Shown: positions 1 through 64,000 of the stretch, in pieces | How positions within the stretch are numbered: the stretch's first letter is position 1 | Layout: the number at the start of each line of letters is the position of its first letter | Source: Streptomyces sp. YS415 | Lineage (GTDB): Bacteria > Actinomycetota > Actinomycetes > Streptomycetales > Streptomycetaceae | Direction of reading: 5' to 3' | Length of the DNA stretch: 64,000 nt | Assembly (NCBI RefSeq): GCF_023544665.1 | Contig: NZ_JAMJFL010000004.1 | Span: 124,001 to 188,000 of the forward strand | Translations under genes and position numbers: made by a program | Notes under the pieces: model-generated | What the model was told of the DNA's origin: nothing | Database searches by the model: none | What the model saw: only the letters and a program-made list of their open reading frames with translations

Positions 1-261
1 ATTCCGGGACTGGACGGGGCCGCCGAGCACGCCGGGCCCGAGGGCAAGGACTGGATGCTGAAGGCCGGCGAGAGCGCCTACGCCGGGATCGTGTTCGCGC
101 GGGCCGACACCGAGGGCGGCAAGAGCGCGGACAAGGTGGAGGTCGCTCTCAGCGCGGCCGAGAGCCCGTCGACCGTAGTGATCAACGGCGGTCCCGTCAC
201 GGTCAACGACGGTCAGGTGACCAGCTTCTTCGGCACGGCCGAGGACGCGCTCACCTACTGA
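1..261 (+). CDS. C-terminal end of a DUF4232-like secreted protein (partial)
   Basis: The reading frame is open from the first base to a TGA at 259–261, giving 86 residues of a protein that starts outside the window. The visible part, with a hydrophobic strand-rich pattern around 'KAGESAYAGIVFARAD' and a C-terminal 'GGPVTVNDGQVTSFF', resembles the end of DUF4232 domains, which in Streptomyces occur in exported proteins or lipoproteins of unknown function. The N-terminus, and so any signal peptide, is not visible. The family call is from recollection of the pattern; the reading frame itself is clear. Confidence 0.7.
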   Translation: MPGLDGAAEHAGPEGKDWMLKAGESAYAGIVFARADTEGGKSADKVEVALSAAESPSTVVINGGPVTVNDGQVTSFFGTAEDALTY

Positions 262-386
262 CGCCGCTGGTTGCCGGGGCGGAGCGGCCAACGGGGTGGT
301 TCCCGGCTGTGGCGGACGGCCGGCGTCGGGCCGTTCGGCCATGCTGGGCAGGTTGTGGCACCCCTTCTGGCGACAAGGAGCCCCCT

Positions 387-605
387 ATGCCCACGGACCC
401 GGTCGGACGATTCCTGACGGCCCTGGACCCGCAGCAGCGCGAAGCCGTCGGCGCGAAGACGCAGCAGGAACAGGAACGCCTGGCAGCGGCCTGGGAGCGG
501 GAACTGGAGGCGGACGACGAGCTCGACACCCTCGACGAGCTGTCCCCGGCGGCGGCGGAAGCTGAGGCGGCCCGCCGGGTCCTGGACCGCGGGACCGACC
601 GGTAA
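387..605 (+). CDS. small hypothetical protein, 72 aa
   Basis: ATG at 387 is preceded by a good ribosome site (AAGGAG, 375–380). The 72-residue product is rich in Ala, Glu, Asp and Arg and predicted to be helical and soluble ('QQREAVGAKTQQEQERLAAAWERELEA' region, then an acidic stretch and an Ala-rich tail). An upstream in-frame ATG at 309 has no comparable ribosome site, so 387 is preferred. No family is recognised. It converges on the rheA-like gene, separated by 18 bp. Confidence 0.55.
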   Translation: MPTDPVGRFLTALDPQQREAVGAKTQQEQERLAAAWERELEADDELDTLDELSPAAAEAEAARRVLDRGTDR

Positions 606-623
606 CCGGCGCCCGGCCCCGCA

Positions 624-1283
624 TCACCGCGAACCGTCGGCCGCGGCCGTGGCGGAGTCGGTGAGGGTGTCCACTCGGGCCGCGAGGTCGGGGTGGGCGT
701 CTGCCAGATGCGGGCGGGCGGCGCTCAGGGGGCGGAGGAGAGCCGCGGGATCGTCCTGGGCGAGCGCCGCGTCGAGCTGGCTGAGCGGACGACGGGCTGC
801 TCTGGGCAGGTCGGTGAGGGCGCTGATCTGACCGGCGACGCGGCGCAGGTCGGCGGCGTTGTGACGGGCCCAGGCGGCGAGGGTGCGGTCGGCGGCCCGG
901 CGTTCGCGGGTGGCCTGGACGCGCTGTTCGCCGGTGGTTCCGGCGGGGCCGGGCCGGTTGCGCAGGTAGCGGCGTTCGGCGGCCTGACGGCTCGCGACAC
1001 CGAGGGGATGGGCGAGGTCGGCCCAGCTGGCACCTGCCTGCCGGGCGGTTTCGATCAGGCCGGTCTCCCATCCGGCGAGCTGCTCGCGCACCTGCCGCAG
1101 GAGAAGCAGAGAGGCCAGGGCCTGCTCGGGGTCCGCGTCCTCGGCGGCAGAAGCTTCGGGGTCCTCGCACTGGGCGGCGGTGAGGGTCTTGTCGATGGCT
1201 TCCAGGGCCGCCGCGGCGGCGAGGAATGACGCCGGGCTCTGGGCGTCGGTGCTGGAAGCGGCCGAGTGGTCGGCTGCGGTCAT
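624..1283 (-). CDS. rheA: RheA-type repressor of hsp18
   Basis: Predicted 219-residue regulator divergent from the small heat-shock gene. A helix-turn-helix-like segment sits near residues 85–105 ('SWADLAHPLGVASRQAAERR'), and the rest is Ala/Arg-rich and helical. The start is set by a strong ribosome site (AAGGAGGT) just upstream of ATG at 1283; upstream in-frame ATGs would run through the operators. In Streptomyces albus, RheA (about 231 aa) represses hsp18 and acts as a thermosensor at an inverted repeat TGTCATC-N5-GATGACA. Two perfect copies of that repeat lie in the shared promoter here. Identity as RheA rests on this operator plus context and length; I have not aligned the protein. Confidence 0.8.
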   Translation of the reverse strand: MTAADHSAASSTDAQSPASFLAAAAALEAIDKTLTAAQCEDPEASAAEDADPEQALASLLLLRQVREQLAGWETGLIETARQAGASWADLAHPLGVASRQAAERRYLRNRPGPAGTTGEQRVQATRERRAADRTLAAWARHNAADLRRVAGQISALTDLPRAARRPLSQLDAALAQDDPAALLRPLSAARPHLADAHPDLAARVDTLTDSATAAADGSR

Positions 1284-1301
1284 GGGCACCTCCTTCCGGG
1301 C

Positions 1302-1320
1302 TGTCATCCTTTTGATGACA
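1302..1320. promoter_or_regulatory. RheA-type operator, copy 1
   Basis: Perfect inverted repeat TGTCATC-CTTTT-GATGACA, 19 bp, 19 bp upstream of the rheA start codon. It matches the TGTCATC-N5-GATGACA consensus known for RheA. Its position next to rheA suggests autoregulation. Confidence 0.85.
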
Positions 1321-1327
1321 TCAGGTT

Positions 1328-1346
1328 TGTCATCCATTGGATGACA
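1328..1346. promoter_or_regulatory. RheA-type operator, copy 2
   Basis: Second 19-bp inverted repeat, TGTCATC-CATTG-GATGACA, where the arms extend to eight bases. It lies 26 bp centre to centre from copy 1 and 67 bp upstream of the hsp18 start, so both divergent genes would be repressed from this region. Confidence 0.85.
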
Positions 1347-1413
1347 TGTTACAACGGTTTCAGTGAAGCGCATTGGCAGGTACTGCCCCTGACCTTCCTG
1401 GAGGTGTTTCGCG

Positions 1414-1845
1414 ATGTTGATGCGCACTGACCCCTTCCGTGAGCTCGACCGGCTGGCCCAGCAGCTGATGGGGCCGGGCACGTGGTCGCGGCCGTCCGCG
1501 ATGCCGATGGACGCCTACCGCGACGGTGACGAGTACGTGGTGGCCTTCGACCTCCCCGGCGTCAGCCCGGACGCGATCGACATCGACGTCGAGCGGAACA
1601 TGCTGACCGTCCGGGCCGAGCGCCGGCCCGTGGCCAAGGGTGACGACGTACAGATGGAGCTCTCCGAGCGGCCGCTGGGTGCCTTCTCCCGCCAGATCGT
1701 CCTGGCCGACACCCTGGACACCGAGCGCATCGCGGCCGACTACGAGGCCGGGGTGCTCACCCTGCGCATCCCGATCGCCGAGCGCGCCAAGCCCCGCAAG
1801 ATCACCATCAGCGGGGAGTCCTCCCGCAAGGAGATCTCCGGCTGA
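1414..1845 (+). CDS. hsp18: small heat-shock protein Hsp18 (HSP20 family)
   Basis: A 143-residue small heat-shock chaperone, the same length as S. albus HSP18. It prevents aggregation of unfolded cytoplasmic proteins as an ATP-independent oligomer. The alpha-crystallin domain runs from about residue 32 to 135, with '[15 protein letters not shown]', the strand 'NMLTVRAER', and near the C-terminus the conserved '[11 protein letters not shown]' and the tail motif 'PRKITI'. A ribosome site GGAGGT precedes ATG 1414. It is divergent from rheA across two operators, so heat induction by RheA release is expected. Confidence 0.95.
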
Positions 1846-1948
1846 ACCCGGCGACCCACGCCGATCAGCGGGCGGAGGACGGGTACCTGATCTCCCCCCT
1901 TCACCCGTCCTCCGCACCCCTCGGGCTCGAAGAAGGGCGGCGGCTGAC

Positions 1949-2344
1949 GTGACCCTGCACATGGATGCGTTCCTGGACCGGGTCAAGGAACGCGGCGAGT
2001 ACGAGAACCGGCAGGAAGCCCAGCGTGCGGCCAGGGTGATCCTCGCCCTGCTGGGCGCACACCTGGTGGGCGAGGTGCGGTCCCGGCTGGCGGCGCGGCT
2101 GCCGGAGGACTTCGCGCTGATCCTGCTCAACCCGCTCCAGAGCGCCGAACCCCTCTCGCCCGAGCGGTTCGTACGGGCGACGGCGGCCTGGATCGAGGGC
2201 GCCACCCCCCAGACCGCGGCCTGGGACGTCGGCGCCGTCCTCAGCACCGTCGCCGACGCGGCCGGCGACGACCTGCTCCAGCAGGTCCTGCTCCAGCTCC
2301 CCGCGGGCTACGACCTGCTCTTCGGCCGCCCCGAGCCCACGTGA
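1949..2344 (+). CDS. DUF2267 domain protein
   Basis: A 131-residue protein if GTG 1949 is the start; ATG 1961 is an alternative (127 aa), and neither has a strong ribosome site. The fold is mostly helical, matching DUF2267: 'FLDRVKERGEYENRQEAQRAARVILALLG', then 'LAARLPEDFALILLNP', and a second half ending 'LPAGYDLLFGRPE'. DUF2267 proteins often lie near stress chaperones and have no established biochemical role. It follows hsp18 by 103 bp in the same direction and is paralogous to the next gene, suggesting a stress-linked operon. Confidence 0.85.
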   Translation: MTLHMDAFLDRVKERGEYENRQEAQRAARVILALLGAHLVGEVRSRLAARLPEDFALILLNPLQSAEPLSPERFVRATAAWIEGATPQTAAWDVGAVLSTVADAAGDDLLQQVLLQLPAGYDLLFGRPEPT

Positions 2345-2417
2345 GGCCCGCACTCACACCCCCGGCCCCGACAGGGACCGGCACCACCACTCCGTAAAGA
2401 GAAAGGCAACGACCGCA

Positions 2418-2855
2418 GTGATGTCCGACCGGCGCGCACCGCTCCAGCAGCCTTACGGGACGGCATACGAGCAGCTGCTGGAGAAGGTCCGCTACGAAGG
2501 CGCCTATCCCACCCGCGAGCGCGCCGAGGAAGCCGTACGCCTGGTCCTCGGGGGGCTGGGGCGGCAGCTGACGGGTGACGAACGCGTCGAACTGGCCGCC
2601 TGCCTCCCCGTGGAAGCCGCCCGCATCCTCACCGCCCAGGTCCCCGACACCCAGCCGCTGACCGGCTGGGCCTTCGTCAAGGACCTCGCCGCCCGCGCCG
2701 GCGCCGGCCTGGCCACCACCCGCTGGGACACGGGCTCCGTCCTCACCGCCGTCGCGGCCCTGGCCGGCAACGACCTGCTCACCCGCATCCTGGACCAACT
2801 CCCCGCCGGATACGCCCTGTTGTTCGGCCGCGCGGAACTCACCCAGGCCGCCTGA
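2418..2855 (+). CDS. DUF2267 domain protein, paralogue of the preceding gene
   Basis: A 145-residue protein (GTG 2418, or ATG 2421). It has the same layout as the previous gene: 'YEQLLEKVRYEGAYPTRERAEEAVRLVL', 'LAACLPVEAARIL' and the C-terminal signature 'WDTGSVLTAVAALAGNDLL…LPAGYALLFGRAE'. The shared tail shows a tandem duplication. It lies 73 bp downstream of its paralogue with a purine-rich AGAAAGG before the start. A strong hairpin follows at 2878–2909, so hsp18 and the two DUF2267 genes may form one unit. Confidence 0.85.
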   Translation: MMSDRRAPLQQPYGTAYEQLLEKVRYEGAYPTRERAEEAVRLVLGGLGRQLTGDERVELAACLPVEAARILTAQVPDTQPLTGWAFVKDLAARAGAGLATTRWDTGSVLTAVAALAGNDLLTRILDQLPAGYALLFGRAELTQAA

Positions 2856-2877
2856 AGCACACGAGCGACCGTGCGAT

Positions 2878-2909
2878 GCAGGGCCTTCGGCGTCAGCCGG
2901 AGGCCCTGC
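2878..2909 (+). terminator. hairpin terminator after the DUF2267 pair
   Basis: Stem of 14 pairs (one G·T) between 2878–2891 and 2896–2909 with a GTCA loop. It lies 22 bp after the DUF2267 stop. No U-tract follows, as is usual in Streptomyces. Confidence 0.6.
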
Positions 2910-3078
2910 GGCCGTCATCCTGGGCCGCTCGGTGCGGACGCCGGGCGCTGCCCCCTCTTCGGCCGAGGCATGAAATTTCAGACATGACAACGCTTCGAAG
3001 GGGCATTCGGGAAAGCAGCCAAACAGTAGGGAGTGTGCGGCCCGTTCGGTCCGTGCAACCGACAACCGGGAGTGTCTA

Positions 3079-3366
3079 ATGGCGAGTTACGGCAGTTCCT
3101 CGGCCGCGTCTTCTGCCTCACGCACCAATGGTCTGGCGATCGCGAGTCTGTGCTGCGGCATCGTCGGGCTGTTCTTCCTGAACATCGTCCTGGGCCCCTT
3201 GGCCATCATCTTCGGTGCCGTCGCCCGGCGCCAGGCATCGGTCAAGAACGGCGCGGGGATGGCGAAGGCCGGCATCATCCTCGGCATAGTCGACGTGGTC
3301 CTCTGGATCGTGCTCCTGATCGTCGCTGCCAACAACGGCGGGTTCAGTTGGTACGTGGGCGGCTGA
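3079..3366 (+). CDS. DUF4190 two-helix membrane protein
   Basis: A 95-residue protein with a short Ser/Ala-rich cytoplasmic head and two predicted membrane helices. The first covers about residues 18–48 ('GLAIASLCCGIVGLFFLNIV') and the second about 65–88, separated by a 'GAVARRQ…KNGAGMAKAGIILG' loop typical of DUF4190. Function unknown; the family is widespread in actinobacterial membranes. GGGAGTG precedes ATG 3079. It is a single gene followed by a very strong hairpin. Confidence 0.85.
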   Translation: MASYGSSSAASSASRTNGLAIASLCCGIVGLFFLNIVLGPLAIIFGAVARRQASVKNGAGMAKAGIILGIVDVVLWIVLLIVAANNGGFSWYVGG

Positions 3367-3386
3367 CAGCCGACCCGACAGACATC

Positions 3387-3431
3387 CGCCCGGGGCGGGC
3401 ACGGACTCACGGTCCGGGCCCGCCCCGGGCG
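3387..3431 (+). terminator. strong terminator after the DUF4190 gene
   Basis: Fourteen perfect pairs between 3387–3400 and 3418–3431, continued after one mismatch by five more pairs (3402–3406 with 3412–3416). It lies 20 bp after the stop codon. Confidence 0.75.
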
Positions 3432-3487
3432 CGTGTCCGGGTACCACTACAGTTCATGCACCCACTCTGCAGCGGAGGAGGCGGCTC

Positions 3488-3757
3488 GTGGATCCGTCGG
3501 CTTCGGCCACGACCGTGGCAGTCATCATCGCCGCTCTGGTCGTCAGGTCCGCCGTGCTGGAGATGCGGCAATCCGGCAGCGCTCGCCGGGAGTGGGCCTG
3601 GGTCACCGACAAGGGCGCCTGGACCGGCGGCTCGTTGACGGCTCTGGTCGTGGGCGGCCTGAGCTGGGCCCGTTTCGGCCCCAGCGCGGTCGCATGGGGC
3701 CTGCTGGCCGGCCTCCTGGTCGCTCTCGTGCTGGGCCGGCATTCGTCGGCGGGCTGA
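3488..3757 (+). CDS. small membrane protein, 89 aa
   Basis: GTG at 3488 follows a strong GGAGGAGG ribosome site. The 89-residue product has a hydrophobic N-terminal segment (about residues 8–24), a charged middle with 'RREWAWVTDKGAWTGG', and a longer hydrophobic C-terminal part (about 47–82). Two membrane spans are likely. No family is recognised. It converges on the efflux pump gene, 26 bp away. Confidence 0.7.
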   Translation: MDPSASATTVAVIIAALVVRSAVLEMRQSGSARREWAWVTDKGAWTGGSLTALVVGGLSWARFGPSAVAWGLLAGLLVALVLGRHSSAG

Positions 3758-3783
3758 CTTCTCATCCGCAGTGTCGGCAGGCG

Positions 3784-4962
3784 TCAGCGGACCATGTCTG
3801 CGGTTCGGTCCGTCGTGACCATGCCGTGCAGGGGCAGCGCGATGAGCAGTGCGATCGCGACGAGAACGCCGCTCGCCCACAGTGGTCCGAGGTGTCCGGC
3901 CGCGGTGCCCAGGGTGGTCGCGGCGACGAGGGGGCCGGTGGCGGCGCCGGCGTTGAGCGCTGCCGTCGCGTACGCGCCTGCCATGGTGGGGGCCGTGGCG
4001 GCCTCGTAGAGGACCCGTGTGATCAGGGTGCCGCCCAACGCGAAGGACAGCGCGCCCTGGAGGAACACGAGGGTGCACAGGGCTACCGGGTCGTGGGCCA
4101 GCAGCGCCAGGGCGGGCCAGCCGAGGAGCAGCAGCGGTCCCCCGGCTGTGATCACCAGGCCGGGACGCCGGTCGGAGAGGCGGCCGGCGACCGAGAGCCC
4201 GACGAAGGAACCGGCGCCGAACAGCACCAGGACGACGGAGACCCACAGCTCCCCCAGCCCGGCGGTCCCGGTCACCACGGGCGCGAGGAAGGTGAAGCTC
4301 GCGAACGTGGCCGCGTTCACCAGTGCGCCGAGCAGCATCACCAGAAGCAGGCGCGGGCCGGTGAGTTGGGCGAGTTCCGCTCGCAGGGCCGGCGCGGGCG
4401 TCGAGGCTTCCTCCGGCCGTCCCGCGGGGATGCCCCGGTGGACGCCGAGCGCCGCGGGCAGGCAGAGCACGGCTACCGCCCAGAACGTCGCCCGCCAGTC
4501 GAGCAGCGTGCCGAGGAGCGACCCGCCGGGGACCCCGGCGATCGTCGCCACCGTCGTGCCCGACAGCAGCACGGCCAGCGCGCGTCCCTTCTTGTCCGGC
4601 GGGACCAGCGAGGCGGCGGCCGTCAGGGCGACGGCGAGGAACCCCGCGTTGGCGATCGCGGCGAGGACCCGGGCGGCGAACAGGACCGGAAAGCTCGTGG
4701 TGCAGGCGCCCACGGCGTGAGCGGCGGCGAAGGCGAGGACGAACCCCAGAAGGCTGGAGCGGCGGGGCCAGTTGCGGGCCGACGCGGCTACGAGAGGGGC
4801 GCCGACGATCATGCCGATCGCGTAGGCGGAGGTGAGCGTGCCGGCCGTTGCCACGGTGACGTCGAGATCCGCGGCGATGTCCGGGACCAGACCGGCGAGC
4901 ATGAACTCCGAGGTGCCCATGGCGAAGACGGCCATGGCGAGCAGGTACAGCGGGAGAGGCAT
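3784..4962 (-). CDS. cmlR: CmlR/Cmx-type chloramphenicol efflux MFS transporter
   Basis: A 392-residue major facilitator with about 12 predicted membrane helices. It starts 'MPLPLYLLAMAVFAMGTSEF', and the GTSEFMLAGLVPDIA head, 'ARNWPRRSSLLGF' loop and 'LSGTTVATIAGVPGGSLLG' motif-C-like segment are characteristic of the CmlR/Cmx family, drug:proton antiporters giving chloramphenicol resistance. The start at 4962 matches the family N-terminus; upstream in-frame ATGs would add an unrelated tail. The 165-bp leader holds a possible short peptide and a hairpin (separate entries). Substrate is inferred from family resemblance. Confidence 0.9.
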   Translation of the reverse strand: MPLPLYLLAMAVFAMGTSEFMLAGLVPDIAADLDVTVATAGTLTSAYAIGMIVGAPLVAASARNWPRRSSLLGFVLAFAAAHAVGACTTSFPVLFAARVLAAIANAGFLAVALTAAASLVPPDKKGRALAVLLSGTTVATIAGVPGGSLLGTLLDWRATFWAVAVLCLPAALGVHRGIPAGRPEEASTPAPALRAELAQLTGPRLLLVMLLGALVNAATFASFTFLAPVVTGTAGLGELWVSVVLVLFGAGSFVGLSVAGRLSDRRPGLVITAGGPLLLLGWPALALLAHDPVALCTLVFLQGALSFALGGTLITRVLYEAATAPTMAGAYATAALNAGAATGPLVAATTLGTAAGHLGPLWASGVLVAIALLIALPLHGMVTTDRTADMVR

Positions 4963-5064
4963 CGAGTGGCTCCGAGGTGAGGAGAAGCACGAGAGGGTCG
5001 TCTCGTCACCGCGGTCGGCCCCCGGAGCACACTCGTCGCGCACAGCGGTACGACGGTTATGAGT

Positions 5065-5130
5065 TCAGTGGTTCAGGGGGCTGACGGCGTGACCGAAAGC
5101 CCCCGACTCGTCTGACTCAGGACTCGACAT
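5065..5130 (-). CDS. candidate leader peptide upstream of the efflux gene
   Basis: A 21-codon open frame (ATG at 5130, TGA at 5067–5065) ends about 100 bp before the cmlR start. A 7-bp GGGGGCT/AGCCCCC stem (5076–5082 with 5098–5104) lies within it. Drug-responsive translational attenuation via leader peptides is known for some cml/cmx resistance genes. Its use here is inference: no strong ribosome site precedes the frame, and chance is possible. Confidence 0.3.
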   Translation of the reverse strand: MSSPESDESGAFGHAVSPLNH

Positions 5131-5189
5131 GTCCCGCACGCTACCCGGGCACCGCCTCGCACGGCATCCGGGTTTCGGCGGTACGCCTC

Positions 5190-5690
5190 TCAGGTCGCCG
5201 AGTTGGGCACCGGGAAGAGCATGCAGCTGCTCGTGGCGTGGGCCAGGAGGCGGTCCTTCGTGTCGAGGAGCCTAACCTCCGCGAGCGCGGTCTGCCGGCC
5301 TCGGCTGACGATCGTGCCGATGGCCCGGACGGTCCCGGTGTCCACCGTGATCCGCTTGAGGAACTTCACGGTCAGATCGAGCGAGGTGTACCCCATGCCC
5401 GGCGGCAGCGTGGACTGCACGGCGCAGCCCGCCGCCGAGTCGAGCAGGGTGGCGTAGACACCGCCGTGCACACTGCCGATCGGGTTGTAGTGCTCCTCGC
5501 CCGGTGTCATCGAGAACACCGCTCTGCCCTCGTCCACCTCGTCGAGCGTGAAGTCGAGGGTCCCGGCGATGGGCGGCGCGGGCAGTCGGCCCGCCAGCAT
5601 CTCCCGCAGCAGGTCCAGCCCGGAGGCGTGACCGACGGCGGCGGCTGTGATCGAGGGGTCCTGCCACTCGTACGTACGTGTGCGTCCCAT
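5190..5690 (-). CDS. PaaI-family hotdog thioesterase
   Basis: A 166-residue hotdog-fold protein, likely an acyl-CoA thioesterase. The PaaI/YbgC-like signature 'HYNPIGSVHGGVYATLLDSA' (about residues 86–105) includes the HGG turn over the central helix. 'FLKRITVDTGTVRAIGTIVSRGRQTALAEV' forms the usual substrate-tunnel strands. GGAGAGG precedes the ATG at 5690. It is divergent from an HxlR regulator across an 89-bp region with two inverted repeats, suggesting direct control by that regulator. Substrate unknown. Confidence 0.9.
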   Translation of the reverse strand: MGRTRTYEWQDPSITAAAVGHASGLDLLREMLAGRLPAPPIAGTLDFTLDEVDEGRAVFSMTPGEEHYNPIGSVHGGVYATLLDSAAGCAVQSTLPPGMGYTSLDLTVKFLKRITVDTGTVRAIGTIVSRGRQTALAEVRLLDTKDRLLAHATSSCMLFPVPNSAT

Positions 5691-5706
5691 GCCCCGTGTC
5701 CTCTCC

Positions 5707-5721
5707 GCTGACTTCGTCAGC
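5707..5721. promoter_or_regulatory. inverted repeat in the thioesterase–HxlR promoter
   Basis: Perfect GCTGAC-TTC-GTCAGC inverted repeat, 17 bp upstream of the thioesterase start. A candidate operator for the divergent HxlR regulator. Confidence 0.45.
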
Positions 5722-5725
5722 TGAA

Positions 5726-5772
5726 GCTAGCCGGGTGCTCGCCTGGCTGTCAAAGGTGAAGCCAGCGCTAGC
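5726..5772. promoter_or_regulatory. nested inverted repeat in the thioesterase–HxlR promoter
   Basis: Outer arms GCTAGC (5726–5731 and 5767–5772) flank inner arms TGGCT/AGCCA (5744–5748 and 5760–5764). The right arm ends eight bases before ATG 5781, so a bound protein would block the regulator's own transcription. Function is inferred from symmetry and position. Confidence 0.4.
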
Positions 5773-5780
5773 ATGTGGGC

Positions 5781-6248
5781 ATGGAGTGGCTTGAGGTCAG
5801 TACGGAGAACTGTCCCGTCCAGTGCACACTCGACCTGGTCGGCGAGAAGTGGACGCTGCTGATCCTCCGGGACGCCGCCAACGGCGTACGCCGGTTCGAC
5901 GACTTCCGGCGCCATATCGGCCTGTCCGAAGCGGTCCTGAGCGACCGGCTGCGCAAGCTGACCGCGGCCGGCATCCTGACGACCGTGCCCTACCAGGAAC
6001 CCGGCAGCCGCTCCCGCAACGAGTACCGGCTGACCCGCAAGGGGTGGGACCTGTGGCCCGTGCTCGTCGCGCTGCGCCAGTGGGGCGAGACGTACGCCCC
6101 TGATCCCGAGGGCCCCGTCCTGGACCTGCGCCACGCCGACTGCGGCGCCCCTGTGCGCGTCGTCGTCGAGTGCGCGGAGGAGCACGCCGCCCTGTCACCC
6201 CGCGAGGTCTCCGCCAAGCCGGGGCCCGGGGCGCGACGCAGGGCGTAG
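5781..6248 (+). CDS. HxlR-family transcriptional regulator
   Basis: A 155-residue winged-helix regulator (GTG 5775 is an alternative start). The HxlR hallmark is clear: an N-terminal Cys pair in 'ENCPVQCTLDLVGEKWTLLI', then 'RFDDFRRHIGLSEAVLSDRL' as the recognition helix region and 'YRLTRKGWDL' as the wing. HxlR proteins often sense redox or electrophiles through the N-terminal Cys. The C-terminal extension holds another Cys pair ('HADCGAPVRVVVECAEE'), as in some actinobacterial members. There is no clear ribosome site, so a leaderless transcript is possible. Divergent thioesterase is the likely target. Confidence 0.9.
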   Translation: MEWLEVSTENCPVQCTLDLVGEKWTLLILRDAANGVRRFDDFRRHIGLSEAVLSDRLRKLTAAGILTTVPYQEPGSRSRNEYRLTRKGWDLWPVLVALRQWGETYAPDPEGPVLDLRHADCGAPVRVVVECAEEHAALSPREVSAKPGPGARRRA

Positions 6249-6277
6249 CGCCGGCCAAGGCCTGTCGTACAAGTGGA

Positions 6278-6937
6278 TCACGAGTCGTGGTCGGTGTGGA
6301 CAACCGGCGGAGCCGCCCAGCCCCGCGACAGGGGGAGACGGCCGCATCGGAGCGCGTCGCGCTGTTCGGTCACCCATCGCTCAACCTGATCCACGGATTC
6401 CGCGACAGGCTGGTCCGTGTTGTCGATCAGGTGGGTGCACCATCGCCGGTCATCGGCCTTCCACCCGGTCCAACGGTGCCAGGCCATACGGGACCAGCTG
6501 TCGTTGATGATGACCTCGGGCCGGTGTCGGGGATCCCTGGCGTGCTCACGGTGCCAGGCGGCCCAGCGGAGGAAGGCGTCAACCGCCGGAGCGTCCCAAC
6601 GGCCCGCGTCGCGCACGGTGAGCCTGCCGCACCGGAGTTCGTCGGTCACGTCGACCAGGCACACCGCGATTCCCTCCAGCAAGGGGGCGGAGGGAGTGGC
6701 CAGGACCTCTCCCAGCGGGGACTGCCCGGTCAGCAGGAGGTCGACTCCGCGATCCTGGTACTCCAGCGCACGGCGCACCCACATCTCGGTCATGCGGTTG
6801 CGCCACCGGCGATCGGCGCCTGCGGGTACGCCGCATTCATCGAAGTCGTGCACGGCAAGCCGCCCCAGCCGCTCACCTGCGGAGTAGGCGAGCGTGGTCT
6901 TGCCCGAACAGCTGGAACCGGTCAGCTTGAGCAGCAT
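6278..6937 (-). CDS. P-loop ATP-binding protein, kinase-like
   Basis: A 219-residue protein beginning 'MLLKLTGSSCSGKTTLAYSA', a Walker A motif at the very N-terminus as in small nucleoside or shikimate-type kinases. 'LAVHDFDECGVP' could be the following DxD-like substrate site. Many Trp and Arg residues lie in the second half ('RWRNRMTEMWVRRALE', 'WHRWTGWKADDRRWC'). Similar solitary P-loop proteins are annotated only as ATP-binding or AAA-family in Streptomyces, so no substrate is claimed. No strong ribosome site precedes ATG 6937. Divergent from the next gene. Confidence 0.7.
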   Translation of the reverse strand: MLLKLTGSSCSGKTTLAYSAGERLGRLAVHDFDECGVPAGADRRWRNRMTEMWVRRALEYQDRGVDLLLTGQSPLGEVLATPSAPLLEGIAVCLVDVTDELRCGRLTVRDAGRWDAPAVDAFLRWAAWHREHARDPRHRPEVIINDSWSRMAWHRWTGWKADDRRWCTHLIDNTDQPVAESVDQVERWVTEQRDALRCGRLPLSRGWAAPPVVHTDHDS

Positions 6938-7123
6938 CGCACCAGGGTGGCAGGTCAGGCAGGGTGTCCTCGAAGGGTTTTCGCAGGGCACCGACCGCCG
7001 AAAAAGCCGGCCGTGCCTGGCATCCGCGAGAAGAAGCCGCTCCCGGAACCGATCCCCCGGCCGCCGTGTCCTCCTTCGCAAGTGTGGTTCCGCGCCACGG
7101 AGCCGCCCGGTGAAGGGGGAGCC

Positions 7124-7570
7124 ATGGGGCAGTTACGCGAGGCGGCACGTTTTGGTGCGTGGACCGTCAGCGGGGTCATCGGCCTGGCGGTGCTGTGCGT
7201 GACCGGGGTGTTCGCCTTCGGCGGCGCGGGGTGGATCACGGCACCGTTCCGCGGGGAGGCGGACAAGCGCGAGAACACGGTGGCGTCCGGCGAGTTCCGC
7301 CAGACCACGTACGAGACCTTCTTCGATCTGTGCGCGGCCGTACAGAACGCCGAAGGAACGATTCAGGCGCTCCAGGAGGAGCGGAAGACCGCGACGCAGG
7401 CACGGGCGACGCAGATCGACCAGTCGGTCACCGCCCTCAAGGCCACGCGGATCGAGTCCGTCAACGACTACAACGCGAAGGCCGCGCAGGAGCACCGCGC
7501 GCCCTTCCGCGACAAGGACCTGCCGTACCGGCTGGACGTCGGAGCGGAGCGCACGACATGCGCCCACTGA
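7124..7570 (+). CDS. single-span membrane protein, 148 aa
   Basis: ATG 7124 is preceded by GAAGGGGGA. A membrane helix lies at about residues 12–34 ('WTVSGVIGLAVLCVTGVFAF'). The extracytoplasmic part is helical and polar, with 'FFDLCAAVQNAEGTIQALQEE' and a predicted coiled-coil stretch 'TATQARATQIDQSVTALKATR', then 'FRDKDLPYRLD'. The layout resembles phage-type or envelope-associated Streptomyces proteins, but no family is named. It precedes a lipoprotein gene by 32 bp and is probably co-transcribed with it. Confidence 0.75.
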   Translation: MGQLREAARFGAWTVSGVIGLAVLCVTGVFAFGGAGWITAPFRGEADKRENTVASGEFRQTTYETFFDLCAAVQNAEGTIQALQEERKTATQARATQIDQSVTALKATRIESVNDYNAKAAQEHRAPFRDKDLPYRLDVGAERTTCAH

Positions 7571-7602
7571 TCCCCACCACTCCGGGAAGAGGACAGCACG
7601 GC

Positions 7603-8169
7603 ATGAAGAACATCGCACGCACGGTCCTGGTCGGCGTCGTCGCGCTCGTCATGGGCCTCACCCTCACCTCCTGCACCGACGACTCCAGTCAGGACAAGGA
7701 GAACAAGGCCAAGCAGGAGAACTACGACCACCTCGTGGCCCAGCAGCCGGCGGGCCGCATGGAGTACTCGCCCACCCGTGAAGCGATCAACCAGTGGATC
7801 AAGACGTGGGGCAAGCGGGGCAAGCTCTCGTATGTCTACATACAGAACGCCAAGGGCGAGTACGGGTACTTCATCATGAAGGGCCTTCCGGTGCCGCGCT
7901 GCAAGATGCTCACTCCCACCGAGCGCGTGGAGTCCTCCTCCGACGGTATCGCGGTCCTCCCGCAGCCCGGCATGGACGGCACCTACTCGTCGGGCTCCAC
8001 GTGCAACGCGTACTACGGCTTCGACGCCACGACGGGTGCGTACATGGAGTTCACGATCGGCACGAACCAGTCCTTCTTCCTCTTCGACAAGCCCATGACG
8101 ATGCCGGAGTACGCGAGCGCCAAGCAGTTGGGACCGACGTCGGTGAAGGACGTCGACAAGCAGCGCTGA
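7603..8169 (+). CDS. lipoprotein, 188 aa
   Basis: Lipoprotein signal peptide 'MKNIARTVLVGVVALVMGLT' followed by the lipobox LTSC (Cys at about residue 25). The mature part starts with a charged linker and has 'WIKTWGKRGKLSYVYIQNAK', 'YFIMKGLPVPRCKML' and a C-terminal region rich in aromatics. It looks like a small cell-surface protein; no family is recognised. ATG 7603 has GGAAGAGGA upstream; an upstream ATG at 7558 would overlap the previous gene and mask the signal peptide. A hairpin follows at 8198–8218. Confidence 0.8.
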   Translation: MKNIARTVLVGVVALVMGLTLTSCTDDSSQDKENKAKQENYDHLVAQQPAGRMEYSPTREAINQWIKTWGKRGKLSYVYIQNAKGEYGYFIMKGLPVPRCKMLTPTERVESSSDGIAVLPQPGMDGTYSSGSTCNAYYGFDATTGAYMEFTIGTNQSFFLFDKPMTMPEYASAKQLGPTSVKDVDKQR

Positions 8170-8197
8170 GCCCGGGCAAGGGCTCATTACAGGCCGG

Positions 8198-8218
8198 GCC
8201 GGGGGGTGACGCCCCGGC
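8198..8218 (+). terminator. hairpin after the lipoprotein gene
   Basis: GCCGGGG/CCCCGGC stem of 7 bp with a 7-base loop, 28 bp after the stop codon. A modest terminator candidate. Confidence 0.45.
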
Positions 8219-8320
8219 GCCGGGTCCGGCGTCGGGTCATGTGACGGGAAGTCAACCCCAGGGGTGCGAGAGGTCTAGACAGCTGTGGGAGGCCGTGCTG
8301 TCATACCGCTGTCACCCGAT

Positions 8321-8334
8321 TTCCAACGTTGAAA
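8321..8334. promoter_or_regulatory. LacI-type operator candidate upstream of the first GH2 gene
   Basis: TTCCAACGTTGAAA, a near-palindrome centred on CG with the core CAACGTTG perfect. It lies 58 bp upstream of the GH2 start. It aligns with sites upstream of the GH43 gene, the first LacI gene and the second carbohydrate island. Central CG in a palindrome is typical of LacI-family operators. Confidence 0.5.
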
Positions 8335-8391
8335 AGGCCCTGGCTCCGGCGCCCCCGTCCGGTCAGGGCCTCTGCGCAGAGGAAAGGTTCG

Positions 8392-11300
8392 ATGACACCA
8401 CACCGCACCCGTACCCGGACCCGAGCCAGATGGTGGGCGCTGCTCGCGGCGGCCGCCCTCACCCTGACCCCGGTGGGCCTGGTGCCCACCGCGACGGCCG
8501 CCGAGCAGCCGAGCAGCGTGTCGGCACCCCGGGCCGCTCAGGCCGCCGTCCAGACGCACGGCCTGAAGGGCGAGTACTTCAGCATGTCGGCGCCCGGCGC
8601 CCGCGACTTCGCCGAGCTGGGCGGCACCCTCCTGGACCCTCAGATCAACTTCTCCGGACTGACCAGCACCTTCGAGGAGTTGACCGGGCGGACGGAACAC
8701 ACCACCGCCCGGTGGACGGGAGAGTTGACCGCGCCCGCCACCGGCGACTACACCTTCCACGCCATCGGCGACAACGGCTTCCGCCTCTACATCGACGACG
8801 AGCCCGTCATCGACCACTGGGTGGGCGACTGGGACCGCGAACAGACCAGCGCTCCCGTCCGGTTGACCGCCGGGGAGCCGCACGACTTCCGCCTGGAGAT
8901 GTTCCAGGACACCGGCGGAGCCAACATGTTTCTGCGCTGGTCGACACCGACCCTGCCCAGACAGCTCGTGCCGATGTCGGCGTTCACCCCGCCGGACGGC
9001 TTCGAGGTCTACCCGGTCGAACCGTCCGTCGCCGCGGACGGCAAGCGCCTGCGCCTGCGCTTCGACGGCCGCGTGGGCGGACTACAGGCGGTCGAGGACC
9101 ACCTCAGGATCGAGGCGGACACCACCGCCATGCCCATCGGATCGGTCGCGCCCTACCCGGGCGACCACACCTCCCTGCTGGTCACGCTGACCGAACCGAT
9201 CCAGAAGAACCAACTGGTCCGGGTCTCCTACGACGGACAGGGCGGCCTCACCGTCGGCGGCGAGAGCGTGCCGAAGCTCATCCGCTACGCCGAGAACGCC
9301 TCCGCGCACCGGCTCACCACACCGTGGGGGGACAAGCTCGACAAGCAGCATCCGCTGCCCGAGTACCCGCGCCCGCAGCAGGTGCGGTCCGCCTGGAAGA
9401 ACCTCAACGGGCCCTGGCAGTTCAGCGCCGCCGAGGAGGGCGAGGAGCCGGTCTTCGGCAAACGCCTCGACGAGAAGATCATCGTGCCGTTCCCCGTGGA
9501 GTCCCAGCTGTCGGGTCTCGAGCGGCACGAGGACCACATGTTCTACCGCAGGCTCGTCGACGTCCCCCGGGACTGGAAGGTCGGCACCGGCAGCCGCGCC
9601 AACCGGCTGAAGCTCCACTTCGGCGCCGTGGACTACCGGGCCCGCGTGTACGTCAACGGCACCGAGGTCGCCGAACACACCGGCGGCTACACCGCCTTCA
9701 GCGCCGACATCACCGACGCGCTCAAGGGCACCGGCCCGCAGGAGATCGTCGTCGCGGTCACCGACACGGGCGGCGCGAACCAGCCCATGGGCAAGCAGTC
9801 CACGAACCCCGGCGGCATCTTCTACACCCAGACGTCCGGCATCTGGCAGACCGTCTGGATGGAACCCGTCGCACCCGCGTCCATCGACGACATCATCACC
9901 ACCCCCGACATCGACACCGGCACCCTCGCCCTGACGGTCGACTCCGACGACGCCTCCCCCACCGCCCGTGTGGAGGCCGTGGCCCGCGACGCCCGCGGCA
10001 CGGTCGTCGGCCGGGTCAGCGGACCGGCCGACGAGCGACTCACCCTGCCCGTGGCCGGACAGCACCTGTGGAGCCCGGACGACCCCTACCTCTACGACCT
10101 CGACGTCAAGCTCACCGACGGCAGGTCCACCGACCGGGTCGGCAGCTACTTCGGCATGCGCGAGGTCGGCATCGAGAAGGTCGGCGGCTTCAGCAAGCTC
10201 GTCCTCAACGGCAAGCCCGTCTTCTCCCTCGCCACCCTCGACCAGGGCTTCTGGCCGGACGGTCTGTACACCGCGCCCAGCGACGAGGCCCTCGCCTTCG
10301 ACCTCAAGGCGCACAAGAGGCTCGGCTTCAACGCCGTCCGCAAGCACATCAAGGTGGAACCGGACCGCTGGTTCTACCACGCTGACCGGCTCGGCCTGCT
10401 GGTCTGGCAGGACTTCGTCTCCGGCAACATCACCGACGAGACGGGCCAGAGGGCCTTCGTCGACCAGGGCCGGGAAATGATGCGGCAGCACCATGACTCG
10501 CCGTCCGTCGTCGGCTGGATCGTCTTCAACGAGGGCTGGGGCGAGTGGAGCCGCGAGGAGACCGGCCGCATCGCCGAGTCCGTCGAGGCCGCCGACCCGT
10601 CCCGGGTCGTGAACGCCCACAGCGGGGTCAACTGCTGCAATTCCAAGGGTGATTCGGGCAAGGGCCACATCATCGACCACCACGACTACAACAACACCGA
10701 CCCCGCCTTCCCCGACGAGGAGCGGGCCGCCATGGACGGCGAGCACGGCGGCTTCACCCTGCGCACCCCGGGACACATGTGGCCCGGCGCCCCGACCGTG
10801 ATCTACAGCGGTGTCACCACCAAGGAGGAGCTGACCCGCAAGTACGTCGATAACACCGAGCAGTTCTATCTCGCGCAGGCCGGCGCGGAGCTCTCCGGAT
10901 CGGTGTACACGCAGATCACCGACCTGGAGAACGAGCTCAACGGCCTGTACACGTACGACCGTCGTGAGATCAAGGTGGACCCGGCCCGGGTGCGGGACGT
11001 CAACCGCAAGGTGATCGCCGCGGGCGCCTCCGCGGGCTCGCAGAAGCCGCTGACCGGCGGCGGGCACTGGAGTCTGGACGAGAACACCGGCCCCACCGCC
11101 CAGGACCAGGGCCCCGCCGACCGGCCCCTCACCTTGCGCGAGGGCGCCTCCTGGACTTCCGGCGTCAGCGGCAGCGCGCTGCAGTTCGACGGCCAGAAGC
11201 AGTACGCCGCGACCGCCGGACCGGTGCTCGACACCACCGGCAGCTACTCCGTGGCGGCCTGGGTCCGGCTCGACCAACTCCCCGGCAACTACGCCACCGC

Positions 11301-11673
11301 GGTCAGCCAGGACTCCCGCGCCACCGCCAACTCCTTCTACCTCCAGTACGGGCGCGGCGCCTTCGCCTTCAGCACACCCGGCGAACGCCGCGCCCAGGCG
11401 CCCACCGCCCTGGAGACGGGCCGCTGGTACCACCTCGTCGGCGTCCGCGACGCCACCGGCAACGAGATCCGCCTGTACGTCGACGGCACGCTCGCGGCGA
11501 CCGCCACCGGCGGCGCCGCCCTCCCGAGCACCGGCCCGCTGACCGTGGGCCGCGCGCACTGGGACGGCTCGCAGGTCGACTTCTGGAACGGCGCGGTCGA
11601 CGAGGTCCACGCCTTCGACAAGGCACTGACAGCCGAGGAGGTGGGCGGCCTCTACGCCGACGAGAAGCCCTGA
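8392..11673 (+). CDS. secreted GH2 glycoside hydrolase with PA14 and LamG-like domains
   Basis: A 1,093-residue secreted enzyme. Order: Arg-rich signal peptide (about 1–37, ending near 'PTATAAEQ'), a PA14-like domain (about 55–200, 'GLKGEYFSMSAPGARDFAEL…DNGFRLYIDDEPVIDHW'), a linker domain (about 205–300), GH2 jelly-roll and immunoglobulin-like domains (about 310–590, 'HFGAVDYRARVYVNG'), the GH2 barrel (about 590–880), and a C-terminal LamG/concanavalin-like domain (about 895–1090). Acid/base Glu is predicted at 714 ('VFNEGWGEW') and the nucleophile at 784 ('GEHGG'). GH2 covers beta-galactosidases, beta-mannosidases and others; specificity is not settled. It is followed by a secreted GH2 paralogue and a convergent GH43 gene. 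Confidence 0.88.
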   Translation: MTPHRTRTRTRARWWALLAAAALTLTPVGLVPTATAAEQPSSVSAPRAAQAAVQTHGLKGEYFSMSAPGARDFAELGGTLLDPQINFSGLTSTFEELTGRTEHTTARWTGELTAPATGDYTFHAIGDNGFRLYIDDEPVIDHWVGDWDREQTSAPVRLTAGEPHDFRLEMFQDTGGANMFLRWSTPTLPRQLVPMSAFTPPDGFEVYPVEPSVAADGKRLRLRFDGRVGGLQAVEDHLRIEADTTAMPIGSVAPYPGDHTSLLVTLTEPIQKNQLVRVSYDGQGGLTVGGESVPKLIRYAENASAHRLTTPWGDKLDKQHPLPEYPRPQQVRSAWKNLNGPWQFSAAEEGEEPVFGKRLDEKIIVPFPVESQLSGLERHEDHMFYRRLVDVPRDWKVGTGSRANRLKLHFGAVDYRARVYVNGTEVAEHTGGYTAFSADITDALKGTGPQEIVVAVTDTGGANQPMGKQSTNPGGIFYTQTSGIWQTVWMEPVAPASIDDIITTPDIDTGTLALTVDSDDASPTARVEAVARDARGTVVGRVSGPADERLTLPVAGQHLWSPDDPYLYDLDVKLTDGRSTDRVGSYFGMREVGIEKVGGFSKLVLNGKPVFSLATLDQGFWPDGLYTAPSDEALAFDLKAHKRLGFNAVRKHIKVEPDRWFYHADRLGLLVWQDFVSGNITDETGQRAFVDQGREMMRQHHDSPSVVGWIVFNEGWGEWSREETGRIAESVEAADPSRVVNAHSGVNCCNSKGDSGKGHIIDHHDYNNTDPAFPDEERAAMDGEHGGFTLRTPGHMWPGAPTVIYSGVTTKEELTRKYVDNTEQFYLAQAGAELSGSVYTQITDLENELNGLYTYDRREIKVDPARVRDVNRKVIAAGASAGSQKPLTGGGHWSLDENTGPTAQDQGPADRPLTLREGASWTSGVSGSALQFDGQKQYAATAGPVLDTTGSYSVAAWVRLDQLPGNYATAVSQDSRATANSFYLQYGRGAFAFSTPGERRAQAPTALETGRWYHLVGVRDATGNEIRLYVDGTLAATATGGAALPSTGPLTVGRAHWDGSQVDFWNGAVDEVHAFDKALTAEEVGGLYADEKP

Positions 11674-11695
11674 CCGGCAGCAGCGCACAGGAAAC

Positions 11696-11734
11696 GGTTC
11701 CGGTGGCAAGAGGCCACCTCCTGCCACCGGAACC
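11696..11734 (+). terminator. terminator-like hairpin between the two secreted GH2 genes
   Basis: Thirteen perfect pairs (11696–11708 with 11722–11734) and a 13-base loop, 22 bp after the first GH2 stop. It should reduce read-through into the second GH2 gene, which then needs its own promoter, or tune relative expression. Confidence 0.65.
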
Positions 11735-11797
11735 CCCCGGCGGGGTCTCCCACTCGCCTTCGCACCCCCCTCGCTCACTCCGCCCTGGAGGAGTTCG

Positions 11798-14629
11798 ATG
11801 CGCCGCATCATTGCCTGCCTGGCGGCCCTGTTGACGATGACCGGAGGCTTACTCGTCTCCGGCACCACCACCGCCAACGCCGCCATCACCCCCAAGACAC
11901 CACCGCTGACCACCCCGTGGACCGGTCAGGTGTCCACCAGCAATCCCCTGCCGGACTATCCCCGGCCGCAGCTGACCAGACCGGACTGGCAGTCCCTCAA
12001 CGGGGAGTGGCAGTTCCTCAACCCGCCCACCGACAGCTCGGGCAACGTCAACCGCAACGCCGCTCCCCCGGTCGGCCAGACCCTGCCCGAACGCATCCTG
12101 GTGCCCTATCCGGTGGAGTCGGCGCTGTCCGGCATCATGCGCAACGACAACCGCGACCTGATGTTCTACAAGCGCACCTTCACGGTCCCGCAGAGCTGGG
12201 TCGGCCAACGGGTCCAACTGCACTTCGGCGCCGTCGACTACGAGGCCACGGTGTGGGTCAACGGCACCCAGGTCACCACCCACAAGGGCGGCTACGACCG
12301 CTTCGAGGCCGACATCACCCCGCAGCTGAACGGCGGCACGAACGAACTGATCGTCCGCGTCTACGACCCCACCGACGGGCGGGGCGAGAAGCAGCCGGTG
12401 GGCAAGCAGGTGAACAACCCCGGCGGCATCTTCTACACCCCCTCCTCCGGCATCTGGCAGACGGTGTGGATGGAGCCCACCCCCGCGTCCTCGATCTACT
12501 CCGTGGACATCGTGCCGAACCTCTCGGACAACACCGCCCGCGTCCGCGTGTTCACCCGCGGGAACGTCGGCGGCCACAGCGTCCTGGCCGAGGCGATGTC
12601 GGGCTCCCAGGTGGTGGGCAGCTCGACCGGCGGCTTCACCGAGTTCTCCGTGCCCGTACCGAATGCACGCCGCTGGTCACCCGACGACCCCTTCCTGTAC
12701 GACCTGCGGGTCACCCTGCGCGATGCCGCCGGCAACCCGGTCGACCGGGTCACCGGCTACTTCGGCATGCGCGAGATCGGCAAGAAGATGCTCAACGGGG
12801 TCATGCGCCCCACCCTGAACGGCGATTTCGTCTTCCAGATCGGCACCCTCGACCAGGGGTTCTGGCCGGACGGCCTGTACACCGCGCCCACCGACGCGGC
12901 CCTCGCCTTCGACGTGCAGAAGCACAAGGACCTGGGCTTCAACATGGTGCGCAAGCACATCAAGGCAGAGCCCGCGCGCTGGTACTACCACGCCGACCGG
13001 CTCGGGCTGCTGGTGTGGCAGGACATCCCCTCCACGCCCGCGTCCGACCAGAGCCGCACCCCGGCACAGATCGCGCAGTTCGAGACCGAGGCCCGCGAGA
13101 TCATCGACGAGCACCGCTTCTCCCCGGCCGTGGTCACCTACGTCCCGTTCAACGAGGGCTGGGGCGAGTGGGACCTCGCCGCCACCCGGCGCGTCACCAC
13201 CGACCTGGAGAACTACGACCCGACCCGGCTGATGAACCCGCACAGCGGCTTCAACTGCTGTGCCTCCAGGGGCGACCCCGGCACCGGTGACATCATCGAC
13301 TGGCACGTCTACACCGGCCCGGACGCCCCACGCCCGTCGGCCACCCGGATCTCCGTGCTGGGCGAGTTCGGCGGCATCGGTCTGCGCACCCCGGGCCACG
13401 AGTACAGCCCCAACGGCCAGTTCTTCGCCTACGAGCAGGTCTCGAGCCGCGAGCAGCTGAACGACCGCTACACCGGCATGGTCCGCGACGCACAGCAGCT
13501 CATGACCACCAAGGGCCTGTCCGCCTACGTCTACACCGAGATCACCGACGTCGAAGGCGAGTACAACGGACTGTTCACCTACGACCGGCAGGTGCAGAAG
13601 GTCGACACCGGGCAGTTGCGCTCGGCCCACGGCGCACTCATCCGCGCCTCACGCAACCTCAACGCCCCGGTCCCACTCACCCTCGGGCACGTCCGCTCCT
13701 TCAAGGTGACCACGCCGGGCTTCACCGACCGCTACCTGCGGCACGCCGACTCCCTGGTCCGCACCGACGTGCTCAGCACCGCCTCCGGTGACGGCGCCCG
13801 CCAGGACGCCTCCTTCCGCACGGTCACCGGACTGGCCGACCCGCGCTGCTACTCCTTCGAGTCGGTCAACCAGCCCGGACGCTATCTGCGCCACGCCAAT
13901 AGCCGGGTACGCATCGACGCGGACACCGGCGGCCCGTTCACCGCGGACGCCACTTGGTGCAGCCGGGCCGGCCTCGCCGCGGGCGGCACGTCCTTCGAGT
14001 CGCTCAACCACCCCGGCCACTACCTGAGGCACTACGCGGACAACGTGTACCTCGCCCGCAGCGGCGGCCCCAACGCCTGGGACACCTCCGCCTCCTTCGC
14101 CGCCGACGCCACCTGGAACACCGGCGACCCGGCCCTGTGGCGCAGTTCCGCACTGCTGCCCACCGACGTACGGCGGTCGCTGCGGGTGACCACCTGGGGC
14201 CACACCAACCGCTACCTGAGGCACGCCGACAGCCTCGCCCGCACCGACATCGTCGACGCGGGCAGCAGCGCGCTGCTCAAGCAGGACGCGACGTACACCG
14301 TGCGGCGCGGGCTCGCCGACTCCTCCTGCTACTCGTTCGAGTCGGTGAACTATCCGGGCCAGTTCCTGCGGCACGCTGCCAGCCGGGTGCGCAACTCGCC
14401 CGACGACGGCTCGGCGCTGTTCCGTCAGGACGCCACGTTCTGCGCCCGCCCGGGGATCGGCGGGACGGGTGTCACCTTCGAGTCGATCAACATCCCCGGT
14501 TCGTTCCTGCGGCATCACGCCTCGCAGGTGTACATCGCCTCCGGCAACGGCAGCGGTGACGTCTTCGACCGTCCGCAGACCCTGACCGCCGACAGCAGTT
14601 GGGACCTCGCGGCACCGTGGGCGCCCTGA
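11798..14629 (+). CDS. secreted GH2 glycoside hydrolase with two AbfB-type (CBM42) domains
   Basis: A 943-residue secreted enzyme starting at ATG 11798 after GGAGGAG. Signal peptide about 1–29 ('SGTTTANAA'). The GH2 portion (about 35–620) is paralogous to the preceding protein, sharing 'LNGEWQFL', 'HFGAVDYEATVWVNG', 'GIFYTPSSGIWQTVWMEP' and 'RKHIKAEPARWYYHADRLGL'. Predicted acid/base Glu 453 ('PFNEGWGEW') and nucleophile Glu 523 ('GEFGG'). The C-terminus holds two AbfB-like beta-trefoils (about 627–785 and 790–940) with repeated 'FESVNQPGRYLRHA'-type units. AbfB/CBM42 domains bind arabinofuranose side chains, so an arabinose-decorated substrate is inferred. Confidence 0.88.
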   Translation: MRRIIACLAALLTMTGGLLVSGTTTANAAITPKTPPLTTPWTGQVSTSNPLPDYPRPQLTRPDWQSLNGEWQFLNPPTDSSGNVNRNAAPPVGQTLPERILVPYPVESALSGIMRNDNRDLMFYKRTFTVPQSWVGQRVQLHFGAVDYEATVWVNGTQVTTHKGGYDRFEADITPQLNGGTNELIVRVYDPTDGRGEKQPVGKQVNNPGGIFYTPSSGIWQTVWMEPTPASSIYSVDIVPNLSDNTARVRVFTRGNVGGHSVLAEAMSGSQVVGSSTGGFTEFSVPVPNARRWSPDDPFLYDLRVTLRDAAGNPVDRVTGYFGMREIGKKMLNGVMRPTLNGDFVFQIGTLDQGFWPDGLYTAPTDAALAFDVQKHKDLGFNMVRKHIKAEPARWYYHADRLGLLVWQDIPSTPASDQSRTPAQIAQFETEAREIIDEHRFSPAVVTYVPFNEGWGEWDLAATRRVTTDLENYDPTRLMNPHSGFNCCASRGDPGTGDIIDWHVYTGPDAPRPSATRISVLGEFGGIGLRTPGHEYSPNGQFFAYEQVSSREQLNDRYTGMVRDAQQLMTTKGLSAYVYTEITDVEGEYNGLFTYDRQVQKVDTGQLRSAHGALIRASRNLNAPVPLTLGHVRSFKVTTPGFTDRYLRHADSLVRTDVLSTASGDGARQDASFRTVTGLADPRCYSFESVNQPGRYLRHANSRVRIDADTGGPFTADATWCSRAGLAAGGTSFESLNHPGHYLRHYADNVYLARSGGPNAWDTSASFAADATWNTGDPALWRSSALLPTDVRRSLRVTTWGHTNRYLRHADSLARTDIVDAGSSALLKQDATYTVRRGLADSSCYSFESVNYPGQFLRHAASRVRNSPDDGSALFRQDATFCARPGIGGTGVTFESINIPGSFLRHHASQVYIASGNGSGDVFDRPQTLTADSSWDLAAPWAP

Positions 14630-14640
14630 TCGACCCGTGA

Positions 14641-14671
14641 CTCCCCGAGGGGCATCGGGCCGCTCGGGGAG
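14641..14671. terminator. bidirectional terminator between convergent GH2 and GH43 genes
   Basis: CTCCCCGAG (14641–14649) pairs perfectly with CTCGGGGAG (14663–14671), with a 13-base loop. It sits in the 49-bp gap between the two stop codons and can serve both genes. Confidence 0.65.
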
Positions 14672-14678
14672 CAGTTGG

Positions 14679-16181
14679 TCACTGCGCCGGGCCCACCGCC
14701 ACGTTGTCGAAGGAGGCGGCGGCGTCGAAGACTCGGACTCCGTTCGCGCCGCTGCGGTAGGTGCCGTCGGTGACGGAGATCCTTGGCGTCGTCATGTCGT
14801 CGACGTACACGTTGATCGAGGAACCGACGGCCGTGACGCGCAGCCGGTGGGTCGAGCCGGGGGCGATCGGCATCCGGGCGCTGCCCAGCTCGGTCCAGTT
14901 GTCGTTCGCCCGGCCCAGGACCACCTTGCCGCTGGGGCTGATCCCGGCGTAGTAGCCCGAATAGCTGTCCCAGCCGACCGACGGCCGGGTCACCCGGAAG
15001 GTCAGGCCGGCGTCGCCGCCGCCCGAGGTGAGCGTGACGTCGGCGTCCTGGGTGAAGTCGGCGAAGTTCGTGTCGAGCAGTGCCTTGCTGCCCAGAGACT
15101 GGTTCACGCGGTAGCGCCCGTCACCGGCCGACCAGGTTCCGCCGTAGGTCCTCCAGCCCAGCGCGTTGCCGTCGGCGAAGTTGTCCTTCACCTGCATCTG
15201 CACCCGGCGGATGGTTCCGTCGGCGTTGAAGTACAGGCGGTCATAGGCGAGTTGGCGGTGGTTACCGTCGGTCTCGCTGAGCGGGCGGCGGTGATAGACG
15301 ATGTACCAGACGTCGGTGCCGGGGACGTTGACGACGGAGTGGTGGCCGGATCCCCGGGCGACGGCGGGGTCCTGGGCGAGGACCTTGTCGAGTTTGCGGA
15401 AGGGGCCGGTGGGCGAGTCGGACATGGCGTACGACACCGAGTAGTCCGGGCCGGTCCAGCCGCCCTCGGACCACATCAGGTAGTACCTGCCGTTGCGTTT
15501 GAACATGAAGGAGCCCTCGGTGTAGTTCTCCGGGGTGATCTCCTTGTAGGTCGTCCCGTCGGCGAAGGTGCCGAGGCTCGTCATGTCCGGGTTGAGCTTG
15601 ACCACGTTGGCGTGGTGCCAGCCGCCGTAGTACATGTACGCCTGGCCGTCGTCGTCGATGAAGACGTCCTGGTCGATGGGCTGGGCGCCGTTGTGGAACT
15701 GCGAGATCAGCGGTCGGCCGAGCGCGTCCTTGTAGGGGCCCTCGGGCTTGTCCGCGACGGCGACGCCGATGCCGCCGAGCTGGGAGTTGCTCTGGATGTC
15801 GTTGGCGGCGAAGTACAGGTAGTACTTGCCGTTGCGTTTCACCGGCGCCGGGGCCCACAGGGCGTACTTGGCCCAGGAGACGTTCGCCGTGGACAGCACG
15901 TTCGGGTGCTTGGTCCAGTTGACCAGGTCGGTGGAGGAGAACGCGTCGAGGTACGTCTGCTCGGAGTAGCTCTTGGAGGTGGTCGGGTAGACCCAGTAGC
16001 GCCCGTCGTAGATCTCGGTGTCGGGATCGGCGTACCAGCCGTCGACGAAGGGGTTGCCCGCCTCGGACGTGCCGTACACGGGGGCGGCGACGGCGGTGGA
16101 GGGCGAGAGCATCGCGAGGAGCCCGCCGACGAGCAGCGAGGCACAGGACTTGGCGAGGAACCCGGTCGATCGTGTGGTCAT
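14679..16181 (-). CDS. secreted GH43 glycoside hydrolase
   Basis: A 500-residue secreted enzyme with a signal peptide of about 33 residues ending 'PSTAVAAP'. The five-bladed propeller covers about 40–335. Predicted GH43 catalytic residues are Asp52 (base, 'WYADPDTEIYDG'), Asp170 (pKa modulator, 'PIDQDVFIDDDG') and Glu222 (acid, 'NYTEGSFMFKRNG'). The C-terminal part (about 340–500) is a beta-sandwich like those bound to GH43 xylosidases and arabinanases. The family mostly cleaves arabinofuranosyl, xylosyl or galactosyl bonds. GGAGGT precedes ATG 16181. It converges on the secreted GH2 genes and lies downstream of the LacI gene on the same strand. Confidence 0.9.
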   Translation of the reverse strand: MTTRSTGFLAKSCASLLVGGLLAMLSPSTAVAAPVYGTSEAGNPFVDGWYADPDTEIYDGRYWVYPTTSKSYSEQTYLDAFSSTDLVNWTKHPNVLSTANVSWAKYALWAPAPVKRNGKYYLYFAANDIQSNSQLGGIGVAVADKPEGPYKDALGRPLISQFHNGAQPIDQDVFIDDDGQAYMYYGGWHHANVVKLNPDMTSLGTFADGTTYKEITPENYTEGSFMFKRNGRYYLMWSEGGWTGPDYSVSYAMSDSPTGPFRKLDKVLAQDPAVARGSGHHSVVNVPGTDVWYIVYHRRPLSETDGNHRQLAYDRLYFNADGTIRRVQMQVKDNFADGNALGWRTYGGTWSAGDGRYRVNQSLGSKALLDTNFADFTQDADVTLTSGGGDAGLTFRVTRPSVGWDSYSGYYAGISPSGKVVLGRANDNWTELGSARMPIAPGSTHRLRVTAVGSSINVYVDDMTTPRISVTDGTYRSGANGVRVFDAAASFDNVAVGPAQ

Positions 16182-16325
16182 GGCTGGACCTCCGAGAGTG
16201 GGGGGACCGCATGTCGCTGCGGGCTGCGCATGGCCGGGACCGGACGCGGCGGCCGGGGGGAGGCACGGCTGCCGCGTCCGGGGCTCGTCACATCAGGTGC
16301 CGTCTGCGACCCAGCCACGAGGTTC

Positions 16326-16339
16326 TTACATCGTTGGAA
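16326..16339. promoter_or_regulatory. LacI-type operator candidate upstream of the GH43 gene
   Basis: TTCCAACGATGTAA read on the minus strand (TTACATCGTTGGAA on plus). One half equals the site before the first GH2 gene (TTCCAACG) and the other equals the palindromic site of the second island (CGATGTAA). It lies 145 bp upstream of the GH43 start. Confidence 0.5.
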
Positions 16340-16415
16340 GGATGCTGTAAACCCCCTGTGCACACGCCTTCGCCCACGGCGCCCGGGCAAGAGGCCGGCG
16401 GCGACGGGCCCCGGC

Positions 16416-17432
16416 TCACCCCTGCGAGCGCCCCAGCGTGCTTTCCCGCCGCACCAGGCGGTAGTCCGCCCACACCCGGCGCGGCTCGGGCGGCGGCCCG
16501 TCGCCGAGCCGGGCCAGCACCGACTCCACCGCCAGCCGGCCGATGGCCTCCTTGTCCGGTGACACCGAGGTGAGCGTCACCGCGCCGAACCGCCCCTCGA
16601 CCACGTCGTCGAAGCCGACGAGCGCGATGTCCTCGGGCACCCGCAGCCCGCGTTCGTGCAGGACCCGCATCGCGCCGATGGCCATCGGGTCGTTGTAGGC
16701 GAAGACCGCGTCCGGGCACCGGCCGGAGTCCAGGATGCGCGCCATGGCCGCCGCCCCGTCCGCGTGGCCCCAGCCGTCGGTGGCCGCCACCAGCGCGTCG
16801 TCGGCGGGCAGTCCGGCGGCGGAGAGTTCCTCCCGCCAGCCCCGCACGCGCAGTTGGGCCGGTTCGCTGCGACCGCGCCGCGCACCGATGAACGCCACCT
16901 CCCGCCGCCCCAGGTCCAGGAGGTGGCGCACCGCGGCGCGGGCGGCCGCCACGTTGTCGATGGCGATGTGGTCGTAGGGCAGGTCGTAGTCCCGTTCGCC
17001 GAGCAGCACCAGCGGGACGGGCTCGGACTGGTCGCGCAGGTCCTCGGCCTCCAGCTCGATGGGGCTGAGGATGAGACCGTCGATGACCCTTGCCCGGAAG
17101 CCCTGGCTGACCAGGACTTCCTGCTCGCGCCGGCCGCCGGTGTGGTCGAGCAGGACGATGTAGTCGTGGGCCGCGGCGGCGTCGATGACGGCGGCGGCGA
17201 GTTCGGCGAAGTAGGGGTTGCCGAGTTCGGGCAGGGCGAGCGCGATGATGCCCGTGCGTCCTTTGCGCAGATGCCGGGCGGTGAGGTTGGGCCGGTAGCC
17301 GAGCGCGTCGATGGACCGCTGGACGCGTTCGCGCATGGCCGGTGTGACGTGCTGGTAGTTGTTCACCACGTTGGAGACGGTCTTGATCGAGACCCCCGCG
17401 TGCGCGGCAACGTCCTTGAGGCTGACCCGCAC
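16416..17432 (-). CDS. LacI-family transcriptional regulator (first copy)
   Basis: A 338-residue regulator with GTG start at 17432, AAGGGA upstream, and the N-terminal helix-turn-helix 'LKDVAAHAGVSIKTVSNVVN'. The hinge helix lies near residues 48–60. The periplasmic-binding-like sensor domain follows ('IIALALPELGNPYFAELAAAV', 'DGLILSP', 'YNDPMAIGAMRVLHERG', 'ALVGFDDV'). It probably represses the GH43 and GH2 genes until a sugar ligand binds. It is paralogous to the LacI at 34636–35649, including the recognition helix (KTVSNV in both). A CG-centred operator candidate lies about 100 bp upstream of its start. Confidence 0.92.
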   Translation of the reverse strand: MRVSLKDVAAHAGVSIKTVSNVVNNYQHVTPAMRERVQRSIDALGYRPNLTARHLRKGRTGIIALALPELGNPYFAELAAAVIDAAAAHDYIVLLDHTGGRREQEVLVSQGFRARVIDGLILSPIELEAEDLRDQSEPVPLVLLGERDYDLPYDHIAIDNVAAARAAVRHLLDLGRREVAFIGARRGRSEPAQLRVRGWREELSAAGLPADDALVAATDGWGHADGAAAMARILDSGRCPDAVFAYNDPMAIGAMRVLHERGLRVPEDIALVGFDDVVEGRFGAVTLTSVSPDKEAIGRLAVESVLARLGDGPPPEPRRVWADYRLVRRESTLGRSQG

Positions 17433-17532
17433 GGCAATCCCTTCGCAGCGTCCCGGCCGGTGTGGCCGGTGCGGGTACGGGGTCGTCACCGTGGGCCGTG
17501 GGCCGAGTTCCCGTACGTACTTTTACAGACTT

Positions 17533-17546
17533 TTACAACGTTATAC
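17533..17546. promoter_or_regulatory. LacI-type operator candidate upstream of the first LacI gene
   Basis: TTACAACGTTATAC, centred on CG with core AACGTT, 101 bp upstream of the GTG start. It aligns with the sites at 8321, 16326, 32593 and 34529. Suggests autoregulation. Confidence 0.4.
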
Positions 17547-17607
17547 AGGCGTGTTCTCCAGGGTGACAAGGTAAAGGATCGGCGGCCGCCCGGGAACGGG
17601 CCGACGC

Positions 17608-18687
17608 CTATGGCATGCCCGGCAGCCGGACGGTGACGAGCAGGCCACCGGTGGGGCGGGCAGCGAGGTGGAGGGTGCCGTCGTGGGCGCGGACGATGCT
17701 CTGCACGATGGCGAGGCCGAGCCCGACCCCGGCGTGCTCGTCGGTGCGTGCGCGTTCCGTTCCGCGCTGGAAGGGCTCGGTGAGGGTCGGCACCAGTTCC
17801 GGGGGAATCGGATGGCCCGTGTTCTCGACCCGCAGCACGCTCGCGCCGTCCCGTGCCTCGGTGTGGACCGTCACCGTGCCGCCGGCGGGGAGGTTGTGGA
17901 CGACGGCGTTCTGGACGAGGTTCGTCGCCATCCGCAGCAGGAGTTCCGCGGAGCCGCTGGTGGGGGCCGCCGCGCCGGTGACGTCGAGTGTAATGCCGCG
18001 CTGCTCGGCGAGGGGAAGCAGGGTCTCGGCGGCCTCTTCGGCGACCAGGGAGAGGTCGACGCTCGCCCGGACGATGTTCCCGCGGTCGCTGCGGCTGAGC
18101 AGCAGAAGGGCCTCGGTGAGGTCGATCGCGCGCGTGTTGACGGCCTGGAGGCGTTCGATGACCTCACCGCGGTCCCGGGTGGGGTCCCTGCGGGCCACGT
18201 CGAGGAGTGTCTGCGAGATGGCCAGCGGGGTGCGCAGCTCGTGGGAGGCGTTCGCGGCGAACCTCCGCTGCTCGGCGACGTGCGACTCGAGCCGGTCGAG
18301 CATGGTGTCGAAGGCGTCGGCGAGTTCACGGAATTCGTCCTGCCGGCCCGCCAGGCGGATCCGGTGGGACAGTGAGCCGTTTCCGGCCAGCCGGGTCGCG
18401 GCCGTGATGTGGGTCAGCGGGGCGAGCATCCGCCCGGCGAGGATCCACCCACCGACGAGGCCGAACACGAGCAAGAAGGCCATCGCCCAGGCGGCGGCGG
18501 GGGCGAAGGTGCGCACCAGGAGATAGCGGTTGGGCGAGACTCCGAGCAGCCCCTGGGAGTTGTCGGGGACGTAACGCAGCAGGAACCACCACACCACGGC
18601 CAGCAGCAGCGCACCGGCGACGGCGAGGAACCCCGCATAGCTGAGGGTGAGTTTCAGCCGGACGCTGAGCCCTGGGCTTCTAGGCAT
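17608..18687 (-). CDS. two-component sensor histidine kinase
   Basis: A 359-residue membrane kinase. Membrane helices lie at about 12–36 and 63–85, with a short 25-residue outer loop between them. A HAMP-like region (about 82–135) follows, then the HisKA site with His149 ('AANASHELRTPLAIS') and the ATPase domain with an N-box ('MATNLVQNAVVHN') and G-boxes ('VENTGHPIPP', 'GVGLGLAIV'). The start ATG at 18687 overlaps the stop of the response-regulator gene (ATGCCTAG), so the two are translationally coupled. The very short outer loop suggests sensing within or near the membrane, as in cell-envelope stress sensors. Confidence 0.93.
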   Translation of the reverse strand: MPRSPGLSVRLKLTLSYAGFLAVAGALLLAVVWWFLLRYVPDNSQGLLGVSPNRYLLVRTFAPAAAWAMAFLLVFGLVGGWILAGRMLAPLTHITAATRLAGNGSLSHRIRLAGRQDEFRELADAFDTMLDRLESHVAEQRRFAANASHELRTPLAISQTLLDVARRDPTRDRGEVIERLQAVNTRAIDLTEALLLLSRSDRGNIVRASVDLSLVAEEAAETLLPLAEQRGITLDVTGAAAPTSGSAELLLRMATNLVQNAVVHNLPAGGTVTVHTEARDGASVLRVENTGHPIPPELVPTLTEPFQRGTERARTDEHAGVGLGLAIVQSIVRAHDGTLHLAARPTGGLLVTVRLPGMP

Positions 18688-19363
18688 CCGTACGGCCGGG
18701 GCGGTCGGTGTCGATGCGGTAGCCGACCCCCGGCACCGTGGCGATGACCCACGGCTCGCCGAGCCGTTTGCGCAGCGCGGAGACGGTGATGCGGACGGCG
18801 TTGGTGAGGGGATCGGCGTTCTCGTCCCAGGCCCGCTCCAGGAGCTCCTCGGAGCTGACGACTCCCCCTTCGGCGGCGACGAGGACTTCCAGTACCGCGA
18901 ATTGCTTGCGGGTGAGCGCGACATAGCGTCCGTCACGGAAGACCTCCCGGCGGAAGGGGTCCAGCCGCAGGCCCGCGATCTCACGGACCGGGGGCCGGGC
19001 GTAGGCGCGCCTGCGGTCGAGCGCCCTCAGCCGCAGGACGAGTTCCCTGAGCTCGAACGGCTTGGTGAGGTAGTCGTCGGCACCGAGCTCGAACCCGGAC
19101 GCCTTGTCGTCGATGCGGTAGGCGGCGGTGAGCATGAGGATCGGGATGCCGCTGCCGGAGGCGACGATGCGCCGGGCGACCTCGTCGCCGGAGGGGCCGG
19201 GGATGTCGCGGTCGAGGACCGCGAGGTCGTAGGAGTTGACGCTGAGCAGTTCCAGGGCGGAGTCACCGTCACCGGCGATGTCGGCGGCGATGGCCTCCAG
19301 CCGCAGACCGTCACGGACGGCCTCGGCGAGGTACGGCTCGTCCTCCACGATCAGTACGCGCAT
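18680..19363 (-). CDS. OmpR/PhoB-type response regulator
   Basis: A 227-residue regulator. The receiver domain has the acidic pair in 'VEDEP', phosphoacceptor Asp51 ('VLDRDIPGPSGD'), and the Lys of 'LTKPF'. The C-terminal winged helix (about 130–222) has 'LTRKQFAVLEVLVAAEGGVVS' and 'TNAVRITVSALRKRLG'. It is the first gene of the pair. Direct repeats just upstream (19384–19403) match repeats upstream of vanZ, pointing to autoregulation and to vanZ as a target. Confidence 0.93.
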   Translation of the reverse strand: MRVLIVEDEPYLAEAVRDGLRLEAIAADIAGDGDSALELLSVNSYDLAVLDRDIPGPSGDEVARRIVASGSGIPILMLTAAYRIDDKASGFELGADDYLTKPFELRELVLRLRALDRRRAYARPPVREIAGLRLDPFRREVFRDGRYVALTRKQFAVLEVLVAAEGGVVSSEELLERAWDENADPLTNAVRITVSALRKRLGEPWVIATVPGVGYRIDTDRPGRTDA

Positions 19364-19383
19364 GTCAGCAGCCTAAGCAGCGC

Positions 19384-19403
19384 GGCATATCGACGGCGTA
19401 TGC
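19384..19403. promoter_or_regulatory. 11-bp-spaced direct repeat before the response-regulator gene
   Basis: GGCATATCGAC followed directly by GGCGTATGC, so GCRTAT recurs every 11 bp, as expected for a head-to-tail OmpR-type dimer on one DNA face. It ends 21 bp upstream of the start codon. Similar units occur before vanZ at 20242–20260. Confidence 0.5.
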
Positions 19404-19490
19404 GCGGCCCCGGCCCCGCCGCGGAGGGTGGCCGGCCTCGTCCGGGAGACCGTCGTACGCCACGCTCCGGCTGGTGGCACGGCACGCGGC

Positions 19491-20195
19491 TCACCGTGCC
19501 GCCGCCGGCTCGAGGCGCGGCTGGTCCGGCGCCGTCTCGCCCGTGGTGCGCCACCAGCGGCGCGACACCAGCCCGGCCAGCGCGGCGCCGGCCGCGTTGA
19601 CGAGGACGTCGTCCACGGAGGACACCCGGTCGAGGCGCAGGAGGTACTGTGCGCTCTCCACCAGGACCGAGCAGCCCGCCCCCAGGGCCAGGATCCGCGG
19701 CACGGACGCCAGCGCCGCGAACCGCATCGGGGCGAAGAATCCGAGCGCCGCGAAGACCAGGAGATTGCCGGCGATCCCGAGCGGCCCCATCGTGACCAGG
19801 TCCCGCAGGGGCACCAGGCTCACCCGGGCGGGCGCGGTCCCGGGCTCGCCGCCCGGCATCATGGTCAGCCACACGAACGGCACGGTCCCGTGCACCATGC
19901 CCACCTCGGCCAGCGACCTCCGCCACGCCGGCACGACACCGGCGGCACGCCGACGACGCGCCAGGACCCACGCCACCAGCACGGCCAGGGGCACGGTGAC
20001 CAGCGTCATGAGCACCACACCGTTGAACGTGTCGTAGCAGCCGTGCCACCGCCTGGCCATGCAGGTCGGGGCGGCCATCATGAGCGGCCGCCGCAGGAGG
20101 AACAGGACGCTCGCCGCGCCGAGCACGGCCAGGCAGGCGAGCACGATCCCGCGCGTGCGTCGGGCGGGAGTGGTCACGGATGCGGTGGAGTCCAT
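19491..20195 (-). CDS. VanZ-like membrane protein
   Basis: A 234-residue protein with about five predicted membrane helices. It has the VanZ-family signatures 'VSLVPLRDLV' and 'GIAGNLLVFAALGFFAPM', plus the acidic/basic 'SAQYLLRLDRVSSVDDVLVN' segment near the last helices. VanZ of Enterococcus gives low-level teicoplanin resistance; actinobacterial relatives mostly lack a defined role in the envelope. It follows the two-component genes' promoter region on the same strand, and its own upstream region has the same 11-bp repeats as the response-regulator gene. Confidence 0.88.
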   Translation of the reverse strand: MDSTASVTTPARRTRGIVLACLAVLGAASVLFLLRRPLMMAAPTCMARRWHGCYDTFNGVVLMTLVTVPLAVLVAWVLARRRRAAGVVPAWRRSLAEVGMVHGTVPFVWLTMMPGGEPGTAPARVSLVPLRDLVTMGPLGIAGNLLVFAALGFFAPMRFAALASVPRILALGAGCSVLVESAQYLLRLDRVSSVDDVLVNAAGAALAGLVSRRWWRTTGETAPDQPRLEPAAAR

Positions 20196-20241
20196 GCCCC
20201 CATTGGAGAGGGCGGGCGGTTGCGGTGGCGTATGTGCTTTT

Positions 20242-20260
20242 CGATACGCCCGCGATACGC
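20242..20260. promoter_or_regulatory. 11-bp-spaced direct repeat before vanZ
   Basis: On the minus strand GCGTATCG occurs twice with starts 11 bp apart, 47–65 bp upstream of the vanZ start. A further GCGTATG lies on the plus strand at 20228–20234. It matches the repeats before the neighbouring response-regulator gene. Confidence 0.5.
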
Positions 20261-20276
20261 AGCTCCCCCGGCGCCG

Positions 20277-20819
20277 TCAGCCCTGCGTACCCGGCTTCCA
20301 GTCCTCGGCGAGCAGACCGAGCAGCACCCCGTCGAGGAACTCACCCATCACCCAGGCCGAGGAGCGCAGCACGCCCTCGCGGACGAAGCCGTTGCGTTCG
20401 GCGGCGCGCAGCATCGGGGTGTTGTCCGACAGCGTCTCGATCTGCAGCCGGTGCAGGCCGCGCACGACGAAGCCGTAGTGGCACAGCACCGCGACCACAT
20501 CGGTGCCGTAACCCCTGCCGCGGCAGGAGGGCAGCAGCCCCAGCCCTATGTGCGCCGACCGGTTGTGGGTGTCGATGCCCCAGAGCGCCGCGATGCCGGC
20601 CAGGGTGCCGCCCTCCAGCTCCACCACGGAGAAGGGGACGCGCCCCTGTTCCTTGTCGTCCACCACGAGCCGCGGGTCCTTCGAGCCGGGCGAGACCGGC
20701 CGCCACGGCTTGGGGTCGGCCCGCGCGGAGTTGGCCACGTCGTCGAAGAGCTCGGTCCGCAGGACCGGGATGTCGTCCTCGTGCCGGGCCCTGAGCCCGA
20801 CTTGTCCACCCGTCAGCAT
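20277..20819 (-). CDS. GNAT-family N-acetyltransferase (RimJ/RimL-like)
   Basis: A 180-residue acetyltransferase. The acetyl-CoA-binding motif A is 'IGLGLLPSCRGRGYGTDVVAV' (the R/Q-x-x-G-x-G/A loop as CRGRGYG), preceded by 'GIAALWGIDTHNRSAHIGLG'. Then come 'HRLQIETLSDNTPMLRAAERNGFVREG' and a C-terminal 'LLAEDW', typical of the RimJ/RimL branch that acetylates protein N-termini or small amines. Substrate unknown. GGAAG precedes ATG 20819. Confidence 0.9.
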   Translation of the reverse strand: MLTGGQVGLRARHEDDIPVLRTELFDDVANSARADPKPWRPVSPGSKDPRLVVDDKEQGRVPFSVVELEGGTLAGIAALWGIDTHNRSAHIGLGLLPSCRGRGYGTDVVAVLCHYGFVVRGLHRLQIETLSDNTPMLRAAERNGFVREGVLRSSAWVMGEFLDGVLLGLLAEDWKPGTQG

Positions 20820-20952
20820 GTGGGCTTCCTATCCGACCCACTCATCCCGCGGCAACCGATTAGCGACCCCGCTCCGTCCGGATGCCGACCCCGGCTGGGC
20901 GGCATCCGGACGGCCCAACCGGGTTGCTGCGAAAGGGCCGTTGACTCTCTTT

Positions 20953-21035
20953 ACGGCGCCTTCATGCGGCGGTAACTTCCAGCCTCGAAATCGCTTGCAG
21001 CAACTTTCCGGCAGTCCTTGCGACGGCGCCTTCGG
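20953..21035 (+). promoter_or_regulatory. repeat-containing promoter region of the amylase gene
   Basis: ACGGCGCCTTC occurs twice, near 20953 and 21023. Between them lie CTTGCAG (20994–21000) and CCTTGCG (about 21017), pyrimidine-rich direct repeats like those in Streptomyces amylase promoters controlled by the LacI-type MalR/Reg1 repressor. The assignment is inference; no malR gene is in the window. Confidence 0.35.
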
Positions 21036-21089
21036 CACCCCACACCTTGCCCTGCCCGCCCTGGCGCGGTCCGCCTTCGAGGGAGTCCC

Positions 21090-24077
21090 ATGGAACGAAG
21101 TCCCGCCCGGCGGCTGAGACTGCCGCTGACGGCGTTGTTGATATCGGGCACACTGCTCAGCCTGGTGCAGGCCGTGCCCCGGACCGGCACTCCGTCCGCG
21201 GAACCGGTCGCGGAAGCTGTCCCGGCAGCGGCCGGCACGGCGACGGTCTTCTACTACACGAAGACCAGGAACTGGTCCCAGTACCGCCTGCACTACGCCC
21301 CGGACGGCGGCGCCTGGACGACGGTCCCGGGCGTGGCCATGGAGGCGGCCTGCACGGACTGGGTCAAGAAGACGGTGGACCTGGGCTCCGCGGCCGGTCT
21401 GCAGGCCACCTTCACCAACGGCAGCGGCACCTGGGACAACAACGGTGGCGCCAACTACGCGCTGGGCACCGGGAACATCACCGTCAAGGACGGGGTCGTC
21501 GCCCATTCCGACCCCTGCGGCGGCACGGAGCCCCCGTCCGACCACACCGCCACCGTCTACTACTCGACCGAGGCCCTGGGCTGGTCCACGGCGAACATCC
21601 ACTACCAGCCCGCGGGCGGAACCTGGACCACCGTCCCCGGCATCGGCATGCGGGCCGCCTGCACCGGGTGGTGGAAGCAGACTCTCGCCCTGGGCTCCGC
21701 CACGTCCTTGAAGGCCGCCTTCAACAACGGCAACGGCACCTGGGACAACAACAACGGCGCCGACTACACCATCCCGGCCGGCACCAGCACGGTGAAGAAC
21801 CGCGCCGTCGTCAAGGACGCCGCCGACCCGTGCGCCACGCAGCCGCCCGACACCGAGGCACCCACCGCGCCCACCGGCGTGAGCGCGAGCGCGGACGGCG
21901 TCTCCGTCGTCCTGACCTGGGAGCCCTCGACCGACAACAAGGGCGTTGCCAAGTACCAGGTCACCCGGACGGGCGGAGGCACCGGCACGACCGTCACGGA
22001 CGTGACCTCCACCGTCCTCACCGACACAGGGCTGGAGGAGAGGACCGGCTACACCTACACCGTCAAAGCCGTGGACGCGGCCGGCAACGTCTCCGCCGCC
22101 TCCGCCTCCGCACGGGTCACCACCGGCGAGAAGCCCGCGGGACCGGCGCCCGGCACGCCGCTCGGCACCGACCCGCGCAAGGACCCCATCTACTTCGTCC
22201 TCACGGCCCGCTTCAACGACGGCGACAGCGCCAACAACCGCGGCGGCAGCCAGCACGTGAAGTCGGGCAACGCCGCCAACCAGGACCCCATGTTCCGCGG
22301 CGACTTCAAGGGCCTGGTCCAGAAACTGGACTACATCAAGGCGCTCGGCTTCTCCGCGGTCTGGATCACCCCGGTCGTACTCAATCGCTCCGACTACGAC
22401 TACCACGGCTACCACGGCTACGACTTCTACAAGGTCGACCGCCGACTGGAATCCGCCGGAGCCTCCTATCAGGACCTGATCAACGCGGCCCATGCCAAGG
22501 GCATGAAGATCTACCAGGACGTCGTCTACAACCACTCCTCCCGCTGGGGAGCCAAGGGACTCTTCACGCCGACCGTCTACGGCGTGCGTGACACGCAGTG
22601 GAGCTGGTACTACGACGAGCGCAACGACGGCTTCGAGTACGACGGCCTGACCGTCGAGACCAAGAGCGGCAAGTCCTTCTACAACGGCGACCTGTGGTCG
22701 ACCGCTGAGCCGTCCGGCAACACCTGCGTCAACTGGGGCAGGCCGACCGGCGGCAAGAGCCCCGAGGGCTACACCCTCTACAACTGCCAGTGGCCCAGCC
22801 CCACGTCCGGCATGTTCCCCCAGGCGCTCTACCACCAGTGCTGGATCGGCAACTGGGAGGGAGAGGACTCCCGTTCGTGCTGGCTGCACGAGGACCTCGC
22901 CGACTTCAACACCGAGAACGCGGCCGTGCAGAACTACCTGATCGGCGCCTACGACAAGTACATCGACATGGGCGTCGACGGCTTCCGCGTCGACACCGCC
23001 GTCCACATCCCTCGCACCACCTGGAACCGCCGCTTCCTGCCCGCCATCCAGGAGCGCGTCACCCAGCGATTCGGAGCCGAGGCCGCCCGGAACTTCTTCG
23101 TCTTCGGCGAGGTCGCCGCCTTCGTCAACGACAAGTGGAACCGGGGCTCGGTCAACCACTCCGCGCAGTTCTACACCTGGAAGGAACGCAAGGAGTACGC
23201 CGCCGACGACGCCAAGGCCGCGCTGGAAATGTACGACCACGAACAGCAGTTGGGCACCGGCAGCCAGCCCACCTCCACCAACGCCTTCCTCCAGGGCAAC
23301 AGCTACCACACCCCGGACCACTCGAAGTTCTCCGGCATGCATGTCATCGACATGCGGATGCACATGAACTTCGGCGACGCGCACAACGCCTTCTCCAACG
23401 GCAAGGACTCCGACGACAGTTACAACGACGCCACGTACAACGTCGTCTACGTCGACAGCCATGACTACGGCCCCAACAAGTCCAGCGAGCGCTACACCGG
23501 CGGCACGGACGCCTGGGCCGAGAACATGTCCCTGATGTGGACCTTCCGCGGCATCCCCACCCTGTATTACGGGTCCGAGGTCGAGTTCCAGGCCGGCAAG
23601 AAGATCGACTGCGGCCCCAGTTGCCCCCTCGCCACCACCGGCCGCGCCTACTTCGGCGACCACATCGCGGGCGAGATCAAGGCCGGCGACTTCTCGAAGG
23701 TGGAGTCCGCCACCGGCGCCGTCGCCGCGACCCTGGACAAACCCCTGGTCAAGCATGTGCAGCGGCTCAACCAGATCCGCCGGGCGATCCCCGCCCTCCA
23801 GACGGGCCAGTACTCCACCGAGGGCATCTCGGGCGGCATGGCCTTCAAGCGCCGCTGGACCAGCGGCGCCACGGACAGCTTCGTCCTGGTCACCGTCACC
23901 GGCGGAGCCACCTTCACCGGCATCCCCAACGGCCGCTACGTGGATGCCGTCACCGGCGACGTCCGCCAGGTCACCGCCGGCACCCTCACCGTCGCCGCGC
24001 CCGGCAAGGGCAACCTGCGCGCCTACGTCCTCAACGGACCCGGGCAGATCGGCACCGCCGGCCCTTACCTGAAGTAA
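21090..24077 (+). CDS. secreted alpha-amylase (GH13) with two starch-binding modules
   Basis: A 995-residue secreted enzyme that cleaves internal alpha-1,4 bonds of starch. Order: signal peptide (about 1–45), two CBM25-like starch-binding modules (about 48–145 and 150–245, each with 'YY', a central 'GTWDNNNGADYT'-type loop and tandem Trp), a fibronectin-III domain (about 255–345), and the GH13 barrel with its C-terminal domain (about 360–995). Predicted catalytic residues are Asp635 ('GFRVDTAVH'), Glu674 ('FGEVAAF') and Asp792 ('DSHDYG'). ATG 21090 follows GAGGGAG. The region before it carries amylase-type promoter repeats. A 14-bp-stem terminator follows. Confidence 0.94.
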   Translation: MERSPARRLRLPLTALLISGTLLSLVQAVPRTGTPSAEPVAEAVPAAAGTATVFYYTKTRNWSQYRLHYAPDGGAWTTVPGVAMEAACTDWVKKTVDLGSAAGLQATFTNGSGTWDNNGGANYALGTGNITVKDGVVAHSDPCGGTEPPSDHTATVYYSTEALGWSTANIHYQPAGGTWTTVPGIGMRAACTGWWKQTLALGSATSLKAAFNNGNGTWDNNNGADYTIPAGTSTVKNRAVVKDAADPCATQPPDTEAPTAPTGVSASADGVSVVLTWEPSTDNKGVAKYQVTRTGGGTGTTVTDVTSTVLTDTGLEERTGYTYTVKAVDAAGNVSAASASARVTTGEKPAGPAPGTPLGTDPRKDPIYFVLTARFNDGDSANNRGGSQHVKSGNAANQDPMFRGDFKGLVQKLDYIKALGFSAVWITPVVLNRSDYDYHGYHGYDFYKVDRRLESAGASYQDLINAAHAKGMKIYQDVVYNHSSRWGAKGLFTPTVYGVRDTQWSWYYDERNDGFEYDGLTVETKSGKSFYNGDLWSTAEPSGNTCVNWGRPTGGKSPEGYTLYNCQWPSPTSGMFPQALYHQCWIGNWEGEDSRSCWLHEDLADFNTENAAVQNYLIGAYDKYIDMGVDGFRVDTAVHIPRTTWNRRFLPAIQERVTQRFGAEAARNFFVFGEVAAFVNDKWNRGSVNHSAQFYTWKERKEYAADDAKAALEMYDHEQQLGTGSQPTSTNAFLQGNSYHTPDHSKFSGMHVIDMRMHMNFGDAHNAFSNGKDSDDSYNDATYNVVYVDSHDYGPNKSSERYTGGTDAWAENMSLMWTFRGIPTLYYGSEVEFQAGKKIDCGPSCPLATTGRAYFGDHIAGEIKAGDFSKVESATGAVAATLDKPLVKHVQRLNQIRRAIPALQTGQYSTEGISGGMAFKRRWTSGATDSFVLVTVTGGATFTGIPNGRYVDAVTGDVRQVTAGTLTVAAPGKGNLRAYVLNGPGQIGTAGPYLK

Positions 24078-24101
24078 AGGATCCGTACCTGAAGTAAAGG
24101 A
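24066..24101 (+). repeat. tandem 16-bp repeat spanning the amylase stop codon
   Basis: TACCTGAAGTAAAGGA occurs at 24066–24081 and again at 24086–24101, starts 20 bp apart. The first copy holds the stop codon; the second repeats the last codons and stop outside the gene. It looks like a short local duplication. Confidence 0.8.
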
Positions 24102-24116
24102 GTCGACAAGCACCGT

Positions 24117-24149
24117 GGGTGCCGGGTGGACCCCCTCCACCCGGCACCC
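24117..24149. terminator. bidirectional terminator between amylase and ridA
   Basis: Fourteen perfect pairs (24117–24130 with 24136–24149) around a CCCCC loop, in the 76-bp gap between convergent genes. The strongest hairpin in this part of the window. Confidence 0.85.
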
Positions 24150-24153
24150 GTCC

Positions 24154-24555
24154 TCACGCGACGGCGGTCCCCTCCAACTCGACCATCTGGCCCGGGATCG
24201 CCAGCCGTGTCACCCCGAGCATCGTGGTGGCCGGTGCCACCCCGGCGGCGCCCAACCGCGCCGCCAGTACGCCGTAGTGCGGGAACAGCAGGTCGACGTC
24301 GGTGGTGTAGACGTTGAGCCGGACCAGGTTCGCGAGGGACATGCCGGCCTCGCCGAGCACGGCCTCCAGGTTGTCGACGCTCAGCGTCAACTGCCCGGCC
24401 ATGTCACCCTCGTGCCGGGGCCTGCCGTCCCCGCTCATCGCGGTCTGCCCGGAGCAGTACAGGGTCCGGGTGTGTCCGGTGACGAGCTCACCCTGGTTGA
24501 AGCCCATCTCCACCGACCACGTCACCGGGTTGACCGCGGTTCGTTCCACTGCCAC
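24154..24555 (-). CDS. RidA-family protein
   Basis: A 133-residue RidA/YjgF/UK114 trimeric protein; the family hydrolyses reactive enamine/imine intermediates of amino-acid metabolism. Hallmarks are 'LYCSGQTAMSGDG', 'DMAGQLTLSVDNLEAVLGEAG' and 'VRLNVYTTDV'. The Arg of the usual 'R.E' substrate site is not clear: the C-terminal strand ends 'IPGQMVELEGTAV', where canonical RidA enzymes have a catalytic Arg earlier in 'VRxxVYV', seen here as 'LVRLNVY'. GTG 24555 has a GGAG site. Divergent from the WYL regulator, its likely controller. Confidence 0.88.
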   Translation of the reverse strand: MAVERTAVNPVTWSVEMGFNQGELVTGHTRTLYCSGQTAMSGDGRPRHEGDMAGQLTLSVDNLEAVLGEAGMSLANLVRLNVYTTDVDLLFPHYGVLAARLGAAGVAPATTMLGVTRLAIPGQMVELEGTAVA

Positions 24556-24689
24556 ATCAGCTCCATTCGACTCAGGGGCACTACGCCGTACGTCCACCGG
24601 CGCGGTGGCCGCCACCGGTGAAGCGCCGTGCTCAGGAGCCTGCCAACAAAACATGACACCCTTGGTCAGGTAATCGGTAGGGTCCTCGC

Positions 24690-25664
24690 ATGCGCGCCGA
24701 TCGGCTGGTCTCGCTGGTCCTGCTGCTGCGTCAGCGCGGCCGGATGACCTCGGACACCCTCGCCCGCGAGCTGGAGGTGTCCACCCGCACCGTGCTGCGC
24801 GACATCGAGGCCCTGTCCGCGGCCGGCGTCCCGGTCTACGCCGAACGCGGCCGGCACGGCGGCTTTGCGCTGCTGCCCGGTTTCCGGACCGAGCTCACCG
24901 GACTCAACCACGACGAGGCCCTGGCCCTGCTGACCGCCGGATCAGGGCGCGCCGAGCAGCTCTTCGGCCTCGGCTCGGCGCTCGCCTCCGCCATGCGCAA
25001 GGTGGTGGACGCGCTGCCCGAGGACCATCGGGCCACCGCGAACGACGCGGCCCAGCGCTTCCTCGTCGAACCGGAGACCGATCTGCTCTCCCGCCGACCC
25101 GTCGCCGACGAGGTCCCTGACACCACGATGATCGAGGTCCGGCGAGCGGTACTCGCCGGACACAAACTGCGCATCCACTACGCGGCCACGGATCAGACCC
25201 CCCAGTGGCGCACGGTCGACCCGATCGGCCTGGTCACCGTGCGCGACCGGCGCTACCTGCTCGCCACGCGATCCGGCGCGGACCGCACCTACCGGCTCTC
25301 CCGCGTGCTCGCCGCCGAGGAACTCCCCGAACCGGCACAGCGACCCGACCGCGTCGACCTGGACCGGGCCTGGCGTGAACGCTGCGCGCAGTTCCTCTCC
25401 AGCGACCACCTCGCCGTACAGGTACGGGTGAAACCGGAGCGGCGGGAGGACCTGCTGAGCAAGGCGGTGGCCGTCCGCGCCACGGAACCCGACCCGGACG
25501 GCTGGCTCCGGCTGGAGGTCACCTTCCAGGACCTCCGCCACGCCGAATGGGCCCTGTGGCAACTCGGCACGGACGCGGAAGCCTTGACCCCCGAGCCGCT
25601 GCGTACCTCCCTGCGCGAGCGTGCAGCGGCGCTGGCCGCCCGCTATGGGGGCAGCACGAGTTGA
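24690..25664 (+). CDS. WYL-domain transcriptional regulator
   Basis: A 324-residue YafY-type regulator. The N-terminal helix-turn-helix is 'RMTSDTLARELEVSTRTVLRDIEALSAAGVPVYAE' (about 18–53), followed by 'RHGGFALLPGFRTELTGL'. The WYL domain (about 145–215) has 'LRIHYAATD', 'TVDPIGLVTVRDRRYLLATR' and 'TYRLSRV'; a C-terminal WCX-like extension follows. WYL domains bind small ligands or nucleic acids. Divergent from ridA. Confidence 0.93.
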   Translation: MRADRLVSLVLLLRQRGRMTSDTLARELEVSTRTVLRDIEALSAAGVPVYAERGRHGGFALLPGFRTELTGLNHDEALALLTAGSGRAEQLFGLGSALASAMRKVVDALPEDHRATANDAAQRFLVEPETDLLSRRPVADEVPDTTMIEVRRAVLAGHKLRIHYAATDQTPQWRTVDPIGLVTVRDRRYLLATRSGADRTYRLSRVLAAEELPEPAQRPDRVDLDRAWRERCAQFLSSDHLAVQVRVKPERREDLLSKAVAVRATEPDPDGWLRLEVTFQDLRHAEWALWQLGTDAEALTPEPLRTSLRERAAALAARYGGSTS

Positions 25665-25735
25665 CGCAGGCACACCCGCTGCACTCGAGAAAATGGCTGG
25701 TAGAAGCGATGGGCAACGGCATTAGAGTCCGCTCC

Positions 25736-27304
25736 ATGACTACGTACGGCCTCCTGCCCACGCGCCTGCACACCCCGGGCGCACGCCTGCTCCACGGCAA
25801 GAGCGTGGAGTCGGCGGTCGGCGCCGGGCAGGCCGGGGACTGGACGGACCTCGACAGCGACGTCTGGTTGCGGACCGCCTACGTGGTCAGGGGCTGGCGA
25901 CACCAGGGCCGGATCCGAGTCGGCTTCCACTGGTTCGACGACCGGGAGATCGCGGACTGGAGCCGGGCCCCGTACTGGCATGAGTGCGGCCCCGGCCCCG
26001 GCGCTCCGTCCTGGAGCCTGCCACCCACCGAGTCCGAAGTCGCCCTGTGCCTCGCTCACGCCGACGCCCGCGTCCGTACGGCGGCCCTGTCCCGCGCGGA
26101 GTCCGGGGCGCTGCCCGCCTCCGTACTGCCCCTCGTCCTGATCCGGTGCGCGGACACCGACGAGGGGGTACGGGACCTCGCCCGCGCCGTCTTCGACCGC
26201 ATGCTCAACGGCGCGGACGAGAGCACGCTGCACCGACTCGCCCCTCTTGCAGCGCTCGTGGGCATGCGGCGGCGATACGGCACATGGGTGCGGGAGGCCG
26301 TGCTCGGGCGCCTGGGAGGACTGCCCGACGAGGCCATGGGGAAGCTGTTGTCGGCCGGCGACCGGGAGTCCCGGATCGCGGGCCTGTACGCCGGGGCCGC
26401 GTACGGACGGCTCAGCACAGCGCATGCCTGGGCCCTCGCCGACGGGGACCCTGACGGGGGCGTGCGCGTGCACGCCGTACGCACGGCGATAGGCGTGGCA
26501 CACGCGGCCGGACAGCAGACCGTCGACGACACACGGGGCCGGGTGCTCGCCCGCCTGCACACCGACCCGTCGTACGAGGTGCGGCGCCGCACGTTCGCCG
26601 CCGCCGTCGAGGCCGACCTCTTGCGCGCCCAGGACCTGGCCGACCTCGCCGTCGGGCACCGGGACCGGCACATCCGGTGGCGCAGCTGCGCGGCGGCCCT
26701 GGCAGGTCCGGACGGGGACACCGTCCTCGACCGCCTCCTCCACTCGCGGGAGATGAGGGTGCGCTCCGCCGCCATCGACCGGCTGCGCGACGCCGAACTG
26801 GTCCCGCACCTGACGGACCCGTCCGCCGCCATTCGCGCGGCGGTGTGCCGGCGCCTGCGGGCGGAAGGTGACGATCCTCGCGCGCGCTACCGGGCGCTGT
26901 GCGTCGACTCAACTGCCGTCGAGCCGGCGGCGGTCAGCGGCCTGGGCGAGCAGGGCACCCCGGACGACGCCGCCCTCCTGCACCCCCTCACCCGACACCC
27001 GCAAGCGGCGGTACGGGCTCGCGCCCTGTCCGCGCTGCGCGTGCTCGGCGCCCTGCCCGACGAGGCGCTGCCGCTCTTCGCGGACGACCCGAACCCCGGC
27101 GTACGCGCCACGGCCATCACCGCACTGCGCAAGTCCCCCCAGCTGCTGGGCCCCCTCACCCACCACCGGCACGCCGACGTCCGAGCCCGCGCGATGCCCC
27201 TGCTGGCGCGTGCGGAGGCTGAGCAAGCCCGAGGATCAGATACCTCCTCCCGTACCCGCCGTACGCAGCCACGGCTGCGACCTCTCAGGCCACCGCTGCA
27301 ATAA
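25736..27304 (+). CDS. HEAT-repeat protein
   Basis: A 522-residue alpha-solenoid protein. The first ~90 residues form a non-repeat head with 'VWLRTAYVVRGWRHQGRIRVGFHWFDD'. From about residue 100 on, HEAT-like units of about 30 residues recur ('ADARVRTAALSRAESG', 'SYEVRRRTFAAAVEADLL', 'REMRVRSAAIDRL', 'PAAVRARALSALRVLG', 'NPGVRATAITALRKS'). Such solenoids are protein-interaction scaffolds; no partner is evident. ATG 25709 is an alternative start. Near 25736 a TAGAGT box just upstream could be a −10 element of a leaderless message. The end overlaps the next gene by 20 bp. Confidence 0.85.
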   Translation: MTTYGLLPTRLHTPGARLLHGKSVESAVGAGQAGDWTDLDSDVWLRTAYVVRGWRHQGRIRVGFHWFDDREIADWSRAPYWHECGPGPGAPSWSLPPTESEVALCLAHADARVRTAALSRAESGALPASVLPLVLIRCADTDEGVRDLARAVFDRMLNGADESTLHRLAPLAALVGMRRRYGTWVREAVLGRLGGLPDEAMGKLLSAGDRESRIAGLYAGAAYGRLSTAHAWALADGDPDGGVRVHAVRTAIGVAHAAGQQTVDDTRGRVLARLHTDPSYEVRRRTFAAAVEADLLRAQDLADLAVGHRDRHIRWRSCAAALAGPDGDTVLDRLLHSREMRVRSAAIDRLRDAELVPHLTDPSAAIRAAVCRRLRAEGDDPRARYRALCVDSTAVEPAAVSGLGEQGTPDDAALLHPLTRHPQAAVRARALSALRVLGALPDEALPLFADDPNPGVRATAITALRKSPQLLGPLTHHRHADVRARAMPLLARAEAEQARGSDTSSRTRRTQPRLRPLRPPLQ

Positions 27305-27629
27305 CCGCCAACGTCAGGGCTATACCGGCCAGTGCGCCCAACACCATGGCGGTGATCGCCGAAGCCCGGCCGACACCCTGCTCGAAGGGAATATTCGGCA
27401 CGACCTTGGACAGCACAGGCGCCACCGCGATGAGACTGAAGCCGGCGCCGATGCGCCAGTACGTCTCGCCCGGGCACGGAGAATAAAAGCGACCTCCGCA
27501 ACCACTCGACTCCACGGCGAAGCTCGTCACGATGAGGAACAACGCGCTGGCATACACCGCACCGAACAGCATCGTTACGCAGAAGTCGAGCCGCCGCGTT
27601 CTGGCATCGCTGTTAACGCCACTTGCCAT
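27285..27629 (-). CDS. small multi-span membrane protein, 114 aa
   Basis: A 114-residue protein with about three predicted membrane helices (about 14–35, 52–75 and 88–112). A Cys-containing outer loop 'SSGCGGRFYSPCPGETYW' lies between the first two and may form a disulfide. No family is recognised. ATG 27629 follows a G-rich site. It converges on and overlaps the HEAT gene tail. Confidence 0.7.
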   Translation of the reverse strand: MASGVNSDARTRRLDFCVTMLFGAVYASALFLIVTSFAVESSGCGGRFYSPCPGETYWRIGAGFSLIAVAPVLSKVVPNIPFEQGVGRASAITAMVLGALAGIALTLAVIAAVA

Positions 27630-27726
27630 ATCGCCCCCCAAGCGCGCTTGACCAAGAGCGCGGAGTCTACTGCCGCGCACATTCCCCTTGCCGCCCTCAT
27701 TGACATGCACGCGCCCTCGCAAGACA

Positions 27727-27742
27727 TTGAGAGCGCTCTCAA
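27727..27742. promoter_or_regulatory. LacI-type palindrome upstream of the GH64 glucanase
   Basis: Perfect 16-bp palindrome TTGAGAGCGCTCTCAA, 47 bp upstream of the GH64 start. It resembles the CebR/CelR operator TGGGAGCGCTCCCA in its AGCGCT core, which marks LacI-family control of beta-glucan enzymes in actinobacteria. Confidence 0.7.
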
Positions 27743-27789
27743 AGTGGTCCGGACCAACCCCCACATCCGATCACCTCCAGGAGACACGC

Positions 27790-28992
27790 ATGTTCAGAGG
27801 CCTCAAACGCCGGTTGCCCGCGCTCGCCGCGGCGGCCGCACTGCTCGGTGGCATCCTCACGGCCACGGGTTCCTCGACGGCCGCCGCCGCGGTGCCCGCG
27901 ACCATCCCGTTGAAGATCACCAATAACTCCGGCCGCGGGGACGCCGTCCATGTCTACGTGCTCGGTACGTCCCTGACGACCGGTCAGCTCGGCTGGGCCG
28001 ACGCGAGCGGCGCCTTCCACGCATGGCCGGTCGGCGGCAACCCGCCCGTCCCGGCGCCTGACGCGTCCATACCGGGGCCCGCCGCCGGACAGTCCAGGAC
28101 GATCAGCATCCCCAAGCTCGCGGGCGGCCGCATCTACTTCTCCTACGGCCAGAAACTCGTGTTCAAGCTGGCCACCGGCGGTCTGGTGCAGCCCGCCGTG
28201 CAGAACCCCTCCGACCCCAACCGCAACATCCTCTTCAACTGGTCCGAGTTCACCCTCAACAACGACGGCCTGTGGATCAACAGCACCCAGGTCGACATGT
28301 TCTCGGCCCCCTACTCCGTCGGCGTCCAGCGCGCCGACGGCAGCGTTGCCAGCACCGGCCGCCTCAAGTCCGGTGGCTACAACGGCGTGTTCGCTGCCCT
28401 GCGCGCCCAGCCCGGCGGCTGGGGCGGACTGATCCAGACCCGCTCCGACGGCACTGTGCTCCGCGCCCTGTCCCCCACCTACGGCCTGGAGACCGGAGCG
28501 CTCCCGGCGAACGTCCTGGACGACTACATCAACCGCGTCTGGCAGAAGTACGCCACGACCACACTCACGGTCACCCCGTTCGCCAACCAGCCGAACACCA
28601 AGTACTACGGCCGGGTCTCGGGCGGCGTCATGAACTTCACCAACTCCGCCGGAGCCGTCGTCACCAGCTTCCAGAAGCCGGACGCGCCCAGCGTCTTCGG
28701 CTGCCACCGCCTCCTGGACGCCCCCAACGACCTGGTGCGCGGGCCCATTTCACGCACCCTGTGCGCGGGCTTCAACCGGTCCACCCTGCTGACCAACCCC
28801 AACCAGCCCGACGCCTCCGCCGCCAACTTCTACAAGGACGCGGTGACCAACCACTACTCCCGGATCATCCATGAGCGGATGGTGGACGGTAAGGCCTACG
28901 GCTTCGCGTTCGACGACGTCGGCCACCACGAGTCCCTGGTCCATGACGGCAGCCCCCGGCAGGCGTACGTCACCCTCGACCCGTTCTCCTGA
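27790..28992 (+). CDS. secreted GH64 beta-1,3-glucanase
   Basis: A 400-residue secreted enzyme with a signal peptide of about 34 residues ('ATGSSTAAAAVP'). The mature part is a GH64 catalytic domain: 'IPLKITNNSGRGDAVHVYVLG' at the start, 'NWSEFTLNNDGLWINSTQVDMFSAP' in the middle, and 'YAFDDVGHHESLVHDG' equivalents near the end ('GYGFAFDDVGHHE' region). GH64 enzymes are laminaripentaose-producing glucanases that attack fungal or algal beta-1,3-glucan. ATG 27790 follows AGGAGA. A CebR-like palindrome lies upstream, so induction by beta-glucan oligosaccharides is inferred. Confidence 0.92.
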   Translation: MFRGLKRRLPALAAAAALLGGILTATGSSTAAAAVPATIPLKITNNSGRGDAVHVYVLGTSLTTGQLGWADASGAFHAWPVGGNPPVPAPDASIPGPAAGQSRTISIPKLAGGRIYFSYGQKLVFKLATGGLVQPAVQNPSDPNRNILFNWSEFTLNNDGLWINSTQVDMFSAPYSVGVQRADGSVASTGRLKSGGYNGVFAALRAQPGGWGGLIQTRSDGTVLRALSPTYGLETGALPANVLDDYINRVWQKYATTTLTVTPFANQPNTKYYGRVSGGVMNFTNSAGAVVTSFQKPDAPSVFGCHRLLDAPNDLVRGPISRTLCAGFNRSTLLTNPNQPDASAANFYKDAVTNHYSRIIHERMVDGKAYGFAFDDVGHHESLVHDGSPRQAYVTLDPFS

Positions 28993-28999
28993 GCGGCCG

Positions 29000-29227
<228 letters not shown>

Positions 29228-29299
29228 TTACTTCCGGTACTGGGAAGTTGGGCCTCCGCATGCTCCGGGCGCCTGCCACGGTTCGTGTGCGCCTCCTCG

Positions 29300-30235
29300 T
29301 CACTGACCGCCCAGGCCGGTCGTCGCCACGGACTTCACGATGTGCCGCTGGAAGAACAGGAAGACCACGACGAGGGGCAGGGCGGCCAGCACGGCGGAGG
29401 CCATGGACTGGGCGTACTGGATGCCGTAGGCGTCCTTCACGGAGGTGATGCCGACCGGCAGGGTCATCAGGGCCGGGTCGGACGTCGACACGAACGGCCA
29501 CAGGAAGTTGTTCCACGCGCCGATGAACACGAAGATCGCGACGGCGGCCAGCATCGGGCGGGACAGCGGGAGCAGTACCGACCAGAAGATGCGCCAGTGT
29601 CCGGCGCCGTCGATGCGCGCCGCCTCCTCCAACTCCCTGGGCAGCGAGTCGAAGTGCTTCTTCAGGATGTACACCATCACCGGAGCCACGGTCTGCGGCA
29701 GGATCACCGCGGCGTAGGTGTCGAGCAGGTGCAGGCTGAGCATCTGCTGGAACCACGGCACGATGAGCAACTGCGGCGGGACGAGGACGGCGGCCACGGT
29801 GAGCGCGAAGAGCTTGCGGCGGCCGGCGAAACGCGTGCGGGAGAAGGCGTATCCGGCCATCGCCGAGACCAGCACCGTGATCACGGTGACCGCGGCTGCG
29901 ATGAGGAAGCTGTTGAGCATCCACATCGGCAGGTCCCCGCGCTCCCAGACGGCGCTGAAGCCGTCGAGGGTCAGTCCGTGCCGCGGCCAGAACCAGTGGT
30001 CGGGGTCGCTTGCGTCCTGCTCGGTCTTGAACGCGGTCAGCAGCGCCCACGCCATGGGCAGCAGCCACACCGCGGCCGTCACGGTGAGCGCGGTGAGGGC
30101 CAGCAGGCGGGAGGTCCTGCCCTCGCCCAGGCTGAGATGCGTACGCCTGCGCGACGGGTGCCGACGTATGGTCAGCTCCCTTATATGGCCGTTGGGTTGA
30201 GCGGCTGGGCGGACGGGCAGGTCGGTGGAGGTCAT
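29300..30235 (-). CDS. ABC sugar-transporter permease, MalG type
   Basis: A 311-residue CUT1 permease with six predicted membrane helices. A long polar N-terminus precedes the first helix at about 42. The EAA loop that docks the ATPase is 'ELEEAARIDGAGHWRIFWSV' (about 210–229). The ATG at 30235 is one base after the stop of the other permease gene, so the two are coupled. It is the last gene of a three-gene importer operon (binding protein, permease, permease). No ATPase gene is present; in Streptomyces, MsiK encoded elsewhere serves many such importers. Confidence 0.93.
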   Translation of the reverse strand: MTSTDLPVRPAAQPNGHIRELTIRRHPSRRRTHLSLGEGRTSRLLALTALTVTAAVWLLPMAWALLTAFKTEQDASDPDHWFWPRHGLTLDGFSAVWERGDLPMWMLNSFLIAAAVTVITVLVSAMAGYAFSRTRFAGRRKLFALTVAAVLVPPQLLIVPWFQQMLSLHLLDTYAAVILPQTVAPVMVYILKKHFDSLPRELEEAARIDGAGHWRIFWSVLLPLSRPMLAAVAIFVFIGAWNNFLWPFVSTSDPALMTLPVGITSVKDAYGIQYAQSMASAVLAALPLVVVFLFFQRHIVKSVATTGLGGQ

Positions 30236-30236
30236 G

Positions 30237-31142
30237 TCACTTCTCCCGGCGGCGGAAGGCGGCGTACTGGGCGGCGGAGGCGAGGACGACGAGGGCGAAG
30301 AAGATGTAGCTGATCGCCGAGGCGTAGCCGAGCCGGTAACCGGTGAAGCCGACGTCGTACACGTACTCGATCACCGGGCGGGTGGAGTTGTTGGGGCCGC
30401 CCTTGGTCAGCAGGTACACCTGGTCGAAGACCTTCAGCGAGGCCAGGATCTGCAGGACCGTGATGACCATGGTGATCCGGCTGAGCTGGGGCAGGGTGAC
30501 CGACCACAGGCGCCGCCAGGCCCCGGCGCCGTCGATGGCGGCCGCCTCGTACAGGTGGTCGGGGATCGACTGCAGCGCGGCCAGGTAGAGCAGGAAGTTG
30601 AAGCCGACGGTCCACCACAGAGTGGTCAGGGCGATCGCCCCCATGGCGACCGACTCGTCGCTGAGCCAGGCCACTTGGTCCAGGCCGACCGCGGCCAGGA
30701 GGTGGTTGTACAGGCCGAGATCGGGCTGGTACAGCCAGATCCACAGCAGGCTGACGACGCCGACGGGCAGCAGGTAGGGCGCGAAGAACGCCAGCCGCCA
30801 CACCCACTGGCCGGGCACTCCTGTGTGCACCAGCAGGGCCATGCCGAGGGCGACGGCGACGAGCGGCACGGTCGACAGGGCGGTGAACCACAGGGTGTGG
30901 CCGAGGGCGCGCCACATCTCCGCGTCCCGGAGGGCTTCGGTGAAGTTGTCGAGGCCGATGAAGGAGGGGTCGTGGGCCGAGAGGGACTGGTCGGTCAGGG
31001 CCATCCACAGTCCGTGGCCCAGCGGCCAGAGCATGAAGAGGGCGAAGAGGGTGAGGAAGGGCAGGGCGAAGAGCAGGCCGGGCGGGAGCAGCCGGCGTAC
31101 CGACAGGGCCCCGGGGCGGGGCGAGGCGTGGGGCGAGGACAT
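30237..31142 (-). CDS. ABC sugar-transporter permease, MalF type
   Basis: A 301-residue CUT1 permease with six membrane helices. The EAA loop is 'YEAAAIDGAGAWRRLWSVTL' (about 195–215), with 'GGPNNSTRPVIEYVYDVGF' near the end, typical of MalF/UgpA-like subunits. GGAGG precedes ATG 31142. It lies 35 bp after the binding-protein gene. Confidence 0.93.
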   Translation of the reverse strand: MSSPHASPRPGALSVRRLLPPGLLFALPFLTLFALFMLWPLGHGLWMALTDQSLSAHDPSFIGLDNFTEALRDAEMWRALGHTLWFTALSTVPLVAVALGMALLVHTGVPGQWVWRLAFFAPYLLPVGVVSLLWIWLYQPDLGLYNHLLAAVGLDQVAWLSDESVAMGAIALTTLWWTVGFNFLLYLAALQSIPDHLYEAAAIDGAGAWRRLWSVTLPQLSRITMVITVLQILASLKVFDQVYLLTKGGPNNSTRPVIEYVYDVGFTGYRLGYASAISYIFFALVVLASAAQYAAFRRREK

Positions 31143-31177
31143 CGTGGTGCCTCCTGCGCGGGTCGTTCGCAGCCGGG

Positions 31178-32521
31178 TCAGGCCGGGCTGGGCTTGGACA
31201 GGAAGGTGTTCAGGCGCCGCACCATGGCGCGGGCCGCGCGGTCGGGGGCGAGGCCGTCGAGGAGGGCCTGCTGCAGGACCTGGGACATGGCGTTCTGGAA
31301 GTCGGATCCGGCGCCGGCGAACCAGGCGGCCGGGTCGAGCACGACATGGCTCTGCGCCTGCACGTAGTGCGCCTGCGGCTTCAGCGCCTCGTACTCGGTG
31401 GTGCGGGTGACGGGCCGGTAGGACGGGATGTGTCCGGCAGTGGCCCAGATCTGGCCCGCTTTGAGCAGGGCGGCGACCGCACGGTGGGTGCGGCGGCGGC
31501 GCCCGGCGTCCGGGTCGGGGTGGTGCGGGAGGACGAAGGCGTGGGAGTCGGCGTACACGGCGGGGGTGCCGAACACCGTGGGGAAGGGGGCTGCTCCGAC
31601 CTTCTCGTCCGCGGCGCGGAAGGTGCCGAGTTCCCATTCCCCCGAAAGGATCATCGCTGTCTGCCGGTTGGCGAAGGCGGCGATGGCCGCCGTGTAGTCC
31701 AGTCGGCGGGGGTTGACCGTGCCGTCGACGAGCTTGGCCATGAAGGCGATCACCTCGGCCATGCGGTCCTGGTCGACTTCGGCGGGGCCGCCCTCGGGCA
31801 GCCGGAAGACTCCGCCGGTCTGTCGGTACAGGCCGTAGAACAGGCGCCAGCCCTGGGCGGTGTCGGTGACGTAGCCGAAGGCGATGCCCTGTTGGCCGGA
31901 GGCCTTCGCGAGTTCCTTCGAGGCGGCCAGGAAGTTGGCGGGCGAGTCGAAGGCGTCGGTGTCCAGGGCGCCGTCGCTGGTCAACAGCCCTGCCTTGGCG
32001 GCCGGTTCGGGGTGGAAGAAGACGATGAAGGGGTGCGTGTCGAGCGGGATGGCGTAGGTCTTGCCGTCGAACCGGGTGCGGGACCACACCGCGTCGGCGA
32101 AGTCGTCGGGGCCCACGCCGTACTCCGCCAGGGCGTCCAGGTCCCAGGGGTCCAGCAGGCCGGTGGGCGCGTATCCGGCCAGCCGGGACATGTGGGCGAC
32201 GGCCACGTCCGGGCCCCGCCCGCCGGCGGAGGCCATGGCGAGCTTGGTGTAGTAGGGGGTGCCCCACTCCAGGACGGTGCGCTCGATGTCGGTCCCCGGC
32301 ATGTCGGGGCGCGCGGCGCGGACCATGTCGTTGAGCAGGCCGCCGTCGGCCCCGCTGAACAGGTCCCAGAGGCGGACGGTGGAGTCGTCGGCGGCGAGCG
32401 CGGATCCGCAGCCGCTCAGCGCGCCGGCGCCGAGGACCGCGGCCCCGGAGGCGAGGGCGCTGGTGAGCAGGCGGCGCCTCGTCGGTCCGGGGCGACCGAC
32501 TGGTGCGGGCAGGCCGGTCAT
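31178..32521 (-). CDS. sugar ABC transporter substrate-binding lipoprotein
   Basis: A 447-residue family-1 solute-binding protein. The N-terminus has a twin-Arg-like 'TRRRLLTSALASGAAVLG' and the lipobox LSGC (Cys at about 38), so it is probably Tat-exported and lipid-anchored. The binding fold has 'VRLWDLFSGADGGLLNDMV', 'GRGPDVAVAHMSRLAGYA', 'TYAIPLDTHPFIVFFH' and 'MILSGEWELGTF'. GAAGGAG precedes ATG 32521. It heads the importer operon, with a perfect LacI-type palindrome 71 bp upstream. Confidence 0.93.
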   Translation of the reverse strand: MTGLPAPVGRPGPTRRRLLTSALASGAAVLGAGALSGCGSALAADDSTVRLWDLFSGADGGLLNDMVRAARPDMPGTDIERTVLEWGTPYYTKLAMASAGGRGPDVAVAHMSRLAGYAPTGLLDPWDLDALAEYGVGPDDFADAVWSRTRFDGKTYAIPLDTHPFIVFFHPEPAAKAGLLTSDGALDTDAFDSPANFLAASKELAKASGQQGIAFGYVTDTAQGWRLFYGLYRQTGGVFRLPEGGPAEVDQDRMAEVIAFMAKLVDGTVNPRRLDYTAAIAAFANRQTAMILSGEWELGTFRAADEKVGAAPFPTVFGTPAVYADSHAFVLPHHPDPDAGRRRRTHRAVAALLKAGQIWATAGHIPSYRPVTRTTEYEALKPQAHYVQAQSHVVLDPAAWFAGAGSDFQNAMSQVLQQALLDGLAPDRAARAMVRRLNTFLSKPSPA

Positions 32522-32591
32522 GAAGGCTCCTTCCCCGGCAGCGGCGGCGGCGGGTCGGCTGGTGCCTTGTCCGCTGCCGCCGCCGTCCGGT

Positions 32592-32607
32592 ATTACATCG
32601 ATGTAAT
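32592..32607. promoter_or_regulatory. LacI-type operator in front of the importer operon
   Basis: Perfect 16-bp palindrome ATTACATCGATGTAAT. The inner 14 bases are identical to those of the site at 34528–34543 beside the second LacI gene. Confidence 0.8.
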
Positions 32608-32650
32608 CGGCGGGCAGGGGTGCACTGCTGCGCAGGTGGGCACGAAGGGG

Positions 32651-34474
32651 TTACGGCCTCTGTTCGTAGGCCGCCGGGCGCAGTTGGGCCTCCCGCAGCC
32701 GCGCGGTGTCGACCTTGTCGGAGCGGTCGAAGCGGTAGACGCCGTTGCGTTCCTGGAAGACGTCGGTGAGCTGGGTGTAGCAGTAGCCGAACATGTCCGG
32801 GTCCGCCAGCAGGACGCCGGTGAGCCCGGCGAAGCGGTCGAGGAACTCCTCAGCGGTGCGCGGCCGTTCGCCGTACCCCCAGGAGCTGTCCGGCTCGTTG
32901 CCCGCCGCGGCCGCCGCCTGCGGATCCCACCAGATGCCGCCGAACTCGCTGCAGAAGTACGGCTGTCCGCGATAGGGCACCGACCAGGGCCGTCCGTCCG
33001 GCCCCCGGTTGACGTACGGCCGGTCCTGCGCCAGGCCCTCCATCGCCTTGGCGAAGGCGGCCGGGTCCTGCTCGTAGCAGTGCGAGTCGTACACGTCGGT
33101 CTCCGCCACCCGGTGCGCGTAGCCGGAGGCGTCGATCACCGGGCGGGTGGGGTCGGCCTGCTTGGTGGCCAGGAACATCGCCCGGGTCACGTCGTCGAGC
33201 CGGGTGATGCGGTCGTGCAGGTTCTGGTACGTCTCGTTCAGCGGGCACCAGCCGACGATCGAGGGGTGGGAGTAGTCCCGCTCCAGGGCCTCCAGCCACT
33301 GGGTGACGTAACTGGCGTCGGGACGCTGGTTGTCGTCGCGGACGCCGACCTCGCAGCCCCAGTCGCCGAACTCGCCCCAGACCAGGTAGCCGAGCCGGTC
33401 GGCGTGGTACAGGTAGCGCTCCTCGAAGACCTTCTGGTGCAGCCGGGCCCCGTTGAAGCCGGCGCGCAGGCCCAGTTCGATGTCCCGGACCAGGTCGGCG
33501 TCGGTCGGGGCGGTCATCAGCCCGTCCGGGTAGTAGCCCTGGTCGAGGACGAGGCGCTGGAAGACGGGTGCGCCGTTGAGCAGCAGCCGCTTGCCGTGCA
33601 GGGCGACCGAGCGCAGTCCTGCGTAGGACCGTGCCGTGTCGACGACCGTGCCGTCGGCGTCGAGGACTTCCAGGGTCAGGTCGTACAGGTGGGGATCCTG
33701 CGGGGACCAGACGCGCAGGCGGTCGGCGGGCAGCGGCAGGACGAGCCGGGGGCACAGGTCGAGGTCCGCGCGGGCCTCGGCGGCGGTGATGTCGCCCTGG
33801 CCGTCGGCGAGTGTGGCGCGCACGCGGTGGCCGGGCGCGTTGGCGGTCAGCGGCAGCTCCAGGAAGAAGGAGCCGGAGGCCAGGTCGGGGGTGATGCGCG
33901 GGCGCTTGAGGGCGACTGTGCGCGGTACGGCCTCCAGCCACACGGTCTGCCAGATGCCGGTGGTCCGGGTGTAGTGGCAGTGGGAGTTGGCGTACCAGGT
34001 GGCCTGCTTGCCGCGGGCCTGGACGCCGTGGCGGCTGTCCCGGGCGCGTACGACGATCGTCAGCTCCTCGCCGGGTACGGCGATGTCGCCGAGGTCGGCG
34101 GTGAAGGGGGTGAAGCCGCCGCGGTGCCGGGCGACTTCGCTGCCGTTGGCCCAGACCGTGGTGTCGTGGTCGACCGCCCCGAAGTGCAGCAGGACCCGGG
34201 CGCCGGACCAGTCGGCGGGCACGGTGACCGTTCTGCGGTACCAGACGGCCTCCAGGAAGTCCGTCTCCCCGACTCCGGAGAGCACCGACTCCGGGCAGAA
34301 GGGGACGACGATCGTGCCGGCGAGGTCGCGTGCGGGCAGGCCGCGCTCCAGGCCGGTGTCCGAGCGGTCGATCTCGAACTGCCACTCACCGTTGAGATTG
34401 AGCCAGGTCGCGCGGACGAACTGCGGCCGGGGGTGTTCGGGGCGGGGCGGGTCCGGGAGGTGCGGGACGGGCAT
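32651..34474 (-). CDS. cytoplasmic GH2 glycoside hydrolase
   Basis: A 607-residue GH2 enzyme without signal peptide, so it should act on imported oligosaccharides. Order: jelly-roll sugar-binding domain ('LNGEWQFEIDRS…HFGAVDHDTTVWANG'), immunoglobulin-like domain, then the catalytic barrel with 'LDQGYYPDGLMTAPTD'. Predicted acid/base Glu414 ('CPLNETYQN') and nucleophile Glu510 ('FCSEFGGIWW'). AAGGAG precedes ATG 34474; an upstream in-frame ATG would reach towards the operator. It is divergent from the second LacI gene, 176 bp downstream of the importer promoter region. Confidence 0.92.
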   Translation of the reverse strand: MPVPHLPDPPRPEHPRPQFVRATWLNLNGEWQFEIDRSDTGLERGLPARDLAGTIVVPFCPESVLSGVGETDFLEAVWYRRTVTVPADWSGARVLLHFGAVDHDTTVWANGSEVARHRGGFTPFTADLGDIAVPGEELTIVVRARDSRHGVQARGKQATWYANSHCHYTRTTGIWQTVWLEAVPRTVALKRPRITPDLASGSFFLELPLTANAPGHRVRATLADGQGDITAAEARADLDLCPRLVLPLPADRLRVWSPQDPHLYDLTLEVLDADGTVVDTARSYAGLRSVALHGKRLLLNGAPVFQRLVLDQGYYPDGLMTAPTDADLVRDIELGLRAGFNGARLHQKVFEERYLYHADRLGYLVWGEFGDWGCEVGVRDDNQRPDASYVTQWLEALERDYSHPSIVGWCPLNETYQNLHDRITRLDDVTRAMFLATKQADPTRPVIDASGYAHRVAETDVYDSHCYEQDPAAFAKAMEGLAQDRPYVNRGPDGRPWSVPYRGQPYFCSEFGGIWWDPQAAAAAGNEPDSSWGYGERPRTAEEFLDRFAGLTGVLLADPDMFGYCYTQLTDVFQERNGVYRFDRSDKVDTARLREAQLRPAAYEQRP

Positions 34475-34527
34475 GGTGCTCCTTGCATCGAGAGTCCGGT
34501 CGGTGCGAGGCACATGTCACCATGGGA

Positions 34528-34543
34528 TTTACATCGATGTAAA
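34528..34543. promoter_or_regulatory. LacI-type operator between cytoplasmic GH2 and second LacI gene
   Basis: Perfect 16-bp palindrome TTTACATCGATGTAAA, 53 bp upstream of the GH2 start and 92 bp upstream of the LacI start, so it can control both. Confidence 0.85.
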
Positions 34544-34635
34544 CACCTGTGCGGCAGTCGATCCGGCAGGGGGATGCTGAAACCGCTTTCTGGCGGTCGG
34601 TACGATCCCGTCGGACGACAAGGACGGAGACAGCG

Positions 34636-35649
34636 GTGGCGGCCAGACCAAGACTCAAGGACGTGGCGGAGTACGCCGGGGTCTCCCCCAAGACCGTCTC
34701 CAACGTGATCAACGACTTCGAGCACGTCTCGGAACAGACCCGCACCGCCGTGCGCGAGGCCATCGACGCGCTGGGCTACCGCGTCAACATCGCGGGCCGC
34801 CAGCTACGGCAGGGCCGCACCGGCATGATCACCCTCGCCGTACCCGAACTCGACGTCGCCTACTTCGCCGAGCTGGCCAAACACGTCATGACCGAGGCCG
34901 ACCGACGCGGCCGCACCGTGCTCCTGCACCAGACCGGCGCCCTGCGCGAACGCGAACTGGCCGCCCTGCGCGGCTTCGACACCCAGTTCTCCGACGGCCT
35001 CATCCTCAGCCCCCTCGCCCTGCTCCCCCACGACCTCGCCACCCGCGACCGCAGACTGCCCGTCGTCCTGCTCGGCGAACGCTCCGCCGAGGGCAGCACC
35101 GACCACGTCGGCATCGACAACGCGAGGGCGGCCCGCGACGCCACCGACCACCTGCTCACCCGGGGCCGGCGCCGCATCGCCGTGATCGGCGGCGCCGTCC
35201 GCGGCCGCCAGGGCACCGACCGGCTGCGCACCGACGGCTACCGCGAGGCCCTCACCGCGGCCGGCCTGCCCTTCGACCCGGACCTCGTGGTGCCGGTCCA
35301 GGCCTACCACTGGCAGGACGGGGCCCGGGCCGCCACGGCCCTCATGGAGCGGCCCACTCCCCCGGACGCACTGCTGTGCCTCAACGACCACATGGCCCTG
35401 GGCGCCCTGCGCGCCCTGCACGAGCGGGGCCACTCGGTCCCCGGCGACCTCGACGTGGTCGGCTTCGACGACATCGAGGCCACCCGCTTCAGCGTGCCCT
35501 CACTGACCACCGTCGCTCCGGACAAGCAGGAGATCGCACAGGCGGCGGTCTCCCTGCTGCTGGAGCGGATCGACGATCCGGACGGGCGCCCGGTGCAGGA
35601 TCAGGTGGCCGGACATCGGGTCATCGTGCGGGAGAGCAGCGGGGGCTGA
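34636..35649 (+). CDS. LacI-family transcriptional regulator (second copy)
   Basis: A 337-residue regulator, GTG 34636 with a GGAG site. The helix-turn-helix is 'LKDVAEYAGVSPKTVSNVIN', nearly that of the first LacI. The sensor domain has 'MITLAVPELDVAYFAELAKHV', 'DGLILSPLALLP', 'CLNDHMALGALRALHERG' and 'VVGFDDIEATRF'. Two perfect TTACATCGATGTAA palindromes flank its island, so repression of the importer operon, the cytoplasmic GH2 and itself is inferred. The ligand is probably a sugar product of the GH2 pathway. Confidence 0.93.
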   Translation: MAARPRLKDVAEYAGVSPKTVSNVINDFEHVSEQTRTAVREAIDALGYRVNIAGRQLRQGRTGMITLAVPELDVAYFAELAKHVMTEADRRGRTVLLHQTGALRERELAALRGFDTQFSDGLILSPLALLPHDLATRDRRLPVVLLGERSAEGSTDHVGIDNARAARDATDHLLTRGRRRIAVIGGAVRGRQGTDRLRTDGYREALTAAGLPFDPDLVVPVQAYHWQDGARAATALMERPTPPDALLCLNDHMALGALRALHERGHSVPGDLDVVGFDDIEATRFSVPSLTTVAPDKQEIAQAAVSLLLERIDDPDGRPVQDQVAGHRVIVRESSGG

Positions 35650-35891
35650 CGCGGGCCGCGGCGGGCCCCCGCGGTCGACGCCCAGAAGAGGACACCCGCC
35701 GTACAGCGGAGCCGCGCTCACTCCGGTGCCCCATCGCCTCACCCACCCGTCCGACCCCCTCGCGTGCGCCCCCCGCGCGCTTCCGTGCGCGGGCACCGAT
35801 GGCCGAAATCCCGCCACGCGTACGGCACTTCGCCCCGCAGTGGGTAGTGACATCACGGTGGGCATCGGGGCGGCGGAGGGGGGCTGACACT

Positions 35892-36569
35892 GTGGCGCGC
35901 CTGTTGGGGACGTCCGGCACCGTCGAGTCACGTCGCGCGAGGCGACGCCAGACCGTGCGCCTGCTGCGCGCCCGAGGGCTCTACGGACCCCGGTTCCGCG
36001 ACGTACTGCCGGCGCTCGCACTCGTGGTGGCGGCGGTGTGCGCCCTCGTGGCGCTGCTCGCCTGGGGATACCGCGCCGCGGGAATCGCCGTACCGCTCGC
36101 CGGTGCCCTGATCATCACCTGCGCCGTGACGCTCTGGGTACGCCGTCAACGCCCCGGCGCGCGCCGCCGCCGCGGGTACTACACACCGGACGACCTCCTG
36201 GAACTCGACACCGAGGGCCTCGCGCTCGCCGTGGCGCGCATGCTGCGCCGGGACGGATGGCGGGTGCGGCTGATACCCGCCCCGGACCGGCCACGGGTGT
36301 GCGCACGGAACACCCACGGCCGCCACCTCGACGTGGCCTTTCGGCCGGTGGCCGAGCCGCTCCCCGACGAGGAGGCGCCGCATCCCCCCACGCACCGCGG
36401 CCAGGGCGGCGAGGAGGGTCTCCGCCTCGTCGTGCACCGCGGCACCTTCGCGGCCCGCGACCGGCGCTGGGCCCGACGGGAGGGCCGGACCTGCCTGCTC
36501 GACGGCTCCGCGCTACGGCGCTGGGGAGCGGGCGAGCCACTGGGCGACCTGCTCGACGAAGAGGCCTGA
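35892..36569 (+). CDS. membrane-anchored Mrr-like restriction-endonuclease-fold protein
   Basis: A 225-residue protein from GTG 35892 (GGAGGGG site). Two membrane helices lie at about 36–58 and 62–82 ('VLPALALVVAAVCALVALLA', 'AGIAVPLAGALIITCAVTLW'). The soluble part has 'LDTEGLALAVARMLRRDGWRVRL', then 'GRHLDVAFRP', and the end 'LVVHRGTFAARDRRWARREG' and 'LLDGSALRRWG', the order seen in Mrr_cat nuclease domains. The canonical catalytic D-(Q/E)xK is not clear, so it may be a degenerate, non-cleaving form. Solitary gene. Confidence 0.6.
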   Translation: MARLLGTSGTVESRRARRRQTVRLLRARGLYGPRFRDVLPALALVVAAVCALVALLAWGYRAAGIAVPLAGALIITCAVTLWVRRQRPGARRRRGYYTPDDLLELDTEGLALAVARMLRRDGWRVRLIPAPDRPRVCARNTHGRHLDVAFRPVAEPLPDEEAPHPPTHRGQGGEEGLRLVVHRGTFAARDRRWARREGRTCLLDGSALRRWGAGEPLGDLLDEEA

Positions 36570-36644
36570 AGCCGAGCGGCCTGACAGCGCGTCCGGGGCG
36601 GGGCGGCGCCCGTCCGCCGGTCGCCGTGCGGCAGGATGAGCGGC

Positions 36645-36977
36645 ATGAGCGTAGTCAAGATCAACGTACTGACCGTGCCGGCCGAACAGCGCGAGACGCT
36701 GGAGAAGCGCTTCGCCTCCCGTGCGCACGCCGTGGAGAGCTCCGACGGGTTCGAGTGGTTCGAACTCCTGCGGCCCGTCGAGGGCACCGACAGCTACCTC
36801 GTCTACACGCGCTGGCGCGACGAGGCGTCCTTCCAGGCGTGGATGGAGGGCCCGATGAAGGCGGCCCATCAGGGCGGCGGGGCCACCGAGGGCGGCGAGC
36901 GCCCCCGTCCGGCGGCCAGCGGGTCCACGCTGTGGTCCTTCGAGGTGGTCCAGCAGGCAGCACCCAAGACGGACTAG
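36645..36977 (+). CDS. antibiotic-biosynthesis-monooxygenase (ABM) domain protein
   Basis: A 110-residue protein (ATG 36645; ATG 36636 adds three residues). It has the ferredoxin-like ABM fold: 'VVKINVLTVPAEQRETLEKRF', 'SSDGFEWFELLRPVEGTDSYLVYTRW' and 'FQAWMEG', then a flexible linker and 'TLWSFEVVQ'. The length and 'GFEWFELLRP' pattern resemble HmoA/MhuD-like haem-degrading or related stress enzymes, but haem-binding residues are not certain. AGGA precedes the chosen start. Confidence 0.85.
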   Translation: MSVVKINVLTVPAEQRETLEKRFASRAHAVESSDGFEWFELLRPVEGTDSYLVYTRWRDEASFQAWMEGPMKAAHQGGGATEGGERPRPAASGSTLWSFEVVQQAAPKTD

Positions 36978-37041
36978 CGTCCGCGGAGCAGGCGGTACCC
37001 GTTGGGGCGGTGCCGCGCTGCTCGCTGGCGCGGGCGTCGGC

Positions 37042-37161
37042 GCAGGCGCTTTGAGCAGCGGGCGCCAGGCGCAGGCGCTTTGAGGAGCAGGCGCCAGAGG
37101 CAGGCGCTTAGCGAAGAAGGCGTCAGGCGCCGCCCCTCTGAGCCTCAGGCGCCGCCCCTCT
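37042..37161. repeat. tandem 29-bp and 22-bp repeats in an intergenic region
   Basis: Three 29-bp units start at 37042, 37071 and 37100, each beginning GCAGGCGCTT. They are followed by two copies of CAGGCGCCGCCCCTCT starting at 37124 and 37146 (22 bp apart). Units are GC-rich and contain GGCGCC/GGCGTC half-palindromes. They fill most of the 196-bp gap between the ABM gene and the convergent membrane-protein gene. Confidence 0.75.
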
Positions 37162-37173
37162 CCGCAGCGGGCG

Positions 37174-37608
37174 TCAGGCGTCGATCTTCTCGGCGGCGGG
37201 AGACCGCTGGGCCTCGTAGCGGAGCGCCATGCCGGTGGCCAGCGCGCCGAGACCCTCCCACAGGCCGACGCCCAGGAACCCGGCAGGTGCCCGCCCGCCG
37301 ATCACCGCGAGCGTGAAGACCGTGCACGTCAGCAGACGGAAGGGAACGGTCCAGCGGAAGAACGCCTTCCAGTCCGAGCAGGCGGCCAGGACGTAGTACA
37401 CGCCCATGTTGACCGCCGCCATGGAGGAGGCGGTCACGAAGACCAGGGTGTGGTCCCCCTCCGGGCGCTCGGATCCCACAGGGTCGGTGAAGCCCATGGC
37501 GGTCAGGAGGGCGTCCGGTGCGATCAGTCCCACGATGCCCAGGAGGGCGGCCAGGGCGCCGAACACGGCCATGGTCCAGCCGGACGGGGAGCGGGGTGCA
37601 CGCCGCAT
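37174..37608 (-). CDS. multi-span membrane protein, 144 aa
   Basis: A 144-residue protein with about four membrane helices. It starts after GAGGAGG at ATG 37608. 'WTMAVFGALAALLGIVGLIAPD' and 'VTASSMAAVNMGVYYVLAACSDWKAF' are the first two helical regions; the tail 'ALRYEAQRSPAAEKIDA' is cytoplasmic and polar. The pattern is common in unannotated Streptomyces membrane proteins, similar to DoxX-like four-helix proteins, but no family is asserted. Divergent from the S1 protease gene. Confidence 0.75.
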   Translation of the reverse strand: MRRAPRSPSGWTMAVFGALAALLGIVGLIAPDALLTAMGFTDPVGSERPEGDHTLVFVTASSMAAVNMGVYYVLAACSDWKAFFRWTVPFRLLTCTVFTLAVIGGRAPAGFLGVGLWEGLGALATGMALRYEAQRSPAAEKIDA

Positions 37609-37829
37609 GAAGTCCTCCTCTGCACGGGGGCGTTGGGCCTGAGGCGGTAGCGTACGCACGGCCTGAAGCCGACCTACCCCCGCCCTCGGCAACCCGGCAC
37701 AATGGGCGCTGCCCGTTGCCCGCAGGCGGCACGGACGCCGGGTGGAACGTCGCGTCGCACACCGGCAGCACGCACCGGCACCCGGCACACTCGGCCAATC
37801 ATCCAACGGTCCTCGGGGAGTTGTGGGCG

Positions 37830-38702
37830 ATGAGAACACGCCGTACCGCCATGGGACGTCTCCGGTCCACCGCCTGCGCGCTGAGCCTGCTCGTCGGGGC
37901 CGCCCTCACGGTGTCCGGAACCGGCACGGCGCAGGCCGCACCCCCCTCCCTCGCAAGCGCCGCCTCGGCCGTCGAAGCCCTCGACATCGCCGGGACGGCC
38001 TGGGCCGAGGACCAGCGCACGGGAACGCTGCGGATCCACGCGGACTCCACGGTGACGGCCACCGATCTCGCCCGCCTCCGACAGCTCGTCGCCCGTTCCG
38101 GCGGCGCGATCACCCTCGAACGGCAGGACGGCCGGCTCCGCACCCTCCTGTCGGGCGGCGACGCCGTCTACGCCTCCGGCGGGCGCTGCTCGGCGGGGGT
38201 CAACGTGCGCAGCGGCACCACGTACTACTTCGTCACTGCCGGCCATTGCACCGGCACCGCGGCCACCTGGTACACCAGTTCCGCCCAGACCATGGCGATC
38301 GGCCCCACCGCCGGCACCAGCTTCCCGGGCAACGACTTCGGCGTCGTCCGTTACGCCAACACAGCCGTGCCGCGGCCCGGCACCATCGGCACCGTCGACA
38401 TCACCGGCACCGCGAGCGCCTACGTCGGCCAGAGCGTCTGCCGGCGCGGCGCCACCACCGGCGTCCGCTGCGGCGTGGTCACCGCGCTGAACGTCACCGT
38501 CAACTACAGCGGCGGGACCGTCTACGGCCTCATCCGCACCAACATCTGCGCCGAGCCCGGCGACAGCGGCGGCCCCCTCTACGCCGGCGACAAGGTCCTC
38601 GGCATCCTTTCCGGCGGCTCGGGCAACTGCACCACGGGTGGGACGACGTACTACCAGCCCATCCAGGAGGCCCTCACCACGTACGGGCTGTCCGTCTACT
38701 GA
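37830..38702 (+). CDS. secreted S1-family serine protease
   Basis: A 290-residue secreted protease like S. griseus proteases. The signal peptide spans about 1–36 ('[10 protein letters not shown]'), followed by a propeptide (about 37–105). The mature domain opens near '[20 protein letters not shown]'. Catalytic triad: His139 ('VTAGHC'), Asp169 ('NDFGVV') and Ser246 ('PGDSGGP'). The region around residues 269–282 ('[14 protein letters not shown]') fits the SGP-type loop. ATG 37830 follows GGGGAG. Divergent from a membrane protein gene. Confidence 0.93.
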
Positions 38703-38743
38703 CGCGGAGGCCCGCTACCAGCCGGATCGACGTACCGGTGCCG

Positions 38744-39220
38744 TCAGACCGTTCCGACGCTGCGCACCCACACAGGAAAGGGCACCGCGTCCGGCTCGGG
38801 GGCGGTCGGCTGCGAGTGGTCCTCCACGGTCTCAAGAGCCTCCCAGAGGACCAGTCCCGGCTCCTGGTCGCTCAGGAAGCCCTGGATCAGGGACTCGAGA
38901 TCGTCAGAGGGTGCATAGGCGCCGCCGAACGGAAGTTCCCCCGCAGCCACCGACGCGGTGGAGCAACGCAGTTGCCCTGCCTGCACGTCGTGCCACACGT
39001 AGAACGTCGCTTCCCCGCGGAAATCCATCTCGCGGATCCGGAGCCGAATCCTTTCGGCGGTCCGCTCGAAGGCGCCGACGACCTCGGCCACGGACAGCGA
39101 CCGCCTGCCATCCGGTTCCGCACCGAGCCACCAGGTGTTGGTCTCGCACTCCACGTCAGGGTCGGCAGGGTCCAGGATCAGTGGCTCGTCCGCTATCTCA
39201 GCGATGTACGTCAACAGCAC
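38744..39220 (-). CDS. hypothetical protein, 158 aa
   Basis: A 158-residue soluble protein with an acidic bias. It starts 'MLLTYIAEIADEPLILDPAD' and has 'SVAEVVGAFERTAERIRLRIREMDFRGEATFYVWHDVQAGQLRCS', then a Pro-rich tail ending 'WVRSVGTV'. No signal peptide or membrane helix. The pattern is like small immunity-type or regulatory hypothetical proteins of Streptomyces, but no family is recognised. Confidence 0.75.
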   Translation of the reverse strand: MLLTYIAEIADEPLILDPADPDVECETNTWWLGAEPDGRRSLSVAEVVGAFERTAERIRLRIREMDFRGEATFYVWHDVQAGQLRCSTASVAAGELPFGGAYAPSDDLESLIQGFLSDQEPGLVLWEALETVEDHSQPTAPEPDAVPFPVWVRSVGTV

Positions 39221-39354
39221 GCGAGAAGTATCCCCTTCCTGGCCCGTATCACCCCCGGCCCCGGTGACCCCCGCGGCCCGGTCGGGGATGGGTCAGGGGT
39301 GTCTCCGGGGTGACCCCGATGTTCTGGTGGCACTCGGGTCCGAGGATATGAAGC

Positions 39355-40041
39355 ATGATCACTCCCGAGCGTCATGCACTCGGCCGCCTGCTTGGTCCCG
39401 CCGTCTGGGGTGCCGTCGTGCTGGCGGTGAACGCGGCCCTCTGGTCACCCCTGGACACCGATCCTCAGCTCAGTCCGCTGTCGCTGACCGTCAGTGACTT
39501 CGCCGCGCTGGACCGCGGGGGGCCGATCGAGACGACCATGGCGTTGCTGGGTGTGATGTCCCTGCTCCTGCTGGTGGTGGCGCGCGGGCGGGTGAAGGCC
39601 GTTCGCGGCCTGCCGTCCCTTCTGCTGGCGGTCTGGGGGTTCGGGCTGCTGCTGGCCGCCGTGGTGCCGACGGACCCGCTGACCACGGAACTGAGCACGT
39701 CCGCCTACGTCCACCGGTATGCCTCGGTCGCGGCGTTCGGTGCGCTGCCGGCCGCCGGACTGCTCCTGGCGCGACGGCTGAGGTCGGATCCGCGGGCGGC
39801 CGGCACGGTCCGGTGGCTGCGCGTCCTGGCGTGGGCCGCGATACTCGGGGCCGCGCTGATGGCCTACTCGGCCGGTCCGGGCGGCAGGGAGCTCATCGGC
39901 CTGGTGGAACGCCTGCTGCTCGGCAGCGAGGTAGCCCTGCTCGGCGTACTCGGCCGGTTCATACATCAGCAGCCGGCGGCCTCTACTTCGGTGCCTCGCC
40001 ACCGAACAGGCCGGATTCCTGTCACCGGCGTCGGCTCCTAG
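39355..40041 (+). CDS. DUF998 membrane protein
   Basis: A 228-residue protein with about six predicted membrane helices, as in DUF998. Typical parts are 'SLTVSDFAALDRGGPIETTMALLGV' after the first helix, 'LLLAAVVPTDP', 'HRYASVAAFGALPAAGLLLARRL' and 'GLVERLLLGSEVALLGVLGRFI'. Function unknown. GAGG precedes ATG 39355. Its last four bases overlap the convergent tpg gene. Confidence 0.85.
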   Translation: MITPERHALGRLLGPAVWGAVVLAVNAALWSPLDTDPQLSPLSLTVSDFAALDRGGPIETTMALLGVMSLLLLVVARGRVKAVRGLPSLLLAVWGFGLLLAAVVPTDPLTTELSTSAYVHRYASVAAFGALPAAGLLLARRLRSDPRAAGTVRWLRVLAWAAILGAALMAYSAGPGGRELIGLVERLLLGSEVALLGVLGRFIHQQPAASTSVPRHRTGRIPVTGVGS

Positions 40042-40595
40042 AAGGACACGTCGAAGTAGTCGATGTCGGTGATGTCGACTTCGAGGTTGTCCGCGCGGCG
40101 ACCGCTGTCCTTGAAGTAGATCTCCTGGAGCCCTTCGGCGACGATGCCGCGCAGTTGGGCGTCCCCGGCGCCTTGCCGGCGGGCGTCGAACAGGCGGTGG
40201 GCGTACTCGGGCGGCAGGTGGACGGTCAGGCGGCGCATGCGGGGGTCGTCGGTGGTGCCGATGGGGGCGGTGTAGCCGAACCGGGCACGGGTCTCGATGG
40301 TCAGTCCGGTGCTGGTGGCCGCCTTCTTGCGGGCCAGCTGCCGCACACGCGGCTGCCACGCCTTGGCCACCTCCCGCTCCAGTGCCGCCTTCAGCGCCGG
40401 GCGGGGGTGCTTGGCCGTCCCGGCGAGGTAGCGCTCCACCTGGCGCCGGGAGATGCCGAGACGTCGCGCCACGGCCTTGGTGGAACCCTTCTCCGCCCGG
40501 GTGAGCAGCCGCATCTGGGCGGCCGGCGTCTTCGGCGGCGGCTTGGTGACGTGTTCGAGGTCGGCGCGGTCCAGGGCGTCGTCGATGTCCCCCAC
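40038..40595 (-). CDS. tpg: telomere terminal protein Tpg
   Basis: A 185-residue terminal protein that attaches covalently to the 5' ends of linear Streptomyces replicons and primes end patching. It has the Tpg pattern: a helix-turn-helix 'STKAVARRLGISRRQVERYL' (38–57), 'REVAKAWQPRVRQ', 'RFGYTAPIGTTDDPRMRRLT', and the acidic C-terminus 'LEVDITDIDYFDVSF'. Residue 114 is Thr, the position recalled as the DNA-linked Thr in S. coelicolor Tpg. The GTG start at 40595 is four bases after the tap stop, with GAAGGGGAG upstream, so the two are coupled. Confidence 0.93.
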   Translation of the reverse strand: MGDIDDALDRADLEHVTKPPPKTPAAQMRLLTRAEKGSTKAVARRLGISRRQVERYLAGTAKHPRPALKAALEREVAKAWQPRVRQLARKKAATSTGLTIETRARFGYTAPIGTTDDPRMRRLTVHLPPEYAHRLFDARRQGAGDAQLRGIVAEGLQEIYFKDSGRRADNLEVDITDIDYFDVSF

Positions 40596-40599
40596 CGGG

Positions 40600-42783
40600 T
40601 TACTCCCCTTCCTCGAGGACGGCGTCGCCGCCCTTGATGTGGCGGGCCGGGTTGAAGCCCTGTTCCATCAGGTCCACCGCCCAGAGCATCGACTGCACGC
40701 CCTCCAGTTTCGCCAGCCCGGGGGTGGACCCGAGCCGGAAGCCGCCGGGCTGGGGCTTGCCGGAGGCCGCGTACGGCAGGAAGTCCAGGGGGCTCGGGCC
40801 GGGCGAGGGGTAGACGACGCAGTCCGACAGCACCGCGAGCGGGTAAAGGCCCGTCAGCTTCGCCATGTTCAGCAGTTTGCGGTGCATGTTGACGCGGGCC
40901 TTGCTGATGACCGCGGCGCGGATGTCGGGGCGCCAGGTCGGGCGTTCCAGGGCGGGCCAGCGCTCCCCGTCCTTGTAGTGCCTGCCCTGAGGGCGCTCGC
41001 GCAGCTTGCCGACGCCGCCCTTGACGGTGGCCTTGATGGCGGTCAGTACGGCGGTCAGGGCCGGGTCGACGTCCTTGTGCCGCTCCATCGCCGCCAGGAA
41101 GGCGCGGTCGTCCAGGTCCCGGGTGACGCCCAGGTCGGCGAGGGTGTCGACGTAGGCGTTCTTGAGCCGGTCGTGCCAGGGGTCCAGGTAGGTGCCGGTC
41201 TCGCGCCGGAGGTACGCCTCCAACGGCTGCACGTTGTAGCCGAGTTGGTGGGCGTAGGCGACGGTGTGGGTCTGGTACCAGGCCGGGCCCTCGGGCCGCT
41301 CCCCGGTCGGCGTGAAGGGGCTGGGCAGTCGCGGGTCCAGCTCGATATGGCTCAGGTCAACCAGCCAGGAGCCGGGGATCTTCGGGTTGAAGGCGGGGGC
41401 GTGGAAGTGGTCCGGGGCGGACAGGCCGACCACCAGGCGGGCCGCTGCGGCGAGGAACGCCGTGTTGAGGTCCAGGCCGACCACGTGCGGCAGCGTGCAC
41501 TCCTCGTCGGTGAGCAGGTCGACCGGCCGCACCCACTGGTAGGCCTCCTCGTCCAGGAAGCCGCCCCGCCAGCCGGAGTTGACGACGACCGGGTGCTCCG
41601 GGGTGGCCTCCGGCGGGGCCGGGTCCATCGGTTGCGTGCCGAGGCTGCCGGGGTTGTGGCCGGAGGTCCAGTTGCCGGTCGTCTCGTCCCGCTCCGGTCG
41701 GGTGGGCGGGCGCAGCGCGGTCATCAGCTCCAGGCCGGACACCGCCGTCGATCCGCGCGGGGTGATGACCCGCTGGGCGTACATGCCGAGGACGCGGGCG
41801 ATGTCGGCCGGCGCCATGTCCGCCACGCCGGGCCAGGACCGCTCGTCGAGGGCCTCCCACGGCAGGATCGCGAACTGCACGCACTGCCGCGCGCTCCCCT
41901 GGACCCTGCGGTAGACCCGCGCCCACGGCCCGAACCCGCGCTGCGTCAACCGCCACTGGGCCTTCACCACCTGCTTCACGACGGGGTGGTCGTCGGGCAG
42001 GCGCAGGTTGCGGCGGTCCTCCAGGCGCTCCGGGAGGCCGAACCGCACGGCGGCCTCGGCAGTGAGCACGATCAGCGGGTCGGCGTCCTTGCCGTAGCGG
42101 TGCAGCTTCGGCGCGCCGAGGCCGGACTCGCGCAGTGTCCACTCCACCAGTTCCGGGAGGGTGGTCGCGGGGCAGTGCAGGACGATGCCGCCGACGCCGT
42201 AGGCGGTTCCGTCGCCGTCCAGTACCGCGAGCGGGCCGTGCGGGAAGCGCGGGTCTGCGGCGGGCAGCGCGGCAGGCTGCCTCGCCGCTCGGCCTGCGGG
42301 ATGTACGGGCTGCGGCACGAGGCCAGCGGTTCGCGGCTGCGGGCCGGGCGTCAGGTCGGGTCCGGGCGTCGGCCGGTAGCCGGGCGTCAGGTCGGGTCCG
42401 GACGTCGGCCCGTAGCCGGGCGTCGGTTCGGCTGCGGACGCCGGTGCGGATGCGGCCCTCGGCCCGGATGCGGGCGCGTCCGGGACGGAGGGCGCCGGCG
42501 GGGCGGGGTGCCGCGCGGGCGGGGTGGCACGGTGCGCGGGGTGCCTTTCGGCCCAGCCGTCCAGGAGTCGCTTGTAGGCCGCGAGCCGCGGTCCCCTGGG
42601 CTCGCTCCGGCCGTTCTCCCAGTTCTTCACGGTCTGTTCGGTCACGGCCAGCGCCTTCGCCGTTCGCGCCTGGGTGATACCGGCGGCCTCGCGCAGCCTT
42701 ACCCGCTCAGCGGGAGGCGGCAGCTGCGGCTCCTCCTCCAGCAGCGCTTCCACGGACAGGAGCAGCTCTTCCTCGGATGCCAT
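40600..42783 (-). CDS. tap: telomere-associated protein Tap
   Basis: A 727-residue protein, close to the ~740 aa of known Tap. Tap binds the 3' telomeric overhang and recruits Tpg. A helix-turn-helix lies near residues 35–60 ('ITQARTAKALAVTEQTVKNW'), followed by a Pro-rich linker with a 12-residue repeat (two copies of a PGY-type unit, about 130–160), then the large conserved body ('YGVGGIVLHCPATTLPELVEW', 'LDLNTAFLAAAARLVVGLS', 'YAHQLGYNVQPLEAYLRRETG', 'SKARVNMHRKLLNMA'). GGAGGTG precedes ATG 42783. Upstream gene of a tap–tpg operon; divergent from a helicase. Confidence 0.93.
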   Translation of the reverse strand: MASEEELLLSVEALLEEEPQLPPPAERVRLREAAGITQARTAKALAVTEQTVKNWENGRSEPRGPRLAAYKRLLDGWAERHPAHRATPPARHPAPPAPSVPDAPASGPRAASAPASAAEPTPGYGPTSGPDLTPGYRPTPGPDLTPGPQPRTAGLVPQPVHPAGRAARQPAALPAADPRFPHGPLAVLDGDGTAYGVGGIVLHCPATTLPELVEWTLRESGLGAPKLHRYGKDADPLIVLTAEAAVRFGLPERLEDRRNLRLPDDHPVVKQVVKAQWRLTQRGFGPWARVYRRVQGSARQCVQFAILPWEALDERSWPGVADMAPADIARVLGMYAQRVITPRGSTAVSGLELMTALRPPTRPERDETTGNWTSGHNPGSLGTQPMDPAPPEATPEHPVVVNSGWRGGFLDEEAYQWVRPVDLLTDEECTLPHVVGLDLNTAFLAAAARLVVGLSAPDHFHAPAFNPKIPGSWLVDLSHIELDPRLPSPFTPTGERPEGPAWYQTHTVAYAHQLGYNVQPLEAYLRRETGTYLDPWHDRLKNAYVDTLADLGVTRDLDDRAFLAAMERHKDVDPALTAVLTAIKATVKGGVGKLRERPQGRHYKDGERWPALERPTWRPDIRAAVISKARVNMHRKLLNMAKLTGLYPLAVLSDCVVYPSPGPSPLDFLPYAASGKPQPGGFRLGSTPGLAKLEGVQSMLWAVDLMEQGFNPARHIKGGDAVLEEGE

Positions 42784-42950
42784 GCGCGCCCACCTCCGCG
42801 GCGACCCTAACAGTTTTACCCTCCCATTTAACCCATGTGACAAGCTGTTCGATCATCGTGGCGCAGGACCCTGAGGCGGCTTCTGTCTGGCGTACGAGAG
42901 GATCGACGCCGCAAGGACCGGGGGCACGGCGCGCGAGGAAGGGACCGTCG

Positions 42951-45337
42951 GTGAGCGGTGTTCGGCTGCGGGACCACCAGGTCGAGGCGGTGGCCGCGAT
43001 CGTACGAGGGCTGGACGTGCCGCCCGGGGGGATTCCCGCGGGCGGGCTGCGGGGCCAGGTGCATGCCGCGTGCGGGACCGGCAAGACCGTCATCGCCGCC
43101 GCGTCGGCGAAGCGGATCGCGCCCAGGGGCCGGGTCCTGGTGCTGGTACCGACGCTGGACCTGCTGACCCAGACCGTGCGCGCGTGGCGGGCGGTCGGGC
43201 ACAAGGGCCCGGCGGTGGCGGTCTGTTCGCTCACCGACGACCCGGAACTGTGGACCCTGGACGTACGGTGCACCACCAACCCGATCCGCCTGGCGCTGTG
43301 GCACGGCGACGGCCCGGTCACCATCTACGCGACCTACGCCTCGCTCGGCGTCCTCGCGGAGGCCTTCGAAGGTGCGTACGGCAGGCAGTTGGCCCCGATG
43401 GACCTGGTCTGCGTCGACGAGGCGCATCGCACCAGCGGGTCGATGGGCAAGGCGTGGGCCGAAGTCCACGACCAGCGGGTCATCCCGGCGGCGCGGCGGC
43501 TGTATCTGACGGCGACACCGCGGATCTGGCAGGAGCCTCCCGCGCACGGGGAGGCCGCCGAGGGCGTCCGGGACCCGTTGCCGCAGGAGATGGTCGCCTC
43601 CATGGACGACGAGCGGGTCTTCGGACCCGTGCTCTACAAGCTGTCCCTGGCCTCGGCGGTCTCCCGCGGTCTGCTCGCCCGCTACCAGATCATCGTCATG
43701 GAGCTGCGGGACCCGGTCGTCACCCCGCAGCGGCTGATGGGCGAGGACCGGCGCAGCGAGGAGGTACGCGGCCAGCGGCTCGGCGCGCTGCACGCGGCAC
43801 TGCTGCGGACCATGGCGGAACACGACCTCCGGACCTGCATCACCTTCCATCACCGCACCATCGAGGCGCAGGCCTACGCGGAGGGACTGCCGCGCGTCGC
43901 CGAAAAGCTGCACGCCGACCAGCCGGAGAAGTACCCGCAGCGGATCTGGGCCGACTGGCTGTGCGGGGAACACGACCCGCAGCACCGCCGCACGGTCCTG
44001 GGCGGCTTCGCCACCACGGCCCGCCCGGCCGTCCTGTCCAACTGCCGGGTCCTGGGCGAGGGCGTGGACATCCGGGCCGTGGACTCGGTCGCGCTGCTGG
44101 ACCCCAAGGGGGCGCCCCACGACATCGTCCAGGCCATCGGCCGCGCGCTGCGGCAGAGGCCGGGGCAGGGGAAGGTGGCCTCGCTCATCGTGCCCGTCTT
44201 CCTCCAGGCCGGTGAGCAGCCGGAGGACATGTTCACCTCCGGCTCCTACCGCCCGCTGGTCAAGGTGCTCGAAGGCCTGCGGGCACACGACGAGGAGGCG
44301 GTGGAACTCCTCGCCATCCCGCAGGAGCCGCAGAAGAAGGCGGTGCAGCCGTCGCTGCGCATCGGCCCGGCACCCCAGGAGGGTGAGGAGGAGTCACGGC
44401 TCCTGCTGCGGTTCGCTTCGCCGCGCGACCCGGAGACGGTCGCGGCCTGGGTGTCCTTCAACGTGATCGACACCGAGCGGCAGGACTGGGCGCGCGGCTG
44501 GGCGAAGCTGAAGGCGTTCACCGGACGAACCGGCCACGCGCGGGTCCCGTACGAGCACAAGGAGGGCGCCTATCCGCTCGGGCAGTGGGTCGCCGAGCAG
44601 CGACGGACGTACGGGGCCGGGCAGATGAGCGGCCTGCGTGCCCGGCGGCTGGAGCAGCTGGGCATGGTCTGGAGCCTCGCGGACGAGCGCTTCCAGGAAA
44701 CCTGGCGGCGGCCCGGGTGTACTACGACGAGCACTGGACCCTGTGCGCGCCCCGGGGCGCCACGGCCCTGGACCGGCCACTGGGTCAGTGGCTGTCCAAC
44801 CTGCGCCGTCCCGGCGCGCTGGCCGAGCACCCCGACTGGGAGCAGGCGCTGCATGCCATCGACCCCGACTGGAACCCGCCGTGGCCGACCGACTGGCAAC
44901 GGCACTACGCCGCCGTGCGCGAGCTCCTGCGCGAGGAGGACCGGCCCGAGCTGCTGCCGGGCGTCACCTGCCACGGGATGGACGTGGGCAAGTGGCTCCA
45001 CAAGCAGCGTCGGCCCGCGGTGTGGCAGGCACTGACGGCCGGGCAGCGCGAGCGTCTGGAGCAGCTCGGCCTCGCACCCCTCGCGCCGGAGCAGCAGGCC
45101 GCCACGCCCCGCAAGGGCGGCCCCGGTGCGTTCGAGCGGGGCATCGCCGCCCTGGCTCAGTACCGGGCGCGCACCGGTTCCCTGACGGTTCCGCGGGCCC
45201 ACGTGGAACGGCTCGACGACGGCACCGAGGTGAAGCTCGGCGTCTGGCTGACGAACACCAAGACCAGGCGGGCGCAGCTGAGCACCGACCGGCGTGAGGC
45301 GCTGGCCGGCCTCGGCCTCGACTGGGCGGCACCCTGA
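42951..45337 (+). pseudogene. superfamily-2 helicase with helicase-associated domains, frameshifted
   Basis: GTG 42951 starts a helicase: Walker A with Lys45 ('ACGTGKTV'), DEAH box at 156–159 ('VCVDEAHRTSG'), 'LTATPR', and motif VI 'QAIGRALRQRPGQGK'. Helicase-associated repeats follow ('WARGWAKLKAFTGRTGHARVP', 'YPLGQWVAEQRR'). After 'ADERFQE' (about 44697) this frame loses sense and ends at 45035. In the +1 frame the expected 'LAAARVYYDEHWTLCAPRGA…PLGQWLSNLRRPG' continues to 45337. Restoring one A in AAA at 44698–44700 would rejoin both parts as 'FQENLAAARVYY'. It is divergent from tap. Mutation, strain-specific decay or a sequencing error are all possible. Confidence 0.8.
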
Positions 45338-45343
45338 CCGGCC

Positions 45344-45379
45344 GCCCCGTACCGAGCCGAGGTCCGCGCGGTACGGGGC
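45344..45379. terminator. bidirectional terminator after the helicase
   Basis: Eleven perfect pairs (45344–45354 with 45369–45379) and a 14-base loop, between convergent stops at 45337 and 45389. Confidence 0.75.
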
Positions 45380-45388
45380 GCCGGCGTG

Positions 45389-46018
45389 TCAGGGCAGCGA
45401 GACGGACGGGGCGGGCCCGCGCACGGCAGTGGCCGCCGACCGGGCCCACCCCCACAGGGACAGCGACAGCCAGACCACCGACGCGCCCGCGAGGACATGG
45501 ACCAGGCTGGTGAGCACCGAGTCGGGCAGCGGCCCCAGCAGAGCGAGCGCGCCCAGCATCACGGCGTATCCCCAGGACGGCAGCTTCGGGTGGAGCCCCG
45601 TACGCACCATCGACAGCCCGAACAGGACCGTACCGGCCGCGAAGACGACCGCGCTGCCGAGCAGCGCCACCCGGGTCGTGCCGGTCAGCACCTCCTCCAG
45701 CGTGGCGTCGTCGAGGCTGAACAGCGCCATGTTCAAGGTGAACGCCGCACCCCCGAACAGCCCGAGGCCGACGAGGTTCACGGCGTACGCGACCCTGCCG
45801 GCGCGCCCCGCCGCACCCTCCTGGCGCAGGTGCAGGGCGACGAGCAGCGGGGTGGCGAGGGCGGGCGAGAGGCCCAGCACGAAGCTGGTGACGGCGGTCT
45901 CCCCCGTGAAGGCCTCGACGGCGCCGGGCAGGCCGATGAACAGGCCGGACAGGATGCCGCACACGGCACCGAAGCGGAAGAACCAAGGGGACGGCACAGG
46001 GGCAGGGGGCGACAGCAT
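45389..46018 (-). CDS. multi-span membrane protein, 209 aa
   Basis: A 209-residue protein with about six predicted membrane helices ('FFRFGAVCGILSGLFIGLPGAVEAF', 'SFVLGLSPALATPLLVALHL', 'GRVAYAVNLVGLGLFGGAAFTLNMA', 'ALLGSAVVFAAGTVLFGLSMV', 'YAVMLGALALLGPLP', 'LTSLVHVLAGASVVWLSLSL'). AGGAG precedes ATG 46018. It resembles DUF4386-type or related unannotated membrane proteins. Divergent from a two-component kinase across about 200 bp, so possible co-regulation. Confidence 0.78.
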   Translation of the reverse strand: MLSPPAPVPSPWFFRFGAVCGILSGLFIGLPGAVEAFTGETAVTSFVLGLSPALATPLLVALHLRQEGAAGRAGRVAYAVNLVGLGLFGGAAFTLNMALFSLDDATLEEVLTGTTRVALLGSAVVFAAGTVLFGLSMVRTGLHPKLPSWGYAVMLGALALLGPLPDSVLTSLVHVLAGASVVWLSLSLWGWARSAATAVRGPAPSVSLP

Positions 46019-46222
46019 CACAGCACGCTCCTAAGACGCGACGACGAGGGGACGGCGACGGTTCCCGCGATTCGGCAGGACACGGCGACGGTAGGAGCGG
46101 CCGGTCGGGTGCCGTGAGTGCCGGGCGGCCAGTCCTCGCGGCCGAAGGTCATGTGCCGTTCGGCAGGGACCGTGACGGGGCGAGGGCACGTAACCTGGGA
46201 GCGCCCGGCTCGGGGAGGGACG

Positions 46223-47419
46223 ATGGCAACAGTGGGGCTCAGCAGCCGCCGTAGCAGCCCTGACACGGGCACCGGCGCCGCGCCTTCGCGCCCCATCCCC
46301 TGGGTCGCGCCCCTCCTCTACCTCGCCGTCCTCGTCTCCGGACTGACCGCCGCGGCCCACAACGGATCCCTCGCCACGGCCCGCACCGCCGCCTTCGCCG
46401 CGGGACTCCTGCTGCTCCTCCTGCTGGAGCGCATACCGCTCAGCCCGCCACGGTCCGCGGCCCTGCTCGGCGCTCGTCTCGTCCTCATCGTCGCCGTCGC
46501 CGCACTGGACGACTCGGGCCTGTCCCGGGCGCTGCTCGTCCTGGTCCCGTTCACCGCCTACTTCGTCTTCGGCCGTACGGCGGCCCTCGCCCTCGCCGGT
46601 GGCTGCGTGGCCGCGGTCCTCGCCCTCTACACGCTCGACGACCCCTCCTGGTACGCCGATCCCGCGTACGTCTCCGATCTCCTCATGCTCCTCATCGGCC
46701 TGGTCCTCGCCCTTTCCATGGCCGCGGTCGCGATCGGCGAGCAGCAGGGCCGGGCCCGGCTGGAGGAGTACGCGGCACGGATCGCCGAACTGTCCGCCAC
46801 CGACGAGCGCAACCGGCTCGCCCGCGACATCCACGACAGCCTCGGGCACCATCTCACCGCCGTCGCCGTCCAGTTGGAGAAGGCCGCCGCCTTCCGCGGC
46901 CACGATCCGGACGCCGCCGACCAGGCCGTAACCGACGCCCGGCACTCGGCGGGCCGCGCGCTCGAGGACGTGCGGACCTCGGTGCGGACGCTGCGCGACG
47001 ACCGTGCGGCGCCCCTTGCCCTCCCGACCGCGCTGGCCGACCTCGTACGGCAGCTGGACGACGGTCGCGTCGAGGTGTCCCTGCGGATCGACGGAGAGCC
47101 CTACGCCGGCCACGGCCCCGCCGCGGCGGTGCTCACCACCCTGTACCGGGCCGCCCAGGAAGCGCTCACCAATGTGCGCCGGCACGCCGACGCACGGCAG
47201 GTGAGCGTGGTCCTGACGTTCGGCGCGGACAGCGCGCGTCTCGTCGTCGCGGACGACGGGCGCGGGTTCCGGCCCGGTGCCGTCACGGGTTTCGGGCTGC
47301 TCGGCATCCAGGAGCGGACGCGGCTGGTCGGCGGCACGGTCGAGGTCGACAGCGCTCCGGGGTCGGGTACGCGGATCACCGTCGAGGTCCCCCGCACCGG
47401 ACCGGAGCCGGCCGTATGA
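46223..47419 (+). CDS. NarL-type sensor histidine kinase
   Basis: A 398-residue kinase with about six N-terminal membrane helices (about 28–172) and no large outer domain, so the signal is probably sensed in the membrane. A short coiled linker precedes the HisKA_3 site with His204 ('ERNRLARDIHDSLGHHLTAV'). The ATPase domain has 'AQEALTNVRRHADARQV', 'VADDGRGFRPG' and 'GFGLLGIQERTRLVGG'. GGAGGGA precedes ATG 46223. Its stop overlaps the response-regulator start (ATGA). This layout is common for LiaS/DesK-like sensors. Confidence 0.94.
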   Translation: MATVGLSSRRSSPDTGTGAAPSRPIPWVAPLLYLAVLVSGLTAAAHNGSLATARTAAFAAGLLLLLLLERIPLSPPRSAALLGARLVLIVAVAALDDSGLSRALLVLVPFTAYFVFGRTAALALAGGCVAAVLALYTLDDPSWYADPAYVSDLLMLLIGLVLALSMAAVAIGEQQGRARLEEYAARIAELSATDERNRLARDIHDSLGHHLTAVAVQLEKAAAFRGHDPDAADQAVTDARHSAGRALEDVRTSVRTLRDDRAAPLALPTALADLVRQLDDGRVEVSLRIDGEPYAGHGPAAAVLTTLYRAAQEALTNVRRHADARQVSVVLTFGADSARLVVADDGRGFRPGAVTGFGLLGIQERTRLVGGTVEVDSAPGSGTRITVEVPRTGPEPAV

Positions 47420-48078
47420 CCGGCACCGCACCGTCCCCGGTCGTGTCCGTGCTGGTCGTCGACGACCAGCAGCTGGTCAGGGACGGCATCGCCTCACTGC
47501 TGGGGATCCAGCCCGGCATCGTGGTGGCGGGCACGGCCGTCGACGGCGGGGACGCGGTCGAGAAGACGCTGGCACTCGGCCCGGACGTCGTCCTCATGGA
47601 CGTACGGATGCCGGGCATCGACGGCGTCGAAGCGCTGGCGATCCTGCGGCGGCGGGGCTGCCCGGCCAAGGTCGTCATGCTCACGACCTTCGACGACGAG
47701 GAGTACGTGCTCGAGGCCCTGCGGGCGGGCGCCGCCGGCTATCTGCTCAAGAACCTGCCCGCGGCGCAGCTCGGTGACGCGGTGCGGCTGGCACACGCCG
47801 GAGTCACCCAGATCGACGCCGCGGTGACCGCCCACCTGACCCCGCCCCCGGCCCCACGGCCGCCGTCCGTCCCTCCTCCGGCCGCCACCGGACTGACCGC
47901 CCGCGAGATCGACGTACTGCGCCTGCTCGCCGACGGCTCGACGAACCGCGAGATCGCCTCCCGCCTCTTCCTCAGCGAGGGAACCGTCAAGAACCACATC
48001 TCCCGCGTCCTGTCCCGCCTCGGCCTGCGCGACCGCACCCAGGCCGCGCTGTACGCCCGCGACCAGGGGCTCCTGTGA
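47416..48078 (+). CDS. NarL/LuxR-type response regulator
   Basis: A 220-residue regulator with Asp62 as phosphoacceptor ('VVLMDVRMPGIDG') and the conserved Lys in 'GYLLKNLP'. A Pro-rich linker (about 135–155) leads to the LuxR helix-turn-helix ('LTAREIDVLRLLADGSTNREIA…LSEGTVKNHISRVLSRLGLRDR'). It overlaps the kinase stop by four bases, so translation is coupled. A 22-bp palindrome follows at 48150–48171. Confidence 0.94.
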   Translation: MTGTAPSPVVSVLVVDDQQLVRDGIASLLGIQPGIVVAGTAVDGGDAVEKTLALGPDVVLMDVRMPGIDGVEALAILRRRGCPAKVVMLTTFDDEEYVLEALRAGAAGYLLKNLPAAQLGDAVRLAHAGVTQIDAAVTAHLTPPPAPRPPSVPPPAATGLTAREIDVLRLLADGSTNREIASRLFLSEGTVKNHISRVLSRLGLRDRTQAALYARDQGLL

Positions 48079-48149
48079 CACATGGGGCCGAGCGGGAGCA
48101 CGGCCGATGAGTTCCGGCCGGCCCGGGAGTCTGTTCCGGTGACCGTCGT

Positions 48150-48171
48150 GGCGGCGTCGTACGACGCCGCC
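48150..48171. terminator. 22-bp perfect palindrome between the response regulator and the DUF899 gene
   Basis: GGCGGCGTCGTACGACGCCGCC. It lies 71 bp after the response-regulator stop and 27 bp before the DUF899 start, so it could be a terminator or an operator for the downstream gene. Confidence 0.5.
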
Positions 48172-48197
48172 CCCCACGCGACACCACGGAGGACGCC

Positions 48198-48980
48198 ATG
48201 CCGACCACTCCGAGTGACCCGACCCACGCGCCGCCCGGCCGCCCGCCCGTGGTGGACATGGACACCTGGCAGGCCGCCCGTGACGAGCTGCTGGTCCGCG
48301 AGAAGGCCCACACCCATGAGGGCGACGCCATCGCCGCGGCCCGCCGCCGGCTGCCGATGGTCGAGTTCGACGGAACGGTCGAGGTCGTCGGCCCCGACGG
48401 CCCGGTCCCGTTCCTCGACCTGTTCCAGGGCCGCGACGAGCTCGTCGTCTACAAGCACATGTGGTACGACGGCGCGCCGCCCCAGGGGCAGTGCGAGGGC
48501 TGCACCACCACCGCCTGGCACCTGAAGGACGCCGTCTACCTCAACGCCCGCGGTGTCTCCTTCGCCCTCGCGACCACCGGTGCCTGGGAGGAGGTGGCCG
48601 CCTTCGTCGACTTCATGGGCTACACCCAGCCCTGGTACTCGGTACGTGGCCTGGACGAGCCCGTCGGCGGCGCCATGGGATACATGACCAGCTATCTGCG
48701 CGACGGCGAGCGCACCTTCCTCACCTACTCCACGACGGGCCGCGGCACCGAACGGGTCAACGGCTCCCTCGGCCTGCTCGACATGACGCCCTACGGCCGC
48801 GGCGAGGCCTGGGAGGACAAGCCCGAGGGCTGGCCCGAAGGAGACGTCCCCTGCTGGTCCTGGCGCTCTGACGCGGACGGACACGCCACCTGGGGCCCAA
48901 CGAGCCGCCCGGTTCCGCAGTGGACCCGCCCCGGCGCCACGCCCGTCCAGAACCTCGGCCGGCACGGCTCCTGGCACTGA
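48198..48980 (+). CDS. DUF899 (thioredoxin-like) protein
   Basis: A 260-residue protein with a DUF899 body: 'WQAARDELLVREKAHTHEGDAIAAARRRLPMV', 'FLDLFQGRDELVVYKHMWYDG', 'QCEGCTTTAWHL' (CxxC-like site), 'VSFALATTGAWEEVAAFVDFMG' and 'LRDGERTFLTYSTTGRGTER'. DUF899 proteins have a thioredoxin-like fold and are predicted oxidoreductases of unknown substrate. GGAGG precedes ATG 48198. Confidence 0.9.
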   Translation: MPTTPSDPTHAPPGRPPVVDMDTWQAARDELLVREKAHTHEGDAIAAARRRLPMVEFDGTVEVVGPDGPVPFLDLFQGRDELVVYKHMWYDGAPPQGQCEGCTTTAWHLKDAVYLNARGVSFALATTGAWEEVAAFVDFMGYTQPWYSVRGLDEPVGGAMGYMTSYLRDGERTFLTYSTTGRGTERVNGSLGLLDMTPYGRGEAWEDKPEGWPEGDVPCWSWRSDADGHATWGPTSRPVPQWTRPGATPVQNLGRHGSWH

Positions 48981-49029
48981 TCAACATCGGTCCCGTGATG
49001 ATCCACCACAGGCCGCCAAGCTGTGCTAC

Positions 49030-49159
49030 GGTTTTCTTGTTGCAGTTGTGGTACCCATGAACCTATGTGCGCCTGACGGGAATGTTTCTCCTTCGGGCGC
49101 ATATTTTGTTTTCCCGGCATCTCCGGATGGGCCCTCTGCCTACCCAGAAGGAGAACGTC
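49030..49159 (+). promoter_or_regulatory. 5' leader of the cold-shock gene
   Basis: A 5' leader containing a hairpin with arms TGCGCC (49068–49073) and GGCGCA (49096–49101), then a U-rich 'ATATTTTGTTTT' stretch. Bacterial cspA leaders use such structures for temperature-dependent stability and translation. The start of transcription is not known. Confidence 0.4.
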
Positions 49160-49363
49160 ATGGCACAGGGAACCGTGAAGTGGTTCAACGCCGAAAAGGG
49201 TTTCGGCTTCATCGAGCAGGACGGCGGCGGCCCCGACGTCTTCGCCCACTACTCGAACATCGCGACGCAGGGCTTCCGTGAGCTCCAGGAGGGCCAGCGG
49301 GTTTCCTTCGACGTCACGCAGGGCCAGAAGGGCCCGCAGGCGGAGAACATCGTCCCCGCCTAA
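49160..49363 (+). CDS. cold-shock protein, CspA family
   Basis: A 67-residue single cold-shock domain. RNP1 'KGFGFIEQ' and RNP2 'VFAHYS' lie on the nucleic-acid-binding surface, within '[15 protein letters not shown]'. It acts as an RNA chaperone in the cytoplasm. GAAGGAG precedes ATG 49160. A DEAD-box RNA helicase follows after a strong hairpin, a common cold-adaptation pairing. The structured leader suggests temperature control. Confidence 0.96.
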
Positions 49364-49387
49364 TTGGCCGGACGCGTATCCGCTCGA

Positions 49388-49419
49388 CCGGGGTCCGCAC
49401 CGCTTGGTGCGGACCCCGG
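49388..49419 (+). terminator. hairpin between csp and the DEAD-box helicase
   Basis: Fourteen perfect pairs (49388–49401 with 49406–49419) around a GCTT loop, followed by TTTGTGCTGTTT. An intrinsic terminator with partial U-tract; it may leak into the helicase gene. Confidence 0.8.
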
Positions 49420-49451
49420 TTTGTGCTGTTTCCAGGAAGGCAAAGAACTGC

Positions 49452-51155
49452 ATGTCCCGTAGGCCCCAGAAGTCGAACCGGCGCGTCTCGTCACCCGTGC
49501 CGTCCACGTCGTCGCCCAGGGAATTCCGGCTGCCGGAAAACACGACACCCGCCCTGCCCGCCGTCGAGGACTTCGCCGGTCTGGACATGCCCGCGGGACT
49601 GCTGAAGACCCTCACCGCGCAAGGTGTCACCACCCCCTTCCCCATCCAGGCCGCCACGCTGCCGAACTCGATCGCCGGCCGCGACCTGCTGGGCCGCGGA
49701 CGCACCGGCTCCGGCAAGACCCTCGCCTTCGGGCTCGCCCTGCTGGCCCGTACGGCCGGACAGCGCGCGGAGCCCAAGGCCCCCCTCGCTCTCGTGCTGG
49801 TGCCCACCCGTGAGCTCGCCCAGCAGGTGACGGACGCGCTGACGCCCTACGCGACGGCGGTGAACCTGCGCCTGACCACCGTCGTCGGCGGCCTGTCCAT
49901 CACCAAGCAGGCCAATGCGCTCCGGCGCGGCGCCGAGGTGCTCGTGGCCACTCCGGGCCGCCTCAACGACCTGGTGGAGCGCGGGGACTGCGTGCTCGGC
50001 AGCGTCGGCATCACGGTGCTGGACGAAGCCGACCAGATGACCGACATGGGCTTCCTGCCGCAGATCACCAAACTGATCCAGCAGGTGCGGCCCGACGGAC
50101 AGCGCATGCTCTTCTCGGCCACCCTGGACCGCAACATCGACCGCCTGGTGCAGCGGTTCCTCACCGACCCCGTGGTGCACTCCGTGGACCCGTCCGCGGG
50201 TGCGGTCACCACCATGGAGCACCACGTGCTCCACGTGTTGGACGAGACCGACAAGAAGGCCGTCACCACGCGCATCGCGGCCCGCGACGGCCGGGTCATC
50301 CTCTTCCTCGACACCAAGCGGTCCGCCGACCGGCTCACCAAGCGGCTGCTGGCCGTCGGTGTCCGCGCGGCCGCCCTGCACGGCGGCCGCTCCCAGCCGC
50401 AGCGCAACCGCACCCTGGAACAGTTCAAGACCGGGCACGTCACCGCCCTCGTCGCGACGAACGTCGCCGCCCGCGGCATACATGTCGACGACCTCGACCT
50501 GGTCGTGAACGTCGATCCGCCCACCGACCACAAGGACTACGTCCACCGCGGCGGCCGCACGGCCCGCGCCGGTGGTTCCGGCAGCGTGGTCACGCTGGTC
50601 CTGCCCGAGCAGAAGCGCGACGTCACGCTGCTCATGTCGAACGCGGGCATCCGCCCCCGCACGGCCCGCGTCACCTCCAGCGACGCGGCTCTGGCCACCA
50701 TCACCGGTGCCCGCGAGCCGTCCGGCGTCCCCGTCACCATCGAGATCCCCCAGCCGGCGGCACCCCCGGCCCGGAAGGCCACCGCCGAGCCCGGCAAGCG
50801 GTCCGCCCGCAGCCGCCGTGGCGGCCCCCGGGCGGCAGCGACGACCGGCGCCGCGAACGGAACGGACCGTCGCACCCAGAAGAGTGCGTCTGCGGGGACC
50901 GGTGCTGCCACGTCCGGCGGTCGCGGCACGGCCCGCCGCGCCGGCTCCGCCGCCACCGGCACCGCAGGGGGCCGCGGGTCCGAAGCCAGGACCGCGGGAG
51001 GCCGTGGCACCGCGGGCGGTACGGCGAAGGCATCCGCCTCCGGCAAGGCGGCCCACGGCTCCGGCCGCCGGTCGACGTCCGCCGGGGGCACCGGCGGCAA
51101 CGGCAACACGGGCAACCGCGGCAGCCGCGGCGCCCGCCGGAATCCTGCGTCCTAG
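49452..51155 (+). CDS. DEAD-box ATP-dependent RNA helicase
   Basis: A 567-residue helicase. The core (about 30–400) has Q-motif 'PFPIQAATLP', Walker A 'GRGRTGSGKT', 'PTRELAQQ', 'TPGRLNDL', the DEAD box 'VLDEADQM', SAT ('LFSATL'), 'RGIHVDDLDLVVN' and 'HRGGRTARAG'. The C-terminal third is a low-complexity RNA-binding tail rich in Arg, Gly, Ala, Ser and Thr, as in CshA/DeaD of actinobacteria. It unwinds RNA during cold growth and ribosome assembly. It lies downstream of the cold-shock gene. Confidence 0.94.
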   Translation: MSRRPQKSNRRVSSPVPSTSSPREFRLPENTTPALPAVEDFAGLDMPAGLLKTLTAQGVTTPFPIQAATLPNSIAGRDLLGRGRTGSGKTLAFGLALLARTAGQRAEPKAPLALVLVPTRELAQQVTDALTPYATAVNLRLTTVVGGLSITKQANALRRGAEVLVATPGRLNDLVERGDCVLGSVGITVLDEADQMTDMGFLPQITKLIQQVRPDGQRMLFSATLDRNIDRLVQRFLTDPVVHSVDPSAGAVTTMEHHVLHVLDETDKKAVTTRIAARDGRVILFLDTKRSADRLTKRLLAVGVRAAALHGGRSQPQRNRTLEQFKTGHVTALVATNVAARGIHVDDLDLVVNVDPPTDHKDYVHRGGRTARAGGSGSVVTLVLPEQKRDVTLLMSNAGIRPRTARVTSSDAALATITGAREPSGVPVTIEIPQPAAPPARKATAEPGKRSARSRRGGPRAAATTGAANGTDRRTQKSASAGTGAATSGGRGTARRAGSAATGTAGGRGSEARTAGGRGTAGGTAKASASGKAAHGSGRRSTSAGGTGGNGNTGNRGSRGARRNPAS

Positions 51156-51175
51156 GGACTCCACGAGACACCCAC

Positions 51176-51225
51176 AGGGGGTGGCACAGGCGCGCCGGGC
51201 TCAGCCCTCGCCTGCGCCACCCCCT
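51176..51225. terminator. bidirectional terminator between deaD-like and DinB-like genes
   Basis: Ten pairs (51176–51185 with 51216–51225), one mismatch, then six pairs (51187–51192 with 51209–51214). It lies between convergent stops. Confidence 0.8.
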
Positions 51226-51252
51226 ATGACGTGTCGGGGGCGAACTCCGTGC

Positions 51253-51963
51253 CTACGTGCTGCGGGCCTGCCACAGGTCGCGGAGGAGGGCGATCTCGGC
51301 CATGTGGTGGATGAACTCGAGGTTGGAGCCCCACAGCACGCTGACGAACGGCTCGTCGGGGTCGGAGCCGTACGGGTACTGCGAGAGGCCGACCGTGTCG
51401 AGCTGGTCGTCGGTCAGGGCGGCGACACTGCTTCGCCAGCGGTCCATCAGCGTCCAGAATCCCTCGACCGCCGCCGCGGCGGACGGGGTGAAGTCGACCA
51501 GTGACATCGGCTCCCGGCGGCGCTCGCCGAAGGTCCACTCCCAGGTGCCGGCGAAGCAGAAGTGCAGGTGTCCCAGCCGCCAGGCGATGGTCGTGACCGG
51601 TGCCGCGTCGGGCACGGGCGGGCCGGTGAAGCGGAGGATCTCCTCCACCCGCTCGACACTCACGCTCCAGTCCTCGGCGATCTTGGCGACGCTCATACCG
51701 CCGGCCGCCTGCCGGGCCACCTCCTCGTACTCGTTCGCCGGGATGTCCGGAGCGCCTCGGTCGAGGACCCACTCGCCCGGCCCGAACGCCCTCGGGGTCA
51801 CCGCCTCTGCCCGGCGCCGGATCGACCAGCAGTCGGGCACCGGCTCCCACAGGTACTCCTCGTTCCCGAGCCCCCTCAGCCGTACCTCGGCCATCTCCCT
51901 GGCACGGTCGAACTGGTCGATCAGCAGGCCCAAACGGTCCGTCCGTATACCCGAGATCTCCAT
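51253..51963 (-). CDS. DinB-superfamily protein
   Basis: A 236-residue four-helix DinB/YfiT-like protein. Helical elements are 'RLGLLIDQFDRAREMAEVRLRGL', 'YLWEPVPDCWSIRRR', 'IAWRLGHLHFCFAGTWEWTFG', and 'FIHHMAEIALLRDLWQA'. The metal-site His are recognisable as HLH and 'FIHHMAEI'. Family members are metal-dependent and often thiol- or mycothiol-linked; the function here is unknown. GGGGAG precedes ATG 51963. It has an insertion of about 40 residues ('VEEILRFTGPPVPD'). Confidence 0.88.
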   Translation of the reverse strand: MEISGIRTDRLGLLIDQFDRAREMAEVRLRGLGNEEYLWEPVPDCWSIRRRAEAVTPRAFGPGEWVLDRGAPDIPANEYEEVARQAAGGMSVAKIAEDWSVSVERVEEILRFTGPPVPDAAPVTTIAWRLGHLHFCFAGTWEWTFGERRREPMSLVDFTPSAAAAVEGFWTLMDRWRSSVAALTDDQLDTVGLSQYPYGSDPDEPFVSVLWGSNLEFIHHMAEIALLRDLWQARST

Positions 51964-52201
51964 GCCGGCTCCCCTCGCGGTCGCGTGGCGTACCTCTGAT
52001 GTGGCGCCGGGAGCCTAGCGCCGCCCGCGTGGGGCGGGCGAGCCGATTTCCTCCTGGCAGGACCATCCGCCGGCGAGATTTGCCGAACCGGCAAACGCAC
52101 TCGTTGCAACAGCCCGCCCCTGCGCATGATCGGGGTTGAGGCGACGGTAGGGCGGAAGGGGCCGTGCCGACGCGCCCGACCGACGGTCCTGGAGGACACG
52201 C

Positions 52202-53209
52202 ATGCCCCAGCACGCCTCACAGATCACCCATCGGCTGGTCCCGTCGCCGGCGGGCCGTATCCACCTCGCGGAACAGGGCGCCGGGCCGCTGGTCCTGCTC
52301 GTGCACGGCTTCCCGGAGTCCTGGTACTCCTGGCGGCACCAGTTGCCGGCGCTCGCGGCGGCGGGGTACCGGGCGGTCGCCCTCGACGTACGCGGGTACG
52401 GCCGTTCGTCCAAGCCGTCCGCGACGGACGCGTACCGGATGCTCGAACTCGTCGCGGACAACGTCTGCGTCGTGCACGCCCTCGGCGAGGAATCCGCGAT
52501 CATCGTCGGCCACGACTGGGGCGCGACCATCGCCGCCAACTCCGCCCTGCTCCGGCCCGAGGTCTTCCGCGCGGTCGGATTGCTGAGCGTCCCCTACACA
52601 CCGCGCGGCAGCGTCCGTCCCAGCGACGTCTTCGCCGGAATGGGCGGGGACGAGGAGTTCTACGCCTCGTACTTCCAGGAGCCGGGCCGTGCCGAGGCCG
52701 AGATCGAGCCCGACGTACGAGGCTGGCTCGCGGGCTTCTACGCGGCTCTGTCCGCCGACACCATGCCCGGGCCGGGTGCTCCCGATCCGCACTTCGTCAG
52801 CAAGGGCGGGACGTTGCGTGACCGCTTCTCCGCCGGGCGGTTGCCCGAGTGGCTGGACGAGCGCGAACTCGACTTCTACGCAGAGGAGTTCGAACGGACC
52901 AGTCTGACCGGAGCGCTCAACCGGTACCGGAACATGGACCGCGACTGGAAGGACCTCGCCGCGTTCGAGGGCGCCCCCATCGGTCAGCCGTCCCTGTTCG
53001 CCGGTGGCACGCGCGATGCGTCGACGACCTGGCTGGCCGACGCGATCAAGGCGTACCCGGACACCTTGCCGGGCCTGGTCTCGTCCCACCTTCTGGAGGG
53101 CTGCGGTCACTGGATCCAACAGGAACGCCCCGGCGAGGTCAACCGGATCCTCACCGAGTGGCTCGCCGCACTCCCGGGAGACGAACCGGCCGAGGCTACC
53201 CGCCAGTAG
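52202..53209 (+). CDS. alpha/beta hydrolase, epoxide-hydrolase-like
   Basis: A 335-residue alpha/beta hydrolase. 'LLVHGFPESWYSWRHQLPAL' carries the oxyanion HGxP motif, the nucleophile elbow is 'VGHDWGAT' with Asp105, and the catalytic His303 is in 'GCGHWIQQERP'. Asp instead of Ser at the elbow places it with epoxide hydrolases/haloalkane dehalogenases. The family's lid Tyr pair is not assigned with certainty. No signal peptide, so cytosolic. GGAGGA precedes ATG 52202. The next gene starts 34 bp downstream. Confidence 0.92.
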   Translation: MPQHASQITHRLVPSPAGRIHLAEQGAGPLVLLVHGFPESWYSWRHQLPALAAAGYRAVALDVRGYGRSSKPSATDAYRMLELVADNVCVVHALGEESAIIVGHDWGATIAANSALLRPEVFRAVGLLSVPYTPRGSVRPSDVFAGMGGDEEFYASYFQEPGRAEAEIEPDVRGWLAGFYAALSADTMPGPGAPDPHFVSKGGTLRDRFSAGRLPEWLDERELDFYAEEFERTSLTGALNRYRNMDRDWKDLAAFEGAPIGQPSLFAGGTRDASTTWLADAIKAYPDTLPGLVSSHLLEGCGHWIQQERPGEVNRILTEWLAALPGDEPAEATRQ

Positions 53210-53243
53210 GGCAGCGGTTGGTGATCATTGATACCGTCCCGGG

Positions 53244-53891
53244 ATGACTGAAGGACAGAGATCAGCCGGCGCGCCGGTGACCGCGGCCGACGTCGAGCAC
53301 GCCGTGCGTCTGGCGGTCGCCGCGCTGCGGGGCGCCGAGGGGGCGGACTGGAGCGTGAAGGCCGGTTCCCTGGAGTGGGATTGCTGGGAGACCGTCGAGC
53401 ATCTCGCCGATGACCTGTTCGCCTACGCCGTCCAACTGGGCCCCACCACACCGCCCTTGGACACCCACGTCCCCTTCGCCTGGACCCGCCACCGGCCGGG
53501 CGGGCCCGCGAACTCCGTCTTCGCGGACCGGACGGCCGGGCCGGCCGGCCTGCTCCAAGTCCTGGAAGCGTGCGGCGCCTTGCTGACGGCCATGGTCAGC
53601 ACCACCGCCCCGACGGTCCGAGCGCATCACATCTTCGGCGCGGCGGATCCGGAGGGGTTCGCCGCGATGGGCGTCGTCGAGACCCTGGTGCACACCCACG
53701 ACGTCGCCGAAGGGCTGGGCGTGGACTGGACACCTCCGGCCGACCTGTGCGACCGCGTGCTCGCCCGCCTCTTCCCCGACGCCCCGACCGACACAGCCCC
53801 CTGGCCCACCCTGCTCTGGGCCACCGGTCGCACGGAACTCCCCCACCGGGCCCGCCGGACCGAGTGGCGCTGGTACGGCGCGCCTCGCTGA
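53244..53891 (+). CDS. maleylpyruvate-isomerase/DinB-like protein
   Basis: A 215-residue protein with 'DVEHAVRLAVAALR', 'WDCWETVEHLADDLFAYAVQLG', 'VVETLVHTHDVAEGLGVDW' and 'RLFPDAPTDTAPWPTLLWATGR', the order of mycothiol-dependent maleylpyruvate-isomerase-N/DinB proteins with metal His near 'EHL' and 'VHTHD'. Exact enzyme activity is unknown. It has no good ribosome site; a GATACC box just upstream could give a leaderless message. The stop precedes the convergent endonuclease stop with no gap. Confidence 0.85.
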   Translation: MTEGQRSAGAPVTAADVEHAVRLAVAALRGAEGADWSVKAGSLEWDCWETVEHLADDLFAYAVQLGPTTPPLDTHVPFAWTRHRPGGPANSVFADRTAGPAGLLQVLEACGALLTAMVSTTAPTVRAHHIFGAADPEGFAAMGVVETLVHTHDVAEGLGVDWTPPADLCDRVLARLFPDAPTDTAPWPTLLWATGRTELPHRARRTEWRWYGAPR

Positions 53892-54785
53892 TCAGGGCGC
53901 GGCGGCAGGGCGCGGACTGCCGTGGAAGACCTGCCGGGTGTGCCAGTCGCGATGGGTGTCCGCCACGGGGCGTATGCCCGGCTGCGCGCCGACGAGCGGG
54001 CGGCCGGCGAGGGCTATGACGTGCTCGCGGGCCGCGGGGCTGTGGCCGACGAAACCTTGCGAGACCAGGATCCGGTGCCCGCCGCCGACGCCGAGGACTC
54101 CCTTGTCGAAGAGCTTGTGGTGCAGCGAGCACAGACAGAGGCCGTTCTCGATCTCGTCGGGGCCGTCGAACGCCCACCACCGCACGTGCGCCGCCTCCAG
54201 ACCGACCGGGACCGTCCCGATCCTGCCGTCGTAGCCGCAAAAGGCACACCGGTACTCGTAAGCGGTCAGGACCAGTTCCCTCATGCGCCGGTCCCGTTGT
54301 CGCCGTGCGGGCGTGAGAAGTTCGGTCTCCGCGGGCTCCAGCTCCAGTCCGACTGCCTCGCACAACTCGCCGTGCAGCGAGGGCGGGAAGTGCAGGTCGA
54401 GGAGTACTCGTGCGATGCGGACGAGCAGGTGGGGGTCCCGTCGCAGGGCCGATCTCAGTTCGGGGGCGAGGCGTCCGGCGGCATGCGTTTCCCTCAGTTC
54501 CCGCAGCCGGGGGCCTGGGCTGCCGGGTCCGCGGTCGGTGCGCACCTCCCATACGCCGTCGCTGACCAGGTGGTGGAACGGATAGGCCGGTGTCGTCCTG
54601 TGGGGCGGGCCGTACTCCGTCAGGAGCCGCTGCAGGTCCTCCTCCACCGCGCTGTACCGGAGCTCACCCTCGGCGTCCTCCTGGAAGCGGCCGAGGGCGT
54701 ACAGGAGCAGCAGCGGCTTATGGGGAGCACGCGTCCCGTTTCTCGCCCACTGTCTGAGCTTCGCGGTGCGTTCGAGCCAGTCCAT
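53892..54785 (-). CDS. SBD–HNH endonuclease (putative phosphorothioate-DNA-dependent)
   Basis: A 297-residue protein resembling ScoMcrA-type restriction enzymes. The N-terminal half (about 1–165) matches the sulfur-binding domain that recognises phosphorothioated DNA: 'RQWARNGTRAPHKPLLLLYALGRFQ', 'YPFHHLVSDGVWEVRTD' and 'ALRRDPHLLVRIARVLLDLHFPPSLH'. The C-terminal half has a zinc-finger-type 'YRCAFCGYDG' and the HNH core 'LEAAHVRWWAFDGPDE…NGLCLCSLHHKLFDKG'. It is a type IV restriction enzyme candidate that destroys incoming phosphorothioate-modified DNA. No dnd or ssp genes are nearby. ATG 54785 has no clear ribosome site; a TACGAT box lies upstream. Confidence 0.85.
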   Translation of the reverse strand: MDWLERTAKLRQWARNGTRAPHKPLLLLYALGRFQEDAEGELRYSAVEEDLQRLLTEYGPPHRTTPAYPFHHLVSDGVWEVRTDRGPGSPGPRLRELRETHAAGRLAPELRSALRRDPHLLVRIARVLLDLHFPPSLHGELCEAVGLELEPAETELLTPARRQRDRRMRELVLTAYEYRCAFCGYDGRIGTVPVGLEAAHVRWWAFDGPDEIENGLCLCSLHHKLFDKGVLGVGGGHRILVSQGFVGHSPAAREHVIALAGRPLVGAQPGIRPVADTHRDWHTRQVFHGSPRPAAAP

Positions 54786-54913
54786 GGGCGGTGATCGTAG
54801 TGGCGATCAATTAGGGAATCTAACGGATGTTACAGACAGGTGCGCCGTCGCCTGGAAGCCGGCGCCGCGACGCTCGGCGCGCGATAACGGGCGACGCTTC
54901 TTACGCTCATGTA

Positions 54914-55186
54914 GTGGCACACACCTTCGAGGAGCTGATCGAGAAGCAGCGCGCCGCGGACGAGGCGCATCGCCGGGTCGAGGCGCTGCTGGTGCAGTAC
55001 GGGCCCGCGACCCAGATCGGCGGCTGGTCCGGGATGCAGCGGCAGACGTACGACACCGCCTGGCGGGCCTGGCGGGACCTTGAGCGCGACGCCCATACCG
55101 CCATCACGGAGTACGCGAAGGAGCAGGGTGCGTCCCTCGGCGGCGTGGAGTCCGAGGTGGCGCAGGCAGTGCGGAAAGCGGGCTAG
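54914..55186 (+). CDS. small hypothetical protein, 90 aa
   Basis: A 90-residue helical protein from GTG 54914. 'FEELIEKQRAADEAHRRVEALL' is a likely coiled coil, then 'WSGMQRQTYDTAWRAWRDLERDAHTAITEYAKEQG'. No family is recognised. No ribosome site precedes it, and a TACGCT box lies about seven bases upstream, so a leaderless transcript is plausible. Confidence 0.65.
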   Translation: MAHTFEELIEKQRAADEAHRRVEALLVQYGPATQIGGWSGMQRQTYDTAWRAWRDLERDAHTAITEYAKEQGASLGGVESEVAQAVRKAG

Positions 55187-55208
55187 TTCCCAAAGGCCGG
55201 CGTCGGCC

Positions 55209-55856
55209 TCAAGCGCCCGCCGGCCTGCGCTGCAGCCACTGCCCGAGGGTCCTGCGCGGGGGCCGCACGACCACGGGGCCGTGAACCTTCTGGCCGACGA
55301 GCTCCACCCGCAGGACGACCGGCGCAGCGGCATCCGCCGCCCCGCGACGGTCCTTGATCCTGCTGTGCACCAGTTGCAGACCGTCGGTGTCGACCACGAC
55401 GCCCGGTGGTGTGATCAGCGTCAGGGTCTTCCCCGTCATGGCCACGTCGATCCGCAGGGTGTCCTGTGTGATAACGGCGTCACTGAAGTCGAGCGTCACG
55501 TCGCAGAACGTCACCGCGAGCTCCAGCCGCCGCGGCACCACCCAGCGCCCCGTGCGCTCGACCGCGCCACTGTGCACCTGTTCGATGCGGACGACGTCCT
55601 TGACCTGCACCCCGGCCACCCCGGCCGTGGCCGACACGGGCGGCAGGTCGGCGGTGAGCGGGATCAAGTCGTTCAGCGTCCGGGCCGACAGGGCGGCCTC
55701 CAGACGCTCGTCCAGCTCCTCGGCGGTCAGCAGGCCGTCCCCCGCCGCGATCCGCAGCACCTCCACCACGCGGTCGCGGTCCGCGTGAGAGGCGCGCAGC
55801 TCGGGCGACGAGCCGGGCCCGGAGCGCTTCCCGGTGGGCGACATCTCTCCCGACAT
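55209..55856 (-). CDS. DUF1707 domain protein
   Basis: A 215-residue protein with the DUF1707 motif 'RASHADRDRVVEVLRIAAGDGLLTAEELDERLEAALSARTLNDL' (about 21–63), a helix-rich module found with membrane or transcription-linked domains. The second half is a beta-rich LiaF-like C-terminal domain ('ELAVTFCDVTLDFSDAVI', 'LRIDVAMTGKTLTLITPPGVVVDTDGL'), which in LiaF-type proteins modulates two-component kinases at the membrane. Here there is no membrane helix. AGGACGG precedes ATG 55856. Confidence 0.9.
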   Translation of the reverse strand: MSGEMSPTGKRSGPGSSPELRASHADRDRVVEVLRIAAGDGLLTAEELDERLEAALSARTLNDLIPLTADLPPVSATAGVAGVQVKDVVRIEQVHSGAVERTGRWVVPRRLELAVTFCDVTLDFSDAVITQDTLRIDVAMTGKTLTLITPPGVVVDTDGLQLVHSRIKDRRGAADAAAPVVLRVELVGQKVHGPVVVRPPRRTLGQWLQRRPAGA

Positions 55857-55979
55857 GCTTCCGTCCTGATCCTGTCGAAGCGTCTCGCGCGACGCGGGCA
55901 GCGACGCCAGGAGAAGACTAACGCCGGTCAGTTCGCGCCAGCGGTGACGTAGGCTCGCCGCGGGGAAAGGAGCCTGCAC

Positions 55980-56213
55980 ATGCCCGCGGAAGGCGAGCGG
56001 ACCCGGATCACGGTCGACGGCGAGGAGTTCGAGGTCGTCCAGCCGTACGACAGACCGGGCTCCTACGACCTCAGCTGGCTGACTGGACCCGATCCGCAGT
56101 ACGGCTTCGGCTTCCAGACCCATCCCCCGGCTCCGGTCGGTCAGGCCGAGCTGGAAGAAGCCGTACGGGACTTCCTCGCCCAAGTCGACCCGGCCACCGG
56201 GCACATCGAGTAG
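55980..56213 (+). CDS. small hypothetical protein, 77 aa
   Basis: A 77-residue acidic protein with strand-rich 'RITVDGEEFEVVQPYDRPGSYDLSWLTGPDPQYGFGFQ' and a C-terminal helix 'QAELEEAVRDFLAQVD'. AAGGAG precedes ATG 55980. Many Streptomyces carry similar unannotated small proteins. Divergent from the DUF1707 gene. Confidence 0.8.
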   Translation: MPAEGERTRITVDGEEFEVVQPYDRPGSYDLSWLTGPDPQYGFGFQTHPPAPVGQAELEEAVRDFLAQVDPATGHIE

Positions 56214-56257
56214 GCGGGACGCTTCCCCGGGCCCTCAGGAGCCGCCCACCGCACGGG

Positions 56258-56812
56258 TCACTCCTCCCGCCCGCCGAACTGCCAGTCGTGGACCTCGATG
56301 GCGGCATACCGGCCCGGGGTGAGGACGGCGCGTGCCGCAGCCTGGTCGGGAGCCCTGAGCAGCGCCGCAGTGCCGAGCCAGGTGGCGCCGTCGTCGGACA
56401 GGAGAGGTCCGTAGGCGATCAGGTCGTCCCCTCGGTCGGCCGGCACGGTGAGGTCTGCGCCCTCCCCTTCGCCGAGGCCGAGCACCAGGTACCGGTTGCC
56501 GCCGTCCCGGCCGCCGGGGAACTCCCACATCGTGCGCCCGAGCAGGTTCCGCCAACGGCGCACCAGCACATCCCGGTACACGCCGGCCTGGTAGGTGGGC
56601 TCGTCGAAGGCGAACGCGCGGGCCGCGGCGGCATCGGGCAGATCGACGATGTGCACGCTGCCGCTCGGCGCGAGGCCGTCCTCGGCGAAGGTCGGGCCGC
56701 GTGCGATCATCCGCGCCGCGTACCCGTCCATGTACGACCAGTGCTCTTCCAGCAGCTTCTCGCGCAAGGGGAGTGAGCCGGGCCGGTCGCGGTGGTAGCA
56801 GAAGTACTCCAT
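56258..56812 (-). CDS. YCII-domain protein
   Basis: A 184-residue protein with two YCII-like ferredoxin-fold modules. The first has 'YFCYHRDRPGSLPLREKLLEEHWSYMDGYAARMIARGPTFAEDG' and 'GSVHIVDLPDAAAARAFAFDEPTYQAGVY', the second 'DLIAYGPLLSDDG…AALLRAPDQAAARAVLTPGRYAAIEVHDWQFGG'. YCII proteins bind small ligands through a His–Asp pair (here 'HWSYMD' and 'ARGP'). Function unknown. Tandem duplication within one chain. Confidence 0.88.
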   Translation of the reverse strand: MEYFCYHRDRPGSLPLREKLLEEHWSYMDGYAARMIARGPTFAEDGLAPSGSVHIVDLPDAAAARAFAFDEPTYQAGVYRDVLVRRWRNLLGRTMWEFPGGRDGGNRYLVLGLGEGEGADLTVPADRGDDLIAYGPLLSDDGATWLGTAALLRAPDQAAARAVLTPGRYAAIEVHDWQFGGREE

Positions 56813-56880
56813 GGCCGCAGAGCCTCTCCCACTACTCGGACGGCATCAACCGACTTTGGCGGCGATGCACGACAGCGGCT

Positions 56881-57594
56881 TCACGCCTCCTCGCTGGAGC
56901 GTAGATCTTGGAGGCGGGTCAGGGCGTCCCGGGCCGCGTGCTGCTCCTCGGCGGTGAGGCGAAGGGCCTCGGCCCGGGTGAGCGCGGACGCCATGGTCTC
57001 GCCGTCCTCGAGCCGCCCGGCGACATCCGCCCGCAGCACCAGGAGCTGCAACAGCTGCACCCGCGTCGGTTGTTCGTCCGGCAGCCCCAGTGCGCGGTCG
57101 ATGACCTTCGCGGCGCTCGCGGGGTCGTCCTTCGAGTCGGCGAGCAGGGCGGCGTGATGCAGGGCGCGCGCGAAAGTCTCCTCGGGCGCGGGCCGGTGGT
57201 GCGGGTCGTCGCTCGTGGGCTGACCGACGCGGATGCAGTTGCCGCCGGGATCCGTCATGAGGAACTGCCGTACGCCGTACGACATGTCCTTCAGTGGCCC
57301 GAGGCGGGGAAGCCCACGCGTGGGGACCTTCCCGTAGGCGGCCTTGAGGCCGGCCCGGAAGGCCTCGTGGAGGCCGTCGACGTCGCCGGTCAGCACGTAG
57401 CAGGTACTGAACGACTGGGTCGGCTCGTACTGCTTCATCCCGAAGAACTGCAGCTGGATACCGCCGCGTTCGACGACCGCGAAGGGGTTGGGACTTCGCT
57501 GCTGGAAGGTCACCTCGAAGCCGAGGGCGGTATAGAAGTCGAGCACGGGTGGGAGGGTGCGGCACGGGAGGATCGGAATCGTCTTTTCGTCCAT
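56881..57594 (-). CDS. VOC-family (bleomycin-resistance-like) protein with helical tail
   Basis: A 237-residue protein. The first ~125 residues form a VOC/glyoxalase-type module ('IPILPCRTLPPVLDFYTALGFEVTF', 'GIQLQFFGMKQYEP', 'YGVRQFLMTDPGGNCIRVGQP'). The remaining ~110 residues are all-helical and TPR-like ('ARALHHAALLADSKDDPASAAKVIDRALGLPD', 'LQLLVLRADVAGRLEDGETMASALTRAEALRL'). It is an unusual fusion; it may sequester a drug or act as an enzyme, with the tail for oligomers. Ligand unknown. No strong ribosome site precedes ATG 57594. Confidence 0.85.
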   Translation of the reverse strand: MDEKTIPILPCRTLPPVLDFYTALGFEVTFQQRSPNPFAVVERGGIQLQFFGMKQYEPTQSFSTCYVLTGDVDGLHEAFRAGLKAAYGKVPTRGLPRLGPLKDMSYGVRQFLMTDPGGNCIRVGQPTSDDPHHRPAPEETFARALHHAALLADSKDDPASAAKVIDRALGLPDEQPTRVQLLQLLVLRADVAGRLEDGETMASALTRAEALRLTAEEQHAARDALTRLQDLRSSEEA

Positions 57595-57730
57595 GTCGTG
57601 AGTCTAGTCAAAATTGATTACTGACGGGGAGGAGGAGAGCACGGGATTCCCTTGCTCAGCCGTGAACGGCCCCCCGCCTCGCTCCGTACTCCTCACCGTC
57701 GACGATCAGTACGGGACAGGGTGAGGTGGC

Positions 57731-58186
57731 ATGGCCGAGCAGCGAGTGCGGGGAGCATCCCGGCGGCGCCTGGTCGTCGTCGCTGGTCTGGCGGCCCTTC
57801 CGGTGATCGCGGGCTGTGGGGGTGAGGGCGACGCTTCCAGGTCGTCGGCGGTGTCCGCCGCCCCGGCCGCGGAAGTCGTCGCGCCGGCCAAGGTCGAAGT
57901 GATCGCGGGTCTCACCGGTTGCGAGGCGAAGATCCGGATCGAGGCCGATGAGCTGCGTCAAGGCGTGTGCCGCACGAAGAAGGCCGACTGGCTCATCACC
58001 ACCTTCCCCGAGGAGAAGTACAAGGAGACGTGGCTGGACTCCGCCCGCGTCTACGGTGGCACCCATCTGGTCGGCCCGCGCTGGGTGCTCAGCGCGAGAC
58101 CGGAGCTGCTCGGGGCCTTCCGCGACAGACTCGGCGGGACGGTCCGACGGCTTCAGGGGGTGGGACCGGCGCCAGGCTCGTCGTAG
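57731..58186 (+). CDS. lipoprotein, 151 aa
   Basis: Signal peptide 'RRRLVVVAGLAALPVIAGC' with lipobox IAGC (Cys at about 29). The mature part starts with a Ser/Ala-rich linker, then 'VEVIAGLTGCEAKIRIEADELRQGVCRTKKADWLITTFPEEKYKETWLDSARVYGGTHLVGPRWVLSARPELL'. It has two Cys that may pair. The pattern is typical of small Streptomyces lipoproteins without a defined role. Convergent with the next lipoprotein gene. Confidence 0.82.
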   Translation: MAEQRVRGASRRRLVVVAGLAALPVIAGCGGEGDASRSSAVSAAPAAEVVAPAKVEVIAGLTGCEAKIRIEADELRQGVCRTKKADWLITTFPEEKYKETWLDSARVYGGTHLVGPRWVLSARPELLGAFRDRLGGTVRRLQGVGPAPGSS

Positions 58187-58219
58187 CGGCTCGGAGTGCG
58201 CCCATCCGTCGGACCCCGC

Positions 58220-58693
58220 CTACTCCGCCGTCTGCCGGTAGTCGCTGATGACGTACAGCGCCTCGTCGTCGATCGCGTTCTCCAGCCAGTCGATGGTGAT
58301 GCGTTCCGGGTGGCCGTCGGCCGCGTACTCGGCTTGCGCCTGGTCCGCGTTCTCCTTCCGGGCCTGGTTCAGTTCGGCCAGGAGGGCGCCGATCGTGGGG
58401 ACTTGATCGGGAGAACCGGCGACCAGGCGTCGTGCGCTGTCGTCGAGTCCGACCGCCTTGGCCACGGCACCGTCCCGGACCGTCACGCGGAACGTGCCGA
58501 GCAGTGAGCGCTCGCCCTGCGTCGACTCCAGCGTGTAGGCGTATGCGGCGGGCTCTTCCCAGTCCGCTCGGGCCGGCGCCGCTCGGCCGGTGTTCTCCCC
58601 CTCCGTTCCGCAGGCGGCCGTCATGGACAGGAGGGCCCCCGCCAGTACGGCGGTTGCGGCGGCACGGACGGCGCGCAGGAGTGCGGGCTTCAT
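58220..58693 (-). CDS. DUF6174 lipoprotein
   Basis: A 157-residue lipoprotein, signal peptide 'AVRAAATAVLAGALLSMTAAC' with the lipobox TAAC. The mature domain matches DUF6174: 'WEEPAAYAYTLESTQGERSLLGTFRVTVRDGAVAKAVGLD' and 'DGHPERITIDWLENAIDDEALYVISDYR'. DUF6174 proteins are small exported lipoproteins of unknown function. The ribosome site before ATG 58693 is weak. Confidence 0.88.
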   Translation of the reverse strand: MKPALLRAVRAAATAVLAGALLSMTAACGTEGENTGRAAPARADWEEPAAYAYTLESTQGERSLLGTFRVTVRDGAVAKAVGLDDSARRLVAGSPDQVPTIGALLAELNQARKENADQAQAEYAADGHPERITIDWLENAIDDEALYVISDYRQTAE

Positions 58694-58786
58694 GGTGACG
58701 GTCCCTTCGACACGGTTCCTGCTGCTACGACGCCGGTCGAGGGCAGAACGTTCAGCCGCCCGGCCACCCAGCCGGGCGAGGGGCCG

Positions 58787-59341
58787 TCAGCGTTCGTCCG
58801 CCCGGGACAGCGCTTCGGTGATCAGGCGGGTGGCGAAGTCGCGGTCGTCGGTGAGCCGGTTGATGTGCTCCGCGAGCAGGAAGGCGGTGGCTTCGAGGGG
58901 ATTCATCTCGTCCTCGGTCCAGTCCCCGTACCGCTTGCGCCACAGGCTGGGGCTCAGCCCCATGCCCGCGGCGACGATCAGGCCGGCCATGGTGGGGATG
59001 GCCTCCGGGCGGATGCTCCGCGGCATCATGCGCATCGAAGCCACGACATTCGGCACCACGCGCTCGATGACGTCCTTGTCGTGGTCCTCGTACGCCCTCC
59101 GCAGCCACTGCATGTACATGTAGATCAGGGTGCAGGCGCCGTCGAGCAGGTCGGCGACCCCGTCGGGTCCCAGGGACGCAGCGAACTGGTCGGTCAGCGC
59201 CTGCTGTTCGGCGTCGGTCGAGGTCTCGGCGTCGGACGAGGTCCTGGCGTCGTAGATGGCTCTGAGGCGGGAGTCGACCATCATGAGCGCTGCGTCCACA
59301 TCGCCGACAGGTGCGTACTGGGGGTCGCAGGGCGATGACAC
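58787..59341 (-). CDS. hypothetical protein, 184 aa
   Basis: A 184-residue soluble helical protein, GTG 59341 after GGAGGAG. It has 'DSRLRAIYDARTSSDAETSTDAEQQALTDQFAASLG', 'LLDGACTLIYMYMQWLRRAYEDHDKDVIERVVPNV' and 'IRPEAIPTMAGLIVAAGMGLSPSLWRKRYGDWTEDEMNPLEATAFLLAEHI'. No family is recognised. The likely start is well defined by its ribosome site; upstream frame extensions are not used. Confidence 0.75.
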   Translation of the reverse strand: MSSPCDPQYAPVGDVDAALMMVDSRLRAIYDARTSSDAETSTDAEQQALTDQFAASLGPDGVADLLDGACTLIYMYMQWLRRAYEDHDKDVIERVVPNVVASMRMMPRSIRPEAIPTMAGLIVAAGMGLSPSLWRKRYGDWTEDEMNPLEATAFLLAEHINRLTDDRDFATRLITEALSRADER

Positions 59342-59478
59342 AGGACTCCTCCTCGAACCTACCGTGAGCAGTGCGCCGCGTCCGTACAGTAGCCCGCCTG
59401 CGGGGCGGGGGTCTGCCGAATTCCGATGCGGGGCCGGTTCGCGCCGGGTGGACGCTGCTCCTGTTGGATACTTGCCCT

Positions 59479-59838
59479 GTGCGCCAGGCATTCGTCCACG
59501 AAGCGGTGGTCGGCATGGCCCCGGACGGCGACGCAGGAGCCCCGGGAGCAGCGATCACGGTCGCGCTGTGCGGGCACTGGGAGCACGAGCCGCCGTGCCC
59601 CCTCGCGCCGCACCACACCGCGGCGGAACGGGTCGGCGGGGAGGTCCGCCTGCGTGTGCTCTTCGCCGCCGAGCCGGCGGCCGAGGCCGAGGTCCGCGGC
59701 CGGATCGACGCGGGACTGGCCCGGGCCTGCCTGGACGGCCCGGACGGGGTCACCACGCGCTGGCACCTGAAGGTCGCGGGGCCCGGCGTCGTCCGGGAGG
59801 ACGAGGCCGGGCCCGCCGAGCGACTCATCCAGGCCTGA
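59479..59838 (+). CDS. hypothetical protein, 119 aa
   Basis: A 119-residue protein from GTG 59479 ('VRQAFVHEAVVGMAPDGDAG'). It has 'ITVALCGHWEHEPPCPLAPHHTAAERVGGEVRLRVLFAAEP' with a Cys/His pattern (C, H, C) that might bind metal, then 'GRIDAGLARACLDGPDGVTTRWHLKVAGPG'. A GGATACT box about ten bases upstream and no ribosome site suggest a leaderless message. Conserved in appearance; no named family. Confidence 0.75.
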   Translation: MRQAFVHEAVVGMAPDGDAGAPGAAITVALCGHWEHEPPCPLAPHHTAAERVGGEVRLRVLFAAEPAAEAEVRGRIDAGLARACLDGPDGVTTRWHLKVAGPGVVREDEAGPAERLIQA

Positions 59839-59878
59839 GACATCGCGCTGCGCCGCAGCGCCGCTCGGTCCGTCCGGG

Positions 59879-60943
59879 TCAGCCTTCCTTCCAGACGAGC
59901 ACGGAGACGACCGCGCTGGCGACGGTGATCGGCACGTCGGCCTGGTTCAGGAGCCGCACACGCATGCTCCGGCCCGACGCCAGGCGCTTGGTCAGCGGCA
60001 CGACGGCGAACGTGTCGCCCCCGGTTCCCACTATCTCGTCGATCGGATGGTCCGTGCGGTGCTCCGCGCCCTCGAACTCCGCCATCCGGGCCTGGACCAC
60101 ACCCCGGTCGGGCAGGCCATCGAAGCGCAGGCTGAGGGAGCCGGTGAAGCGGGCCGGGCCCCGCACGAAGACGCTGCCGCCCTCGCCGTGGCCGCCCGGT
60201 TCGTCGGTCCACTCGGCGGTCAGCTCAACGGAGTCCCAGGCGCCCGGCGCCAGTTGGTACGGCGCCGCCAGGCCGAGGTTGACGTACTGGGGCATGGGGT
60301 CGTCCTCTCCTTCCCATACGCCGGCCGGCAGGCCCAGGCATACGGCGAGGTCGCTGCGGAAGTCCTTCATGTCGAAGCCGCGCGGGTCGGGCTTCTGGTC
60401 CGACCACTCCAGGTGGCCGATCGCGCTCTTCGCGCTCCAGCCGTGCGCACGGCAGATCCCTGCGGTGGCCTTGACCATGGCGACGTACTGGGCACGCGGC
60501 CACGGATCCCGGCCGTCGCCCTCGTTCTCGCACTCCCAGCCGTAGAAGCGGCTGTTGCCGTCCACGGCTCCCGCACTGTCCTGGTGCTCGTTGGTGGCGG
60601 GCGGGCGGGCGCCGTACGACTCGTTGATCACCGCGGCGAGTACGTCGGGGTCGCCGCCGCCGGCATGGTTGGCGCGGCCGTTGCCGGTGAGGTGGACGGT
60701 GCCGTCCTTGGTGATGCAGCCGGTGGCCAGCGGGCCGGGCAGGGCGCTGTGGCCGTGGAAGATCAGGTGCACCACGTCCGTGCTCGGTCCGGTCACCGTG
60801 TGATGGATCATCACGCCGTGCACCGGCCCCCAAGGGCCCACATGATTACGGTTGTTGGTCCGCCATCCGCCGACTTCACGGACGGCACAGCCTTCGGCAC
60901 GCAGTGCCGCGACCAGCCGGTCGGCTTTGAGGGGAGCGGCCAT
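59879..60943 (-). CDS. N-acetylmuramoyl-L-alanine amidase
   Basis: A 354-residue peptidoglycan amidase of the Amidase_2/PGRP type. The zinc ligands are in 'VMIHHTVTGPS', with 'NHAGGGDPDVL' and 'GHLEWSDQKPDPRGFDMKDFR' giving the other His and Lys/Asp sites. A C-terminal beta-rich part (about 250–354, 'SVELTAEWTDEPGGHGEGGS') may bind cell walls. No signal peptide, so export may need a holin-like route, or the enzyme is phage-derived. GGAGG precedes ATG 60943. Confidence 0.9.
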   Translation of the reverse strand: MAAPLKADRLVAALRAEGCAVREVGGWRTNNRNHVGPWGPVHGVMIHHTVTGPSTDVVHLIFHGHSALPGPLATGCITKDGTVHLTGNGRANHAGGGDPDVLAAVINESYGARPPATNEHQDSAGAVDGNSRFYGWECENEGDGRDPWPRAQYVAMVKATAGICRAHGWSAKSAIGHLEWSDQKPDPRGFDMKDFRSDLAVCLGLPAGVWEGEDDPMPQYVNLGLAAPYQLAPGAWDSVELTAEWTDEPGGHGEGGSVFVRGPARFTGSLSLRFDGLPDRGVVQARMAEFEGAEHRTDHPIDEIVGTGGDTFAVVPLTKRLASGRSMRVRLLNQADVPITVASAVVSVLVWKEG

Positions 60944-61275
60944 GGTCAGTCCTCCGATCTCGGCGGGGCCGTGGCTGTCTCGGTCCACGCGCACCGGTTC
61001 ACCCGCCCAAGTCAGGCCGACGGGACACCGGTTCACCGCGAAGGTTCTTGCCCCCTACGGGTCGGGGCCACGCCGAGCAGGCCGCGGCCACGAGGCCGGG
61101 GGGATCGATCTGCGCCATCAGGATCACGGATTCCGTCTCTCCCGATCAGGCCGGAGAAAACTGTCATCACCAGTGAATCCCGATGCGGGGGCGCCGCCCA
61201 TCCCTCGTACGGCTGAATCGGGATCACGGGCGCCAGGGTCACCCCTGGCGCCACCTGTGCTGCTGCGACGCGCCG
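60944..61275. other. 332-bp intergenic region without a recognised gene
   Basis: Sits between the amidase start and the methyltransferase stop, both on the minus strand. It holds the likely amidase promoter, a weak inverted repeat (ATCCCGAT near 61174 with ATCGGGAT near 61217) and the terminator at 61229–61252. I see no coding frame with a ribosome site. Confidence 0.6.
61229..61252. terminator. terminator downstream of the methyltransferase gene
   Basis: GGCGCCAGGG pairs perfectly with CCCTGGCGCC around TCAC (10 bp), 23 bp beyond the methyltransferase stop. Confidence 0.7.
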
Positions 61276-62091
61276 CTACGGCTTCCGGGCGAGACCGCCG
61301 TGCTCGGCGATGACGTCCGGGGCGGACTCCCCGGGCTCCGGGCGCCACTGGGTGACCGGGACGACGCCGGGCTCGATGAGCTCCAGGCCGTCGAAGAAGC
61401 CGGTGATCTCCTCGACGCTGCGCAGGTTGTACGGGACGGCGCCGCTGTTGTTGTAGGCGTCCTGGGCCTGCTCGAAGTCCGGGTCGATGCCGCGGGATCC
61501 GTCATTGATGGAGAGGTAGCTGCCCGACGGCAGGGCGTCCATCAGCCGGGTGACGAGGGAGCGGGCCTGGTCGTAATCGGCGACGTGACCCAGGATGTTG
61601 CTGAGGATCAGGCCGGTGGGGCGGTCGAAGTCCAGGGTCGCGGCGGCGGCCTCGAGGATGCGGTCGGGGTCCGTCACATTGGCGTCGATGTACGCGGTCG
61701 CGCCCTCGGGGGTCGAGTAGAGCAGGGCGCGGGCGTGCGCGAGGACCATCGGGTCGTTGTCGACGTACACGATCCGCGCCTCGGGGGCGAGTTGCTGGGC
61801 CACCTCGTGGGTGTTCTGGGCGGTCGGCAGGCCGGTGCCGACGTCCAGGAACTGCCGGATTCCCGCCTCGGAGACGAGGTGGGTGATGTTGCGGCGCAGG
61901 AAGGCACGGCTGGACCGGGCGATGGTGACGATGCCGGGGAAGACCGCGGTGTACGCGTCGCCGGCCTCCTCGTCGACGGGGTAGTTGTCCTTGCCGCCCA
62001 GCCAGTAGTTCCAGATGCGGGCCGAGTGCGGAACGGACGTGTCGATCTTCTGATGCTCCGCCGGTTCGGGCATCGTCACAGGGTCATTCAT
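61276..62091 (-). CDS. SAM-dependent methyltransferase (DUF574/Methyltransf_19 type)
   Basis: A 271-residue protein with the DUF574 signature 'SARIWNYWLGGKDNYPVDEEAGDAYTAVFPGIVTIARSSRAFLRR' and the SAM motif 'FLDVGTGLPTAQNTHEVAQQ', then 'VYVDNDPMVLAHARALL' and 'LSNILGHVADYDQARSLVTRLMDALPSGSYLSINDG'. This family is very abundant in Streptomyces, in many copies per genome, with mostly unknown substrates. The start is at ATG 62091 after AAGGACGG. A longer upstream frame is less likely. Confidence 0.92.
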   Translation of the reverse strand: MNDPVTMPEPAEHQKIDTSVPHSARIWNYWLGGKDNYPVDEEAGDAYTAVFPGIVTIARSSRAFLRRNITHLVSEAGIRQFLDVGTGLPTAQNTHEVAQQLAPEARIVYVDNDPMVLAHARALLYSTPEGATAYIDANVTDPDRILEAAAATLDFDRPTGLILSNILGHVADYDQARSLVTRLMDALPSGSYLSINDGSRGIDPDFEQAQDAYNNSGAVPYNLRSVEEITGFFDGLELIEPGVVPVTQWRPEPGESAPDVIAEHGGLARKP

Positions 62092-62172
62092 GAGGCGGGT
62101 CCGTCCTTCAACCAAGGCGTGGATCTTTCACCGCACAACCTACGTCCGAACACCCGTCGCATGCCCACCGGT

Positions 62173-63282
62173 TCAGCTTTTCGGGCACGGGGTGTCGCGG
62201 CCGGTGTGCAGGACCCGGAAGCGATCCGGTCGCGCCGGGTCCCGGTCCACGACCTGGATCGGCGGCCGGGCCCACTGCCAGACGCTGATGTCCGCCGTGC
62301 GGGAGAACTCGATCCGTCCGCGAGTGCCGTCGACCGCGACGCTCGGCCAGGCCCCGGCGATCCGCTTCCTGTCCGTGCCGTGCGACCGCATGACCTCGGC
62401 GAGGACGGCGATGGTGTCGTAGCCCTCGAAGGCGACGAAGGAGGGCGCGAGGGCCAGCCGCTCACGCAGGGCCGTCCCGACGCGCGCACCGAGCGGGGTG
62501 AGGCGCTCGGGCAGGTAGCGCAGGAACGGGATCCCGGCGCCGTCCCCGCCCAGCAGCGTGGCCCATTCGGCGAACTCCGGCTGCCCGGCCGGGGCGCCGA
62601 TCAGGACCTCGGCGAGGCGCTGGTCCCGGCGGACGGCCTTGACGAGGGGTACGGCCGGCTCCGGGTGGCCGACCAGCAGGAGGAGGGCCGTGGCGCCGGT
62701 CTCGGCGAGGGCGTCGCAGACCGCGGCGGGCGTGAGTGCGCTCATGTCGAGTTCGGTGACCCGGCCGCCGCGTGCGGTGAGGTGGTCCCGCAGGATGCGG
62801 GTGCCGGTGGCCCAGTAGACGCTCGGCTGGGTCGCCACGGCGATGCGGCTGTGGCCCGCGCCGAGGAGGAAGTCGGCGTAGGTCCGCCAGCCGCGGGACT
62901 GCGGCGGGGACAGGCGCGCGACCCACTCCGTGGGCTGTTCGGTGAGCGCGTCGAGCACCGAGGACGTGCAGAGGAACGGCAGGCCGAGGGCGTCGGCGCT
63001 GGTGGCGGAGGCACGGGCGACGACGCTGTGGTACTCCCCCGCCAGCGCGGCGACTCCCAGGCCGGCCAGTTCCTCCACGGCCGCCACGGCCCTCTTGGGG
63101 TCGGCCGCGGTGTCCCGGACCACCAGTTCGAGGGGCCTGCCTCCGATGCCACCGCCGTCATTGACCTCACGGGCGGCCAACTCGAATCCGGCCAGCAGGT
63201 GTTGGCCTGCTTCCACCCAGCCCGGCCGGGTCAGCGGAGCGAGCGCGCCGATCCGGACGGCTGATTCATCTGGCGTGTGCAT
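62173..63282 (-). CDS. periplasmic-binding-protein-like receptor without signal peptide
   Basis: A 369-residue type-1 binding protein (LivK/Peripla_BP_6-like): 'VRIGALAPLTRPGWVEAGQHLLAGFELAAREVNDGGGIGGRPLELVVRDTAADPKRAVAAVEELAG', 'LPFLCTSSVLDALTEQPTEWVARLSPPQSRGWRTYADFLLGAGHSRIAV', 'AFEGYDTIAVLAEVMRSHG'. It starts directly with the fold ('MHTPDESAVRIGALAPLT') and has no signal peptide or lipobox. It may act as a cytoplasmic ligand sensor rather than an importer subunit; no permease or ATPase is adjacent. GGGGGA precedes ATG 63282. Confidence 0.85.
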   Translation of the reverse strand: MHTPDESAVRIGALAPLTRPGWVEAGQHLLAGFELAAREVNDGGGIGGRPLELVVRDTAADPKRAVAAVEELAGLGVAALAGEYHSVVARASATSADALGLPFLCTSSVLDALTEQPTEWVARLSPPQSRGWRTYADFLLGAGHSRIAVATQPSVYWATGTRILRDHLTARGGRVTELDMSALTPAAVCDALAETGATALLLLVGHPEPAVPLVKAVRRDQRLAEVLIGAPAGQPEFAEWATLLGGDGAGIPFLRYLPERLTPLGARVGTALRERLALAPSFVAFEGYDTIAVLAEVMRSHGTDRKRIAGAWPSVAVDGTRGRIEFSRTADISVWQWARPPIQVVDRDPARPDRFRVLHTGRDTPCPKS

Positions 63283-63415
63283 GCGTGAGCGTCCCCCGAG
63301 CGGCGATTCGGTTCCCGCGTGATCATCAGATGCGCCGAGCGTAGCCGAGCCGGGTGACGCCCTTCGACGCCTGGAACGGGGCGTTTCTGCAGCGGGCCCC
63401 GGCATCATGGGTGGC

Positions 63416-63735
63416 ATGGAAAGCACCAGCGACATGTGGATCAGCATCGCCTCTTATGCCAACCTGCTGGCTGCCCCCACCCGATGGCGGCCGTCCGCGG
63501 TTGACTGCGCGAGCGGGGTGTCGACTGGATGCCCTTCGGGCCGGAACAGATCCGGTGGGGTCTGGCCTGCGGTATAGGGCCCGATGGCCACTGGTGGGGA
63601 CGGTACGAGGTGAGCGTCCGGGCCGATGCGCTGCGCAAGCTGGGGCTCCATCCCGAGCAGCCCTCCGCCACGGCCGTAGGGCCGTCTCCGCCGGGGTGGT
63701 GGCATGCCGCGGCGGAACGTCGCGCTCGCCACTGA
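63416..63735 (+). pseudogene. small hypothetical gene, probably frameshifted
   Basis: ATG 63416 opens 'MESTSDMWISIASYANLLAA' and then 'PTRWRPSAVD' at about 63505, after which this frame ends at a TAG near 63575. The −1 frame resumes as 'RERGVDWMPFGPEQIRWGLACGIGPDGHWWGRYEVSVRADALRKLGLHPEQ' to 63735. Inserting one base near 63506 joins both halves. Codon pattern favours both parts. A start at ATG 63529 in the second frame is the simplest alternative. No family is recognised. Confidence 0.5.
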
Positions 63736-63779
63736 GGCCTCCTTCGTCGGCGGGGCCGGCCGTCTGCTTGGATCTCGGT

Positions 63780-64000
63780 ATGGCTGATTGGGCGGAGCTG
63801 AGTGATGCGTACGGCTCCGCGGACGGTGTGCCCGCGCTGCTCGACCGGTTCGAGGCCGACCCACGGGGTGTCTGGTCCGAGCTGATGGACCGGCTGTGCC
63901 GGATGCTCGACACCGCCTTTCGCGGCGGGCCGAGAGCCGGACGAGCGGCACTGGGCGCTGTTCGCGGCGGGCCCGATCGTGGCGGTCCGGGACGAGCGCT
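63780..64000 (+). CDS. start of a hypothetical protein, possibly frameshifted, cut by the window end
   Basis: ATG 63780 opens 'MADWAELSDAYGSADGVPAL' and 'WSELMDRLCRMLDTAF'. From about 63925 the annotated frame becomes Gly/Arg-rich and unlikely, while the +1 frame gives 'EPDERHWALFAAGPIVAVRDER' to the window end, which looks like real protein. A one-base insertion (for example in GGG near 63927) would explain this. The gene runs beyond 64000, so its end and family are unseen. Confidence 0.5.
   Translation, partial: MADWAELSDAYGSADGVPALLDRFEADPRGVWSELMDRLCRMLDTAFRGGPRAGRAALGAVRGGPDRGGPGRA

Follow-up and report, generated by a model that had tools for sequence, protein, structure and literature searches.

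A predicted 41-bp van-regulon operator upstream of vanZ suggests control by a VanRS-type two-component system

The window analysed here, a stretch of 64,000 nucleotides from a soil bacterium, carries on its minus strand three consecutive genes in the order vanZ–vanR–vanS (Table 1), the ATG of vanS overlapping the stop codon of vanR. The vanS-like product is a membrane kinase with a HAMP domain, a phospho-acceptor histidine (His149) and a short extracytoplasmic loop, RYVPDNSQGLLGVSPNRYLLVRTFAP, delimited by membrane segments assigned by eye. The vanR product belongs to the OmpR family and is a close relative of VanR; its predicted phospho-acceptor is Asp51, as counted in the translation. VanR of S. 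coelicolor (7LZ9/7LZA) was the sole PDB sequence that matched this regulator at E <= 1e-40 (422 bits over 220 residues), and TNAVRITVSALRKRL in the DNA-binding domain is identical in the regulator and 7LZ9. In these features both proteins agree with a VanRS pair of the S. coelicolor type. Their top NCBIfam matches were VanR-O for the regulator (446 bits) and VanS-O for the kinase (422 bits), models NF033118 and NF033094, which represent the vanO operon of Rhodococcus, yet neither score reaches its curated cut-off (505 and 720 bits, respectively), and we therefore do not name the pair as VanO members.

The vanZ product matched Pfam VanZ (PF04892) with 57.4 bits against a gathering cut-off of 30.1. 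The ExxQ motif is present in all 98 VanZ homologues compared and [SD]VDDxxxN in 97 of them; in the VanZ of the window, S replaces the first D of the DxDDxxxN-type motif, which passages of PMC12419801 give together with ExxQ for the lipocone VanZ-1 family, and the protein conforms to that motif pattern. Its NCBIfam VanZ-F score of 19.5 bits, against a cut-off of 375, places it outside VanZ-F. The genome of the window encodes a single close VanR (448 bits, the next match reaching 273), and in it no PF01427 (VanX-family) match was found at E <= 0.001 and no VanH match at E <= 1e-70, so that this search, which covered these two families, did not recover the vanH plus vanX combination of a vanHAX-type (D-Ala-D-Lac) resistance cluster. 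The GNAT gene upstream (20277-20819) was considered as a member of the unit and rejected, as it was found only in the window's own locus out of 111 (tblastn, E <= 1e-15; about 30 of the 111 loci had only 1.5 kb of flank). The region is further flanked by a LacI-type regulator gene (16416-17489, minus strand) and a large secreted amylase-like gene (21018-24077, plus strand), both of which look unrelated to the van unit by eye.

Table 1. Positions of the genes and predicted promoter features of the window, and of second element copies in other vanZ loci (position given within each locus).
Feature	Position	Strand	Description
vanS-like sensor kinase gene	17608..18687	-	359 aa; Pfam HAMP, HisKA, HATPase_c; NCBIfam VanS-O top match
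vanR-like OmpR-family response regulator gene	18680..19363	-	227 aa; Pfam Response_reg and Trans_reg_C
-10 hexamer of vanR	19370..19375	-	TAGGCT, 6 nt before vanR ATG (predicted leaderless)
Predicted vanR operator	19386..19403	-	One half-site pair, GCATACG-N4-CGATATG; ends 22 nt before ATG
vanZ	19491..20195	-	234 aa; ExxQ and SVDDxxxN motifs; Pfam VanZ
-10-like hexamer of vanZ	20202..20207	-	TCCAAT, same register to ATG as that of vanR
Predicted vanZ operator	20218..20258	-	41 bp, four half-sites; ends 22 nt before ATG
vanZ half-site	20258-20253	-	GTATCG
vanZ half-site	20247-20242	-	GTATCG
vanZ half-site	20234-20229	-	CATACG
vanZ half-site	20223-20218	-	GCAACC
Second copy, L065	2618	+	
Second copy, L070	2623	+	
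Second copy, L078	3007	+	
Second copy, L084	2526	+	
Second copy, L090	2503	+	
Second copy, L099	2488	+	

A first-pass annotation of the sequence had proposed probable control of vanZ by the two-component system, exerted through repeats with a spacing of 11 bp, one pair before vanR and one before vanZ. Both pairs lie where it had placed them, to one base, with 11-bp periodicity: GCATATCG-ACG-GCGTATGC at 19385-19403 (plus strand) on the vanR side and GCGTATCG-CGG-GCGTATCG at 20260-20242 (minus strand) on the vanZ side. The pairs exist but are not equivalents, the vanZ pair being the distal half of a larger element, whose promoter-proximal half, CATACG-N5-GCAACC at 20234-20218, had been missed. 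When each pair is viewed in relation to its own gene, that of vanR and the flagged one of vanZ lie on opposite strands, the latter facing away from vanZ; the vanR pair corresponds to the proximal vanZ pair, the two sharing one register to their respective ATGs. If the repeats were a byproduct of chance or base composition, the vanR pair alone would raise no objection, since shuffling predicts 0.99 occurrences of the pattern GCGTATCGNNNGCGTATCG per window when at most 3 mismatches are allowed, and the vanR copy, with its 3 mismatches, is not significant by itself. For the vanZ copy, which matches exactly and has 16 fixed letters, a chance origin is unlikely by our own estimate.

The comparison across loci decides this question. 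We collected 110 vanZ loci, 30 from genomes of the window's genus (its own included) and 80 from contigs, with some overlap, and removed 11 of them as duplicates by an identical internal vanZ stretch. The conserved element, GTATCG-N5-GTATCG-N7-CATACG-N5-GCAACG, stands 22 nt before vanZ and scores 19–24 of the 24 half-site letters in 93 of the 99 remaining loci, as against a maximum of 17 in a Markov null of 3000 shuffled windows. In an initial null, built from stretches drawn at random from these loci, 15 of 2331 scores were 17 or higher and the maximum was 24; it was replaced by the Markov null because several loci hold second real copies of the element. Half-site columns have a mean information content of 1.73 bits versus 0.23 in the upstream flank (n = 90), and the reversed pattern, scanned as a control, had no match in 150 genomes. 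Conservation of this kind refutes a chance origin of the repeats, the probability of which we regard as practically negligible. In the 8.0-Mb genome of the window the full operator has exactly one match with at most 3 mismatches, at vanZ.

In 71 of the 93 loci, exactly 22 nt separate the element from the first ATG or GTG in frame with vanZ; this distance is 21, 23 or 25 nt in 6 loci and 7-19 nt in 15, and in one locus no such codon was found in frame. In the 15 loci with the shorter distance, another start codon was seen by eye at 22 or 23 nt. Six loci do not reach 19 letters before vanZ (L058, L065, L070, L095, L105, L108). Two of these, L065 and L070, carry it before a PF00144 gene that ends just before vanZ, from which vanZ may be read, and the genome of L105 has no close VanR (best 57%). 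L095, where vanZ stands beside vanR, L058 and L108 are real exceptions without a good operator score at vanZ, the last two having no adjacent regulator although VanR is encoded in the genome.

On the vanR side, 57 of 81 non-redundant loci have the pair, with no more than 4 mismatches in its 14 letters, at a distance of 21-22 nt from the vanR ATG, compared with 57 of 18,200 shuffles, and the other 24 lack it; L106, L107 and L110 were left out of this count and of the loop and column counts. The repeats of both promoters are kept in orthologous loci, the comparison to which the first-pass annotation had tied its proposal, and this conservation supports two-component control of vanZ through 11-bp-spaced repeats as a prediction from sequence. 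Besides, TAxxxT occurs 5-7 nt before the vanR ATG in 80 of the 81 loci. At vanZ, the first and last T of the -10-like hexamer hold 1.85 and 1.91 bits, the highest values downstream of the operator, and the second position is without the usual A. The constant distance from operator to ATG at both promoters suggests leaderless transcripts, a part of the model that is not favoured by the under-representation of leaderless transcripts among glycopeptide-induced S. coelicolor genes stated in passages of PMC7947799. A sigma-70 consensus scan of 17500-21000 gave no promoter-like site, this consensus not being informative for a GC-rich genome, and the sole terminator-like site of the same scan does not lie between vanZ and vanR. 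As a side observation, the conserved ...CAATGGGGGCATGA of many vanZ promoters (20195-20207, minus strand, in the window) holds an upstream ATG, seen by eye, which is out of frame and runs into a stop overlapping the vanZ start.

The same element is found at other van genes. We fetched 20 further VanR loci, 19 with lower identity to the VanR of the window plus L134, which encodes a vanZ-type VanR without vanZ and had no element in the fetched locus. In 18 of the 19, the element stands in reverse before vanR itself, being degenerate in L125, and the next van gene on its other side is VanJ-like in 9, VanY-like in 4, VanK-like in 2 and without an assignment in 3. A start codon lies 22-23 nt from that other side in 16 of the 18 loci, several of the frames opened there being short. 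The element also precedes vanH in 13 of 13 newly fetched and 4 of 4 other loci, that is, in all 17 vanH genomes among 150, at 22–23 nt from the ATG, a distance read by eye in the newly fetched loci because the automated search for start codons took an earlier TTG as well. Additional copies stand before VanK-, VanY-, VanH- and MurF-like genes, according to Pfam matches of representatives. A promoter element common to the window and to van genes of its relatives is a further feature of the S. coelicolor type of VanRS, and passages of PMC7947799 report that vancomycin induces vanRSJKHAX in that species. We consider the 41-bp element to be a predicted van-regulon operator.

Some copies lie before genes of the beta-lactamase family. 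Six vanZ loci (Table 1) have a second copy 1.0-1.5 kb upstream of vanZ, all preceding a PF00144 homologue, which in L078 is divided between two matches. Operator copies away from vanZ are likewise followed by a PF00144-family gene in four genomes of the window's genus (L178, L179, L182, L185); the frame that begins at the standard distance in L178 and L179 does not continue into the PF00144 gene, and in L182 and L185 no start codon was found at that distance, so these copies may be damaged or the genes may start elsewhere. From these positions we predict that the PF00144 gene is likely a further VanR target. Operator copies in L183, L186 and L187 (genomes G105, G002 and G149) were seen to precede MurF-, VanY- and VanK-like genes. 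Those of G105 and G149 are far from the VanR locus, which, as far as position can tell, suggests targets in trans.

A different regulator could in principle bind the repeats and merely happen to serve van genes, and the distribution of the element over genomes bears on this directly. In 150 genomes of the window's genus, its own included (element with at most 2 mismatches; VanR at E <= 1e-85), the element occurs in 79, of which 75 encode VanR (Fisher P = 4e-30). It is thus present in 75 of 81 VanR-positive genomes, six being without it, as against 4 of 69 VanR-negative ones; together with its occurrence ahead of vanR in 18 of the 19 other VanR loci, this makes a foreign regulator extremely unlikely. 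Among the four genomes with the element and no VanR (G050, G052, G078, G125), G050 is 82% complete and G078 has vanZ fragments only; near the operators of G052 and G125 (L180, L181) no van gene was recognised at E <= 1e-6. The idea that these two operators stand beside vanZ remnants was dropped, no VanZ match being found there at E <= 1e-6.

VanR is encoded in 38 of the 39 vanZ genomes, and a regulator is adjacent to vanZ in 94 of the 110 vanZ loci, downstream of it in 91 of these (L067 lies near a contig end and its neighbourhood is unsure). For 14 vanZ genes without an adjacent regulator, a VanR of at least 84% identity is encoded elsewhere in 12 genomes, the copy in the genome of L082 having an internal stop, and 10 of those 12 regulator-less vanZ genes keep the operator at 19 letters or more, L036 being counted through its duplicate L006. 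Only one genome has vanZ and vanH together; mutual exclusion of the two is only suggestive over all 150 genomes (P = 0.07), and within VanR-positive genomes it reaches P = 2e-4.

The short outer loop of the kinase had led the first-pass annotation to compare it with envelope-stress sensors and to leave open a glycopeptide- or envelope-stress module. The loop is indeed short, but it is that of a VanS-type sensor and alone gives no sign of a generic envelope-stress kinase. A general envelope-stress system of the CseBC or BaeRS kind, with vanZ as one of its stress genes, would account for the short loop, for the weaker similarity of the regulator to CseB (121.6 bits) and BaeR (104.5 bits) and for that of the kinase to models of BaeS (145 and 119 bits). 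The VanR-O and VanS-O scores, however, are far above those of all other models listed, VanR is the only close PDB relative, and the operator is common to vanH-, vanJ- and vanK-like genes. Moreover, the VanRS of S. coelicolor does not respond to moenomycin, bacitracin or ramoplanin, according to a passage of PMC6767563. We rejected a CseBC- or BaeRS-type identity on the model scores and the sharing of the operator, and a general stress system appears very improbable. Of the two alternatives left open by the annotation, glycopeptide is better supported than general envelope stress because the regulator is of the same kind as S. coelicolor VanR.

VanR might control vanZ with another lipid II binder or the state of the cell wall, in place of a classical glycopeptide, as the inducer. 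In this direction point a GLLGxxPNRYLL loop, present in 54 of 82 distinct vanZ-adjacent VanS, that of the window included (55 by eye with L085), and in none of the 19 VanS from the other fetched VanR loci, and the separation of vanZ-adjacent VanS from the others by one branch with support of 100/100 (74 rows). For VanR the corresponding branch has 99/91 (103 rows); the trees were drawn with a midpoint root and their bootstraps had not settled. L096 was left out of the loop count, and L134 out of the loop comparison and the trees. On the other hand, a GVFPxRSxLL loop occurs in 13 of the 82 vanZ-adjacent and 5 of the 19 other VanS, and since it is common to both groups, vanZ output is not tied to one loop; loops also vary widely even among the other VanS. 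We hold a non-classical inducer to be rather unlikely on this balance.

Considering these results, we propose that glycopeptides are sensed by a VanRS system like that of S. coelicolor, which turns on vanZ, as well as its own genes, through the operator, a reading to which, on sequence evidence, we give a probability of roughly 85%. VanS would bind glycopeptide, the presumed signal, on lipid II, probably through its short outer loop, and once activated would phosphorylate VanR at Asp51. Two VanR~P dimers, whose DNA binding and orientation we infer, would then sit in opposite orientation on the 41-bp element before vanZ, with the proximal one straddling the -35 region of a putative leaderless promoter whose start would coincide with the vanZ ATG. 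At vanR, the single dimer site with the same promoter geometry would mediate autoactivation of vanR-vanS. VanZ would thus be switched on without D-Ala-D-Lac remodelling and, without vanHAX, may protect against teicoplanin-like, membrane-associating glycopeptides at lipid-linked precursors; passages of PMC12419801 propose that the lipocone VanZ-1 family acts on lipid II head groups. The distal pair is kept in vanZ loci while the window has no divergent gene there, which argues, at the level of sequence, that this pair helps vanZ.

Published reporter data bear on the function of the operator parts. According to passages of PMC9779433, an S. coelicolor vanH reporter was about 20-fold inducible and a vanJ reporter about 40-fold in liquid, and on plates the vanH reporter was much less responsive than the vanJ reporter. 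The reverse primer given there for vanHp has an exact match in a relative of the window (G118, L176:2709-2749, minus strand), inside the predicted operator; the other three primers had no exact match in 8 kb of G118. As judged from this match, the cloned vanH fragment apparently stops within the fourth half-site and does not include the predicted -10, and this lack may be the reason for the weaker response of the vanH reporter, which in that case fits the model. Since the seemingly shortened reporter is still about 20-fold inducible, however, induction may not depend strictly on the predicted -10 or on the fourth half-site.

A wider reading, which we put forward tentatively and consider possible rather than probable, joins these observations. 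The vanZ-adjacent VanRS would form a separate lineage with its own loop class and would answer a membrane-associating lipid II binder, teicoplanin-like and not vancomycin. VanZ would be its sole full-operator output and would protect through lipid-linked precursors without a D-Ala-D-Lac switch, and the 41-bp two-dimer operator would have moved between vanZ, vanJ, vanK, vanH, vanY, murF and beta-lactamase-family genes, so that outputs were swapped behind a fixed VanR switch.

A VanRS-vanZ wiring would make it easier to test how VanZ acts in teicoplanin resistance; a natural VanRS-vanZ system in a genome without a VanX-family or VanH match would allow the role of VanZ to be measured by itself. 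Besides, the operator is of practical use for deriving VanR regulons from sequence, given the absence of reversed-control matches in 150 genomes, and the pattern has already pointed to vanK-, murF- and beta-lactamase-family genes as candidate targets away from the VanR locus.

Among the closest known systems is VanRS of S. coelicolor with its vanSRJKHAX cluster (SCO3589-SCO3596), with which the locus shares a VanR highly similar over 220 residues, an OmpR-type regulator with a short-loop kinase and an operator that in the relative G118 faces VanJ-, VanK- and VanH-like genes. It differs in that the regulated neighbour is vanZ in a genome without a VanX-family or VanH match, in that the vanR promoter has one predicted dimer site and not a full divergent operator, and in that the VanS loop belongs to another class than those of the 19 other VanR loci. 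A literature search found no published description of the VanR operator, part of which the original S. coelicolor papers may contain, and term look-ups in the searchable text of PMC8698665, PMC9779433, PMC6001138 and PMC8329863 returned none either. The tie between VanZ and teicoplanin resistance in enterococci is said to go back to the work of Arthur et al. in 1995 on Tn1546. With that enterococcal VanZ and with lipocone VanZ-1, the protein of the window has in common the Pfam VanZ domain, the ExxQ motif and a [SD]VDDxxxN motif that resembles DxDDxxxN; it differs in scoring below the VanZ-F cut-off, in having no link to vanHAX and in carrying S where the motif begins with D. The partnership of vanRS with vanZ is itself already published for Actinobacteria in PMC8698665, in whose accessible part the VanS encoded beside vanZ form one cluster (VS5), just as they fall on one side of a branch here. 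Our analysis shares this gene partnership with that study and adds to it a predicted regulatory link and its breadth across loci, the words "promoter" and "operator" being absent from the searchable main text of PMC8698665.
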